Source: Pseudobdellovibrionaceae bacterium
GTDB lineage: Bacteria > Bdellovibrionota > Bdellovibrionia > Bdellovibrionales > JAMPXM01
Assembly (NCBI GenBank): GCA_947462815.1
Contig: CANHQR010000027.1
Span: 1-43,792, forward strand
Direction: 5' to 3'
DNA length: 43,792 nucleotides
The notes under the pieces are model-generated. The model saw nothing but the letters and a program-made list of their open reading frames with translations. It ran no database searches and was not told the DNA's origin. Both the position numbers and the translations under genes were made by a program. This document shows, one piece after another, positions 1 to 43,792 of the stretch. Within the stretch, counting starts at the first letter, position 1. Every line of letters starts with the position of its first letter.

Positions 1-149
1 GCCGGAAGGCTTTGACGACAAACTCAATGTCGGCGCGGTCCGGGGTTCGTCTTCACGCCCAGAAGGGCTCTCTCACCACAAACACCGAAGCCCCGAGGCA
101 TTCACGCCAACGGGGCTTCGATTGAGGCAACCACTCATGTGGGCCAGCT
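1..149. other. Window edge, no assignable gene
   Basis: I see no gene that can be supported here. One forward frame is open from the window edge, so the tail of an upstream gene cannot be excluded, but it shows no recognisable motif. The only structure is the hairpin listed at 86-120. Confidence 0.4.
86..120 (-). terminator. Inverted repeat downstream of the QNC lipoprotein gene
   Basis: Arms at 86-95 and 111-120 are perfectly complementary over 10 bp with a 15-base loop. It lies 30 bases past the stop of the minus-strand gene at 150-950. On that strand only a weak T-containing tract follows, so it is a poor intrinsic terminator or just a 3' hairpin. Confidence 0.4.
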
Positions 150-950
150 TCAAGGGACAACACAGCTCAATCCCGCACTCTGCATCTGTTCCCCCCCACC
201 CTGCAGGACCGAGTCGAATGAGCCCGATCCTCTCCCCGATCTGGGAGTTCGCAGCTGAATGTGCCGACTGGCGAGGCTTGCATCCGTGGCGTAGTCGACA
301 AACGTCGCTTGCTGAGAAAGAAAGTTAATCGGCTCGTTGATGATCTGCGCGCCAACCCTCTGAATAACCCCGGACGCCGAGTCGACCCGATAAAGGGTCA
401 TGTTCGCCACGAGCCCGCGCGACTGATGGTTGTCGATCGAGATCTCAACATACGTCCGCTGCAGGGGTAACGAAACCTCAAACTGGCCATCTCCGGAGCA
501 GGTCACGATATTCGAACGAACAGCACCTCGGTCCGCGGTCAGATTTTGCGTTCTATACGTGAGACTATTTCCCGAAACTGATACTTCATTTGCGGGTACT
601 TCACGGATATTTACGAACTGGCAGTTCTCGGCCAGCAACCAAAACCGATTGTGACCATCACGAGCGACTCGCGTTCGAACGCCTGAGGCACAAGCGGAGT
701 CGATGAGACTGTAGGTTGTCGAGAGCTTGCCATCGTAGCCCTCACCACCGCCGGAACGGCCGGGGGTGATACCTGACGACGTGTCGTCCAAATGTGGCAG
801 TCCTCCGCCACCCCCATCAATCGATTGTTGAGCTGATGACTGCGGCGTGGTTCCCAGGGCGAAATTGGCGCGCGTACAATTTTGAAAGCTGAGTATCAAA
901 AGACTCAGCAACAAAAGTCCGCTACCCAAAAGTATCGGCTGACGCCGCAT
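150..950 (-). CDS. Exported lipoprotein-like protein with QNC motif
   Basis: A protein of 266 residues whose function I do not recognise. The start at 950 is chosen because a purine-rich AGGGGG stretch precedes that ATG by five bases; upstream in-frame starts lack this. The N-terminus has Arg residues followed by a long Leu-rich core and then LSFQNCTR, with Cys at residue 25. A lipoprotein signal would normally have Gly, Ala or Ser before the Cys, so Asn here is unusual; the same motif recurs in the protein at 11984-13198. The mature part begins with a Gly/Ser-rich low-complexity segment, then a probable beta-rich domain with a few Cys that could form disulfides. It is divergent from the regulator at 1003, with only 52 bases between the starts. 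Confidence 0.72.
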   Translation of the reverse strand: MRRQPILLGSGLLLLSLLILSFQNCTRANFALGTTPQSSAQQSIDGGGGGLPHLDDTSSGITPGRSGGGEGYDGKLSTTYSLIDSACASGVRTRVARDGHNRFWLLAENCQFVNIREVPANEVSVSGNSLTYRTQNLTADRGAVRSNIVTCSGDGQFEVSLPLQRTYVEISIDNHQSRGLVANMTLYRVDSASGVIQRVGAQIINEPINFLSQQATFVDYATDASLASRHIQLRTPRSGRGSGSFDSVLQGGGEQMQSAGLSCVVP

Positions 951-1002
951 ACTTGCCCCCCTGTGCACCACTCAACGGTCGACCTTCTGGGCCAACGAAT
1001 GA

Positions 1003-2706
1003 GTGCCTCGAGTCAGGACACCTCTAGAGGTCGAGGATCTCGAACTTTCTCTCGATTTCATTCGATTCGTGATAAATTTGAATGATTCAAGTACCGTCTT
1101 GAGACGCGCCCATCGACGGGCTCCGGAGAATGTTTTGAAGTGGTCAAAATCACAAGCTGAGCTGTGGGATACGCGGATTCGCCGCGGTGAGGGCCGAGAG
1201 GTCCTACGCGAACTGCAGCAAGTTGCGGTTCGACTCATTCCGCCCTCCGAAAGAACCTTCTATGCGCAGCTTGTCCGACGGGTCGGGCGTCCTGATTTGG
1301 GATTAGCCTCCCTCTCTAAAACAGCACGTCCATTTTTGAAAAATCAAACCGACCAAGTTGAGTTTCGCGATCTCATGGTGGAGTACGCGATCTGCATGCA
1401 GCGACTCGGTGGTCGGCGCCAGGCCCTGCAATTGCTCAAACGGTCTGACCTCGCAAGCTCCCCCGAAGGGCAACTCGGACAAGCCTTCGTCTTTATGTCG
1501 GAGTGGGATTACGAAGCGGCTGAACAGATTTTGCGCGTGGTTCTATCAAATCCCGAATTGTCCGAATATCAGAGGCAGATTGCTCGATTAAATCTCTTTG
1601 CCTCACGTGTCGCGATGGATGCGCTTCGTGAGGATGGCGAGTCGGACCTTTTCACTCACCTTCAGAATTTTGATGAGGAACTCGTGCGCTCGAAGTCGAT
1701 TCGACTTCAAGCCGCCGTGCGCGAGCTCGAAGCGCAGCTGGCCATTGCAAGATCGAACTGGAAAGCGGCGCTTCGAGCGCTTGATCGAGCCCAAGAGATT
1801 CTTCGTGCCGATCCGAGCGCAGGGGGCCACTTACTCACCAAGTGGCAGATGATTTACCAAACTTCACAGACCGGGAATTTTGCTGACCTTAGAAAGTACA
1901 AGGATCGTTGTCTTGAGCGTGGTCTCTGGGAGATTGCCCGCGACACAGACTTTCACCTTCTCCTCTTTCAATTTGATGCTCGACGCGCAGACTATCTTTG
2001 GGCGGGCACACCCTACCCGCACTACCGGCGCCGTATTGAAGCTCTCCTCCGTCGCCAACAGCAATCCCGAATCGCTTCGAGTCGGTCTCATCAGCGTGCT
2101 TGGGAACCTCCAGAGAGTGCCTATGAGTGGGGATACAGTGGGCCCGTCTTTCACGTTGAGCGCGGTTTCTTTCGAGGTAAGACTTTGCTCGAGCCGGGAT
2201 CGCGGACCTTTGCTTTGTTGAGAACCGTGCTGACAGACTTCTACCGCCCGCAGCCGAACCTGGCTTTGTTTGGCGAACTCTACCCAAACGAAAGCTTCGA
2301 TCCGATCAGCTCACCTCTTCGAATTCGTCAGCTGCTTGCTTCGGCGCGCCGAGCTCTCAAACAAATACCGATGCATCTGCTGACCACTCGTGATGGCATC
2401 CGTGTCGTCAAAGAAACTCAACTTATACTGCGACTGGATCTGCAACCTCTCGTCGAACTGGAATCGGAGAAACTTCGAAGCGGTTCGGACCGTGCCAGCG
2501 TTCGCCTTTCACGTCTTAAAGAGAGTTTTGGTGAACGCGAGTTTTCCTCGCAAGAAGCTTGTGAGGTCCTACGCCTCTCGCAACCCAGCCTTTTTCGCCT
2601 TATGCAAACCGGTCTGGAACGCGGGGAACTGAGCTCACGCGGCGATGGCCGAGGTCGGCGCTACCGATTTCTCTCGAAATCCGTTGGCCTGCGCACGGCC
2701 AGATAA
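1003..2706 (+). CDS. TPR-like protein with winged-helix and C-terminal HTH
   Basis: A 567-residue, Arg- and Leu-rich, largely helical protein with no signal peptide, so it is probably cytoplasmic. Residues about 30-330 look like degenerate tetratricopeptide repeats (recurring Ala/Leu helix pairs, for example around WKAALRALDRAQEIL). Residues about 400-470 resemble an OmpR-type winged helix, with a stretch ending in the LRQ/ARRAL pattern seen in such recognition helices. The last 60 residues look like a second helix-turn-helix (SSQEACEVLRLSQPSLFRLM) followed by a basic wing. This suggests a large transcriptional regulator in the style of SARP/LuxR-like solo regulators, which is an inference. 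The start is a GTG without a clear ribosome binding site, so the N-terminus is uncertain. It is divergent from the QNC lipoprotein, which it might regulate. Confidence 0.7.
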   Translation: MPRVRTPLEVEDLELSLDFIRFVINLNDSSTVLRRAHRRAPENVLKWSKSQAELWDTRIRRGEGREVLRELQQVAVRLIPPSERTFYAQLVRRVGRPDLGLASLSKTARPFLKNQTDQVEFRDLMVEYAICMQRLGGRRQALQLLKRSDLASSPEGQLGQAFVFMSEWDYEAAEQILRVVLSNPELSEYQRQIARLNLFASRVAMDALREDGESDLFTHLQNFDEELVRSKSIRLQAAVRELEAQLAIARSNWKAALRALDRAQEILRADPSAGGHLLTKWQMIYQTSQTGNFADLRKYKDRCLERGLWEIARDTDFHLLLFQFDARRADYLWAGTPYPHYRRRIEALLRRQQQSRIASSRSHQRAWEPPESAYEWGYSGPVFHVERGFFRGKTLLEPGSRTFALLRTVLTDFYRPQPNLALFGELYPNESFDPISSPLRIRQLLASARRALKQIPMHLLTTRDGIRVVKETQLILRLDLQPLVELESEKLRSGSDRASVRLSRLKESFGEREFSSQEACEVLRLSQPSLFRLMQTGLERGELSSRGDGRGRRYRFLSKSVGLRTAR

Positions 2707-3069
2707 TCATTCAAAAAGATCACAATTCCCGACCGCACCCGGCTCTCGGGAGGCTTCAAGTCCAACCTCCGCATGACTGAGAAGTTCGGCGAAGTTCGCT
2801 GTCCGAAAACACTCGAGCTGACAAACTTTAAAGAGTAAACCGCCATTTCGCGGTCCGTCTGATTCGAAAAGCGAGGGCTCGACCGACAAGACTTCGAGCT
2901 TCTGAGTTGGCCGGTTTGTCAAACGAGCGATGAACGAGCTCTTGCAGGTAACGCCTCGACAAAAACTGAGGAGATCGCCCTTGCGAACAGAAGCTAGCCC
3001 CTTCCCGATACTTCGCTCCCCCCATACGACGGTGTTGAGGCAAGCCTCAGCCCTCGAGCACAATCCCAA
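2707..3069 (-). CDS. Possible small hypothetical protein (weak)
   Basis: An open frame of 120 codons on the minus strand whose stop codon abuts the stop of the regulator at 2706. The predicted protein is soluble, has no motif I know, and contains several Cys. Its C-terminal half has an ordinary protein-like composition, but there is no convincing ribosome binding site and the frame could be chance. A forward frame at 2930-3259 overlaps it and is no better supported. Treat as unproven. Confidence 0.28.
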   Translation of the reverse strand: MGLCSRAEACLNTVVWGERSIGKGLASVRKGDLLSFCRGVTCKSSFIARLTNRPTQKLEVLSVEPSLFESDGPRNGGLLFKVCQLECFRTANFAELLSHAEVGLEASREPGAVGNCDLFE

Positions 3070-3548
3070 CTCGATTTTACGTCCCCCATACGGCTCATTC
3101 AGGACCGGGGGCCATGAAGTCCCCAGAGCCTACACAAGATCCAAACAATCCAAGAACAGGCCTCCCTCTGGCTACCTTTGGCAGCTCACGCTTTATGTGA
3201 TTCCAGCAGCTAGCGCGATCACATTTTTTACCCTCCAGTACTTGAGCCGTTGGCTCTAAGCGCTGCTGATATCGGGGAAGCACCGTGCGCTTCTTAAGCC
3301 TGACAGGTCGCCTCAATGTTCTGAAGACCTCATCTTCGTCACCGTCTCAGCGATCGCGCTGATGACATGAAGACTGAGCCAAGCCGCCCCACTCAGCGGG
3401 GCGATTGAGACGACTTGTCACATTCCGTAATGTGCCCTCGCGATCCAGATCAAAATTGATTACAAAGAGACCTATGGCCAATTGAGTTCGCGGCGAAGCG
3501 GATTGAAACCTGGATTGCAGCGACTGGTACGAGAATCAACTCTCGGCC
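3070..3548. other. Non-coding stretch before the eRF1-like operon
   Basis: No supportable gene. A small hairpin with 6-bp GC arms at 3385-3390 and 3398-3403 has no T-run after it on either strand. The promoter of the operon starting at 3617 presumably lies in the distal part, but I cannot point to convincing -35 and -10 boxes. Confidence 0.4.
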
Positions 3549-3596
3549 AAAAAAGAAGCCAAAAAAGAAGCCAGAAAAGAAGCCAGAGAAGAAACA
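3549..3596 (+). repeat. 12-bp tandem repeat in an operon leader
   Basis: Four consecutive purine-rich 12-base units, the first two identical (AAAAAAGAAGCC) and the last two diverged. They end 20 bases before the start codon at 3617. The stretch is open in the frame of the downstream gene and would encode Gln-Lys-Arg-Ser repeats, but the good ribosome binding site lies after it, so it is more probably an untranslated leader. Confidence 0.85.
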
Positions 3597-3616
3597 AGAG
3601 AACAAAGGGGATCGAT

Positions 3617-3985
3617 ATGGCGGCAGTTGCAGTATGGATGGATCGTCACGAGGCGAAGATCTTTGTATTTGGCGCCGACGGCGTCGAAGCTCATCACCTG
3701 AAGGCTCATGGCGGCGTTCATCCGAGTGGCCACGGAAAAGAGCATGATTTGCACAAGTTCTTTCATGAACTCACCTCTGAGCTGACCCGTACGAAACTCA
3801 AAGAGTGCTTGCTCATGGGCCCAGGAGTCGCCAAGGAGCAATTCAAGCATGAGCTCGAGGCGAAGCACCCCCAGCTCGCTCAAAAGATTGTCGGCATGGA
3901 ATCTACAGACCATCTGAGCGACGCCCAACTTCAGGATCATGCGCATCGTTTCTTCAAGCACCGCGGAGTCTTCGAAGGCCTATGA
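3617..3985 (+). CDS. eRF1 domain-like translational machinery protein
   Basis: A 122-residue cytoplasmic protein matching the small bacterial family annotated as translational machinery protein, related to domain 2 of eRF1/Pelota and to the baeRF and host-attachment proteins. Visible family features are the N-terminal VWMDRHEAKIFVFG strand, a His-rich centre, HKFFHELTSEL, a LLMGPGVAKEQF strand-loop and the C-terminal IVGMESTDHLSDAQL. The start at 3617 is chosen because an AAAGGGG ribosome binding site precedes it; an in-frame extension to 3482 runs through a tandem repeat and is unlikely to be translated. The molecular role is unproven; ribosome or tRNA handling under stress is inferred from the fold. 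The stop overlaps the start of the haemoglobin gene (ATGA), implying coupled translation. Confidence 0.85.
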   Translation: MAAVAVWMDRHEAKIFVFGADGVEAHHLKAHGGVHPSGHGKEHDLHKFFHELTSELTRTKLKECLLMGPGVAKEQFKHELEAKHPQLAQKIVGMESTDHLSDAQLQDHAHRFFKHRGVFEGL

Positions 3986-4509
3986 GCACAGTTCGCGAGG
4001 CGACAGTTTACGCGCTGGTGGGCGGCGATCTCGGTCTGCGCCAGCTCGTTAAATTCTTCTACCAAGAGATGGATCGTCGGCCAGAAGCGAAGGTCATTCG
4101 CGACATGCACCCCCTATCCTTGGACGAGTCGGAGGAGCGCCTCTATTGGTTTTTGTCAGGCTGGATGGGTGGCCCACCGCTATATGGGGAGAAACGTGGA
4201 CACCCGATGCTCCGCGCTCGACACCTACCCTTCGCGATTGGCCAAACAGAGGCCGAGCTTTGGGTTGCGTGCTTCCAAGCAGCGCTCACTCGTCACCTCG
4301 ATTCCCAGCCCGCATGGAGTCAAGCCCCCGAAGCTCGGACCAAGCTCGAAGATGAACTCATGCGGGCGCTTCAACGCGTGGCCTTGCACATGATGAATCA
4401 ACCCGCTTCAACTTCTTCAATTTCTTCAGTTTCTTCAGTTTCAATTTCTTCGCCTTCAATTCCGTCTGACCCATCGGACCAAGAAGCCCCAAATTCAAAA
4501 ACGGAGTGA
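3982..4509 (+). CDS. Group II truncated haemoglobin (trHbO-like)
   Basis: A 175-residue globin. The first 125 residues carry the group II truncated globin pattern: the GG turn at 14-15, the FFYQEM B-helix segment (Tyr27 near the B10 position), MGGPPLYG, and GHPMLRARHLPF with proximal His81. A Trp follows at 94 (ELWVACF), as expected for TrpG8 of this group. Such proteins bind haem and handle O2, NO or peroxide in the cytoplasm. The tail after residue about 140 is Ser/Pro-rich and encoded by 9-bp TTTCTTCAG-like repeats at about 4409-4460, outside the globin fold. The gene overlaps the upstream eRF1-like gene by four bases and lies three bases before the DUF2892 gene, so the three form an operon. 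Confidence 0.9.
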   Translation: MSTVREATVYALVGGDLGLRQLVKFFYQEMDRRPEAKVIRDMHPLSLDESEERLYWFLSGWMGGPPLYGEKRGHPMLRARHLPFAIGQTEAELWVACFQAALTRHLDSQPAWSQAPEARTKLEDELMRALQRVALHMMNQPASTSSISSVSSVSISSPSIPSDPSDQEAPNSKTE

Positions 4510-4512
4510 CTC

Positions 4513-4752
4513 ATGTCGACAGCAAGCTCGGAGCGCAAAGTGTTTGGAAAATTTGAACCCAACGTTCACAGCATTGAACGTGTGATTCGCATCGTGACAG
4601 GTCTCGGACTGATCAGCCTCGCCTTTGTGGGGCCGGAGAATCCCTGGTTTTTGATTGGAGTTGTACCGCTCATGACGGGACTTATCGGCTGGTGCCCGCC
4701 TTACACCCTGTTGGGAGTCAACACCTGCCGGATCGGCCGCAGCACGAAGTGA
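4513..4752 (+). CDS. DUF2892 family inner membrane protein
   Basis: A 79-residue membrane protein of the DUF2892 family, related to the membrane domain of YgaP. Typical features are the N-terminal NVHSIERVIRIVTGLGL, a central GPENPWFLIGVVPLMTGLIG hydrophobic hairpin, and the closing WCPPYTLLGVNTC with two Cys. Two transmembrane segments are expected. The family often accompanies rhodanese-like or redox genes, but no exact function is known. The start is well supported by GGAG six bases upstream, inside the end of the haemoglobin gene. It is the last gene of the eRF1-like/haemoglobin operon. Confidence 0.88.
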   Translation: MSTASSERKVFGKFEPNVHSIERVIRIVTGLGLISLAFVGPENPWFLIGVVPLMTGLIGWCPPYTLLGVNTCRIGRSTK

Positions 4753-5020
4753 TCGCCCCAGCGACCTCCCGAAGTTCACCCGTCCTTAGCATGGCCGACC
4801 CTTGGATTCACCGAATGAGGACCAGATGAGTATCCGATAAGGACCAGGTGAAGCCCAGATCAAATGAAGATGAGGGATGGCTCAGACACGCCTCGGGTAC
4901 AGAATATCTCTCGCCGCCGCACCTCGAACAGGTGCGGCGTGCACGCTCCCGAGCTCGCGTTTAGCCTGGATCTCGATGCACAGCTCGTCCAAGAGGCGAC
5001 GGTCTCGAGGTCATCCATCC

Positions 5021-6736
5021 ATGCGCGATCGTTTCAGCTCAAAACATGCGGCCCATGAAAAGTTAGGTCAATTGCGATGGTCTTGGATCGCCGCACTGGT
5101 GGCCGGTGTTTTACTGATGATCGTGAGCTGGCCACAATGGCGCCCGAACGGTGCGTGGCCAGCACACATTGATGATCTTTATTGGTACGTACCTCTTGTG
5201 GAGCGCGCTTGGCACGAAGGGCATCTGTTCTCTTGGCTGTTTAACTCTTCTCGTGAAGCTGGAGTCCTATCGCTCAATATCGTATTCGCCGTCTGGGTGG
5301 GCCTATGGCCCACTCTCCCCGTCTTATGGACCCTGACCGCTGTAGTTCTCTGGCTACAAACGTCTCGTTCATGGCAAGCCCTCGCTCTCCAGAGCCGTCT
5401 TTCAATGAGCGAATCTGTCGCCTTTATGTTCTTCTCGGTCAGCCTCGCCTCAGTCGCCGATGTCTGGATCTGGCCGATGGCGATTCAACACATAGGACCT
5501 GTGCTGGCCGGCCTTTGGGCGCTAACCCTGGCCCTTCGAAACTTTCCGGATTGGTCGATCGGCAAAATTCTCGCGCTCGGGTTTCTTCTCTCAACTCTAC
5601 GCCCTTCATTCACCGTTTTCGTAGGGGCCGCCTGGATGAGCGTGATGCTTTTGCCGGAGGCTTCGAATTGGCAACGAGGACGCATCAGCGCATTTTTGTG
5701 GGCGACTTCAGCCTACACGCTGATCACTCTGGCGACGCCGGCCGCAGGTTGGCAGGTCACACAATTCTTTTCAGCCCTGGGGGCTCCCAGCGACCTCACG
5801 GGTGGTTCTCGATGGCTCGTCGGGGTTGGAGCTTGGTTCGCTTTGGGTTGCGGCGTCTACTTCATTCACCGCTTCGTCAGCTCTCGACCCCATCTTCTCA
5901 CTTGGCCCAACTCCTGGACCGGGAAACAAGAGATTGCTCTCATGATTCTCTTGGCGATTTTGCTTCTCGGGGTCGGGCGCTGGCAATTGAGCCCAGCCTC
6001 GCTGATTGGTTTGGTGATTTCGCATGCGCTTTGGCCCTTCACCACAGCAAACGAGGAGGCGCTCCGCTGGGCCCAGATTCCCGGTCCCCTTCCCGATCTC
6101 GTTCAGACAATCCTAGGCTTGTCGGCCGCTCTCACAGCGTTTCGATGGACACTTCGTCGGGAGTCCAGGGTGACTCTCCTCGTGTTTCTAGCTCTCATCT
6201 TACCAGTCGTGGCTCAGGCGCTCTATCTCAGTTCCTTGAGCACTTGGCCTTGGAAAATCCCTTGGCTCCAACCCATGCATGCTCCATCTCGTTATTTGAT
6301 CTATGTTTGGCCCTCGGCACTTCTCATTGTTCTCATACTCGGACACATGGTTCTGCCCAACGCGAGATGGAGAAAGTCAATTTGGACAATTTTTGCTGTG
6401 CTGAATTTGACGGCCACGGCTTGGCGAACCGCAATTTATTCCAGCCAACCTGAGCGAGAGTTTCAGCTGTCACAACTTCGCGAAATCGCCGAGCAGATTC
6501 AGCGGGCGGACAAGAGCGCTCCTGGCTTTTATTGCAGCTCAATCAGCCAAGTGCCCGTGAAGATTTCAGTGGAACGAGCGGCTCGTGGGGTGCCCGAGCC
6601 CGAACGACTCTTTCCGCAAATTGAGGACCCCTATCATCCGGTGACCTACACACTTCATCGCGAATTGCGATCACGAGGTTGTGCGGGCCAGATCCTTCTC
6701 AATCATCATGCGGGTGAGTTTGAGGTTGCCGACTGA
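5021..6736 (+). CDS. Multi-pass membrane protein, possibly GT-C type
   Basis: A protein of 571 residues from the start at 5021, with a basic N-terminus and about 10-12 hydrophobic segments. After the first membrane segment comes an acidic pair in HIDDLYWYVPLVERAW. That position and look resemble the first extracytoplasmic loop of GT-C glycosyltransferases (ArnT/PMT type), where an Asp/Glu pair binds the lipid-linked sugar. A soluble C-terminal tail of about 100 residues follows the last segment. Assignment as a glycosyltransferase is tentative; no family was firmly recognised. An in-frame ATG at 4877 would add a Ser/Arg-rich extension of 48 residues, which seems unlikely. No close operon partner: the next gene is on the other strand. 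Confidence 0.7.
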   Translation: MRDRFSSKHAAHEKLGQLRWSWIAALVAGVLLMIVSWPQWRPNGAWPAHIDDLYWYVPLVERAWHEGHLFSWLFNSSREAGVLSLNIVFAVWVGLWPTLPVLWTLTAVVLWLQTSRSWQALALQSRLSMSESVAFMFFSVSLASVADVWIWPMAIQHIGPVLAGLWALTLALRNFPDWSIGKILALGFLLSTLRPSFTVFVGAAWMSVMLLPEASNWQRGRISAFLWATSAYTLITLATPAAGWQVTQFFSALGAPSDLTGGSRWLVGVGAWFALGCGVYFIHRFVSSRPHLLTWPNSWTGKQEIALMILLAILLLGVGRWQLSPASLIGLVISHALWPFTTANEEALRWAQIPGPLPDLVQTILGLSAALTAFRWTLRRESRVTLLVFLALILPVVAQALYLSSLSTWPWKIPWLQPMHAPSRYLIYVWPSALLIVLILGHMVLPNARWRKSIWTIFAVLNLTATAWRTAIYSSQPEREFQLSQLREIAEQIQRADKSAPGFYCSSISQVPVKISVERAARGVPEPERLFPQIEDPYHPVTYTLHRELRSRGCAGQILLNHHAGEFEVAD

Positions 6737-6780
6737 TCCGCGCGCGAGAGAGAGCCCTATTCCGCGCAACGCAAGTGCCT

Positions 6781-7341
6781 TTAGCCTTCGCGCTTTTTGA
6801 GAGCCCAACGAAACCTAAAACGCGCCACTTCCGTTCCGTCGCTCAGACGACCTACGCTTCGCATTTCTAATTCGACCGCCTCGCCTCGCTCGACGCGTTC
6901 GACGGCATCCAAGAGTTCTTGCGCCGATTCGGGGGGACAAGTGAACTCGACTTCCGACTTGGCCTTCTTCAAAAACTCACCCCGCACCCCAATGACCAAC
7001 ATAGAAATTAAGGGCTGACCTGAAATCGCGCGCAAGATCAGGGCGCCCGTACTGAGCTCGGCGGCCGCTGTTTGTGCCGCAAAATACTGAGAACCGAAGG
7101 GGTTCTGCGTGCGCCAATGAAAAGGCAAACGGACTTTACAGGTCCGCGCCGAGATCTCGGTCACTCGAACACCGAAGAATGCGAGGCCCGGCACTCTTGC
7201 CAAAAAGAAAGTGGTACGCCGAATCTGGTCCAGCATGGCGCGCTCCATCTCCTCGGGCGAATCGGGAAATTCAAACTTCAGGCTTCCTGGTTTTAGCTGA
7301 GCGAGACTCTGTTCGAAGCGCTCGAAAAAACCGAACTTCAT
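6781..7341 (-). CDS. DUF4442 hotdog-fold (thioesterase-like) protein
   Basis: A 186-residue soluble protein of the DUF4442 family, a hotdog-fold group related to PaaI/YbgC thioesterases. The central NPFGSQYFAAQTAAAELS corresponds to the conserved helix region that follows the substrate-binding Asn in this family, and strands before it (CKVRLPFHWRTQN) and after it fit the fold. It probably acts on acyl-CoA or acyl-ACP, although the substrate is unknown. The start is supported by AGGAG just upstream. Its ATG overlaps the stop of the ceramidase-like gene (ATGA at 7338-7341), so the two are translated from one message and may share a lipid pathway. Confidence 0.8.
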   Translation of the reverse strand: MKFGFFERFEQSLAQLKPGSLKFEFPDSPEEMERAMLDQIRRTTFFLARVPGLAFFGVRVTEISARTCKVRLPFHWRTQNPFGSQYFAAQTAAAELSTGALILRAISGQPLISMLVIGVRGEFLKKAKSEVEFTCPPESAQELLDAVERVERGEAVELEMRSVGRLSDGTEVARFRFRWALKKREG

Positions 7342-8366
7342 AAGTTCTCCTGACCACGTCGTTGCTCATCTTGACGTTGAAAGTGAGGCCGCCAATCCGC
7401 CCGCCACAAATACTCCAGCATACAATTGACGGCCAAACCACCTAGCAAATGCCACATAAAGTGCGTGCCATAGGGCCAAGTCTCAAGGTGATGGTGAGCA
7501 ATGTGAACGTCGAGCTGCCGAAAGCCAATCGCAAGGACCATGATGAGAACACCGGCAACAAGCCACCGCCGTGCACCTCGGGCCGCGGGGAGCCGAGCAT
7601 GTAAAACCAAGGGCACGAGATTCGCGACAACAAGACTTCCATAGGACAGCGAGATCAGTGTGACCGTCTCCCACTGTGACCACAAGTCAGCGGCCACATT
7701 CAAGACGATCAGCACCGAACTGATTGAGCCGAAGATCGCCCAGCCGCGTTTGACTCCTGCAAGCCTCGTCCAAAGATAAGCGGCGGCCCCCATCGCTAAA
7801 CCGTAGATGGGAATCCAATCAAGCAAATACCAAAACTCGTGGCTTCGCGTCGCATGGTAGACGGTACCGCCAATGAAACTCGCGAACATGATGGGCAGTC
7901 CCCAGCGAGTCACAGAATAAGGTCCGAATTCACGATTTCTTTTCCACCATCGCCAAATAATCCATAAAAAAATAAAATTGCTGAGAGAATTGAGTGGTTC
8001 GACGACCGGCGGATGACCGAGGACGGTTTCCGTGTAGATTGGTCCGGAGTCTCCGACTTGAAAGTGCCGAGGCACAAGTTCACCGAGCCGTTGAATTAGC
8101 CAAACAAGCGTCGCCCCAATTTCCGAAAGCCAAGAATCAGAGCCACCATCCGAGGTACACAAAGATGCTAAAAAATTCTCGAGTTCAGGAAGCTGCCGAT
8201 GTTTCACTCCGCCGATCTGATGACTTGGAAAGCTTGAAATCCAAGATGAAACCCTCGAAGCCTCGAACCAAGGAGCAAGAAAATTCCTCAGGGTCTGGTC
8301 GATCTTCAGCGACCCGAACGGCAAAACAGCGAAAAAGCAAAGCGCAACAAAGGCCAAAAATGACAT
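7338..8366 (-). CDS. Alkaline ceramidase-family membrane hydrolase
   Basis: A 342-residue membrane protein of the ceramidase (PF05875) branch of the CREST superfamily. Motifs in order are [10 protein letters not shown] at about 122, [19 protein letters not shown] at 166-184 and HFMWH near residue 305. In eukaryotic alkaline ceramidases the equivalent positions supply three zinc-binding His, an Asp and a Ser. The His and Asp positions are present here, while the Ser seems to be replaced by Gly next to a Thr. About seven membrane segments follow an unusual N-terminal segment of about 110 residues. The start at 8366 has an ideal AAGGAG nine bases upstream; an in-frame ATG at 8444 does not. The expected reaction is amide hydrolysis of a ceramide-like lipid; the natural substrate is unknown. 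Confidence 0.82.
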
Positions 8367-9235
8367 CGGGGTTGACTCCTTGGACCGGCCCTGGAAAGTC
8401 TGTTGCGGCTCAAGCCGTTGCGCAATACCAAACTCTCGGCTCAAAGGCTTCGGTAGTGGGTCACAATCTTCGGGAAGGACAAAGCTTGTCTCGTCAGAAA
8501 TTAAACAAGTATTCCAAGCCTCTGAAGCGAGGCTCGTTCGCCCATTCTAAAGGTCAGACCGCAGCTCGTTCGAGCGCGAAATCGCATCAGGCAGAACGCC
8601 TCGATCAAAATTGGCTCCAGTCGGTGCTGCCCTCGCCGCAAAAATCGAACGACCTCAGCGATGAGCAAAAACGCGAGCGAATCGCGGCCTGTTTCGCAGA
8701 GATTATGGAAACCCTGGGCTTGGACCTGAATGACGATTCTCTGGCGGACTCGCCTCGGCGTATGGCGAAAATGTACGTCGACGAGGTCTTTTCAGGCCTC
8801 AATCCGGCGAATGTCCCCAAGATCACGCTGATGAAGAACAGCATGAATTACGACCAGATGATTGTCGTTCGGGACATTAACGTGATGTCGACCTGCGAAC
8901 ACCACTTCCAAACGATTCATGGAACCGCGGTGGTCGCCTACATTCCGACTCAAAAGGTGATTGGGCTTTCTAAAATCAATCGCATCGTCGACTTCTTCTC
9001 GCGTCGCCCACAAGTGCAAGAGCGACTTACCAAGCAGATCGCCGATGCCTTGCAGACTCTCCTCGAAACTCCTCACATCGCCGTATCCATTCGAGCCAAA
9101 CACTACTGTGTCATCGCTCGCGGGATTCGCGATACGGGTTCGGAGACCTCGACATCAGATTTGCGCGGGGACTTCCGAGAGGACTTGGCAACTCGAGACG
9201 AATTTCTCGCTGCGGCCGCATCGCCTTCTCGCTGA
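8360..9235 (+). CDS. folE: GTP cyclohydrolase I with basic N-terminal extension
   Basis: GTP cyclohydrolase I (EC 3.5.4.16), first step of tetrahydrofolate or pterin synthesis, converting GTP to dihydroneopterin triphosphate. The catalytic core occupies the last 190 residues: [10 protein letters not shown], the zinc and active-site [31 protein letters not shown], and [11 protein letters not shown] with the second Cys ligand. The first 100 residues from the ATG at 8360 are basic, Ser/Lys-rich and not part of the known fold. That ATG has an AAAGG box six bases away but overlaps the divergent ceramidase start by seven bases. A GTG at 8456 is an alternative start. The open frame extends upstream to 7994 only as antisense of the ceramidase gene. 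Confidence 0.92.
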
Positions 9236-9268
9236 GATCGGCTCGGCAACAACCCGACCCCATGGGCG

Positions 9269-9296
9269 AAAAAATCGCCGAGGACTGTTCCTCGGC
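9269..9296 (-). terminator. Intrinsic terminator of the Lys/Arg-rich microgene
   Basis: Perfect 8-bp arms at 9277-9284 and 9289-9296 with a 4-base loop. Read on the minus strand, the hairpin is followed by GA and six T. It lies 67 bases past the stop of the gene at 9364-9474 and points the right way for it. No T-run follows on the plus strand, so it does not serve folE well. Confidence 0.8.
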
Positions 9297-9363
9297 AACC
9301 TCATGCTTGAAGCAATGGGACCGAGCCGTCGATTTTTGAACGAATGCTCGGCCCTCTGTGGTC

Positions 9364-9474
9364 TTAGCGCTTCTTCTTACGGCCCGTGAGGCTCTTCTTC
9401 TTTGCCAAACGGCGCTTGTGATGCTTGTTAGCCGGACGCTTTTTCTTCGTGGCGACTTTTTTCTTTTTTGCCAT
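9364..9474 (-). CDS. 36-residue Lys/Arg-rich basic microprotein
   Basis: A very short gene I read directly on the minus strand: start MAKKKKVATKKKRPANKHHK, ending SLTGRKKKR and TAA. About half of all residues are Lys or Arg, with two His and no acidic residue. An AAGGAG ribosome binding site lies about nine bases before the ATG, and a strong intrinsic terminator follows at 9269-9296, so this is a complete transcription unit. The composition suggests nucleic-acid binding, as for tiny ribosomal proteins (Thx or AURKAIP1/bS22-like) or histone H1-like tails, but I cannot place it in a family. An overlapping frame on the same strand (9428-9703, E/K/T-rich) is less convincing because it lacks these signals. 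Confidence 0.75.
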   Translation of the reverse strand: MAKKKKVATKKKRPANKHHKRRLAKKKSLTGRKKKR

Positions 9475-9711
9475 TTTTTCGTGCTCCTTCTGTTTCTTGT
9501 GGCTTTTCGGTTCTTTCAGGTTCGTTTGTTTTGGGTTCGTTGGCTTCGCTCGTCTCTGTCGTTTGTTTCTGTCGTTTGTTTCTGTGTCGTCCGTCTGCGC
9601 TTCGACGCCGTTTCTGCAACGTTTCGGCCGCGAGGACGCACCTCGCGCCTGAGCTGATTTCGCCGCATTTGCAGCTTGCCGCCATCTCTTCTCGCATTAT
9701 CAAATCAAAGT
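9475..9711 (-). other. Probable leader/promoter region of the microgene
   Basis: The stretch upstream of the microgene is strongly strand-biased (T-rich on plus, A-rich on minus) and contains direct repeats around 9553-9585 with a TTTCTGTCGTTTG-like unit. It separates divergent genes, so promoters for both the microgene and the YbaK-type gene should lie here. No clear promoter boxes or operator could be assigned. Confidence 0.35.
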
Positions 9712-10398
9712 ATGTCGCAAAAGCAAGTCCCCCCGCCGACTTCCGAGGCCTTCGAGCCCCCGGCTTTGTCGGGAGCTGAAGGCCAATCGAAATCTCAGCT
9801 TCCCCTGCCCGAAGCTCTTAACGACGAACCTCGAGGGCGGAAGTGGCTTCGCGAACTGGGATATCGCTTTCGCGATCACGTGTTTGAGTATGTGGAAAAA
9901 GGTGGCACTTCCTACTCCTCCGTGGCGATCGGTGCTTCCGAACACGCTGTGATCAAAACGTTGATCTTCCAAGCCACACCGATGGCCGGCGCGAGTCTTC
10001 CGACCGACTTGGCCCCAACAGATGGTCACCTCGTGGTGTTGATGCACGGCGATTGGAATGTCGACACCAAGGCTCTTCTTGTGCAGCTTGTGGATCTGAA
10101 GGAATCGCATGAATTGCATGAACCGGTGGCCACTTCGAATCAAGTTTTGCGCAAGGTTGCAGCTGCGGATCCGCAGCGCGCGGAGCATTGGACGGGATAT
10201 CGAGTGGGCGGGACGGCGCCTTTTGCGTTGGCAACCCCCCTCTCGATTTACATCGAGTCCAGCATCCTCGATCTGCCTCGAATTTGGATCAATGCCGGTG
10301 CAAGAGGCCATCTGTTGGAAATGGAGACGTCCACGCTCACCAAGACACTCCAGTTGAAGCCTATTCGTGCCGGTAAACCGCGAGCTCCGCGAGTTTAA
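9712..10398 (+). CDS. YbaK/EbsC-type aminoacyl-tRNA deacylase-like protein
   Basis: A 228-residue cytoplasmic protein with a YbaK-like domain from about residue 50. Signs are YSSVAIGASEHAVIKTLIF with the conserved Lys in the KTL motif, LVVLMHGDWNVDTKAL, YRVGGTAPFA (the family GGxxPFG-type loop), and INAGARGHLLEM close to the end. Such proteins hydrolyse mischarged aminoacyl-tRNAs (for example Cys-tRNAPro) in trans. The start at 9712 was chosen over 9676 because it leaves the Pro-rich, probably disordered N-terminus shorter; neither has a strong ribosome binding site. It lies 96 bases before the UbiB-like gene on the same strand, so cotranscription is possible. The exact tRNA substrate cannot be predicted. 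Confidence 0.83.
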   Translation: MSQKQVPPPTSEAFEPPALSGAEGQSKSQLPLPEALNDEPRGRKWLRELGYRFRDHVFEYVEKGGTSYSSVAIGASEHAVIKTLIFQATPMAGASLPTDLAPTDGHLVVLMHGDWNVDTKALLVQLVDLKESHELHEPVATSNQVLRKVAAADPQRAEHWTGYRVGGTAPFALATPLSIYIESSILDLPRIWINAGARGHLLEMETSTLTKTLQLKPIRAGKPRAPRV

Positions 10399-10494
10399 TT
10401 TTTCCGGACAATGCCCATCGGCTCGCCGATCCACCTCGGATGGGTTAGACTCTAGGGACGCGAGAATATCAGCCTTACTTCGAGAACATGAGAC

Positions 10495-11802
10495 ATGCGT
10501 AAAAGTTTTGGCAGTCGCTCCATTGAACTTCTCAGTCTCGCCGCGCGAGTCGGCGCTCGAGAGGCGGCTCATCGTTGGCTGGGGTCAAGCGCCAATGATC
10601 CCAAGTCGGCCGAAGCCTCACGACTCAAACAAGCTCAAGCAATCGTCGAAAGTCTCTCGCAACTCAAAGGCGCGGCCATGAAGGTCGGGCAATTGCTCAG
10701 CATCGATGCAGGCGATTACTTTCCGCCTGAAGCACTTGAAATCCTCGCTCGCCTCCAAGCTCAAGCTGAGCCAATTCCCTTTAGCCAGCTGGAGCCTGTC
10801 CTTTTGGAGGATTTGGGGCTAGAGCGTTTTCGTGATTTCAAAAATCTCAATCGCACACCCGTGGCCTCGGCGAGCATTGGGCAAGTCCATCGCGCAGAAC
10901 TCAACGGTGAAAGCGTCGCTTTGAAGATTCAATATCCGGGTGTCGCCGAATCCATTGATGCCGATCTCGCCATCGTGCGAAAGCTTGGCCAAACCCTTGC
11001 GCAGCTGAGTGGCCGGCAAGAAATTGAATTGAGTCCTGTCTTTGAAGAGCTCCGACGAGTGCTTCACCAAGAAGCCGATTATCGCCTGGAGTTACAGGCT
11101 CTCGAAGACTATCGCCTACACGCCCTCGGTCTCGATGGGATTCGCGTACCCGTAGGAATCCGCACCCACAGTGGCCGTCGTGTGCTCACGATGTCCTGGG
11201 AGAACGGCGTGAGTCTCGACGAGTGGATGCGCTCCAAGCCACCCGTCGCACGCCGCGAGAGACTGGCGCGCGCGATGCTCGATTTGTTTTGCCGTGAGTT
11301 TTTTGTTTGGGGAATGGTGCAAACCGATCCGAATTTCGCCAACTTCCTGATTTCACCCAAAGACGAGCTGGTGCTGTTGGACTTCGGAGCCACACTTCGC
11401 TACGAAGAAGACTTCCGCAAAGACTATACACGATTCCTTCGAACGATGGGCGGTTTGGATCGTCAGGCGATTCTCGCCGAAGGTATTCGCTTTGGACTTC
11501 TCGACGAACGCGAGGGCGAAGAGGCCCGCGAAAACTTTTATCAACTGATGTGCTGCTCGGTCGAACCTTTCTTTGTTTCCCGACAACCCTTTGCCTTCGA
11601 AGACATTGATTATGCTCGACGGACTCGAGAGGCCGGACAGAAGTTCGCCATGAGTCTCAAGTACTCCGCTCCCCCGCATCGTATTTTGTTTTTACACCGC
11701 AAACTCGGTGGACTCTTCAACTTCGTCAAACGTCTCGATGTGAGACTAGATTTGACGGAGTTCTGGCAACGTATGGTCGGCAGCGAGCTACCCACACGCT
11801 GA
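10495..11802 (+). CDS. ABC1/UbiB (ADCK) kinase-like protein
   Basis: A 435-residue member of the UbiB/ABC1/ADCK atypical kinase family. Family marks are the KxGQ motif (MKVGQLLS, Lys63 to Gln66), the Ala-rich nucleotide loop in PVASASIGQVHRAEL, the ALKIQYPGV Lys strand, QTDPNFANFL corresponding to the catalytic loop, and LLDFGA replacing the DFG. These proteins are ATPases or kinases that support isoprenoid quinone synthesis or lipid homeostasis at membranes. No C-terminal membrane segment pair is obvious, unlike E. coli UbiB, so a soluble ADCK-like role is likelier. No other ubiquinone or menaquinone genes are in the window, so the pathway link is from family knowledge only. Confidence 0.9.
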   Translation: MRKSFGSRSIELLSLAARVGAREAAHRWLGSSANDPKSAEASRLKQAQAIVESLSQLKGAAMKVGQLLSIDAGDYFPPEALEILARLQAQAEPIPFSQLEPVLLEDLGLERFRDFKNLNRTPVASASIGQVHRAELNGESVALKIQYPGVAESIDADLAIVRKLGQTLAQLSGRQEIELSPVFEELRRVLHQEADYRLELQALEDYRLHALGLDGIRVPVGIRTHSGRRVLTMSWENGVSLDEWMRSKPPVARRERLARAMLDLFCREFFVWGMVQTDPNFANFLISPKDELVLLDFGATLRYEEDFRKDYTRFLRTMGGLDRQAILAEGIRFGLLDEREGEEARENFYQLMCCSVEPFFVSRQPFAFEDIDYARRTREAGQKFAMSLKYSAPPHRILFLHRKLGGLFNFVKRLDVRLDLTEFWQRMVGSELPTR

Positions 11803-11983
11803 GGGCTTCTGCTTTTCGACACCCTCGGCTTTGCGATCAGGATGTTTCCGAGCCGCTGATTCAAAGCGAGACGTCGAACTGATTTCCAATTTCATGTCGT
11901 TCGACAATTGTCATCCCCTCAGACGAACGTAAAGACCACGCCGCCTGGCATCGCGATTGTAACGTTATTCGCGTGGGGGGACC

Positions 11984-13198
11984 ATGCGAGCAGTGATTTC
12001 GGTCGTGTCAGGCACACTGAGATCCGTTTCAGCGCGAGGGGGGGCTTTGGCGCTGACAACGTGTCTGGTACTCAGTTACCAAAACTGCTCGCGGGTCCAC
12101 TTTTCTCCTGTGGCCGAAGCTCCATCCGTCGCCTTAGGACCAGTTGATAAGCCCGAAATGGGTTCTTGCGGATTCGAAGGCACGACAGCTTATGATCCCA
12201 CCTTATTTGATGGAGTTCATGGTAGTCCCGATCAATACGTGAGCGATTTCACTCGCTACGTCGAAAACATTCTCTTGCAAAACCCAGCTCCCGCACCGGG
12301 GCTCCGACCGCCGACACTTCGTTTCTCCTCGGGAGAGGTTCGCCCTACAGACACTGACATTTTTGAACGTAAAAGTAGCTTCAGCTCTCCCATTTTTGAA
12401 GACCATTGGGTCCGCCGCGCGCGCGTTCTCCGTATGCGAAACGTCGTCGGCAATCTCTGGTCAAGTCGCGTCGATCGCGTCGAGGAGCTTCGCAATCAAT
12501 TCGCCAACAATCTGATCCGCGTTTGGGCCAAGGAGATCGACCGCGTGGAGGACCTCGACGTCTTTCCCGCAGATCTCATGAACTCCAATGATCCAGATAG
12601 CTTTCTCGGAATCGGCGCTTTCCGGATGACCGCCATCGCCCTCCGAGCCGATCGAATTCATCAGGCTCAGGATCTGACTCCATGGGCGGGCTCGCTGACC
12701 GTCGTAGCTCGACAAATCGATCGGCTCAAGGACGCTAACGCTCTTCATGCTTGTATCGGTTTTCACAGTGCCTCGAAAATCGAAAATGTGGTTTCACCGT
12801 TGATTCGCCTGCAAGGTAACAAGAACCGCGAAGGCGACCTGGCATTTGCCCACGAAATCAAAGGCCTCTACTCCCGTAGCTATGGCATGGGAACCTCGTT
12901 GGGAACGGCCGAATCAGAGTTTGTGCAGACTCTCACGAATTTCACTGAGGCAATTCTTGGCGCCGAGCGAGGTGTCGAGATCGTCGAGATGCGGATTGAT
13001 GATCTCAGCGAGGTTCAGTCTCCTAGAACCCTGCTTCGTCATGTGGAGATCAACTATGCCCATGATATCTCCGGGGACTTGATCGTTGACGAAGGCTCGG
13101 TGATTCATCGACTGGAAAAACTATCGGGTCGACTGATCTTAAGACGTAACGGCATCGTTCACATCGTCCCGGAGGGCGTCGAAGTGATCCGCGAGTGA
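11984..13198 (+). CDS. Exported protein with QNC motif, function unknown
   Basis: A 404-residue exported protein. The N-terminus has several Arg, a hydrophobic stretch and then LSYQNCSRVHF with Cys at residue 35. This matches the motif of the protein at 150-950 almost position for position (L-S-aromatic-Q-N-C-S/T-R-x-N/H-F). The mature region (about 370 residues) lacks known motifs; its second half is rich in regularly spaced Ile, Leu, Val and Asp/Arg pairs, reminiscent of a beta-helix or solenoid with units such as RMRNVVGNLWSSRVDRVEEL and later ALRADRIHQAQDL. The start is supported by a G-run directly upstream (GGGGGGACC before the ATG). A terminator follows at 13312. Confidence 0.75.
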   Translation: MRAVISVVSGTLRSVSARGGALALTTCLVLSYQNCSRVHFSPVAEAPSVALGPVDKPEMGSCGFEGTTAYDPTLFDGVHGSPDQYVSDFTRYVENILLQNPAPAPGLRPPTLRFSSGEVRPTDTDIFERKSSFSSPIFEDHWVRRARVLRMRNVVGNLWSSRVDRVEELRNQFANNLIRVWAKEIDRVEDLDVFPADLMNSNDPDSFLGIGAFRMTAIALRADRIHQAQDLTPWAGSLTVVARQIDRLKDANALHACIGFHSASKIENVVSPLIRLQGNKNREGDLAFAHEIKGLYSRSYGMGTSLGTAESEFVQTLTNFTEAILGAERGVEIVEMRIDDLSEVQSPRTLLRHVEINYAHDISGDLIVDEGSVIHRLEKLSGRLILRRNGIVHIVPEGVEVIRE

Positions 13199-13311
13199 CC
13201 TCACTTGTGAATACTTCACCACATCCCGACAGCTGCTGACGTCACCAGCTTCGCCCTCCCCAAAACGGGACATCGATTTGCGGATGTGGATTTGATTCTC
13301 GGCGTTTCCCT

Positions 13312-13340
13312 GGGCCAAGGAATGGCCCCTCTTTTTTCTT
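13312..13340 (+). terminator. Intrinsic terminator after the QNC solenoid-like gene
   Basis: Arms GGGCCA at 13312-13317 and TGGCCC at 13323-13328 with a 5-base loop, followed by CTC and a run of six T then CTT. It is oriented for the plus-strand gene ending at 13198 and lies just before the convergent SGNH gene stop at 13366. Confidence 0.75.
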
Positions 13341-13365
13341 CACTCGCCCTGAAGAATCTCAACTC

Positions 13366-15102
13366 TCAATGATCAGTTCTACGATTCAGTACGGGACGCA
13401 GTTCGCGCTCGAGCAGTTCGGCCACCAAAGAATAGCCCCGCTCATTCAAATGATCGTCGTGAGGCCCGTATTGAGTGAGAAAGAAAGCTTCACGCGATGA
13501 ACCTAACTTCCGTGCGTTGGCAAAGGCCATTTGTAGTTCAGCGCAGGTATCGATCCAAGAGAGGTTATTCTCAGTTGCAAACTCCTTCAGCCAAGTATCG
13601 AGGGGACGACAGGGACGATCCGGACTGGGATTGCGGTAAGGCGGATAGCCTTGCACGACGAGGGTTGCGCCTCTTTCCTCAACGAGGCGAAGAATGGCCT
13701 GCAAATCTTGCTGAATCCACGATTTCCACTTTTCCTCATTGAGGTCCGTGTAGAGTGCTGAGGCCTCCGGTCGCCAGGACAGAAGCTGAGCTTGAGCTTG
13801 ATCGAACTCTTCGAGGACTCCGCGCGGAGCCCTTTGAAGTAGAACGTTTCGAAAGTGCGCTGGAGCAAACTGAGCGCTCAGCGGATTCGCTCGTTGAAAT
13901 TCGACCAGCGTTTGCATAAACAACGGCCAGTCACCCTGAGCCATCAGCTCATTCAACAAAAGCTGTGCGGCAAGGGAGTGTGTGGGATCCACCACCCGCG
14001 CATTTTGCAAAATCACTCGCCTTTGATGCACACTCAAGGCTTCCAATGAATTCAGCGTCAGCATCCACTGCATCACATCGCGCCAACTTGAATCGGCTTG
14101 GATTCGCTGTCGCAGCTGCAGGAGCCAACTCGGCGGCTTCAACGAGTCGCCTTTGCTCAAATTCGAATCCATCATGCGCTTCGAAGCCCGGGTCCAAAGC
14201 CTCTCGGCCGACAGAAGTTGAGCCACGGCATCGGCTTCGGTGGTTGAATCACAACTTAAGTTCAAAGTGCTGAGTTTTTGCAGGGCCTCAGCATGGGCGC
14301 CGTGGGCGCCGCTCGACCGATCGGTCTCGATATGAGCCTGTAGATCGGCGCGTAACTCAAGGAGAAGAAGCTCAAGTTTGTTGCGCCAACGACAACGCTG
14401 CACTTCGCTCATTCGAGGACGAAGCTCTTGATTGAGACTGATCAATCTTTCGAGATCGTCGAGGTAAAGTGCACTCCATTCATGCGGAGCTAAGTTTCCA
14501 GGCCCTCGAAAGTTCGGCTCGACGATGCCCAGCGCTCGCCATGCTCGAGCATCAGCATCGCGATGCCGCAGCCAGACCAGACTGAGGAAATTGAGTAACC
14601 TCGATCGACTTTGCAAGGCTGAAATGAGGCCATCTTGACCCACCCGGTTCCAAAGGTTGGCTTCACCCAACATAGCGACAACGACCCGCGCTCGAGTCTC
14701 GTCCATCCACCCTGGCAAGGACTCACGAATTTGTGTGGAGTTGTAGTTGGTCCGGCCAAGATTAAGAGCTCGCCAAGAGGTGGAACTTTCGCGCAATCGG
14801 CGATCGTATTGGGACGGAAAGCTCTGATGGAGAGGGAGACCTGCGCCACGTGTGTGGGAATTGCCGACAAAAATAATTTTGGACTCAGGGGAAGAAGCGC
14901 TCGAGACAGTCGAGTCAATCGCTTCGTCGGAGGATCTCTCTCGGTCATGCCAAGTCGCTACGGACCACAGCGCAACCTCAGCCGTCCCCACGACGACGGC
15001 GGCCCCTAGGAATCCGGCGCCAATCGCCCTCAGGACTTTTCGACGTCGACTGGAGGAGGGAGACGAGCGGAACGATTGAATGTGTGAGTCAGTTGGAGCC
15101 AC
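13366..15102 (-). CDS. Membrane-anchored SGNH/GDSL-type hydrolase
   Basis: A 578-residue protein with a basic N-terminus and one membrane segment (residues about 23-50), so the catalytic domain faces the periplasm. Block I is IIFVGNSHTRGAG with the nucleophile candidate Ser82 in a GNS rather than GDS context. VVVAMLGEANLWN may supply the Asn of block III, and the C-terminal HDDHLNERGY fits the Asp-x-x-His of block V. Between them lies a helical insert of about 300 residues (190-480) with TPR-like character, unusual for this fold. Such enzymes remove or transfer acyl groups from polysaccharide, peptidoglycan or lipid; the substrate here is unknown. The start is GTG without a strong ribosome binding site. 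Confidence 0.75.
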   Translation of the reverse strand: MAPTDSHIQSFRSSPSSSRRRKVLRAIGAGFLGAAVVVGTAEVALWSVATWHDRERSSDEAIDSTVSSASSPESKIIFVGNSHTRGAGLPLHQSFPSQYDRRLRESSTSWRALNLGRTNYNSTQIRESLPGWMDETRARVVVAMLGEANLWNRVGQDGLISALQSRSRLLNFLSLVWLRHRDADARAWRALGIVEPNFRGPGNLAPHEWSALYLDDLERLISLNQELRPRMSEVQRCRWRNKLELLLLELRADLQAHIETDRSSGAHGAHAEALQKLSTLNLSCDSTTEADAVAQLLSAERLWTRASKRMMDSNLSKGDSLKPPSWLLQLRQRIQADSSWRDVMQWMLTLNSLEALSVHQRRVILQNARVVDPTHSLAAQLLLNELMAQGDWPLFMQTLVEFQRANPLSAQFAPAHFRNVLLQRAPRGVLEEFDQAQAQLLSWRPEASALYTDLNEEKWKSWIQQDLQAILRLVEERGATLVVQGYPPYRNPSPDRPCRPLDTWLKEFATENNLSWIDTCAELQMAFANARKLGSSREAFFLTQYGPHDDHLNERGYSLVAELLERELRPVLNRRTDH

Positions 15103-15222
15103 CTGGAGAGGCTAGCCCAAGAGCTCACGAAAATCCAAGAGATCACCCGAGATTCAGTCGAGGCCCAGTTCGACGATCTGACCAGGTTCCTCGTTTTGGG
15201 GCTTTGAAGCCCAAGGAGTTTT

Positions 15223-17937
15223 TTAAAAGGCTTGGCAAAGAAGCTGCAACCGCGGATCGCCCTGCACCTGCTGCTTCATACGCTGAGCAAAAGTGGGAGC
15301 TGCTTCTTCCGAGTCTCCTGGCAATCCACGAAACAGAGCCTCACCGCCTTGTCCAATGAGACGGCGCAGATCCAATCCTGCGGACTCCGTACAGTGCATG
15401 AGTCGACGAAGCTCCTCGAATCGCTGTGTCGATCCCTCGCGTAGCTCACGAGCCAGTTGTCCATGAGTTTGCATGAACCATTGCTGCAGAGCTCGATCTT
15501 TCGATCTTCGACCCACAGTCTGAAAGCTCGACAGAATGGAAATGATATTCTCTGGAGTCGCTCGCTCGGTCACAAATTGTCGACCGGCGACCCATAAGAG
15601 AAGCTTCGCCTTCCCCGACGTCGAAGTGTCCGGTGGCTCTCCGTAGTAGACAAGCCATGAGAATACTGCTCTCTCCAGGGTTTCCCCCAGCTGCGCTCCT
15701 CCCGCCAACTTCGAGATAAAGGGGCGAATCAGGGGAAAGGCCGCCCACACTTCGTCGCCTTCGAGAATGCCAGATCGATCCGCATCAAAGCGAACAAACA
15801 GGCTCTCAACATAGTGAAGAATGGGCAGCATAGCTCTGAGCTCAGAGGTCTCCACGGGCAATGGCGAATCACCCAAGGCTCGCGATGCCCGTTCCAGCTC
15901 ACGCAAAGAATTCGGCTGAGCCCGTCGAAGCATGGCACTGATATTCGGCAGGTGTGTTACATGCTGAGCCAAAACCGGCATGGCTCGGGAACGGAAACAT
16001 TCCACTCGCAAGCGGAGTTTGCCAAAGACATCCAAAGGCCTTGTTGAACAAGCCGCACTGAGATCCTCATGCAGTCGATCGGCGAGTCGGCCTGCCGATA
16101 AGACAAAGCTAAACCATTCGACGCCTTCTTGGTGTTGAATGAACGCATCGCCATTCGCTACTGACGCAAAAATATTCGCTTCCATGAAAGTTCGAATACC
16201 CGAGGCCTGTGAGCGAACATCTACAATTCCGAGGTCGCGTCCCACAAGTTTCAGGTCTTGAAACACTTCCTGCGCTTCATCTTCCGTAAGGGACGGAAAC
16301 AAACCGGCTCGGGAAGAATCGGCCGCGTATCCACGCATCACCACATTCACTAACACGCGAATCGTGTTGAGTTGCGCCAAGTCTCGAGACGACAAGCCCG
16401 GCAGTCGATCTTCAGGCTGAACGAGAAGGCGATGCTCTTGATCAAAGATCAAAGGACGACCTCGACCGAGTAAGCTCGCGAGCTGAGCCCCGACAGGCCC
16501 TTGCATCTGCGACGCCCGACGACGAACCGTCGCGAGATCAAGGGGCAACACCGTGCCTTGATAAATCGACTGATGCAAGCGCTGGCCGGCGATCCAGTCT
16601 TCTGCAATTCGATCGAGCGCTTGCAAGTGCGCCTCTTGCAGTCCCGCTTTTAAAGCCTCGCGTGAAGCGAGCGACTGTCCACCCAAAAGCTTTCCAAATA
16701 AAGGCTCAAGTGTGGCATTCACGGAGTCTGACTTCAAATTCAGGGGTAACAGCGAATCTTCGCCCAAAGCCTCGATCAAACGAGCCAACTTGGCATTCGC
16801 AATCAGGCCATCATGCCGATTCAATACGCGACGAGAGAGATCTTGAACCTGATCGACGATTCGCTCGATCACGGAAATTTCACGTGTGAGCAAGCCCGAC
16901 AGTTGTCCAACCTGATACTTGTAGCGAAGTGCGATCCCTAAGCCAAGCGTCGCCTGCCGTGCCAGCTCTGCCCAGTCGTCTGCGCCGGGACCTCCGAGAC
17001 TCTCTGCGCTTCCGCCCAACAAGACTTGCTTTGCCGAAGCCATCACCTTAAGACGCGATTCTGAGGCCGACGGCATCAAACCCGCATAGGCTAACGACTC
17101 GCTCAATTCCGCGATCGTCATGGCTTTCGTTCGAGACAATGCCCCCAGAGACGAACCGCGCCGTGAGGCCGTCTCGAACTCTGATGCGAGCAATTCGCCG
17201 AGTGAAAGGAGCGTGGTATTGAGCGAGTCGATGACGCTTCCAGGGGCCTCGTTAGCTTGAAACCCAAGGTATCCGCCCTTGCCTCGCAACTCGCCTAACA
17301 GAGGCCGAGCCGCTTGCAGAAGATGCACCACACGACCTAACTCTTCACGTGTGATCGCCTGATCGCTACCGCCAAAGAGAGCGGCCTTCCAACGAAAGAC
17401 CTCGACCATGATGTGACGCCGAACGGCCATCGCGACGGCATCGACCTCTGTAGCCGCAGCTGCCGCACGAAAGGAAGGCGCAACGGGATTCGCTTGCGCG
17501 GCACCGGGAGTCGAGAGCTCAGAGTTCGCTGGCGGAGCATCCGAAGCCGCAAGAGGAGTTGGCGTCGTGCTGATGGGTCGAGAGTCCGAAGATTCAGTCG
17601 GTGCCGGGAGCTCCGAATTCTTAAAATAGTTTTCAAAGAAAGCCGAGAGTTCAGCTCGAGTCCAAGCTTGCGATGAGGCTCCGCGCGTATTGCTCGCAAA
17701 CTTTTGCAGAGCCGCAGAGGCACAATCGGCCAAGGCCACGGGGTCCACATCCTCACCCTTGAAAAAGCCCTTCGATTTGGCTCCCAAATCACGAACACAG
17801 CTGAGGCTTTGCTCGCTGACCTCCAGTGGATCGCGTCTTTGCCGATCATTGCCGAAAAAGTGTTGGCAGCCTGCGGCTGGAATCGCCAACAGCCCAACCA
17901 GACTCAGGTTGACCAGGGGGCGCTGAAGCCTCCTCAT
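15223..17937 (-). CDS. Large EF-hand lipoprotein
   Basis: A 904-residue exported protein. From the ATG at 17937 it has a basic start and a hydrophobic core ending in LAIPAAGC, a canonical lipobox, so it should be a lipoprotein; an upstream in-frame start at 18102 would bury this signal and is rejected. A canonical EF-hand calcium loop (DADRSGILEGDE) sits near residue 715. Degenerate EF-like segments occur in the first third (for example GGSDQAITREELGRV), which suggests several ancestral EF-hand pairs. A Pro/Ala/Ser-rich linker separates the first 90 residues from the main helical body. Function unknown; calcium-dependent adhesion or scaffold at the envelope is possible. It lies 120 bases upstream of the SGNH gene on the same strand and may be cotranscribed with it. 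Confidence 0.78.
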   Translation of the reverse strand: MRRLQRPLVNLSLVGLLAIPAAGCQHFFGNDRQRRDPLEVSEQSLSCVRDLGAKSKGFFKGEDVDPVALADCASAALQKFASNTRGASSQAWTRAELSAFFENYFKNSELPAPTESSDSRPISTTPTPLAASDAPPANSELSTPGAAQANPVAPSFRAAAAATEVDAVAMAVRRHIMVEVFRWKAALFGGSDQAITREELGRVVHLLQAARPLLGELRGKGGYLGFQANEAPGSVIDSLNTTLLSLGELLASEFETASRRGSSLGALSRTKAMTIAELSESLAYAGLMPSASESRLKVMASAKQVLLGGSAESLGGPGADDWAELARQATLGLGIALRYKYQVGQLSGLLTREISVIERIVDQVQDLSRRVLNRHDGLIANAKLARLIEALGEDSLLPLNLKSDSVNATLEPLFGKLLGGQSLASREALKAGLQEAHLQALDRIAEDWIAGQRLHQSIYQGTVLPLDLATVRRRASQMQGPVGAQLASLLGRGRPLIFDQEHRLLVQPEDRLPGLSSRDLAQLNTIRVLVNVVMRGYAADSSRAGLFPSLTEDEAQEVFQDLKLVGRDLGIVDVRSQASGIRTFMEANIFASVANGDAFIQHQEGVEWFSFVLSAGRLADRLHEDLSAACSTRPLDVFGKLRLRVECFRSRAMPVLAQHVTHLPNISAMLRRAQPNSLRELERASRALGDSPLPVETSELRAMLPILHYVESLFVRFDADRSGILEGDEVWAAFPLIRPFISKLAGGAQLGETLERAVFSWLVYYGEPPDTSTSGKAKLLLWVAGRQFVTERATPENIISILSSFQTVGRRSKDRALQQWFMQTHGQLARELREGSTQRFEELRRLMHCTESAGLDLRRLIGQGGEALFRGLPGDSEEAAPTFAQRMKQQVQGDPRLQLLCQAF

Positions 17938-18112
17938 GCGACTTTCGCACCCTAGCTTTGGGTGATTCGGCCATGCCGTCGAGGAGTTCAAATTTGCTTT
18001 TCGTTCACCACTCACGCGCCACCTCGTGATTCGCAACCTATCGATCTCGTCACCGACGACTTGCACTCGGCTTAAGTTCCTTGTCGCTAAGCTCTGGGCC
18101 ATCTTGTTTCAA

Positions 18113-18150
18113 TCCGGCTCATTTCCATCCGGCTCATTTCCATCCAGCTC
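18113..18150 (+). repeat. 15-bp tandem repeat
   Basis: Two identical 15-base units (TCCGGCTCATTTCCA at 18113-18127 and 18128-18142) followed by a partial, diverged third copy to 18150. It sits upstream of the EF-hand lipoprotein gene, whose start is at 17937 on the other strand. Confidence 0.9.
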
Positions 18151-18368
18151 GGTCGTGCTCTGGCAAGCTCTGGGAAATACTTTCCCGAGGTGCCAAAAAA
18201 CGCCGTCTTGATCGAGGTCGGGCTCAGGATCCGCTATTTAGCGACGGCCCGCCGTTGTCGATCAAATGCGCCACAAAGGAGTCTGTGACGCTCAAATGCC
18301 TTTTAGGCCTTTTCCCTCGTCTCTCCCTGAAGTTGTGGCCCAGAGCTGGCTCCCGACTCTTCGAGAAA

Positions 18369-18432
18369 CTATTCGAGAATCGGGCCATCTATTCGAGAAT
18401 CTATTCGAGAATCTATTCGAGAATCGGGCCAT
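18369..18432 (+). repeat. Composite 12-bp/8-bp tandem repeat
   Basis: A 12-base unit U (CTATTCGAGAAT) and an 8-base spacer S (CGGGCCAT) are arranged U-S-U-U-U-S: U at 18369, 18389, 18401 and 18413, S at 18381 and 18425. All copies are identical. The perfect identity suggests recent expansion by slippage. The array lies about 150 bases past the stop of the radical SAM gene. Confidence 0.93.
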
Positions 18433-18578
18433 GGATCCAAAGGTGAAACTTCGGGTGAAAACCGGGGCCAAGCCATCAAAGACGTGAATCGCACAAACTC
18501 TGGAAATTTCAGAGGGGACGCGATGCGCACCGTGACTGTGGCCGTCAAGAACCCATACATTTAGATCGCCGAAGGTTT

Positions 18579-19694
18579 TTAGCTGGAGCGCGGCAGATTC
18601 GATAGCCAAACATCGCTGGCCCGGCGCCAATCGGCCGAATCCAAGAGACGGCGATACTCCGCGTATTCAGGATGCGATGGCCGATGAATGGCCGCGCGTG
18701 CGAAATGCTCGGGAGACATCGAGCCCCAATCATTGAGTTGCGAAAATAGAATCACGTCAGCCTGGTAGTGGCGCCCCAAGTCCACAAACGCTGACATTTC
18801 ACGATAGTTCTCCTGCTGTACGACAAAGCTCAGAATGAATCGGCGAAAGCTTCGCCCCTGCCGAAGTCCTGCAAGAAAAGCGAGTCGCGGCAAAAGCTGA
18901 GCGAACTCTCCACCTCGGCGAACCCGACGATAAGTCGCTGAAGTCGCCGCATCGATCGACACTTCTATCGTATCAATCAGGGCATGCGCTGCCGAGATCT
19001 CTGTCCAGCGCTCAGGTGTGAACAGCAACGCATTGGTGTGCAAAGTGACGCGCAGCTGAGGATGCCTCTCAGCTTTCAAAGATTTGAGCAGCCGCCGGTA
19101 GGCCCGACTCGCAAAGGGATCGCCATTACCAGAGATCTTCAATCGACGTAGCTGTTGGGGTGAGCGCGCAAGAACCTCGAGAATTTCATCAACCAAACGC
19201 TCCGACCAACGCGCCGGCGCCGAGTCGGCCGCATGAGCGATCACATCGGACCGACAACTTGGGCAACTCAAGTTACAGGTGGCATCGAAGGCGCAGTTGA
19301 TCTCGCGCGGAAACAGCGAAGACTCGGGTGAAAGAAACGATTCGACCGAAACAGTTTGATCCACCGCTCTGGACTCCGTTCTCCTCACGAGGGGCGACCA
19401 GGGCGCAGGCCGCTCAGCATTCCGGAGTGAAGTCAGATGTGGGCAAAGATCAGCTCGACAAGGCGAAAAGTCACCCCTTCCAATCTTCTGGCGTATGGCC
19501 TGAGCGGCAGCAGAGTTCCACACCTCAGCGATGGATTTTTCACGAACGGAACCCACCACTTGTGGCAACCAACCCGCGCAGCAAAGGTGCACATCGCCGT
19601 TGGAGAGGATTTCAGCCTTCTCAAACGGAAAGCGACAGAGGTAGTCTGTTGTCGTTGGAATTGACGGATCCATCGGCGACGAAGGAAGTGGCAT
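18579..19694 (-). CDS. Radical SAM protein with N-terminal SPASM-like domain
   Basis: A 371-residue radical S-adenosylmethionine protein. The 4Fe-4S cluster motif is CNLSCPSC (Cys140, 144, 147), in the C-x3-C-x2-C spacing. Following segments (LKISGNGDPFASRAYRRLL and VTLHTNALLF) fit the TIM-barrel GGE-like and strand-4 motifs. Unusually, the first 90 residues look like a SPASM-type auxiliary domain: ILSNGDVHLCCAGW, GSVREKSIAEVWNS and a CRADLCPH pair, with Cys20, 38, 39, 79 and 84. SPASM domains are normally C-terminal. The substrate is unknown; no precursor peptide gene is visible next to it. A GGAG ribosome binding site supports the start, whose codon overlaps the start codon of the plus-strand gene at 19693. 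Confidence 0.85.
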   Translation of the reverse strand: MPLPSSPMDPSIPTTTDYLCRFPFEKAEILSNGDVHLCCAGWLPQVVGSVREKSIAEVWNSAAAQAIRQKIGRGDFSPCRADLCPHLTSLRNAERPAPWSPLVRRTESRAVDQTVSVESFLSPESSLFPREINCAFDATCNLSCPSCRSDVIAHAADSAPARWSERLVDEILEVLARSPQQLRRLKISGNGDPFASRAYRRLLKSLKAERHPQLRVTLHTNALLFTPERWTEISAAHALIDTIEVSIDAATSATYRRVRRGGEFAQLLPRLAFLAGLRQGRSFRRFILSFVVQQENYREMSAFVDLGRHYQADVILFSQLNDWGSMSPEHFARAAIHRPSHPEYAEYRRLLDSADWRRASDVWLSNLPRSS

Positions 19695-20385
19695 GTTTCA
19701 AACCCTCTCCCCTATTTTCCATCGAAGTTCGGTCTGGATCACGCAGGTCCGCATCATCGCTCGTCTCGCCATGGGTCTGCTGCCATTGCTTCTCAACCCA
19801 CAAGCCCAAGCTGAAATTTCGCCCTTAACTTCTGCCGACGCCCCGACTCGAGGCGCCTCCGCGCCCTGGCTTGCCGAGTTCCGCGCGCATCGCCACCAAG
19901 TCACCGAAAGCACGTCCTCGCCTGCCAGCGTGAGCACCACTCGCCTTTCCGAGCTCGGAGCCGTCGTGGCGCGACGTTGGAACTTCAATTCCGAGATTGA
20001 AATTTCAATCGGCTTGGCCCTGGACTACGGCTTTGGCGAATCGCCCAGCAGTCGGCGTACACATGTATTTTTGGCTCCCCAACTGTCTCTCGCTTATCGG
20101 CTCGAGCGGAGCTATTGGCGCTTGAGCTTCGAGCCACTTTTGTGGGGAGAAGAAACTCTGACAGCTTCGATGATCGATACCCGCCGTCGCGACTGGAGAG
20201 GGCATCGAATGCGGATCGCTTGGCTGGCCCAAGTGGATCGCGGCGGTCGCCTATGGGCTGGTCCCACGATCAGTTTTGAGAGCCGCCGAAGTTCGGAAGA
20301 ACAGGTTGGGAGTCAGCCGCCGACCAACTCGCAGGCCGAGGCGAGTTCGTGGCGACCGGGCGTGAGCGTGCTGTGTCCCTTCTGA
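19693..20385 (+). CDS. Small outer-membrane beta-barrel-like protein
   Basis: A 230-residue exported protein of unknown function. The N-terminus contains a basic stretch and hydrophobic core ending in LLLNPQAQA, a good signal-peptidase I site near residue 40. The mature protein has alternating aromatic and polar strands (for example IEISIGLALDYGF, LSLAYRLERSYWRLSFEPLL, RLWAGPTISFESR) and ends in GVSVLCPF with a C-terminal Phe, as outer-membrane barrels often do. GAAGG precedes the ATG. Its start codon overlaps the start codon of the radical SAM gene on the other strand by two bases, so its promoter must lie within that gene. Confidence 0.68.
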   Translation: MFQTLSPIFHRSSVWITQVRIIARLAMGLLPLLLNPQAQAEISPLTSADAPTRGASAPWLAEFRAHRHQVTESTSSPASVSTTRLSELGAVVARRWNFNSEIEISIGLALDYGFGESPSSRRTHVFLAPQLSLAYRLERSYWRLSFEPLLWGEETLTASMIDTRRRDWRGHRMRIAWLAQVDRGGRLWAGPTISFESRRSSEEQVGSQPPTNSQAEASSWRPGVSVLCPF

Positions 20386-20555
20386 GCTGCCCTTGTGGAG
20401 TTTGTGAACTCCCACCGGTGGAATCTAAGCCCGTGAACTCTAAGGCTGGCTTTTGAGCCCACCGGTCTCTTTTGACATGACACCAATGCTTCTCCAGAAA
20501 CACGAAGAATTTTCGAGATTGAATGAGGTCTATGCACGCTCAAAGCGGGCAGCTT

Positions 20556-20585
20556 AAAAGAGAAACGCCAGCGTTACCGCTGGCG
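20556..20585 (-). terminator. Intrinsic terminator of the subtilase gene
   Basis: Perfect 8-bp arms at 20566-20573 and 20578-20585 with a 4-base loop. On the minus strand it is followed by TTTCTCTTTT. It lies about 100 bases after the stop of the protease gene (20689) and is oriented for it. The rest of the 20386-20688 gap shows nothing else. Confidence 0.82.
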
Positions 20586-20688
20586 CCCTACATCTTACGT
20601 TTTACTGATTGCGACTGGCTTCCGGTCTTTTTGACTTTGGTTCCAGACTCACAGCACGATCTTCAGCAGCCTGATCGCTCAATCTAAA

Positions 20689-22278
20689 TTACTGGCACCA
20701 AGGCGCGTCCGGCATAATGCCGCACATAATCTGGCAAAGCATCGGGTCGCCGAGCGGGCACTCGCCGCCGTTACCCGGGTCACCCGGATCGCCAGGATTC
20801 GAACCGCCCGAGCTCGCACCAACGCGAATTGCGAGTGACGTCGAAGTTTGGCCGCTCGAATCACGCACGGTCACGGTCGTCTCGCCGTCGGCTTTTGCAG
20901 TGAACATACCATTGGCGTCGATCTCGCCGATCGATGTGTTCGCCACCGAGTAAGTGAGCGCACCCTTAGCGTACTTCGCACCGAACTGCTGCTTATCGCC
21001 AGCTTTCATCGTTGCGGCTGCAGGCACCACAAACATCTTCTGGTTCAAAACTGTCTCGACGGCACCGAGTGCATCCACGCGGCAGTTACATGCCACATCG
21101 ATATTCACTTTCGAACCTGTGTGCTGCATGACGGCTCGAAGATCCGCACCTGTCAGAGAGTTGTCTTGCGCTTTCAAGAAAGCAGCCAATCCCGAGACCA
21201 AGGGCGTCGCCATCGATGTGCCCGAAAGCTTGCCGTACTTATTCTTCGGCAAGGTCGAGATGATGTTGTTGCCAGGAGCCGCAACGTGCACCGTCCCTTT
21301 GCCGTAGTTTGACCACGAGGGCTTACCATCGTTCTCATCCGATGCCGCAACCGAGATCGTGTTGTCGAAGATCGCGTTGGCTGGGAAGACATCGGTACGG
21401 TCGTTGTTCTTGCCATCGTTGGCGGCCGCGGCGATGAACGTCACGCCAGCGTCGCTGGCGCGCTTCACCGCTTCAATCAGCGGCTGTGCCTGCGAACGCG
21501 GAACAGCAGCACCCCATGATGCGGAGATGATGTGTGCACCTTTTTGGATTGCGAAATCGATGGACTTGATACCGTTGTTCAAGTCGCCCGAACCGTCCTC
21601 ACCCAAGAAGCGAATCGGCATGATGGTGACTTCCGGAGAAAGTCCCAACATCCCACCGTCCACCAAACCCGACGCGCCCACAGCGCCCGCACAGTGAGTA
21701 CCGTGACCGGGGTTTTGTGCCGAAGTCTTGTCCATTGGATCCGCATCGTTTTCGCGGAAGTCATAACCTGCAACCATGTTCGTGCGGAGCGATTCGTGTT
21801 GATAATCAACACCTGTATCGATCACAGCCACGATGATATTTTTCGAACCTTTATTTCCCGCTTTCGCCCAAGCCGCTTCAGCATTCGTCTTTTTCAACGA
21901 ATACTGATCTTGGAGTCGCGCCAAAGTTCGAGGAATCTCCTGCACCTGACCTCGAACGAAGTACGAGCGCAACTTGATGTTGGGAACAACGTACTCAACG
22001 TTGGGGTTCGACAAGAGCTGAGCTAAAGCGCGTGTTTCAATTGCGCCGTTAACTCGTACTTTCATGAGTTGTGCACGCTCGTTTTGATCCATCACTTTCA
22101 ACGAAGGCGTCGATTGAATCGAAAGCATCTTCGTAAAGCTGGCATCTTTGTACTTCACAAGATATTCGCCCGGAATTCTTTCCTGAGCCTGAGCTGCCGT
22201 GCTGGCCATAATTCCCGCGACGCTACCTGCGATCGTGGCGACGCCGACGAGTCGCTTCCATCCTTGGTTCAACTTCAC
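20689..22278 (-). CDS. Secreted subtilisin-like serine protease
   Basis: A 529-residue secreted S8-family protease. The GTG at 22278 is the start: AAGGAGG lies five bases upstream and a signal peptide (VKLNQGWKRLVGVA to STAAQAQ) follows at once; an ATG at 22446 has no such signals. Residues about 35-108 form an I9 inhibitor propeptide (GEYLVKYK to NVEYVVPNI). The catalytic triad is Asp154 (AVIDTGVD), His192 (GHGTHCAG) and Ser355 (GTSMATP), with oxyanion Asn287. Residues about 425-495 form a BIG2 bacterial Ig-like domain, then a short Gly/Asp/Pro linker leads to a Cys-rich tail with four Cys. Extracellular proteolysis is likely. The leader carries several related inverted repeats (22328-22601). 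Confidence 0.94.
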   Translation of the reverse strand: MKLNQGWKRLVGVATIAGSVAGIMASTAAQAQERIPGEYLVKYKDASFTKMLSIQSTPSLKVMDQNERAQLMKVRVNGAIETRALAQLLSNPNVEYVVPNIKLRSYFVRGQVQEIPRTLARLQDQYSLKKTNAEAAWAKAGNKGSKNIIVAVIDTGVDYQHESLRTNMVAGYDFRENDADPMDKTSAQNPGHGTHCAGAVGASGLVDGGMLGLSPEVTIMPIRFLGEDGSGDLNNGIKSIDFAIQKGAHIISASWGAAVPRSQAQPLIEAVKRASDAGVTFIAAAANDGKNNDRTDVFPANAIFDNTISVAASDENDGKPSWSNYGKGTVHVAAPGNNIISTLPKNKYGKLSGTSMATPLVSGLAAFLKAQDNSLTGADLRAVMQHTGSKVNIDVACNCRVDALGAVETVLNQKMFVVPAAATMKAGDKQQFGAKYAKGALTYSVANTSIGEIDANGMFTAKADGETTVTVRDSSGQTSTSLAIRVGASSGGSNPGDPGDPGNGGECPLGDPMLCQIMCGIMPDAPWCQ

Positions 22279-22327
22279 AAGACCCTCCTTGGTGGTTCTT
22301 CGATTCTCGATTCTCAATCTCTCACTC

Positions 22328-22345
22328 GCCGAATATGACTTCGGC
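22328..22345. promoter_or_regulatory. Inverted repeat 50 bp before the protease start
   Basis: Arms GCCGAA at 22328-22333 and TTCGGC at 22340-22345 with a 6-base centre. The position, close to the start codon at 22278, would suit an operator or a leader hairpin; there is no direct evidence which. Confidence 0.4.
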
Positions 22346-22453
22346 CACACAACGTGAAGTCCCCCCTTGGGCTCACGCCATGCTTGGCTCTGGCGAATTT
22401 CTTCGCGCAAAGCTTCGACCGCACATCCTGTCGCGGAGAAGTTCATCGCCGAT

Positions 22454-22601
22454 CACTCATCCTGAGTGGGCTTCCGTAGCTGCCGGAAAAAGCTGGTCCC
22501 AAAATTTGACTGACTCATCCCTGAGTCAGTTCCTTTTTGGAACTCGACCGTCTTTGAGCCTAAGTCACGGCCCGGGAAGTGGGATAGTTCATCAAATGAA
22601 C
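22454..22601. promoter_or_regulatory. Cluster of related inverted repeats in protease leader
   Basis: Three palindromes share an ACTCA-TCC(C)-TGAGT core or parts of it. One at 22454-22468 has 6-bp arms and a 3-base centre. One at 22509-22530 has perfect 9-bp arms and a 4-base centre, flanked by complementary CCAAAA (22499-22504) and TTTTGG (22535-22540). A degenerate third copy lies at about 22600-22616. Another perfect palindrome, GTTCAT-CAA-ATGAAC, lies at 22587-22601. An alternative hairpin, AGTTCC-TTTTT-GGAACT, overlaps the right arm of the second repeat, so two structures could compete. The rest of 22279-22746 shows no gene. Confidence 0.6.
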
Positions 22602-22746
22602 TCTAGTCCTGAGTCGAGGTCGATCAGCAAATCAGGTCATCGGCAAGAGCCTGCGCGCTCCCGTTAGATTTCCAATCACCGGGATCGACATGAAATAACA
22701 CTCGGCCCAGCTCGACAGGCGAATTCGAAAGTCGCAGACTGTAGGG

Positions 22747-23343
22747 GTGACACCTCGTTTCCCGCCCAAGGTCCAGGTTCTTCGCGCCGCGATTGTCGCG
22801 GTGTTGGCGATTTCGATGCTGACAGAAAACTGGCCAAACCTGCATTCGTCGCTCCCTGGGCTGCGCGACCTTTTGGGCGCCCTGCATCTTCGTCAGAATT
22901 GGGAGCTCTTCATTGGGTATCCTCATCGCCGCGATCGGGGATACGGCTGGTCAATTGAGTCCGCCGCTGAGCCTAGCCAGGGACCGCAATTCCTGTGGCC
23001 GGACTGGCCAGCACTTCGCACCACGGACTTCGCCACGCGAGTTCTCTACTACATCAATGCTGAGCGTGTACGTTCCATTCACCATAAAAACGATTTGTCT
23101 CCGAGCTTCGCAGACTGGAAGCCCGAGGACCTTCAAGCGCTTGTGGCCGAGAGAGCCACGGAACTGCGGCGGCGCGAACCCAACGCCTCACTCCGCTTTC
23201 GCTTGTTTCGCGTTCAAGGTCAGTCGCAAGTTTTGCCTCAACCCCCTTGGCCCTCTCATCCCCGATTTCGTGTCTCTCCCGAGCAAGATCAAATTCGTTT
23301 CCAGCTGATTGGTGATTGGCCATGGCCGGGAGAGTCGCTATGA
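22747..23343 (+). CDS. DUF5819/SdpA-like protein, partner of HTTM gene
   Basis: A 198-residue protein with one N-terminal membrane segment (residues about 10-30) and an exported domain. The segment RQNWELFIGYPHRRDRGYGW resembles the QnW-LFaP motif of DUF5819 and SdpA-like proteins, which are commonly encoded beside HTTM (vitamin K gamma-carboxylase-like) membrane proteins. That is exactly the arrangement here: its stop overlaps the start of the HTTM gene as ATGA at 23340-23343. The family similarity is by eye and weak, but the context supports it. Function unknown. Confidence 0.65.
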   Translation: MTPRFPPKVQVLRAAIVAVLAISMLTENWPNLHSSLPGLRDLLGALHLRQNWELFIGYPHRRDRGYGWSIESAAEPSQGPQFLWPDWPALRTTDFATRVLYYINAERVRSIHHKNDLSPSFADWKPEDLQALVAERATELRRREPNASLRFRLFRVQGQSQVLPQPPWPSHPRFRVSPEQDQIRFQLIGDWPWPGESL

Positions 23344-24332
23344 ACTCCAAGCCAACTTCGCGAGAGCCAGATCATCTGTCGCTCCTCACGAGGGATCGGG
23401 AAGGTGCTCCGAAGGTGGATCAAAGCGACCGTTCTCTCTTCGGCCGAGGAGTTTGGCGTTGGTCGCTGGATCACTACATCCGAGCCTTGCTGATTCTGTC
23501 CCTTCTTCAATTCGGACTCCACACTCTCGTCTTTGTCGATCGCTTTAGTCCCACACTTCCTCACTTCCTTGGATAGGTGAATCAACTCGCGGGAAGTCGT
23601 TGGCTCAACGACCTATGGAGTTCATGGACTCAGGCCCAGAAAACTCAGGCCTTCGCACTGCTGCAGCTGATGAAGCTTGTCTCTTTGGGAGGACTCTGGG
23701 TCGTCTTGCGCTCGTCGCGAGTCTCAAGAGGCTTAAAGCTCCCTCTCTATATTTCATTGCTCTTCAGCACATTTGCCATCTTGCATTTGGCGGCGCCCAT
23801 GCAAAACGCAGGAGATCGACTGCTTTGGATTCTCTGGATCTTGAGTGCGCCTTATTTTCTCATGTCGAGGAGCAACGTCACCACGGCAGCGCCAGATCAA
23901 GGTTCCTGGTCCCACCAACTCGCGGTGGATTTGTTGAGAGCGCAAGGCGTGCTTCTTTATCTGGGAGCATCAATGAGTAAACTTGCCGACGAGAGTTGGC
24001 GAAATGGCTACGCACCCGCATTGAGTTTAGTTTCGCCTGCAGCTTCGAATCCACTCTTGCCACTTGGGCCATGGCTGGTGAGCCTTGAAAGCGCTCCCGC
24101 TCTCATGACCGGTCTGGGATGGTTGATCATTGTGGTTGAAGGTGGCATCGCGGCAGGCTTGCTAGCCGCACGCACGCGCTCGATCGCCATTGGTCTCGGT
24201 ATCGGTCTACATTTGACTTTACTGATCACGCATTCGGCATTTTTTGTGCAGACTGTGTCCCTCTTGACCCTCATGGCTTGGAAGATCAACACGCCAGGCT
24301 CTGAGTCATCGGAGCCGCAACACGGATCCTAA
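23340..24332 (+). pseudogene. HTTM membrane protein interrupted by in-frame TAG
   Basis: Two open segments in the same frame are separated only by TAG at 23574-23576. The first (78 codons from 23340) ends with the first membrane helix, YIRALLILSLLQFGLHTLVF, and DRFSPTLPHFLG. The second continues at once with a GTG codon and 251 codons of membrane protein. Features such as LRAQGVLLYLGASMSKLADE and WRNGYAPALSLV, and a C-terminal GIGLHLTLLITHSAFFVQ, are typical of HTTM-domain proteins. Joined, they make a normal full-length protein of 330 residues. TGG to TAG is the simplest explanation. Either the gene is broken, or the stop is read through or followed by reinitiation at the adjacent GTG. It overlaps the DUF5819-like gene by four bases. 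Confidence 0.82.
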
Positions 24333-24334
24333 GC

Positions 24335-26287
24335 TCAATTCGACTGCGCGAAGGCGCGGAACAAAGGCAACACCACTTCGGGCTTATCCAACATCTTCAC
24401 CTGGCCTTGATGCATCCAAAGAATCCGATCGCAATGAATCAAGGTCGATAGTCGATGTGCGATAATGATTTGCGTTCGGTCCGCAAAGAATTCTTCAGTT
24501 GCCCGCACCAAGACGTCCTCCGTTTGCGGATCAATGGACGAGGTCGCTTCGTCCATCACCACGACAGGAGCTTCTTGCAACAAGCACCGGGCCATACACA
24601 GGAGCTGCCTTTCTCCCGCCGATAGATTCTTACCTTTTTCTTCAATCATCGTGTCGAGGCCATGGGGAAGAGCCTTAAGCCACTGCTCCAAATCCACGCG
24701 ACGAATTGCTTCGATCAGGCGAGCATCACTGTGACGACGCTCGAGATCCAAATTCTCGCGCAAAGGTCCGCGAAAGAGCACAGGGTCTTGAGCGATGTAA
24801 GCAATCGATCGTCGATACACACTGAGATCGCAGCCCTCGCCATCCTGGGATTGGACATTGGCGCGCCGACCGTCGATGAGAATCTCGCCGCGCTCAAGGG
24901 GATAGAAGCGAAACAGAGCTTGGATCAAACTCGATTTGCCACTGCCGGTTCTGCCGACGATGCCCACCTTTTCCCCGGCCTGGATGCGAAAACTCACATC
25001 TTTGAGAACTAACGGAAGATCCGGCGCATAACGGAAATCCAGATTACGAACTTCGACCGGTGCGGCGGCCTGAAGACTCAGTCTGTCTCGCTTGGCCAGA
25101 GCTTCATCGTCCGCCGTGTAACGAGGCTGTCCGACTTGCCCGAGTTCAAATTGCGTCGCGGCCGGCAAACGAGCGCCGCCTTCAAGATCGCGACGAAGGT
25201 AGTCATCCAATCGTTCAACACCTGTCATGGCTTCCTCAAATTGCGCCATCCATTCGAAAAAGGCCTGCACGCTCGCAGCACTCAACATGATGAAAGCAAA
25301 GGCAACGCCGACCGCACCCACCGTGGCTCGACCCGTGTCGACCATCCACCAGCCCAGCGCGCCTGTGGCCAAAAACAAGAGAGCCGTCAAAGCGCCCATC
25401 TGCAATCCGAACACATACAAAACCCAAGACGTCCGGATGCGCTGTTGAATGTAGTCGCGATTGAGCTGCCGAAAACGCTGAAAGAATGTTCCGACCCTAT
25501 TGAAGACACGAATCGGCAAGGCACCTTGCGCTGTTTCCGCAAAATGCGAAATCGATGGCGAACGAATCGCCGCCAGCGATCTTCGCTCCGTGCGAATGCG
25601 ATCTTTGTTCAGGACATAGACGCCGGCTTGGAGCGAACTCACCAAGACGTAAAGAAAAAAGAACCAAGGCTCTGCCAGAGCGATGAGAATCGCCATAGCC
25701 ACTAAATCAAAAACAATTGCAAAGAACTCGGCCAAGGGCCCGCCAAAGAGTCGAAACACGTTGCCATAGTCACTCGAAAAACGAGTCACAACTCGACCCA
25801 CAGGTTGTGTGTCGAAAAATCGCATGGGTAATCGCGAGGTCCGGCGTGTGACTTCGTCGTAAAGCAAAGACACAGCCACAGCGCTCAAGCGAGAGAAGAA
25901 CACCCGGTAACAAGAGGTCAGCAAAAAGCCCGCTCCCGTGACAACACCGAGGAGCCAAAGAAACTGATCCCCCGTCCACCCTTCCAGAGCCGCAGCCCAA
26001 GGGGACGAAGCCTGCGCGCCCGCAAGCCGATCTGCCCAAGCTGCGACAAGATTCGCATTCGCCAAAAGCAGCATACGCCCGAGGAAACCGACCACGAGCA
26101 GCGCCAAGATCCGGTGGCGAAATGGGCCATAGGCATGGCGAAGCGTTGAAAACACACTGCGCGAGTAACGTCCTCGAAAGTTGGATTCTTCATCGATGAA
26201 AGACCGAGAGCTCTTGGCATTCGACGATACGGCTTTCGAGTCTTGATCTTGAGGTGCGCCTCGATTCGCTCCGTGAGTCGAATTCAT
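24335..26287 (-). CDS. ABC transporter half (ABCC/MRP type), subunit 2
   Basis: A 650-residue fused membrane and ATPase subunit. About six membrane helices occupy residues 60-360, followed by the nucleotide-binding domain: Walker A GRTGSGKS, signature LSAGERQ, Walker B VVMDEATSSID with a catalytic Glu, and the switch His in IIAHRLST. Motifs and order match exporters of the ABCC (MRP/CFTR) subfamily. The start codon overlaps the stop of the upstream ABC gene (26284-26287), so the two are translationally coupled and probably form a heterodimer. In this pair this subunit has the complete catalytic site. The stop is two bases from that of the convergent HTTM gene. Substrate unknown. Confidence 0.92.
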   Translation of the reverse strand: MNSTHGANRGAPQDQDSKAVSSNAKSSRSFIDEESNFRGRYSRSVFSTLRHAYGPFRHRILALLVVGFLGRMLLLANANLVAAWADRLAGAQASSPWAAALEGWTGDQFLWLLGVVTGAGFLLTSCYRVFFSRLSAVAVSLLYDEVTRRTSRLPMRFFDTQPVGRVVTRFSSDYGNVFRLFGGPLAEFFAIVFDLVAMAILIALAEPWFFFLYVLVSSLQAGVYVLNKDRIRTERRSLAAIRSPSISHFAETAQGALPIRVFNRVGTFFQRFRQLNRDYIQQRIRTSWVLYVFGLQMGALTALLFLATGALGWWMVDTGRATVGAVGVAFAFIMLSAASVQAFFEWMAQFEEAMTGVERLDDYLRRDLEGGARLPAATQFELGQVGQPRYTADDEALAKRDRLSLQAAAPVEVRNLDFRYAPDLPLVLKDVSFRIQAGEKVGIVGRTGSGKSSLIQALFRFYPLERGEILIDGRRANVQSQDGEGCDLSVYRRSIAYIAQDPVLFRGPLRENLDLERRHSDARLIEAIRRVDLEQWLKALPHGLDTMIEEKGKNLSAGERQLLCMARCLLQEAPVVVMDEATSSIDPQTEDVLVRATEEFFADRTQIIIAHRLSTLIHCDRILWMHQGQVKMLDKPEVVLPLFRAFAQSN

Positions 26288-28377
26288 GACCAGCTCCCTT
26301 CGCCTGCAGGCGCCGAAGGTTTCGCTCGAGGTGCCGATGAATCTTCCTTCGGGCTTTGCTCTTCGAGCACACTGCTGACGAATTGCCGAAAGGCATCGTT
26401 ACGCGCGAGCAAATCTCGATACCGACCCACGTCGTCCAGTCGACCGTCGCGTAGAAACAGAATCCCATCAACATGCTCCAGAACACTCAATCGGTGGGTG
26501 ATCAGAATTCGAGTCCGCCGACCCCACTCCCCAAAAATAAGCTCCTTCATCAAGCGGCTCTCGGTTTCGACATCTACGGCCGACAAAGAGTCATCTAACA
26601 TCAATACGGGCATCAATTTGGGCATAAGAACGGGTTGCATCTTGCTAGACTCCGGATCCGACACTGCCATCGCTGAGTTGGACGAGGGCTCGGCCAGAAA
26701 CGCCGCTCTCGACAAGGACACGCGTTGTCGCTGGCCACCGCTGAGGTTCACACCCCGCTCACCAATCTCTGTCTCCAATCCGCCAACAAGGTCATCTGCC
26801 CGAAGTGCGTCACCTACTTGAGGCGCCGTGGCCTCAAGTTTTCGCGATTCGTGAGGTGCGGAAATCTCCAGTTGGGCTCGGCGAAGCTTTTCGACAACGC
26901 GCAAATCGTGATCTCGCGAAGCCTGGTACTCGAAAACTACATTTTCGCGCAAGCTGGCGCTCATCACGAAGGCCTCTTGCGGAACAAAACAAAAAAATTC
27001 GCGACGCACTGATGCTGAGTCATTCACGAGTTCTCTTCCGCCGAAACGAAGAGATTTGAGCTGCGCACCGGTTTCACCGAGCAAACTCAGCAGCAGCAAG
27101 CTCTTGCCCGAACCGACTTCACCCACCACCGCATAGAGCTGGCCGGCTGGAACCTGAAAGCTCACATCGCGGAGCAACTCGCGGCCATTGATGGCGAGTG
27201 TGAGCCCCTGCACATCTAGACCCAATCTCGGATCAAAATTGAGATCCACATCCTGATCTACCGCAGTTAATCGAACCGTATCTCCCGCTCGCGGCGCAAG
27301 ATGCGACTCGGAGCCAGGGTGCTTCGACAAGAACTTTTCAAGTCGTCGAAGAGAAGTCAGTCCATCAAACGTGAATGTGAAGATCCAGGGCACCTGCCGA
27401 AATGGCCGCGACAAAAACACGCCAAAGATCCACAGCAAGGCAAAATAGTCTCCACTGGTGGCGGCCTCACCCTTATAACGGGTGAGTGTGACGACGGCGA
27501 TGAGGTTCAAGAGAAAATTGATGGAAGATCCAAAGGCTCCCATCATCTGCCCATTGGTGACCATCTTCACACGATTGACGGTCTCTTCCTCACGCTTGTG
27601 AAAAATCTTCGCCTCGTAGGAGTCAGTCCAACCGAGAATCCGGAGCAGGCGAATGTTTTGAACCCACTCGTTCACCAACCCCGTGCGATCCGCAGCGAGG
27701 CGCTTGAAAACCTGAAAGAACCGCGCCTGTCGGATTGAAAGCATGACCGATACACTCAAAAGCGCAAGCATCACCACGACGGTCATGCCAACGGGGATAC
27801 CGCAAATCCACTGCACGGCCAGCGGCGCACAAATCAACGGAAACAAAACTCCTGCGCCCAGTGGAATAGTTTGATCAACGACGGCCGTAGATCCGGGCAC
27901 GTCTGTGGCGTAATAGGAAACGGTTTCCCCGACGGTCTGTCCTTCCGTCTGATCCGATCGGAGTGAAAGCGTTTTGGCATAGATCGCTCGGGAAATGATC
28001 TCTTGCAGTCGCAGTGACTCACGAAGCCCCAACCAGGTCGATGCCGTACTGAGCCACTGTGCGAGCAACATACATGCAAAGGCAGCAAACAAGAAAGCTA
28101 AGGGTGAGTTCACATCGACAAACTCGACGCGGCCCAGTTGATCTCGCCATGACTGCGACCATGTTGTCGATTCACCACCCACAAGATGATCAATGAAGAG
28201 CTTTTGAAAGAGCGGCGCACCCAATCCCAAGATCGCGGCAATCAGCGAAAGCACCACCATGCCGATTAAAGCACTGGGTCGCGATGTCAGCATGAAGCGA
28301 AGCAAGCCGCGTCCACCAATTTGCCAAGCGGCCTCACCTACACCTTGCTCGTCTTGGATTTCACGATGGGCCTTCAT
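26284..28377 (-). CDS. ABC transporter half (ABCC/MRP type), subunit 1
   Basis: A 697-residue fused membrane and ATPase subunit, partner of the gene at 24335. The membrane domain spans residues about 30-350. The ATPase has Walker A GEVGSGKS, signature NLSGGQRQRVSLSRA and Walker B PVLMLDDSLSAVD, with Asp instead of Glu after Walker B, as in degenerate sites of heterodimeric exporters; the switch His is in ITHRLSV. There is an insertion of about 22 residues between signature and Walker B (about 26605-26695) containing tandemly repeated PVLM/LMPV segments encoded by 12-bp units. The start overlaps the MsrB stop (ATGA at 28374-28377), so MsrB, this and the next gene form an operon. Confidence 0.92.
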   Translation of the reverse strand: MKAHREIQDEQGVGEAAWQIGGRGLLRFMLTSRPSALIGMVVLSLIAAILGLGAPLFQKLFIDHLVGGESTTWSQSWRDQLGRVEFVDVNSPLAFLFAAFACMLLAQWLSTASTWLGLRESLRLQEIISRAIYAKTLSLRSDQTEGQTVGETVSYYATDVPGSTAVVDQTIPLGAGVLFPLICAPLAVQWICGIPVGMTVVVMLALLSVSVMLSIRQARFFQVFKRLAADRTGLVNEWVQNIRLLRILGWTDSYEAKIFHKREEETVNRVKMVTNGQMMGAFGSSINFLLNLIAVVTLTRYKGEAATSGDYFALLWIFGVFLSRPFRQVPWIFTFTFDGLTSLRRLEKFLSKHPGSESHLAPRAGDTVRLTAVDQDVDLNFDPRLGLDVQGLTLAINGRELLRDVSFQVPAGQLYAVVGEVGSGKSLLLLSLLGETGAQLKSLRFGGRELVNDSASVRREFFCFVPQEAFVMSASLRENVVFEYQASRDHDLRVVEKLRRAQLEISAPHESRKLEATAPQVGDALRADDLVGGLETEIGERGVNLSGGQRQRVSLSRAAFLAEPSSNSAMAVSDPESSKMQPVLMPKLMPVLMLDDSLSAVDVETESRLMKELIFGEWGRRTRILITHRLSVLEHVDGILFLRDGRLDDVGRYRDLLARNDAFRQFVSSVLEEQSPKEDSSAPRAKPSAPAGEGSWS

Positions 28378-29042
28378 TTGTCGCCACCATCCTCTCTCGA
28401 CGATTTCTCACCTTGGTCGGGCACGAATCGAAGCGACAGGGAATTGATACAGTAACGAAGCCGTGTGGGGGGCGGACCATCGTCGAACACATGTCCCAAA
28501 TGCGAGCCACACCGCTGACACAAGACTTCAACGCGATTCATACCATGCGACAAATCCGCCTTTTCCTCAATGAGACGCGTGACGAGTTCGGCTTTGGACC
28601 TATTGCCACTTTCGATGCCCGCCACATCGCGCGCACGCGAGAGAAAGCGCGACAAACCTCGATCCGCCGGCGCCGAAAAGCTCGGCCACCCACAATGCGA
28701 GTCAAATTTTTCGCTCGAGCGAAACAACATCTCGCCGCAAGCGGCGCAGACGTAGTGGCCTTCGTCAAAGTGATTCCAATACTCGCCCGTGAAAGCCCGC
28801 TCGGTGCCCGCACGTCGGAGAACTCGAAACTGATCGGGTGTTAAGCGCTTCAACCAAAATTCATCGGATCGGTCTCGCCACTCCGTCGCCGACCCGAGCG
28901 AGGCCGAGGGCGTCTCGGTACCTGAGTCGAAGGGATCTGCACCTTGCTGGCTGAGCTCGGAATCATCACTCGCAGGATTTTCGTGAGAACTGTTTTGCCG
29001 ATCGGGGGCTGGCTGATCGGGGACTTTTTGATCGGGGGTCAT
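28374..29042 (-). CDS. msrB: Peptide methionine-(R)-S-oxide reductase
   Basis: MsrB (EC 1.8.4.12), which reduces methionine-R-sulfoxide in proteins. Visible are the zinc CxxC pairs (YVCAACGEMLF and CQRCGSHLGHVF), FDSHCGWPSF, and the catalytic Cys in RYCINSLSLRFVP. Between GWPSF and the second CxxC there is a longer loop (about 45 residues) than usual. No signal peptide is seen, so it is cytoplasmic. The first 65 residues are acidic/Pro-rich and begin with PDQ/PDR repeats encoded by 15-bp units. ATG at 29042 is chosen; an in-frame GTG at 29051 is an alternative. The gene leads the operon with two ABC exporter halves. Confidence 0.93.
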   Translation of the reverse strand: MTPDQKVPDQPAPDRQNSSHENPASDDSELSQQGADPFDSGTETPSASLGSATEWRDRSDEFWLKRLTPDQFRVLRRAGTERAFTGEYWNHFDEGHYVCAACGEMLFRSSEKFDSHCGWPSFSAPADRGLSRFLSRARDVAGIESGNRSKAELVTRLIEEKADLSHGMNRVEVLCQRCGSHLGHVFDDGPPPTRLRYCINSLSLRFVPDQGEKSSREDGGDK

Positions 29043-29070
29043 CTTCTTCACACCTGTTCTTCACACCTGT
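29000..29070 (-). repeat. 15-bp and 13-bp tandem repeats at msrB start
   Basis: Three 15-base units beginning GATCGGGG at 29000, 29015 and 29030 lie within the first msrB codons. Next to them two identical 13-base units (TCTTCACACCTGT) occupy 29045-29057 and 29058-29070 and form the ribosome-binding region on the minus strand. A change in copy number of the 13-mer would alter the leader but not the reading frame. Confidence 0.88.
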
Positions 29071-29469
29071 TTGATCCAAACGGGGTCGACCCCGCAATTT
29101 CGAAAGATCAACATCCTCATTCGGGGTCGCTGGAAGCTCAAGTTTCCAGTTCCGAGTTCAGCAGAGCGTTGACGAATTCGGGCTCCGAAGAGACGCGCCA
29201 CGCTCCGTCCCTTCGAAAACGACGGCCCCCTCGATGGCGAGGTCCATCCAATTCGATCTGAAGCCCTGAGCCTGTCCAGGATTTAGGCGATGCCTCGGCC
29301 GAGAACCGCCCCGAAGTTTGCACCCCAATTCTGGGTTCAGCAGATGGAGCCCCTCAGATCTTGGCTTGAGTCTCAAACGGATCATCGGCAGCTCCCTCGG
29401 TCCCGGCGCCCTTGGTCCCCGAGGACATGAGTTTTCTGAGTTTGGCTGCAAGCGTGCGAGGAAGAATCT
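29071..29469. other. Divergent intergenic region, no gene seen
   Basis: About 400 bases between msrB (minus) and the lipoprotein gene at 29470 (plus). Open frames here are short and mutually overlapping, with no ribosome binding sites. Promoters for both directions are expected, but I could not assign them. Confidence 0.4.
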
Positions 29470-30369
29470 ATGTCGGCGAATGGGATCCTCAAAATCAAGT
29501 CGGCGGCTGAATCCATCGGCCTCAGCTCCCCATTACCTTCCTCTCCAATTCCGCGGTCTCCAACTCCGAGGTGGTCGTCCCGATACGCGCTCCTTTCTTG
29601 TTTAGTTCTGGGTTTGCTCACAAGCGCCTGTGGCCGTAGCAATGCCATTTTGCTCGAGGCCCAAACTCCAGCCGAGGTTCAACCCGTCTCGACAGATGGA
29701 CGTTCGACGCTTCCTAAGGACCTCTATGATCAGTCTGTCAATGCCGCGTCCGTGCGCACGGGTCTCGATGGCGTCAGCGACTCGTCCAAAGCTCTTCAAT
29801 TTCGAATCGGCGGCGGCACACAGGCGGCGGGCGGCTTCAACGGCGGCGGCACAGGCAGCCGAGCTATCCTCGCGATCGGAAAGTTCTCCCGCACTCGATT
29901 GGCTGATCTCGGTGAAATCAGTTTTGATTCGAAAGTCTCTACGGGAAGCGAGAAAATCGAAGTTCAATTACAGTTGGATCTCAACTGTGACGGACAACAC
30001 TTGAAACTGGTTGGCGCCAAAGCCAATGATCTGGGCGCCGGCATCAGTGTGGGCGATGGTTACACGCGATACTCCATCGATGCCTTACAGGCGAGCTGGA
30101 CAGCCGTCGATACCGATCTGCTCGATCCAGCTTCACCCGGCGTCAAGCTGCTGAACCTTTCAGGTGCTCCGCAAACGCTCTCATTGATCTTGGCGAGCTA
30201 CCCGCAGACTTGCATTCGCAATGCCGCAACTGGAGCCTCCGGCTTGCCCGCAAATTTACCGACTGGCGGAATTCAATTGGTGCTTGGCGAAAGCCATACG
30301 ACGGCGGCCGCAACGGTGTTTGTTCGCCGCGTGAAACTTGGCCTCAGCATCTTTGAGAGCTGGGAGTGA
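29470..30369 (+). CDS. Lipoprotein with Gly-rich segment, unknown function
   Basis: A 299-residue protein with a canonical lipobox, LGLLTSACG, Cys near residue 54. The n-region before the hydrophobic core is unusually long (about 40 residues) and carries Ser/Pro repeats (SSPLPSSPIPRSPTPR), but a GAGGA box seven bases before the ATG supports this start. The mature part has a Gly-rich loop (IGGGTQAAGGFNGGGTG) and then a beta-rich region with Cys pairs, ending in LSIFESWE. Function not recognised. It lies two bases before the outer-membrane barrel gene and is probably cotranscribed with it. Confidence 0.72.
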   Translation: MSANGILKIKSAAESIGLSSPLPSSPIPRSPTPRWSSRYALLSCLVLGLLTSACGRSNAILLEAQTPAEVQPVSTDGRSTLPKDLYDQSVNAASVRTGLDGVSDSSKALQFRIGGGTQAAGGFNGGGTGSRAILAIGKFSRTRLADLGEISFDSKVSTGSEKIEVQLQLDLNCDGQHLKLVGAKANDLGAGISVGDGYTRYSIDALQASWTAVDTDLLDPASPGVKLLNLSGAPQTLSLILASYPQTCIRNAATGASGLPANLPTGGIQLVLGESHTTAAATVFVRRVKLGLSIFESWE

Positions 30370-30371
30370 GT

Positions 30372-32021
30372 ATGAAACCGAACTCAAGCTCCGTGACCAC
30401 TCTCTGCATGCGCGCGATCTTGACCTTTCACGCGAGTCTGCTGCTGGCCGAGGTCGCCTTTGCACAGATTCCACAAAGCCTACCTGAGCGCCCGGCTTCG
30501 CGGCCCGAGCCACGCTTACCCGAGCGTTCTCAAACTCGAGATGAGACGTCGCCTCGCCGTGATGCCTCCTCGAATATCAGCCGTCAGAATGTGGATTCCC
30601 CGCGACTGGAGAGGGAGCCAAAGCCTCAGCAAAGGGCAGCGCTTGAAGGCGCAGCGAACAAATCTCGAAAAGCGAAAGAGCTTCCAGCCTTCAAGGGCAA
30701 GAAACAAATCCTTGAGCGGCCCTCAGCGAACTCAACCCTTGAGGCCTCGAGCACAGGTGGCGCCAAACGCGAGCTCCCGCAAAAAGCGAATCGCCGCATC
30801 GAAATCGACTTTGAAAATGATGGCTCTTCGGTTCCGACAACTGTCATCGTTCGTAAGCCGATCGGTTTCAACGAGGCCCTTGAGCAATCCACCAGCGATG
30901 CCGAACAGATCCGCGTGCAGTCGCGAACTGTGATTGCAGCTCCTCCGGGAGACCTCTCGGATCTGCCGACTGCCAAATCCGCCCCGACACTTGAGGCCCC
31001 GATCGAAGGCGCCAAGGCCACCATCGGAACTCAGTCGATCGAAATCAAAACTGAGGCAAGCGCTCAAGTGTCGACGGACGCGGAGTCCAGTCCCCAATCA
31101 CAAGACCAGTTAGCAAAAGATAAGTTAACACAAAATCAGGTCGCACAAGGCAAAGCCACGCTGCCAGACGCGCCAGCACCGACGCGTCTGAGCACCGAAG
31201 CGGCTCTCGAAGAGGCTGAACTTCGCAGTTTGCATGGCAATCGCTTGCGCGAAGCCCTACGCCGCAGCTGGCGCCTTCCGCCGACAGAAATTGAATCTCA
31301 GAAGTCAGAAAGCTTCGAAGCTTCGGCACCGGAATTGCCCCCTACCGCGCCGTCCTTAGCGTCCTCGGCGATCCTCTCTCCCGAATCCGCGGAGGCCAAT
31401 GCGGAAGTTACTGTCGCGAGTTCAGCAGCTCCTTCATCAAGGGCCACCGGCCAGATTCGAGCCCAGACGCCGGTTACCGGTCAACGCGGCCAGTGGGAGT
31501 TGGGCGATCGGAGAAGTGTAAGTCTGCGCGTCGGTGCATTACGCGCGGAGTGGTCAAAGTTTGATGCCCGAATGCGAAATGGTGCGACCAGCTTTGGTCT
31601 GGGTATGGCTCAAGAACTGATGAGTCCTTGGGGAAGCCTCGAAGCACGAGCCTCGTTCGATCTCTACCACGCCATCGATCAAGCCGTGACGATCGATAAC
31701 ATTCGCATGCTCTCGACACGAACTGAGGTTGCCTACTGGCTCACGCATTCGCGAGTTCGTCCAGCCCTCACACTCGGCATGGGCGTGACCGAGTACGCGG
31801 TGCGAAGCTACCGTGCTGTCGGGGAGAATGGCGATGTCACGATCCGCACACATTCTCGCGGCACAGCTTTCACCATCATTCCTGGAACAGCACTACGCGT
31901 GGATTTGAACCAAGACTTTCGCTTCGATCTTCAAACCGAATACCTGCTGCACTTAGGCGGTGATCAATCATCGCGATCGCAAGGCCTTCAGGTCATTGGA
32001 GCCTTGGGCTGGACTCTTTAG
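30372..32021 (+). CDS. Outer-membrane barrel protein with Pro/Arg-rich linker
   Basis: A 549-residue exported protein starting at the ATG at 30372, which has GGGAG five bases upstream; a GTG at 30366 overlaps the upstream stop and is less likely. The signal peptide ends in LLLAEVAFA. Residues about 30-360 are low-complexity, rich in Pro, Arg, Glu, Ala, Ser and Gln, probably disordered. The last 190 residues form a beta-barrel: repeated amphipathic strands such as VSLRVGALRAEW, GMAQELMSPWGSLEARASF and FRFDLQTEYLLHLGG, ending VIGALGWTL. The long linker might span the periplasm to the peptidoglycan. It pairs with the upstream lipoprotein gene and is convergent with the RND exporter gene. Confidence 0.72.
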   Translation: MKPNSSSVTTLCMRAILTFHASLLLAEVAFAQIPQSLPERPASRPEPRLPERSQTRDETSPRRDASSNISRQNVDSPRLEREPKPQQRAALEGAANKSRKAKELPAFKGKKQILERPSANSTLEASSTGGAKRELPQKANRRIEIDFENDGSSVPTTVIVRKPIGFNEALEQSTSDAEQIRVQSRTVIAAPPGDLSDLPTAKSAPTLEAPIEGAKATIGTQSIEIKTEASAQVSTDAESSPQSQDQLAKDKLTQNQVAQGKATLPDAPAPTRLSTEAALEEAELRSLHGNRLREALRRSWRLPPTEIESQKSESFEASAPELPPTAPSLASSAILSPESAEANAEVTVASSAAPSSRATGQIRAQTPVTGQRGQWELGDRRSVSLRVGALRAEWSKFDARMRNGATSFGLGMAQELMSPWGSLEARASFDLYHAIDQAVTIDNIRMLSTRTEVAYWLTHSRVRPALTLGMGVTEYAVRSYRAVGENGDVTIRTHSRGTAFTIIPGTALRVDLNQDFRFDLQTEYLLHLGGDQSSRSQGLQVIGALGWTL

Positions 32022-32064
32022 ACCGAGCCCTTTTCCCCACGTTGCCCATTTCAAGATCCTCCCG

Positions 32065-34299
32065 CTAAGGCGTCTTGGACTTGGATCGATCGAGCATCAA
32101 GCGAAGCAAATTTAAATCTCCCCAAAGGCAAATGACAAAGCTCAATGCGAGCAATATGCCCAAGGTCCGCGGCGGCTGAAAATAGCTCATCAAAAAAACT
32201 AAACTCAATGCGGCCATCATAGCCCCTGTTAGAATTGCGGCTTCGGACTTCAACTCCACGGCATCGGCCAAGGCTCGCGGACCACGCTCGCGACCAAACA
32301 AAAACTGAATCGCATTATCACCGGTGAGGCCCACCACAACGGACGCACAAATCGCCGTCACCATATTCAGAGGAATTTGTGAAATCGCCAAAATCAAGAG
32401 TACAGCCGCAGGGCCCCAAAATGAGGCGAGAAGCAGGGTCACGGCCTGCCACGCGCGTTGCCCTTTGGGTACACGCAGGACGACCAGGAGCAACAACACC
32501 AAGGCAACAAGCACGATGCTGATGATCAACGACTCATAAAGAGTCGATGCGATGGAGCGCACAAAATCAGAGTACGCGACAAGTTCACCTACAAGGCGGC
32601 ATTCACCCTTGGGGCAGACCTCACGCGCGACAAACTCCCGGAGCGCATCAATCTGCCCCACCTCCGCCGTGGCCACGTAAACGATGGCTCGCCCGCGGCC
32701 GCTAGGCATCTGAAATCTTCGCAAACGGCCACTCTCGTAGAGTTCCCGTTCGACAAAGGCACGATCCAAATCATCGAGACCGCGACTCATCCAATCGGCA
32801 ACGATGGATATGTCATCGATCCGCACGACTCCGGGTCCACCCGCAACTTTCGCCACAAGCCGCGCGCGCTCATTGAGCGACAAAGCTTCCGGAAACTCGA
32901 GGTTGGTTGCAAACTCCCAACCCAACTCCGCCTGCCAACGCGACAACTTCATGCGATAGTCGTGGGTCTCGGGCAACATTGATTTCGGATCTTCAAAGAT
33001 TTTGAGACGGGACGAGGCCCCCGCCGCCAAAACGAAAACAAGCAACATTCCGACTTTCACGAGGCGCCGCGAGCCGGCCCGACGAGGAAGCCACATGAAG
33101 GCCGTTACTAGGCCTCGCACGGAGGGCTGAAGCGGCATGGCCCACGCTGAAGCCGCTGGAAAGATCCGCGTGAAAGCGGGCAACAACATGAACAAGGTGA
33201 GCCATTCAATCCATGCGCCGAGCGCGGCCCAAACTCCAAATCTCGCCACCGAATCAATCGAAGATACACTCAGACTGCCAAAACCGATGATGGTTGTGAG
33301 TGAAGTGAAGAAGCAGGGAATGGCGAATCTCCGAAATGCAGCCTGTCCCGCACCCCTTTCGCCTCGAATCGATGGTCGCACCGCGCCCGTCAGATACAAA
33401 AAGTCCTGCAGCGCTGCGACCGCTGTGATCATGAACAGTGAATTGGAGAGCACATCCATCGGATAGCCACTCCAACCGATGATACCGTAGAGCGCGCTCC
33501 CGGTGATGATCAGGGACCCCGCATACAGCCCTCCGCCGCGCCAAGTCCCGGTGAACCAGCGGCAAAACAGGAGCACAAGAACAAGGATCGAGGCATTCAA
33601 TAGTCCATAGCGCTGAATACCCTCGACCAAATAGGACTCATAGACGCCGCTGCCACCAATCTCGGCCCGAAGGTGAGACGGGAGACTCGCACGAAGACTC
33701 GCCTCGATTTCAGCACGCCGGGTGGGCGAGAAGGCGCCAAAACGAGGGTCGGTGACCTCATCATTGTGGCTCATCTCAAACAGCAAAGCTTCACGCTTAG
33801 GAAAAACGACGAGACCCGACCAAGGCGAAGCGCGTAGCGACGCCAGCCACGCGGAGTTTGGTGTCGACGACGGCGACTCACAATTGAGCTGCCAAACCGA
33901 TGGAAAGTTGAGCTGACTCCCCTCGCGCTGAGCTTGTCGCAACTCAAAGGGGGAGCTCACGCCAATCAACGAAGTATCATCGATCACTCGCGAGGACAGC
34001 CATCGTCGAATGGCACATAGATCCGCCTCACTCATCGGCGCATCATCGCGAGCGACACTCAAGTTCACTTGTCGTCCCACGCGAAAGTCGCGATCGAGAT
34101 CCCGCATTTCAACAACGCTCGAGAACTCCGTCGGCAAGAGTTCGTGGACGCTAATGACAGTCTTCAGTCGCGGCAAACCCGAGATCGCAATCAGCCAAAA
34201 TAGCAAGCCCACGACAAGGACTCGCCGTGGGTGCCTCAGGGAGAGCATCACTAAAAAAAGCAGGCTGCGACGCCATGTTCGCAGCCCGATTTGCTTCAT
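32065..34299 (-). CDS. RND/MMPL-family exporter
   Basis: A 744-residue protein with about 12 membrane segments in two halves, each with one large periplasmic loop (residues about 55-220 and about 430-580), typical of the MMPL/RND superfamily. Segments in the second half, such as VVVGLTGDNAIQFLFG, match the conserved motif after the TM10-like helix, where other members have charged residues for proton coupling. These transporters usually move lipids or hydrophobic molecules toward the outer membrane. ATG at 34299 is preferred over the GTG at 34302. It lies about 30 bases downstream of the periplasmic protein gene, so they form an operon. Confidence 0.85.
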   Translation of the reverse strand: MKQIGLRTWRRSLLFLVMLSLRHPRRVLVVGLLFWLIAISGLPRLKTVISVHELLPTEFSSVVEMRDLDRDFRVGRQVNLSVARDDAPMSEADLCAIRRWLSSRVIDDTSLIGVSSPFELRQAQREGSQLNFPSVWQLNCESPSSTPNSAWLASLRASPWSGLVVFPKREALLFEMSHNDEVTDPRFGAFSPTRRAEIEASLRASLPSHLRAEIGGSGVYESYLVEGIQRYGLLNASILVLVLLFCRWFTGTWRGGGLYAGSLIITGSALYGIIGWSGYPMDVLSNSLFMITAVAALQDFLYLTGAVRPSIRGERGAGQAAFRRFAIPCFFTSLTTIIGFGSLSVSSIDSVARFGVWAALGAWIEWLTLFMLLPAFTRIFPAASAWAMPLQPSVRGLVTAFMWLPRRAGSRRLVKVGMLLVFVLAAGASSRLKIFEDPKSMLPETHDYRMKLSRWQAELGWEFATNLEFPEALSLNERARLVAKVAGGPGVVRIDDISIVADWMSRGLDDLDRAFVERELYESGRLRRFQMPSGRGRAIVYVATAEVGQIDALREFVAREVCPKGECRLVGELVAYSDFVRSIASTLYESLIISIVLVALVLLLLVVLRVPKGQRAWQAVTLLLASFWGPAAVLLILAISQIPLNMVTAICASVVVGLTGDNAIQFLFGRERGPRALADAVELKSEAAILTGAMMAALSLVFLMSYFQPPRTLGILLALSFVICLWGDLNLLRLMLDRSKSKTP

Positions 34300-34330
34300 C
34301 ACTTACAAGGTCTCCGAACGAAAGAACGAA

Positions 34331-35905
34331 CTACTCGACGAAGTTCGTGAGCGGCATCGCCATCAAGCTTCCGCCCCAGCTTTGCGACAAGATCCGCTGC
34401 GCGCGCCCCACTTCGGAGCCCGAAGACAAGGATGTCATCCAAGGCTTATAAGCATTTAGATTCCAATCTGTTGCACGTCCGCGGAAATAGTTGCGATAAG
34501 AAACCGCTTGAACCACCTCGCGACCTCGCGCATCACGTTGCTTGATCTGCATGCTCGTCGAACTCGGTCCAGCTTCAAACGCAACCGGCATCAAGGACTT
34601 CAGATCGGCGGGAGGATTGCGATACAGCTGCTCCAAATGCACGGTGACTGTTTCATTCGTCACGCGGCTTCGCAAGGTCGTGGGACCTGCAATCAGGGCC
34701 TTCCAATCATTGATTTGATTGCCGATGCCGCGACGGAACGTTTGGAAGAAAATCGGATTAAGCGCCGAGAGTTCGCTCTCCGGCTTATCTTTGATCTCTT
34801 CCCAAGCTGCAGCTGTCCAATAGACCGACTCGCGCACATGTCGCCAGGAGAGCTGCGTCCAGTCCGCACCATCTGCGTAGAGCAAGAAAAGATTTGGGTA
34901 ACGTCGGAACTGAGCCACGCGGTCCTCCATGGGCGCGCCCTCAACTTGTCCACCCAAAAAGCCGTCGAAGCCGTAGAGTTTACCCAGACGAACTGACAAA
35001 TCAAACAAGCCCTTCACCGAATAAGCACGAAAGGCCGTCGTGAAAGCCATACCTTGGTGCGAAGCCGCCAAAAGCGCGCGACGCTCAGGCTCTCCCACCA
35101 GCGAATAACGATCCAAATTATCTGGGAAAGAGCCGATGCCGTAGAACACTTTGTTGTCCCACACCACAGGCCGAGACAAATCGAGAGCACGGACTCGATC
35201 CGTCGCCCTGACCATCGCCGGATAAACACGTTGAACAGCCCACTGCTGCAAGTCTTCAGCTTCTTTGAACTGAACGACGCCGTCGTAGGGTTGTGTCATG
35301 TAGGCAAACAGCGCTTCCGCTTGGCGTGTTGGGATATAGATGCGCATGTTCGAGGCCATGTCCTGCACGGTGGTCAGTAACATTGAGTGAACCACTCGCG
35401 CCTTCTCCGCCAAGGGACGGAACCGATACACAAAGCCTCGCCACTCGCGAAGAGGAATGAGTTGCGATGCCACCAGCTTCAAGTCCGCCGGGTACGTATC
35501 GAACTCGGCCTCGAGTTTAGCGAGCAAAGGATCGATCTCGCTGGCCTGCGTGACCTGTAGAAATCGCTCGCGGAAGTTCTTAAATTGGGGGGACAAAGAC
35601 CCTTCGAAGTCATATCCGTTCGAAGCGATTCGTCGCTCACCTTTACGGGCCTTTTTCATCAGCTCTTGAAACTGTGGCTCTGACATGAAGGGATAGGCGC
35701 TCATCGGCACGCCCGTCGCGCCCTCTAAAGTCGTCGCAAATCGTGGTGCGGTCGGTGGTAGGTCCGCGGCCTTCTTCGGCGCGGCAAAAGCCGATCCGGC
35801 CACCAAAACCAAAACTCCACTCAAAACCCCACCTAAAACTCCACTCAAAACCCGATGGGCCGCCAGATCTCTCCAAGCTTTTATCCCCGTCTTCGCCATG
35901 AGCAT
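34331..35905 (-). CDS. Periplasmic protein encoded with the RND exporter
   Basis: A 524-residue secreted protein. AAGGAG eight bases before the ATG at 35905 fixes the start. The signal peptide has a Val/Leu/Gly core, encoded partly by a 24-bp duplication, and ends VAGSAFA. The mature protein is helical with many aromatics and Arg and contains no domain I recognise; conserved-looking segments are RIASNGYDFEGSLSPQFKNF, FYGIGSFPDNLDRYSLVGEP and AYSVKGLFDLSVRLGKLYGF. The RND gene follows directly, so a periplasmic delivery or substrate-binding role for the transported lipid is a fair guess, nothing more. Confidence 0.75.
   Translation of the reverse strand: MLMAKTGIKAWRDLAAHRVLSGVLGGVLSGVLVLVAGSAFAAPKKAADLPPTAPRFATTLEGATGVPMSAYPFMSEPQFQELMKKARKGERRIASNGYDFEGSLSPQFKNFRERFLQVTQASEIDPLLAKLEAEFDTYPADLKLVASQLIPLREWRGFVYRFRPLAEKARVVHSMLLTTVQDMASNMRIYIPTRQAEALFAYMTQPYDGVVQFKEAEDLQQWAVQRVYPAMVRATDRVRALDLSRPVVWDNKVFYGIGSFPDNLDRYSLVGEPERRALLAASHQGMAFTTAFRAYSVKGLFDLSVRLGKLYGFDGFLGGQVEGAPMEDRVAQFRRYPNLFLLYADGADWTQLSWRHVRESVYWTAAAWEEIKDKPESELSALNPIFFQTFRRGIGNQINDWKALIAGPTTLRSRVTNETVTVHLEQLYRNPPADLKSLMPVAFEAGPSSTSMQIKQRDARGREVVQAVSYRNYFRGRATDWNLNAYKPWMTSLSSGSEVGRAQRILSQSWGGSLMAMPLTNFVE
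35811..35858 (-). repeat. 24-bp duplication inside a signal peptide
   Basis: Two nearly identical 24-base units, 35811-35834 and 35835-35858, encode the GVL-repeating hydrophobic core of the signal peptide of the gene at 34331-35905. The length is a multiple of three, so copy changes would lengthen or shorten the signal core in frame. Confidence 0.85.
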
Positions 35906-36099
35906 GCTGAACTCTCCTTGCGATGGCGCCAAAGGCTCATCGCGGATTTCGATCCTGAAATTCAGGAATTCAATTGAAAGTCGCTCGATCGATCATGAGC
36001 GTGACAAGTCTTCGGACGATCGCCAAGCCTGTCCCCGCCACTATCGCCTTGCATCATGAGCACATGACGCCATCACGGCAAAATTGAAGACTGAGCGCC

Positions 36100-37248
36100 A
36101 TGGCGGCAGAGCTTGATCACAATTCATCCACAATCTCGCCGGCACCGAACTTCGACACTCCGGCCCTTAGCCCAACTCGAACAAGCTCAGCTCGGCTCGA
36201 CTCGTCTTTTCTTCAGCACTTGCTCGCTCGCCCCCGTTATGCAGGTCGAGTCCCCCGCGCTCAGGAAGTTCTGCTCGAGTACGTTCGCAATCTACGCATA
36301 GATCGTGATCGTCGACTCTGGCTCGGCGTCTTTAACCTCAGCGTCAGTTTGATATTTCTCTCGATCGCCGCTGGGTTTTTCGTCGCTCACTTCTCTTGGA
36401 CGGCGTTTTTCGCAGGCCTCGCGCTCTGTTCGCTGGCGATGAATTGGCACGGCACTCTCTACTATCATCGCCTCGGATCACATCGCGCTTTCCGCGCCCG
36501 AAATCCCTGGGCGCTCACCCTGCTTCGCCACCTCGCCCCGCGTACGGTTCCTGAGGAAGTCTATGTGCTGTCCCATCAAGTGCATCACGCCTATGCTGAC
36601 ACGTTACTTGATCCTTACGCTCCACGCCTGGGCTGGCTCGCCTGCATGTTGGCTGACGCCAATCACCAGAGGATCTCGCCGGAGCTTTCGCGAGAAGACT
36701 ACGAAAGGGCCTGCCGATTGCTCGCACCGCTCGCGCATCCTCGCTGGGGACTGAAACTCAACGACTACGAAACCTACCGACGCTGGGGTAGTCTGGTCCA
36801 TCCTCTCGACACGCTGAAGGACTTCGGCATAAATTGGTTGATGTGGTTCACGTTGGCCTTTTTCATAGGAGGAAACACCGGAGTCGGCGCACTCGCCTGG
36901 GGCGTGAGTCTCTGGCTTTTCAGTGTCCGCCACTTCAACTATAAATCTCACGGTTCGGGTCGCGATCAGCGTCGCGCCGATCGCGAGGTTTCTGCTCCTG
37001 ATCTTTCCTTGAATTTGCGACTGGCGGGATGGCTGGCCGGCGAATGGCACTCAAACCATCATCTCGTCCCGCGATCGGCACGCTATGATTTTCGCAAAGA
37101 TCAAGTGGATCTCTCCTGGCAAATCCTGCGCGCGCTGATGGCTCTCGGACTCTTCACAAACGCGGTCGACGGACGCCCAGCGCCTGCTCAACTTCAAGAG
37201 GCGCAAGACCAACTTCGGCACACGTTGCGAGCGAAAGGAATATCATGA
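36100..37248 (+). CDS. Fatty-acid (acyl-CoA) desaturase
   Basis: A 382-residue membrane di-iron desaturase. All His boxes are present: HRLGSH at 123-128, HQVHH at 159-163 and HSNHH near residue 325. The first membrane pair is at about 75-115 and a second near 240-275. The layout resembles delta-9 acyl-CoA/acyl-lipid desaturases. The N-terminal 35 residues are Ser/Thr/Pro-rich and probably disordered. Electron donor and positional specificity cannot be told. Its stop overlaps the start of the Rieske gene as ATGA (37245-37248), so the two are coupled; the Rieske protein might act on the same lipid class. Confidence 0.9.
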   Translation: MAAELDHNSSTISPAPNFDTPALSPTRTSSARLDSSFLQHLLARPRYAGRVPRAQEVLLEYVRNLRIDRDRRLWLGVFNLSVSLIFLSIAAGFFVAHFSWTAFFAGLALCSLAMNWHGTLYYHRLGSHRAFRARNPWALTLLRHLAPRTVPEEVYVLSHQVHHAYADTLLDPYAPRLGWLACMLADANHQRISPELSREDYERACRLLAPLAHPRWGLKLNDYETYRRWGSLVHPLDTLKDFGINWLMWFTLAFFIGGNTGVGALAWGVSLWLFSVRHFNYKSHGSGRDQRRADREVSAPDLSLNLRLAGWLAGEWHSNHHLVPRSARYDFRKDQVDLSWQILRALMALGLFTNAVDGRPAPAQLQEAQDQLRHTLRAKGIS

Positions 37249-38315
37249 GCCACATGCCTCGACTTCCTGAAAGCTGGCTCTTTCTCGGGCGCTCAAAGGA
37301 GCTCAACGAGCGTCCGCAACTTCGCGAAATCTGCGGGAAGAAGTTTCTCACATTTCGCGATCTCGACGGCACGCTTTTCGTGACGAGTGCGCACTGTCCC
37401 CACATGGGTGCAGGTCTCGTTTCAGGAGAAGTGATCTCGAGAGCCTGCTCGCGAAACCTTCGCACGCAAATTGTTTGCCCGTTTCACAAATGGGAATTCG
37501 ATGCTCAAGAAGGTCACTGCACCCGCATACCCTACGCCGAACAAAGCCCACCGCCAGCTTGGGCCAAGCTCACTCGCTTTCCCGTCGCCGAGCGCGGTGG
37601 CCTTGCCTTTTTCTTCAACGGCCCCCAAGCCCTGTTCCCATTGCCGTTTTTCAACGATGAGGATCCCAACGACTTTGTTTCCATCCGAGAAGCTCAGGTC
37701 CATCAAGATGCTCCTTGGTACTTGGTGCCGGCGAATGCTTTTGATCTGGCTCACTTCGCCAATGTTCATGGGCGCACGCCGGAATCGAGGCCTCGATATG
37801 AGCAGTACGAGCGCCACGCGCGCGTCATCATTGACTATCGAATTACCGGCGAGACCTGGGCCGATCGGGCGATTCGTCGCTTTAAAGGCGATCGCGCTCA
37901 ATTGGACTTCACGGTCTGGGGCGGCAATTTTTGCTTGGCCGTCTCAAGCTTCGGCGAGCCCGGCCCCCACCAAGTCAAGAACCGCATGCTGATCACGCTC
38001 GAGCCTCTCACTGAACGCTCATCTCTAACGCGAATTTTTGTGCATTCTCCCCGACCCAAGAATGCATGGTCATCATTGAGCGAGAGAATCAAAATGGAGT
38101 TTCGCCGCTGGCTGTCCCAACAGTTTTTTCTCGCGGAAGCACGAGAAACTTCTAATTTTCACTTTTCCCCACGTCGCATGATTGACGAGGATTGGCCAAA
38201 TAGGCCCTATCTCCTATGGCTGCAGAGTCTTTACTCAGCTGAATCACATTTGGTGACGCCGAAACTCCCACCGATTCATGAATCGCCGACTTCAGCGAGG
38301 CCCATGGAGATTTGA
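37245..38315 (+). CDS. Rieske non-haem iron oxygenase
   Basis: A 356-residue Rieske-type oxygenase. The 2Fe-2S motif is complete: CPHMGAGL (Cys51, His53) and CPFHKWEF (Cys78, His81). The mononuclear iron site is suggested by NAFDLAHFANVHGR (residues about 165-178). This is the arrangement of KshA-type or aromatic-ring and sterol oxygenases; no ferredoxin or reductase gene is nearby. The start overlaps the desaturase stop. The stop directly abuts the next start (TGA ATG at 38313-38318). Substrate unknown; an acyl chain, carotenoid or polyketide lipid is possible from context. Confidence 0.9.
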   Translation: MSHMPRLPESWLFLGRSKELNERPQLREICGKKFLTFRDLDGTLFVTSAHCPHMGAGLVSGEVISRACSRNLRTQIVCPFHKWEFDAQEGHCTRIPYAEQSPPPAWAKLTRFPVAERGGLAFFFNGPQALFPLPFFNDEDPNDFVSIREAQVHQDAPWYLVPANAFDLAHFANVHGRTPESRPRYEQYERHARVIIDYRITGETWADRAIRRFKGDRAQLDFTVWGGNFCLAVSSFGEPGPHQVKNRMLITLEPLTERSSLTRIFVHSPRPKNAWSSLSERIKMEFRRWLSQQFFLAEARETSNFHFSPRRMIDEDWPNRPYLLWLQSLYSAESHLVTPKLPPIHESPTSARPMEI

Positions 38316-38561
38316 ATGTTTCCGCTTTTTCGCGCGCCACTTTCGTATGTGATCCTCGCCCTTCCGATCATCGCGATCGTTTTGCTCGGCTTCGAAAGTC
38401 ACCTCCTGCGGCGATGGTCCAATGCTCACTTGAAGATCGACTGTCTGGTCAACTTTTTGTTTCTCAATGCCTTCCACATCATTGCTGGGCTCACACTTCT
38501 GACATTGCCTACATTCCGAGATTGGTACTTCGCTGGCAGGGATGCCGACTGCGGCATGTGA
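38316..38561 (+). CDS. Small membrane protein (or N-part of split gene)
   Basis: An 81-residue protein with two hydrophobic segments (VILALPIIAIVLLGF and CLVNFLFLNAFHIIAGLTLL). Its start directly follows the Rieske stop, and its TGA at 38559-38561 overlaps a GTG that begins the next membrane frame (GTGA). Either two coupled genes or one gene split by a frameshift is possible. No family recognised. Confidence 0.6.
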   Translation: MFPLFRAPLSYVILALPIIAIVLLGFESHLLRRWSNAHLKIDCLVNFLFLNAFHIIAGLTLLTLPTFRDWYFAGRDADCGM

Positions 38562-39070
38562 CCTTGCTGATCGTTTTCGGATCAACGCTCTTGATTCTTG
38601 GCTTGGTTCAATCGCTCGGCTCAAAGGAAGTCTATCTACCGATTCTCGCGTTAAGCATGGGACTTACGGCAACTCACTCCGTTCTCCAGAGTTATGGTTT
38701 GTCGCGACAGCTCGTATTCCGTCTTCAAAGCGATCCAATGGGCCAACTCGCCGCGGCCACACATCGCCTGCTGCAACTGGAGTCTCGGATGGCGCATGTT
38801 CTATCTGTGGCCATAGGCTTGCTGGTCGTCCTGAAGTCCTATCCTTTCTACGAGCCCAGCTCGATACAAAGCCTCAACGCCCTGTGGTCTTTCATTTCGG
38901 CTGTCGTCGTCGTTTCCGCGGCCGGACTCGCTGTTTTGCCCCTATTCCATCACTCGTCATATCGTTGGCCGAAGACGCTCTTTAATCTTCGCTTTGCCAT
39001 TTACGCATTCGCGCCTTGGAGTTTTCTCGCCCTCGCTCTCAATCGCGGCATTCACGCCGCTGAGTATTAA
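38558..39070 (+). CDS. Membrane protein following the Rieske operon
   Basis: 170 residues from the GTG at 38558, with about four hydrophobic helices (TLLIVFGSTLLILGLV, LPILALSMGLTATH, VLSVAIGLLVVL, FISAVVVVSAAGLAVL) and a short fifth near the C-terminus. The frame is open upstream to 38312, but that extension has a non-hydrophobic, shadow-like composition, so the short form is preferred. No family recognised. It may be the second half of the gene at 38316. Confidence 0.6.
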   Translation: MTLLIVFGSTLLILGLVQSLGSKEVYLPILALSMGLTATHSVLQSYGLSRQLVFRLQSDPMGQLAAATHRLLQLESRMAHVLSVAIGLLVVLKSYPFYEPSSIQSLNALWSFISAVVVVSAAGLAVLPLFHHSSYRWPKTLFNLRFAIYAFAPWSFLALALNRGIHAAEY

Positions 39071-39109
39071 GGGATCGTTGAAAACTCACTGCGCCACCAA
39101 AGCTCGCGG

Positions 39110-39424
39110 ATGACTCGATCTGATGCCTACTTACTGATTGGCTGAACCCTGCCCCTCACCGCTCTCGCCTTCGTTTCTTATTGGCCTTGGGAGCATTGGC
39201 CCTGGGCAAGCGCTGTTGACCCGTCAACTTCGGACGGAAAAACTTTGCGCCTGTGGGGCCTTGCAGCCAACTACACAGCGCTTTGGCTCTCCTTCATCCA
39301 CATTGGTATGGACACACTTCTCTATCGAAGTTGGTCCGGCGGCATCCAGGTCCTTGGCCCAATGATTTCAAATAGCCCTCCGAAAGAGTCGCCCTTCGAA
39401 GGAATTGAAGGGCGAACAGAGTGA
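39110..39424 (+). pseudogene. Small membrane gene interrupted by in-frame TGA
   Basis: A frame read by eye: ATG at 39110, MTRSDAYLLIG, then TGA at 39143-39145, then 92 further codons without a stop to TGA at 39422-39424. The continuation (TLPLTALAFVSYWPWEHWPW, then LRLWGLAANYTALWLSFIHI, ending PFEGIEGRTE) reads like a real membrane protein with two or three helices. The stop falls inside the first helix, and TGG to TGA would restore AYLLIGW-TLPL. It is the last gene of the desaturase/Rieske cluster. No good ribosome binding site is visible, so it may be decayed or a chance frame. Confidence 0.55.
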
Positions 39425-39819
39425 GAGACTAACAAAAATTCTGAGTCTTCTTGTCAACGACACTCACCAAAACTCTGAAGCAGTTCTGCGGGACGCAATT
39501 GGTTCACAACCGCAGCCGTGACATTTGGATCGACGATGGAGATGAGGGGCCTTGCTACACAAATCAAACCGGAGTCGAAGCGGACGCGGATTTAAGACCT
39601 GCTTGTCGCAGACATGCGCGCAACCAAACAAGGTCTAGGCTCGGACTGTTGATCTGTCGCTGCATCACTCAATGGTGATTGCAAAATAAGCAGTTCGACC
39701 AAAGTCGAGGTCGTCCGTCATCCTCCAGGACGCAGAGCCTCTTAAACTGTTCACAATACATCTCGACAGCCGACACCCCCATTCAGCAAACTTCTGTCAC
39801 AGACTTGGAGGTCTTGAAT
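39425..39819. other. Non-coding stretch before the YceI gene
   Basis: Nearly 400 bases without a supported gene. Short frames on both strands (for example 39451-39678 plus, and a minus frame of about 45 codons around 39460-39595) lack start signals. It presumably carries the YceI promoter. Confidence 0.4.
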
Positions 39820-40425
39820 ATGAAAGCATTTGTTTTGAAGTCAGCTTGCGCCCTTGCCGCCGCGACTCTGATGTCAGCTCCGGCCTTTGCTTCGGTTAAG
39901 TACAATCTCGACCAAACTCACCTCAACGTGGGTTTTAAGATTCAACACTTGGTTGTTTCATCGGTGAAAGGCCGCTTCAACAAAGCTGAAGGTAGTTTCA
40001 CGTTTGATGAGAAGGCCGGCAAAGTGAAGAGCTTGGACGTCACCATCGATACCGGTTCGGTCGACACGAACAACAAAGATCGCGATGATCACCTTCGCAA
40101 TCCCGATTTTTTTGATGTCACAAAGCCCGCCAACAAAACCATCAAGTTTGTAGCGAAAGAGTTTGTGGCCAAGCCGGGTCAAGAGATCAGCGTCACGGGC
40201 GATCTCACGATCAAGGGCATCAAAAAGCCCGTCACCCTCAAAGGAAAGTTCATCGGCAAAACCAAAAACCCCTTCACGCAAAAGGATAAAGTGGGCTTTG
40301 AACTGGCTGGCAAAATCAACCGAAAAGAATTTGGCCTAACTTGGAACAAAGCGCTCGAAACAGGCGGCCTGGTCGTCGGCGAGGACGTTGAACTCTTGAT
40401 CGATGGTGAAGCGGACTCGATCTAA
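39820..40425 (+). CDS. YceI-family periplasmic lipid-binding protein
   Basis: A 201-residue secreted protein. GGAGG lies eight bases before the ATG at 39820; an in-frame start further upstream is rejected. The signal peptide ends LMSAPAFA. The mature protein is a single YceI lipocalin-like barrel: YNLDQTHLNVGFKIQHL, VKGRFNKAEGSFTFDE, DRDDHLRNPDFFDV, TGDLTIKGIKKPVTLKG and INRKEFGLTWNKALE are the conserved family strands. YceI proteins bind polyisoprenoids such as ubiquinone-type tails or amphiphiles in the periplasm and can be base- or stress-induced. It stands alone and ends in a strong terminator. Confidence 0.95.
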   Translation: MKAFVLKSACALAAATLMSAPAFASVKYNLDQTHLNVGFKIQHLVVSSVKGRFNKAEGSFTFDEKAGKVKSLDVTIDTGSVDTNNKDRDDHLRNPDFFDVTKPANKTIKFVAKEFVAKPGQEISVTGDLTIKGIKKPVTLKGKFIGKTKNPFTQKDKVGFELAGKINRKEFGLTWNKALETGGLVVGEDVELLIDGEADSI

Positions 40426-40459
40426 TCTTCGGTCGCGTCGATCGCAGTTTCAACTGAGA

Positions 40460-40487
40460 GCCAAGGGACACGTCCCTTGGCTTTTTT
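40460..40487 (+). terminator. Intrinsic terminator of the YceI gene
   Basis: Perfect 9-bp arms at 40460-40468 and 40473-40481 with a 4-base loop, followed by six T. It lies 35 bases past the YceI stop and is the clearest terminator in the window. Confidence 0.93.
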
Positions 40488-40659
40488 ATTCGGGTTGATT
40501 TGTCACGTCCCGAAGAATCAACGTTGGACTTGCCAAGCTCCTTCAACTTTCACAGATTGAAGCTCGAATTCGATTCTAGAAATTCGATACCCAAATCCCT
40601 CAAGTCCGCCGAAGTTTTTCATAGCTTGCCGCACACCGATCAAGACCCAAGGAGCACAC

Positions 40660-41472
40660 ATGGCCAAACCCTCATCAACTTCTCAAGCCACTCCAAACCA
40701 AACTGACTTTGCTTTGGTGACAGGAGCCTCAAGCGGCATCGGCTTGGAACTCGCCCGTCGATTCGCCCAAGATGGCATTCACCTGATTCTCGTGGCCCGC
40801 ACCACCAACAAACTTCAAGAGCTCGCCCGCGAGTTGGAAGCTTCTTATCGAGTTCGCTGTGTGGTGATCGCCATCGACCTCTCGCAGCCCGACGCTCCGC
40901 AGACGATTTTCAACGAGTGCCGCAACCTCGGTCTTCACGTGAACTATTTGGTGAACAATGCGGGCTTTGGATCTTATGGCCCCTTCTTAGATACCGAATG
41001 GGGCGTCACACAGCGCATGATGCAGGTGAACATGCGTGCGCTCACCGAGCTCACCTATCTCTTCGGTCGCCCCATGCGCGAACGTGGCCGTGGCCACATT
41101 CTTAACGTCGCCTCAACCGCGGCGTTCCAACCCGGACCCTTGATGTCCGTCTACTACGCATCAAAGGCCTATGTGCTGTCGTTTTCAGAAGCTCTCGCCG
41201 AAGAACTTCAAGACTCAGGCGTGCTCGTCACCGCACTTTGCCCTGGGCCAACGGCTTCCAACTTTCAATCCACAGCCAAAATGGAGAAGGTGAAGCTTTT
41301 TGAAAAGATGCGACCACCCAGTTCGAAGCAAGTGGCGGATTATGGATATAAAGCCATGATGCAGGGCCAGCGCGTCGCCATCGAAGGTGTGATGAACTTC
41401 ATGATCACGCAAAGTGTGCGCGTCACACCTCGGCGCTGGGTCACGAAGATTGTGAAGTCACTGCAAAGTTAA
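40660..41472 (+). CDS. Short-chain dehydrogenase/reductase (DltE-like)
   Basis: A 270-residue classical SDR. The Rossmann motif TGASSGIGLELA is at residues about 21-32, NNAG at about 99-102, and the catalytic Ser and YxxxK in NVASTAAFQ and YYASKAY. The ASSGIG loop followed by ARTTNKLQELA suits NADP(H). It resembles DltE/YqjQ-type SDRs. The natural substrate is unknown. AAGGAG five bases before the ATG supports the start. Its stop TAA overlaps the stop of the minus-strand L,D-transpeptidase gene over three bases at 41470, so there is no room for a terminator between them. Confidence 0.92.
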   Translation: MAKPSSTSQATPNQTDFALVTGASSGIGLELARRFAQDGIHLILVARTTNKLQELARELEASYRVRCVVIAIDLSQPDAPQTIFNECRNLGLHVNYLVNNAGFGSYGPFLDTEWGVTQRMMQVNMRALTELTYLFGRPMRERGRGHILNVASTAAFQPGPLMSVYYASKAYVLSFSEALAEELQDSGVLVTALCPGPTASNFQSTAKMEKVKLFEKMRPPSSKQVADYGYKAMMQGQRVAIEGVMNFMITQSVRVTPRRWVTKIVKSLQS

Positions 41473-42230
41473 GTTTTGTCTCGGCAAGAGCTTGCATTGC
41501 AAAGTGACGCGGCCCCACCTCCAGCTGTGTGGGGCGAGTCATAGACAGGCTTAAGTTTTCGCCAAAACTCAAAGTGCGGCCAACGCCAATGACGCCAAAG
41601 TTCAAGTCTCTCCATACGAAATGGAAATATGTGGACCGGCACACCGCGAGGATCAGCCGCGTCCGCCGTGAGCGCGGCTTGTACCAAGGTGTAGATCTCT
41701 TCGATTCCAGGATCCGTCATGGCCAAGCATCCTAAGGACACGCAGTTGCCGTGAATCATGATGTCACCACCCGTGCGACCCAACTGACGATCCTGCGCAT
41801 TCGGATATCCGATGTTCATCGAGAGGTGAAATACGCTATAGGGATTGAGGCTCCTCCGCGTGACCGCGTACAAGCCTTCAGGTACTTGTTGGTCGCCTTG
41901 CTTTTGTTTGGGTCCAAGCCCACCCGACATCGCACAGATCGGATACTCGCGAAAAATCTCAAAGCGATCGCCGCGCTTCAACCAAAGCTCCAAAGCGCGC
42001 TCGCGTTTGAAAGCGCGAATATAAGCCGGCGCACCCCAAGCCCATCCCCCGGCCTTCAGCTCAGCTGCAAGCCGCGGCGTCTGTGTCGCCACCACCCGCC
42101 GCGATCGATCCGAGGTCACCACCGCCAACTTTTCCTCCGCCGCCGCCTCGCCGCCCCCAAAAACGCACCCCAAAACATAGCCGATCACCCCGCTCACAAC
42201 CCAGATTCCAAGCCGCTTTCCTCGATGCAC
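41469..42230 (-). CDS. L,D-transpeptidase (YkuD family)
   Basis: A 253-residue exported YkuD-domain enzyme that makes or edits 3-3 peptidoglycan cross-links or attaches proteins to them. The active-site motif is IHGNCVSLGCLAM, with the nucleophile Cys after SLG. Other family features are GLGPKQKQGDQQVPEGLY upstream and HLSMNIGYPN. A GTG at 42230 is taken as the start because GGAGG precedes it by five bases and a compact signal peptide follows; its YVLGC could be a lipobox. Frame extension to 42293 is possible. In predatory relatives such enzymes act on prey walls, but no such role is shown here. Divergent from the response regulator gene. Confidence 0.88.
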   Translation of the reverse strand: MHRGKRLGIWVVSGVIGYVLGCVFGGGEAAAEEKLAVVTSDRSRRVVATQTPRLAAELKAGGWAWGAPAYIRAFKRERALELWLKRGDRFEIFREYPICAMSGGLGPKQKQGDQQVPEGLYAVTRRSLNPYSVFHLSMNIGYPNAQDRQLGRTGGDIMIHGNCVSLGCLAMTDPGIEEIYTLVQAALTADAADPRGVPVHIFPFRMERLELWRHWRWPHFEFWRKLKPVYDSPHTAGGGAASLCNASSCRDKT

Positions 42231-42364
42231 ACTCACCTCCGTGGTGAGCTTGAGTGTGGACTTTGGCGCCCGGCGCTCACTAGGCAGGCTCATGTAAAAC
42301 AACTGGTCAGTGCTTTTACATAGTCGTTACAATCTTCAAGGCGAAGAGGCCTTAACCTGAACCC
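42231..42364. promoter_or_regulatory. Divergent promoter region, Ldt / two-component system
   Basis: The only gap between the L,D-transpeptidase start on the minus strand and the response regulator start at 42365 on the plus strand. An AT-richer stretch at about 42290-42335 is the likely place for the promoters. No operator repeat is clear. Confidence 0.35.
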
Positions 42365-43150
42365 ATGAGCCATACACGCATGAGTCAAAAGCTCGATTCA
42401 ACGACAAGCCCCACACGCCCTGCCGCTCGCGTGTTGATCGTCGAAGATGAAATTTCGATTCAACAAGGCTTAGTGAATCTCTTCGTCTTTCATGGTTTTG
42501 AAGTTCGAGCGGAAAGCGACGGCGCCAGAGGCGCTGAAGTCGCTCTCAATGATAAGTTTGATCTGCTCATTCTCGACATCATGCTGCCTACGCTCGATGG
42601 CTTTAGCATTTGCAGCCAGGTTCGCCGGGCGAAACCACAACTTCCTATCATCATGCTCACGGCCAAGACTTCTGAGGACGATCTCGTCCACGGACTTGAA
42701 CTCGGTGCGGACGACTATATTCCTAAGCCCTTTTCCGTTCGTGTTTTGCTCACCCGCGTGCAGAGCCTGCTTCGCCGCACGAATCAAGCCGCACAACAAA
42801 AGTTTCGAATCGGTGATGACCTGGAAATTTCACCGCTGGATCTACTGGGCCACCACATCAAGTCCGGAAAGAACATCGAGTTCACGTTGCTTGAGGTTGA
42901 GCTTCTCCAATACTTGCGAAGCGAAGGCGCACGAACCAAAACCCGCGACGAGCTTTTGCGTCAAGTTTGGGGATACAAATCCGGTGAAGACTACGACACA
43001 CGCACCGTCGACATTCACATCGCCAAGCTTCGCAAAAAAATTGAGCCACAACCCAAGACTCCACGCCACCTCATCACGGTGCGCGGCCTGGGCTATCGTC
43101 TGATCGACGAAACAACGCCCGATGCGAAGTCCGAAGGGCGTGAGTCATGA
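42365..43150 (+). CDS. OmpR/PhoB-type response regulator
   Basis: A 261-residue response regulator. Receiver: acidic pocket Glu27-Asp28-Glu29 (LIVEDE), phosphorylation site Asp71 (LLILDIMLP), Thr in IIMLTAK and Lys121 in IPKPF. The C-terminal winged helix has FTLLEVELLQYL, RDELLRQVWGY, the recognition helix TRTVDIHIAKLRKKI and ITVRGLGYRL. It has a 20-residue Ser/Thr-rich N-terminal extension. It should activate or repress transcription when phosphorylated by the kinase encoded next, whose ATG overlaps its stop (ATGA at 43147-43150). Signal and targets are unknown. Confidence 0.95.
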   Translation: MSHTRMSQKLDSTTSPTRPAARVLIVEDEISIQQGLVNLFVFHGFEVRAESDGARGAEVALNDKFDLLILDIMLPTLDGFSICSQVRRAKPQLPIIMLTAKTSEDDLVHGLELGADDYIPKPFSVRVLLTRVQSLLRRTNQAAQQKFRIGDDLEISPLDLLGHHIKSGKNIEFTLLEVELLQYLRSEGARTKTRDELLRQVWGYKSGEDYDTRTVDIHIAKLRKKIEPQPKTPRHLITVRGLGYRLIDETTPDAKSEGRES

Positions 43151-43792
43151 AGACGCCCACCATCTTCAATGTTGTGGAACAACGTCGCCGTCTGAACTTG
43201 TTGTTGATCGTCGCCGGCCTCTGCCTGCTCGGCCTCTCCGCTTGGCTCGGCACAACTCTCCCGATGCGTCTGGCGAATGAGCATCGAAGCTCATTGCAAG
43301 GAAGGCTTGAAAAGCAGCTTGAGTTTCGTGTGGAGCAGCTCCGAGCTGCCTTAAAGCGCGAGGCGGAACGCCCGTTTACCGAATATTCGCACGCACATCT
43401 TTCACGCGTCGATCTGCAGAGCTTCCTTAAGTTTTCCAACATCGCATCGCCAAGGCCGAATGTCGAAATCGCGGGACTTGTCGGCTTCTTTGAAATCGGC
43501 GCGAAAGGTCGCCTCGAACTGCCGTTTTTTCCAGAATCCCCGACCTTCACTCTACCTGATCGCGAACTTCGCCAGAATCTCGCTCAAGATCTCTTCAACG
43601 CTTTTCGCAAAACTCAGCCCGTCGATGCCTCCCAGGAATCCACCGAACGCTATCAACAGCTCTTTGGCGGACTCTGGCTGCCGCAAAGTTTTCGTCTCGC
43701 TCAAAATGCCGAGTCGATCAAGAAGCTGGGCACTCAGCCACTCCCACCTTTGGCTCAGGTCGCGACATCGAAATCCTCACCCAAAAAATCCA
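43147..43792 (+). CDS. Sensor kinase partner, N-terminal part only
   Basis: Incomplete at the window end: 215 codons are visible. A basic start is followed by a membrane helix (LNLLLIVAGLCLLGLSAWLG), then a coiled helical region (RSSLQGRLEKQLEFRVEQL) and a periplasmic-looking sensor segment. The kinase core lies beyond the window, so the identification as a histidine kinase rests on the overlap with the response regulator gene and the usual order of such operons. An extracytoplasmic sensor domain of more than 150 residues is inferred. Confidence 0.78.
   Translation, partial: MKTPTIFNVVEQRRRLNLLLIVAGLCLLGLSAWLGTTLPMRLANEHRSSLQGRLEKQLEFRVEQLRAALKREAERPFTEYSHAHLSRVDLQSFLKFSNIASPRPNVEIAGLVGFFEIGAKGRLELPFFPESPTFTLPDRELRQNLAQDLFNAFRKTQPVDASQESTERYQQLFGGLWLPQSFRLAQNAESIKKLGTQPLPPLAQVATSKSSPKKS

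Follow-up and report, generated by a model that had tools for sequence, protein, structure and literature searches.

The window, a stretch of 43,792 nucleotides from an uncultured metagenome-assembled genome (MAG), carries on its minus strand a hidden microgene of 36 codons (Table 1). This is a real gene of the translated type that has an initiation site and a terminator to itself. It occurs in a single copy per genome across much of the phylum Bdellovibrionota, with its protein sequence kept, and this conservation identifies it as a true housekeeping gene. By analogy with known small ribosomal proteins, the peptide is probably a lineage-specific, rRNA-binding protein of the ribosome in Bdellovibrionota.

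Table 1 Features of the microgene and its expression signals in the window.
Feature	Position	Strand	Basis
36-aa microgene MAKKKKVATKKKRPANKHHKRRLAKKKSLTGRKKKR, ATG...TAA	9364..9474	minus	ORF list, homologues, purifying selection
Shine-Dalgarno site AAGGAG, 9 nt 5' of the ATG	9484..9489	minus	read in the sequence
Intrinsic terminator: GC-rich stem of 8 bp with a 4-nt loop, followed by GATTTTTT	9269..9296	minus	folding and scan
Predicted helix, residues 17-34, most of the conserved core inside	9373..9426	minus	AlphaFold2

The reading frame starts at an ATG (9474-9472) and ends in a clean TAA stop (9366-9364), as the original prediction had described, and the AAGGAG ribosome binding site named there is indeed present at 9489-9484. 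The stop is followed by 67 untranslated nucleotides and then by the terminator, which reads GCCGAGGA-ACAG-TCCTCGGC-GATTTTTT on the minus strand, with the stem-loop at 9296-9277 and the T-tract at 9274-9269. Folding of a 56-nt stretch gave a minimum free energy of -24.3 kcal/mol (z -3.95) with 0 shuffles equally stable, in good agreement with the earlier description of a strong and oriented terminator. Read on the plus strand, on which a folE-like frame ends at 9235, the hairpin has no T-tract; hence, the terminator belongs to the microgene and not to folE. It was recovered independently by a scan of the regions downstream of the homologues, and it was missed by a simple consensus scan, probably because the pairing runs into the T-tract. 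A consensus promoter scan of positions 9200-9760 found no promoter. A structured RNA in place of a protein was rejected, as an Rfam search for structured RNA returned no match.

Lysine and arginine account for 20 of the 36 residues (56%), which is more than the "nearly half" first estimated, and the claimed lack of acidic residues was borne out (0 aspartate or glutamate). In the AlphaFold2 model, residues 1-16 form a free tail ahead of the helix, and the mean pLDDT is 76, rising to about 91 for residues 21-30.

The spread of homologues was assessed within Bdellovibrionota genomes. With the peptide as query, homologues were detected in other genomes of its own GTDB family (f1), and the set was widened stepwise with iterated profiles A1, A2, A3 and A4, comprising 10, 20, 26 and 41 sequences, respectively. 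Profile A1 matched 11 genomes of f1 at E 1e-11 or better. Based on the iterated searches, 11 of the 13 f1 genomes contain a homologue, one each, and the two genomes without a match are incomplete (57% and 76%). With profiles A2 and A3 the matches extended to most genera of the large sister family f9 and, weakly, to f11 and f12. Most f9 genomes contain a homologue, as do some of those in f2, f4, f6, f11 and the distant f12. At E <= 0.01, profile A4 matched 77 of the 369 genomes of the phylum, with a single match in each. Two of its weakest matches (genomes G170 and G246), once read out, were unlike true members. Profile variants A6 and A8, built around f12 and f4 members, yielded further members in f4. 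A single copy was also found in complete genomes of the genus-level group g20, which has many of these and which, for that reason, we tentatively take to be Bdellovibrio. No copy was detectable in many genomes of f4, f6, f8 and f12, so that the microgene is not universal in the phylum unless the missing copies have diverged beyond detection; either real absence or divergence may account for them. A contig scan with 10 sequences returned one close relative, a MAG named "Bdellovibrionaceae bacterium" (JAEUWE010000236.1), which is the closest named relative found.

The homologues are 27-46 aa long and have in common the conserved core N-x-x-H-x-[KR]-R-[LIV]-x-K-K-[KR]-x-[ML]. K/R make up 52% of the residues in the 41 homologues, and D/E are absent. 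The f2 homologue L033 (genome G027) has a GTG start, as in Borrelia bS22, and a longer C-terminal tail.

Several lines of evidence bear on whether such a short and biased sequence is a gene under selection. Scored with a leave-out profile of its relatives, the peptide reached 63.3 bits, compared with 17.6 ± 4.1 bits for 5000 self-shuffles (maximum 37.4). Low-complexity chance matches were controlled with a reversed-sequence decoy profile of the same composition, which gave a best E of 0.002 in 141 genomes of the order, whereas most members score at E 1e-6 to 1e-14. Among the 41 aligned members the start codon is ATG in 40/41 and GTG in 1/41, and a Shine-Dalgarno site of the GGAG, GGGGA or GGGAG type lies upstream of nearly all of them. 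A hairpin with a T-tract occurs within 140 nt 3' of the ORF in 20 of the 41 members, compared with 1.2 expected from shuffles. For disjoint pairs of relatives, pN/pS was 0.19 when pooled (0.10-0.38 per pair), and differences at codon positions 1, 2 and 3 numbered 35, 33 and 106, respectively. ORF identity between f1 relatives was 0.68-0.83, and most of the 150-bp flanks on either side were near the shuffled baseline. The substitutions, the ORF standing between unalignable flanks, the Shine-Dalgarno sites and the terminators together show that purifying selection acts on the protein. Arginine is encoded by CGT or CGC in 58 of 81 codons, compared with 39.8 expected from the flanking genes (z 4.3); highly expressed genes show such a preference, which, together with the strong Shine-Dalgarno sites, hints at high expression of the microgene. 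The hidden gene of the original prediction is thus strongly supported.

The genomic neighborhood was read from the translations of adjacent frames. In the window and in genomes of group g5, the microgene is flanked by a convergent folE-like gene on one side and by a YbaK-like or AarF-like gene on the other; in g5 one of the latter two is still found with the microgene and folE. Divergently upstream of the microgene in the window are a YbaK-like aminoacyl-tRNA deacylase frame (9676-10398, plus strand) and an AarF/ABC1-like kinase frame (10495-11802, plus strand). The folE-like (GTP cyclohydrolase I) frame of the window (7994-9235, plus strand) has, from its first start codon, a long basic low-complexity N-terminal extension; since the folE-like homologue at locus L129 has 229 aa, translation probably begins further along the frame. 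In g2 and g3 a sirtuin-like gene lies upstream of the microgene, and in g15 a phosphoglycerate-mutase-like gene is directly 3' of the homologue. In several f9 groups the microgene is directly 3' of a Tex-like gene in the same orientation, and still other groups have different neighbors. Tex is a transcription accessory factor. In three f9 genera (L134:4118-4225, L135:4313-4423 and L137:4091-4201) the homologue follows the Tex-like S1-domain gene immediately, and the two possibly form one operon. No ribosomal operon was found near the microgene in the loci examined. The protein is kept, and the neighborhood is not.

Of the two roles originally suggested for the peptide, in the ribosome or in the nucleoid, we favor the ribosomal one because the gene is single-copy, evolves slowly, shows the codon bias and strong Shine-Dalgarno sites described above, and encodes a product resembling bS22 and bL37 in size and composition. 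Single-copy occurrence, wide conservation in the lineage and purifying selection are also what is generally seen for small ribosomal proteins. From these properties we infer rRNA binding and stable membership in the ribosome. The microgene would give rise to a constitutive, abundant basic protein of 27-46 residues that forms a component of the ribosome. In solution, its basic N-terminal tail would have no fixed structure. The helix at the C-terminal end, with the conserved core, would insert into a pocket of the 16S or 23S rRNA. The inserted helix would neutralize rRNA phosphates, as bS22, bL37 and bTHX do.

Searches of Pfam and NCBIfam with the 41 members gave no meaningful family match, and PDB sequence searches gave no match to any solved ribosomal chain. 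In the literature on Bdellovibrio small or ribosomal proteins we found nothing on the microgene, and we found no Bdellovibrionota ribosome structure; the authors of a Bdellovibrio proteome study state that small proteins were under-represented in it (PMC12546842). Several known ribosomal proteins resemble the family in being small and basic. One of them is the actinobacterial 50S protein bL37, which has 24 aa, starts with MAKR and was first recognized through structures (PMC5876184), but its score against the family profile did not exceed that of shuffles (p 0.64). The very short basic ribosomal peptide bTHX also differed from the family: when scored against the family profile, 1919 of 2000 shuffled versions of bTHX did as well or better. 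The other small basic ribosomal proteins or segments compared, namely bL34, bL35, bL32, bL33 and the C-terminus of bS21, gave no clear score above shuffles (E. coli sequences). The shuffle test used E. coli and Thermus control sequences, and the bS22, mS38, eL41 and bL37 query sequences were confirmed against PDB chains. A ribosomal protein new to description, specific to Bdellovibrionota and unrelated to bS22, bL37, bL38 or bTHX, would occupy an rRNA pocket that is not filled by protein in other bacteria, and we regard this version of the ribosomal reading as a realistic but tentative one.

Another special case of the ribosomal reading, which we consider possible though doubtful, is that the peptide is the Bdellovibrionota form of bS22/mS38/eL41, diverged past sequence detection. 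The bS22, mS38 and eL41 proteins form a helix of the small subunit bound by h2, h27, h44 and h45 beneath the decoding centre. Like the family, bS22 (AURKAIP1/COX24-domain, PF08213, with mS38 and eL41/eS32 as analogues) is more than half Lys/Arg, helical and encoded by a single gene. bS22 and eL41 are also similar in size to the family, at about 25-33 aa, and the bS22 of M. smegmatis, C. acnes and F. johnsoniae have 30-33 aa and a similar composition. Conversely, the family, in its length, K/R content and predicted helix, agrees with the bS22 type, a helical protein of about 30 aa in which Lys and Arg exceed half of the residues. The Borrelia bS22 (61% K/R, GUG start) was likewise missed by annotation and was found only by cryo-EM and a translated search, and its authors expected further cases in other bacteria (PMC10618245). 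The C. acnes and M. smegmatis bS22 were also found through structures (PMC10085706).

By eye, human mS38 (M-N-H-H-K-Y-R-K-L-V-K-K-T-R-F-L-R-R-K) can be set against the peptide (A-N-K-H-H-K-R-R-L-A-K-K-K-S-L-T-G-R-K) in an ungapped register, and it scored above most of its own shuffles against an earlier family profile (30 of 2000 as good). With the larger profile, however, the uncorrected p values against own shuffles were 0.05 for human mS38, 0.05 for eL41 and 0.11-0.36 for the bS22 of four species. No usable alignment came out of hhalign: in comparisons with actinobacterial bS22 and mS38, 118 of 150 column shuffles scored as well, and with the Bacteroidota/Borrelia sequences only 7 columns were aligned, in an offset register. 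Homology to bS22/mS38 was therefore not supported by phmmer, by hmmsearch with shuffles or by hhalign with column shuffles, and no homology beyond shared composition was found. The missing match carries limited weight, since accepted bS22 of different phyla show no mutual phmmer matches either. The PF08213 (COX24_C) model had no match among the 41 members and none over its cut-off in 40 genomes (the window's own and 39 related ones), so the bS22 slot is not visibly occupied by another gene.

Apart from a ribosomal protein, the peptide might be a conserved RNA-binding accessory factor, acting in ribosome assembly, in hibernation or as an RNA chaperone, and non-stoichiometric on the ribosome. 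The position downstream of the Tex-like S1-domain gene in several f9 genomes would agree with such a role, and size and charge also fit an RNA chaperone, but the Tex-like neighborhood is not kept outside f9, and we consider this role unlikely. A nucleoid-associated or nucleic-acid-condensing peptide, resembling a short histone-H1-like tail, would match the composition alone (more than half Lys/Arg, no acid). Low-complexity tails of this kind vary in length and repeat number. The family is unlike them, since N, H, R, L/I and M are conserved by position across distant families, the length is narrow and there is exactly one copy per genome; the nucleoid role originally suggested is thus improbable.

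There is little to favor an origin of the peptide as a C-terminal bS20 helix that became detached or was duplicated. The end of E. coli bS20, KNKAARHKAN, resembles KNKSARHKAK of f9 members, with 26 of 2000 shuffles as good, but the bS20 C-termini read in related genomes (KGVVHAKTAARKLSRLSK type) were no closer to the microprotein. Full-length bS20 is present over the cut-off in 38 of 40 genomes, including that of the window, and this very improbable reading was therefore dropped as largely refuted.

That there is no gene here at all, and that the peptide is a lysine-rich stretch of a longer frame or that the overlapping frame 9428-9703, which does exist in the window, is the gene instead, has next to no probability given the purifying selection, the conserved start, stop and Shine-Dalgarno site and the result of the reversed-profile decoy. 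In the four closest relatives compared, the frame corresponding to the longer one stays open over just 44, 37, 11 and 4 codons, and the longer frame was rejected as a gene. With homologues and a synonymous signal found and the longer frame closed, both objections anticipated in the original prediction fall away.

If the peptide is ribosomal, it would represent an extra ribosome component for a phylum of mostly predatory bacteria, one that is invisible to annotation models, and it would provide a ready sequence for any helical density left unassigned in a future map of the Bdellovibrio ribosome. The case also shows that housekeeping genes this short and basic can be found by iterated profile searches combined with start-site, terminator and substitution evidence. 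The family also bears on the question of whether the mS38/eL41/bS22 pocket may be filled more widely than thought.
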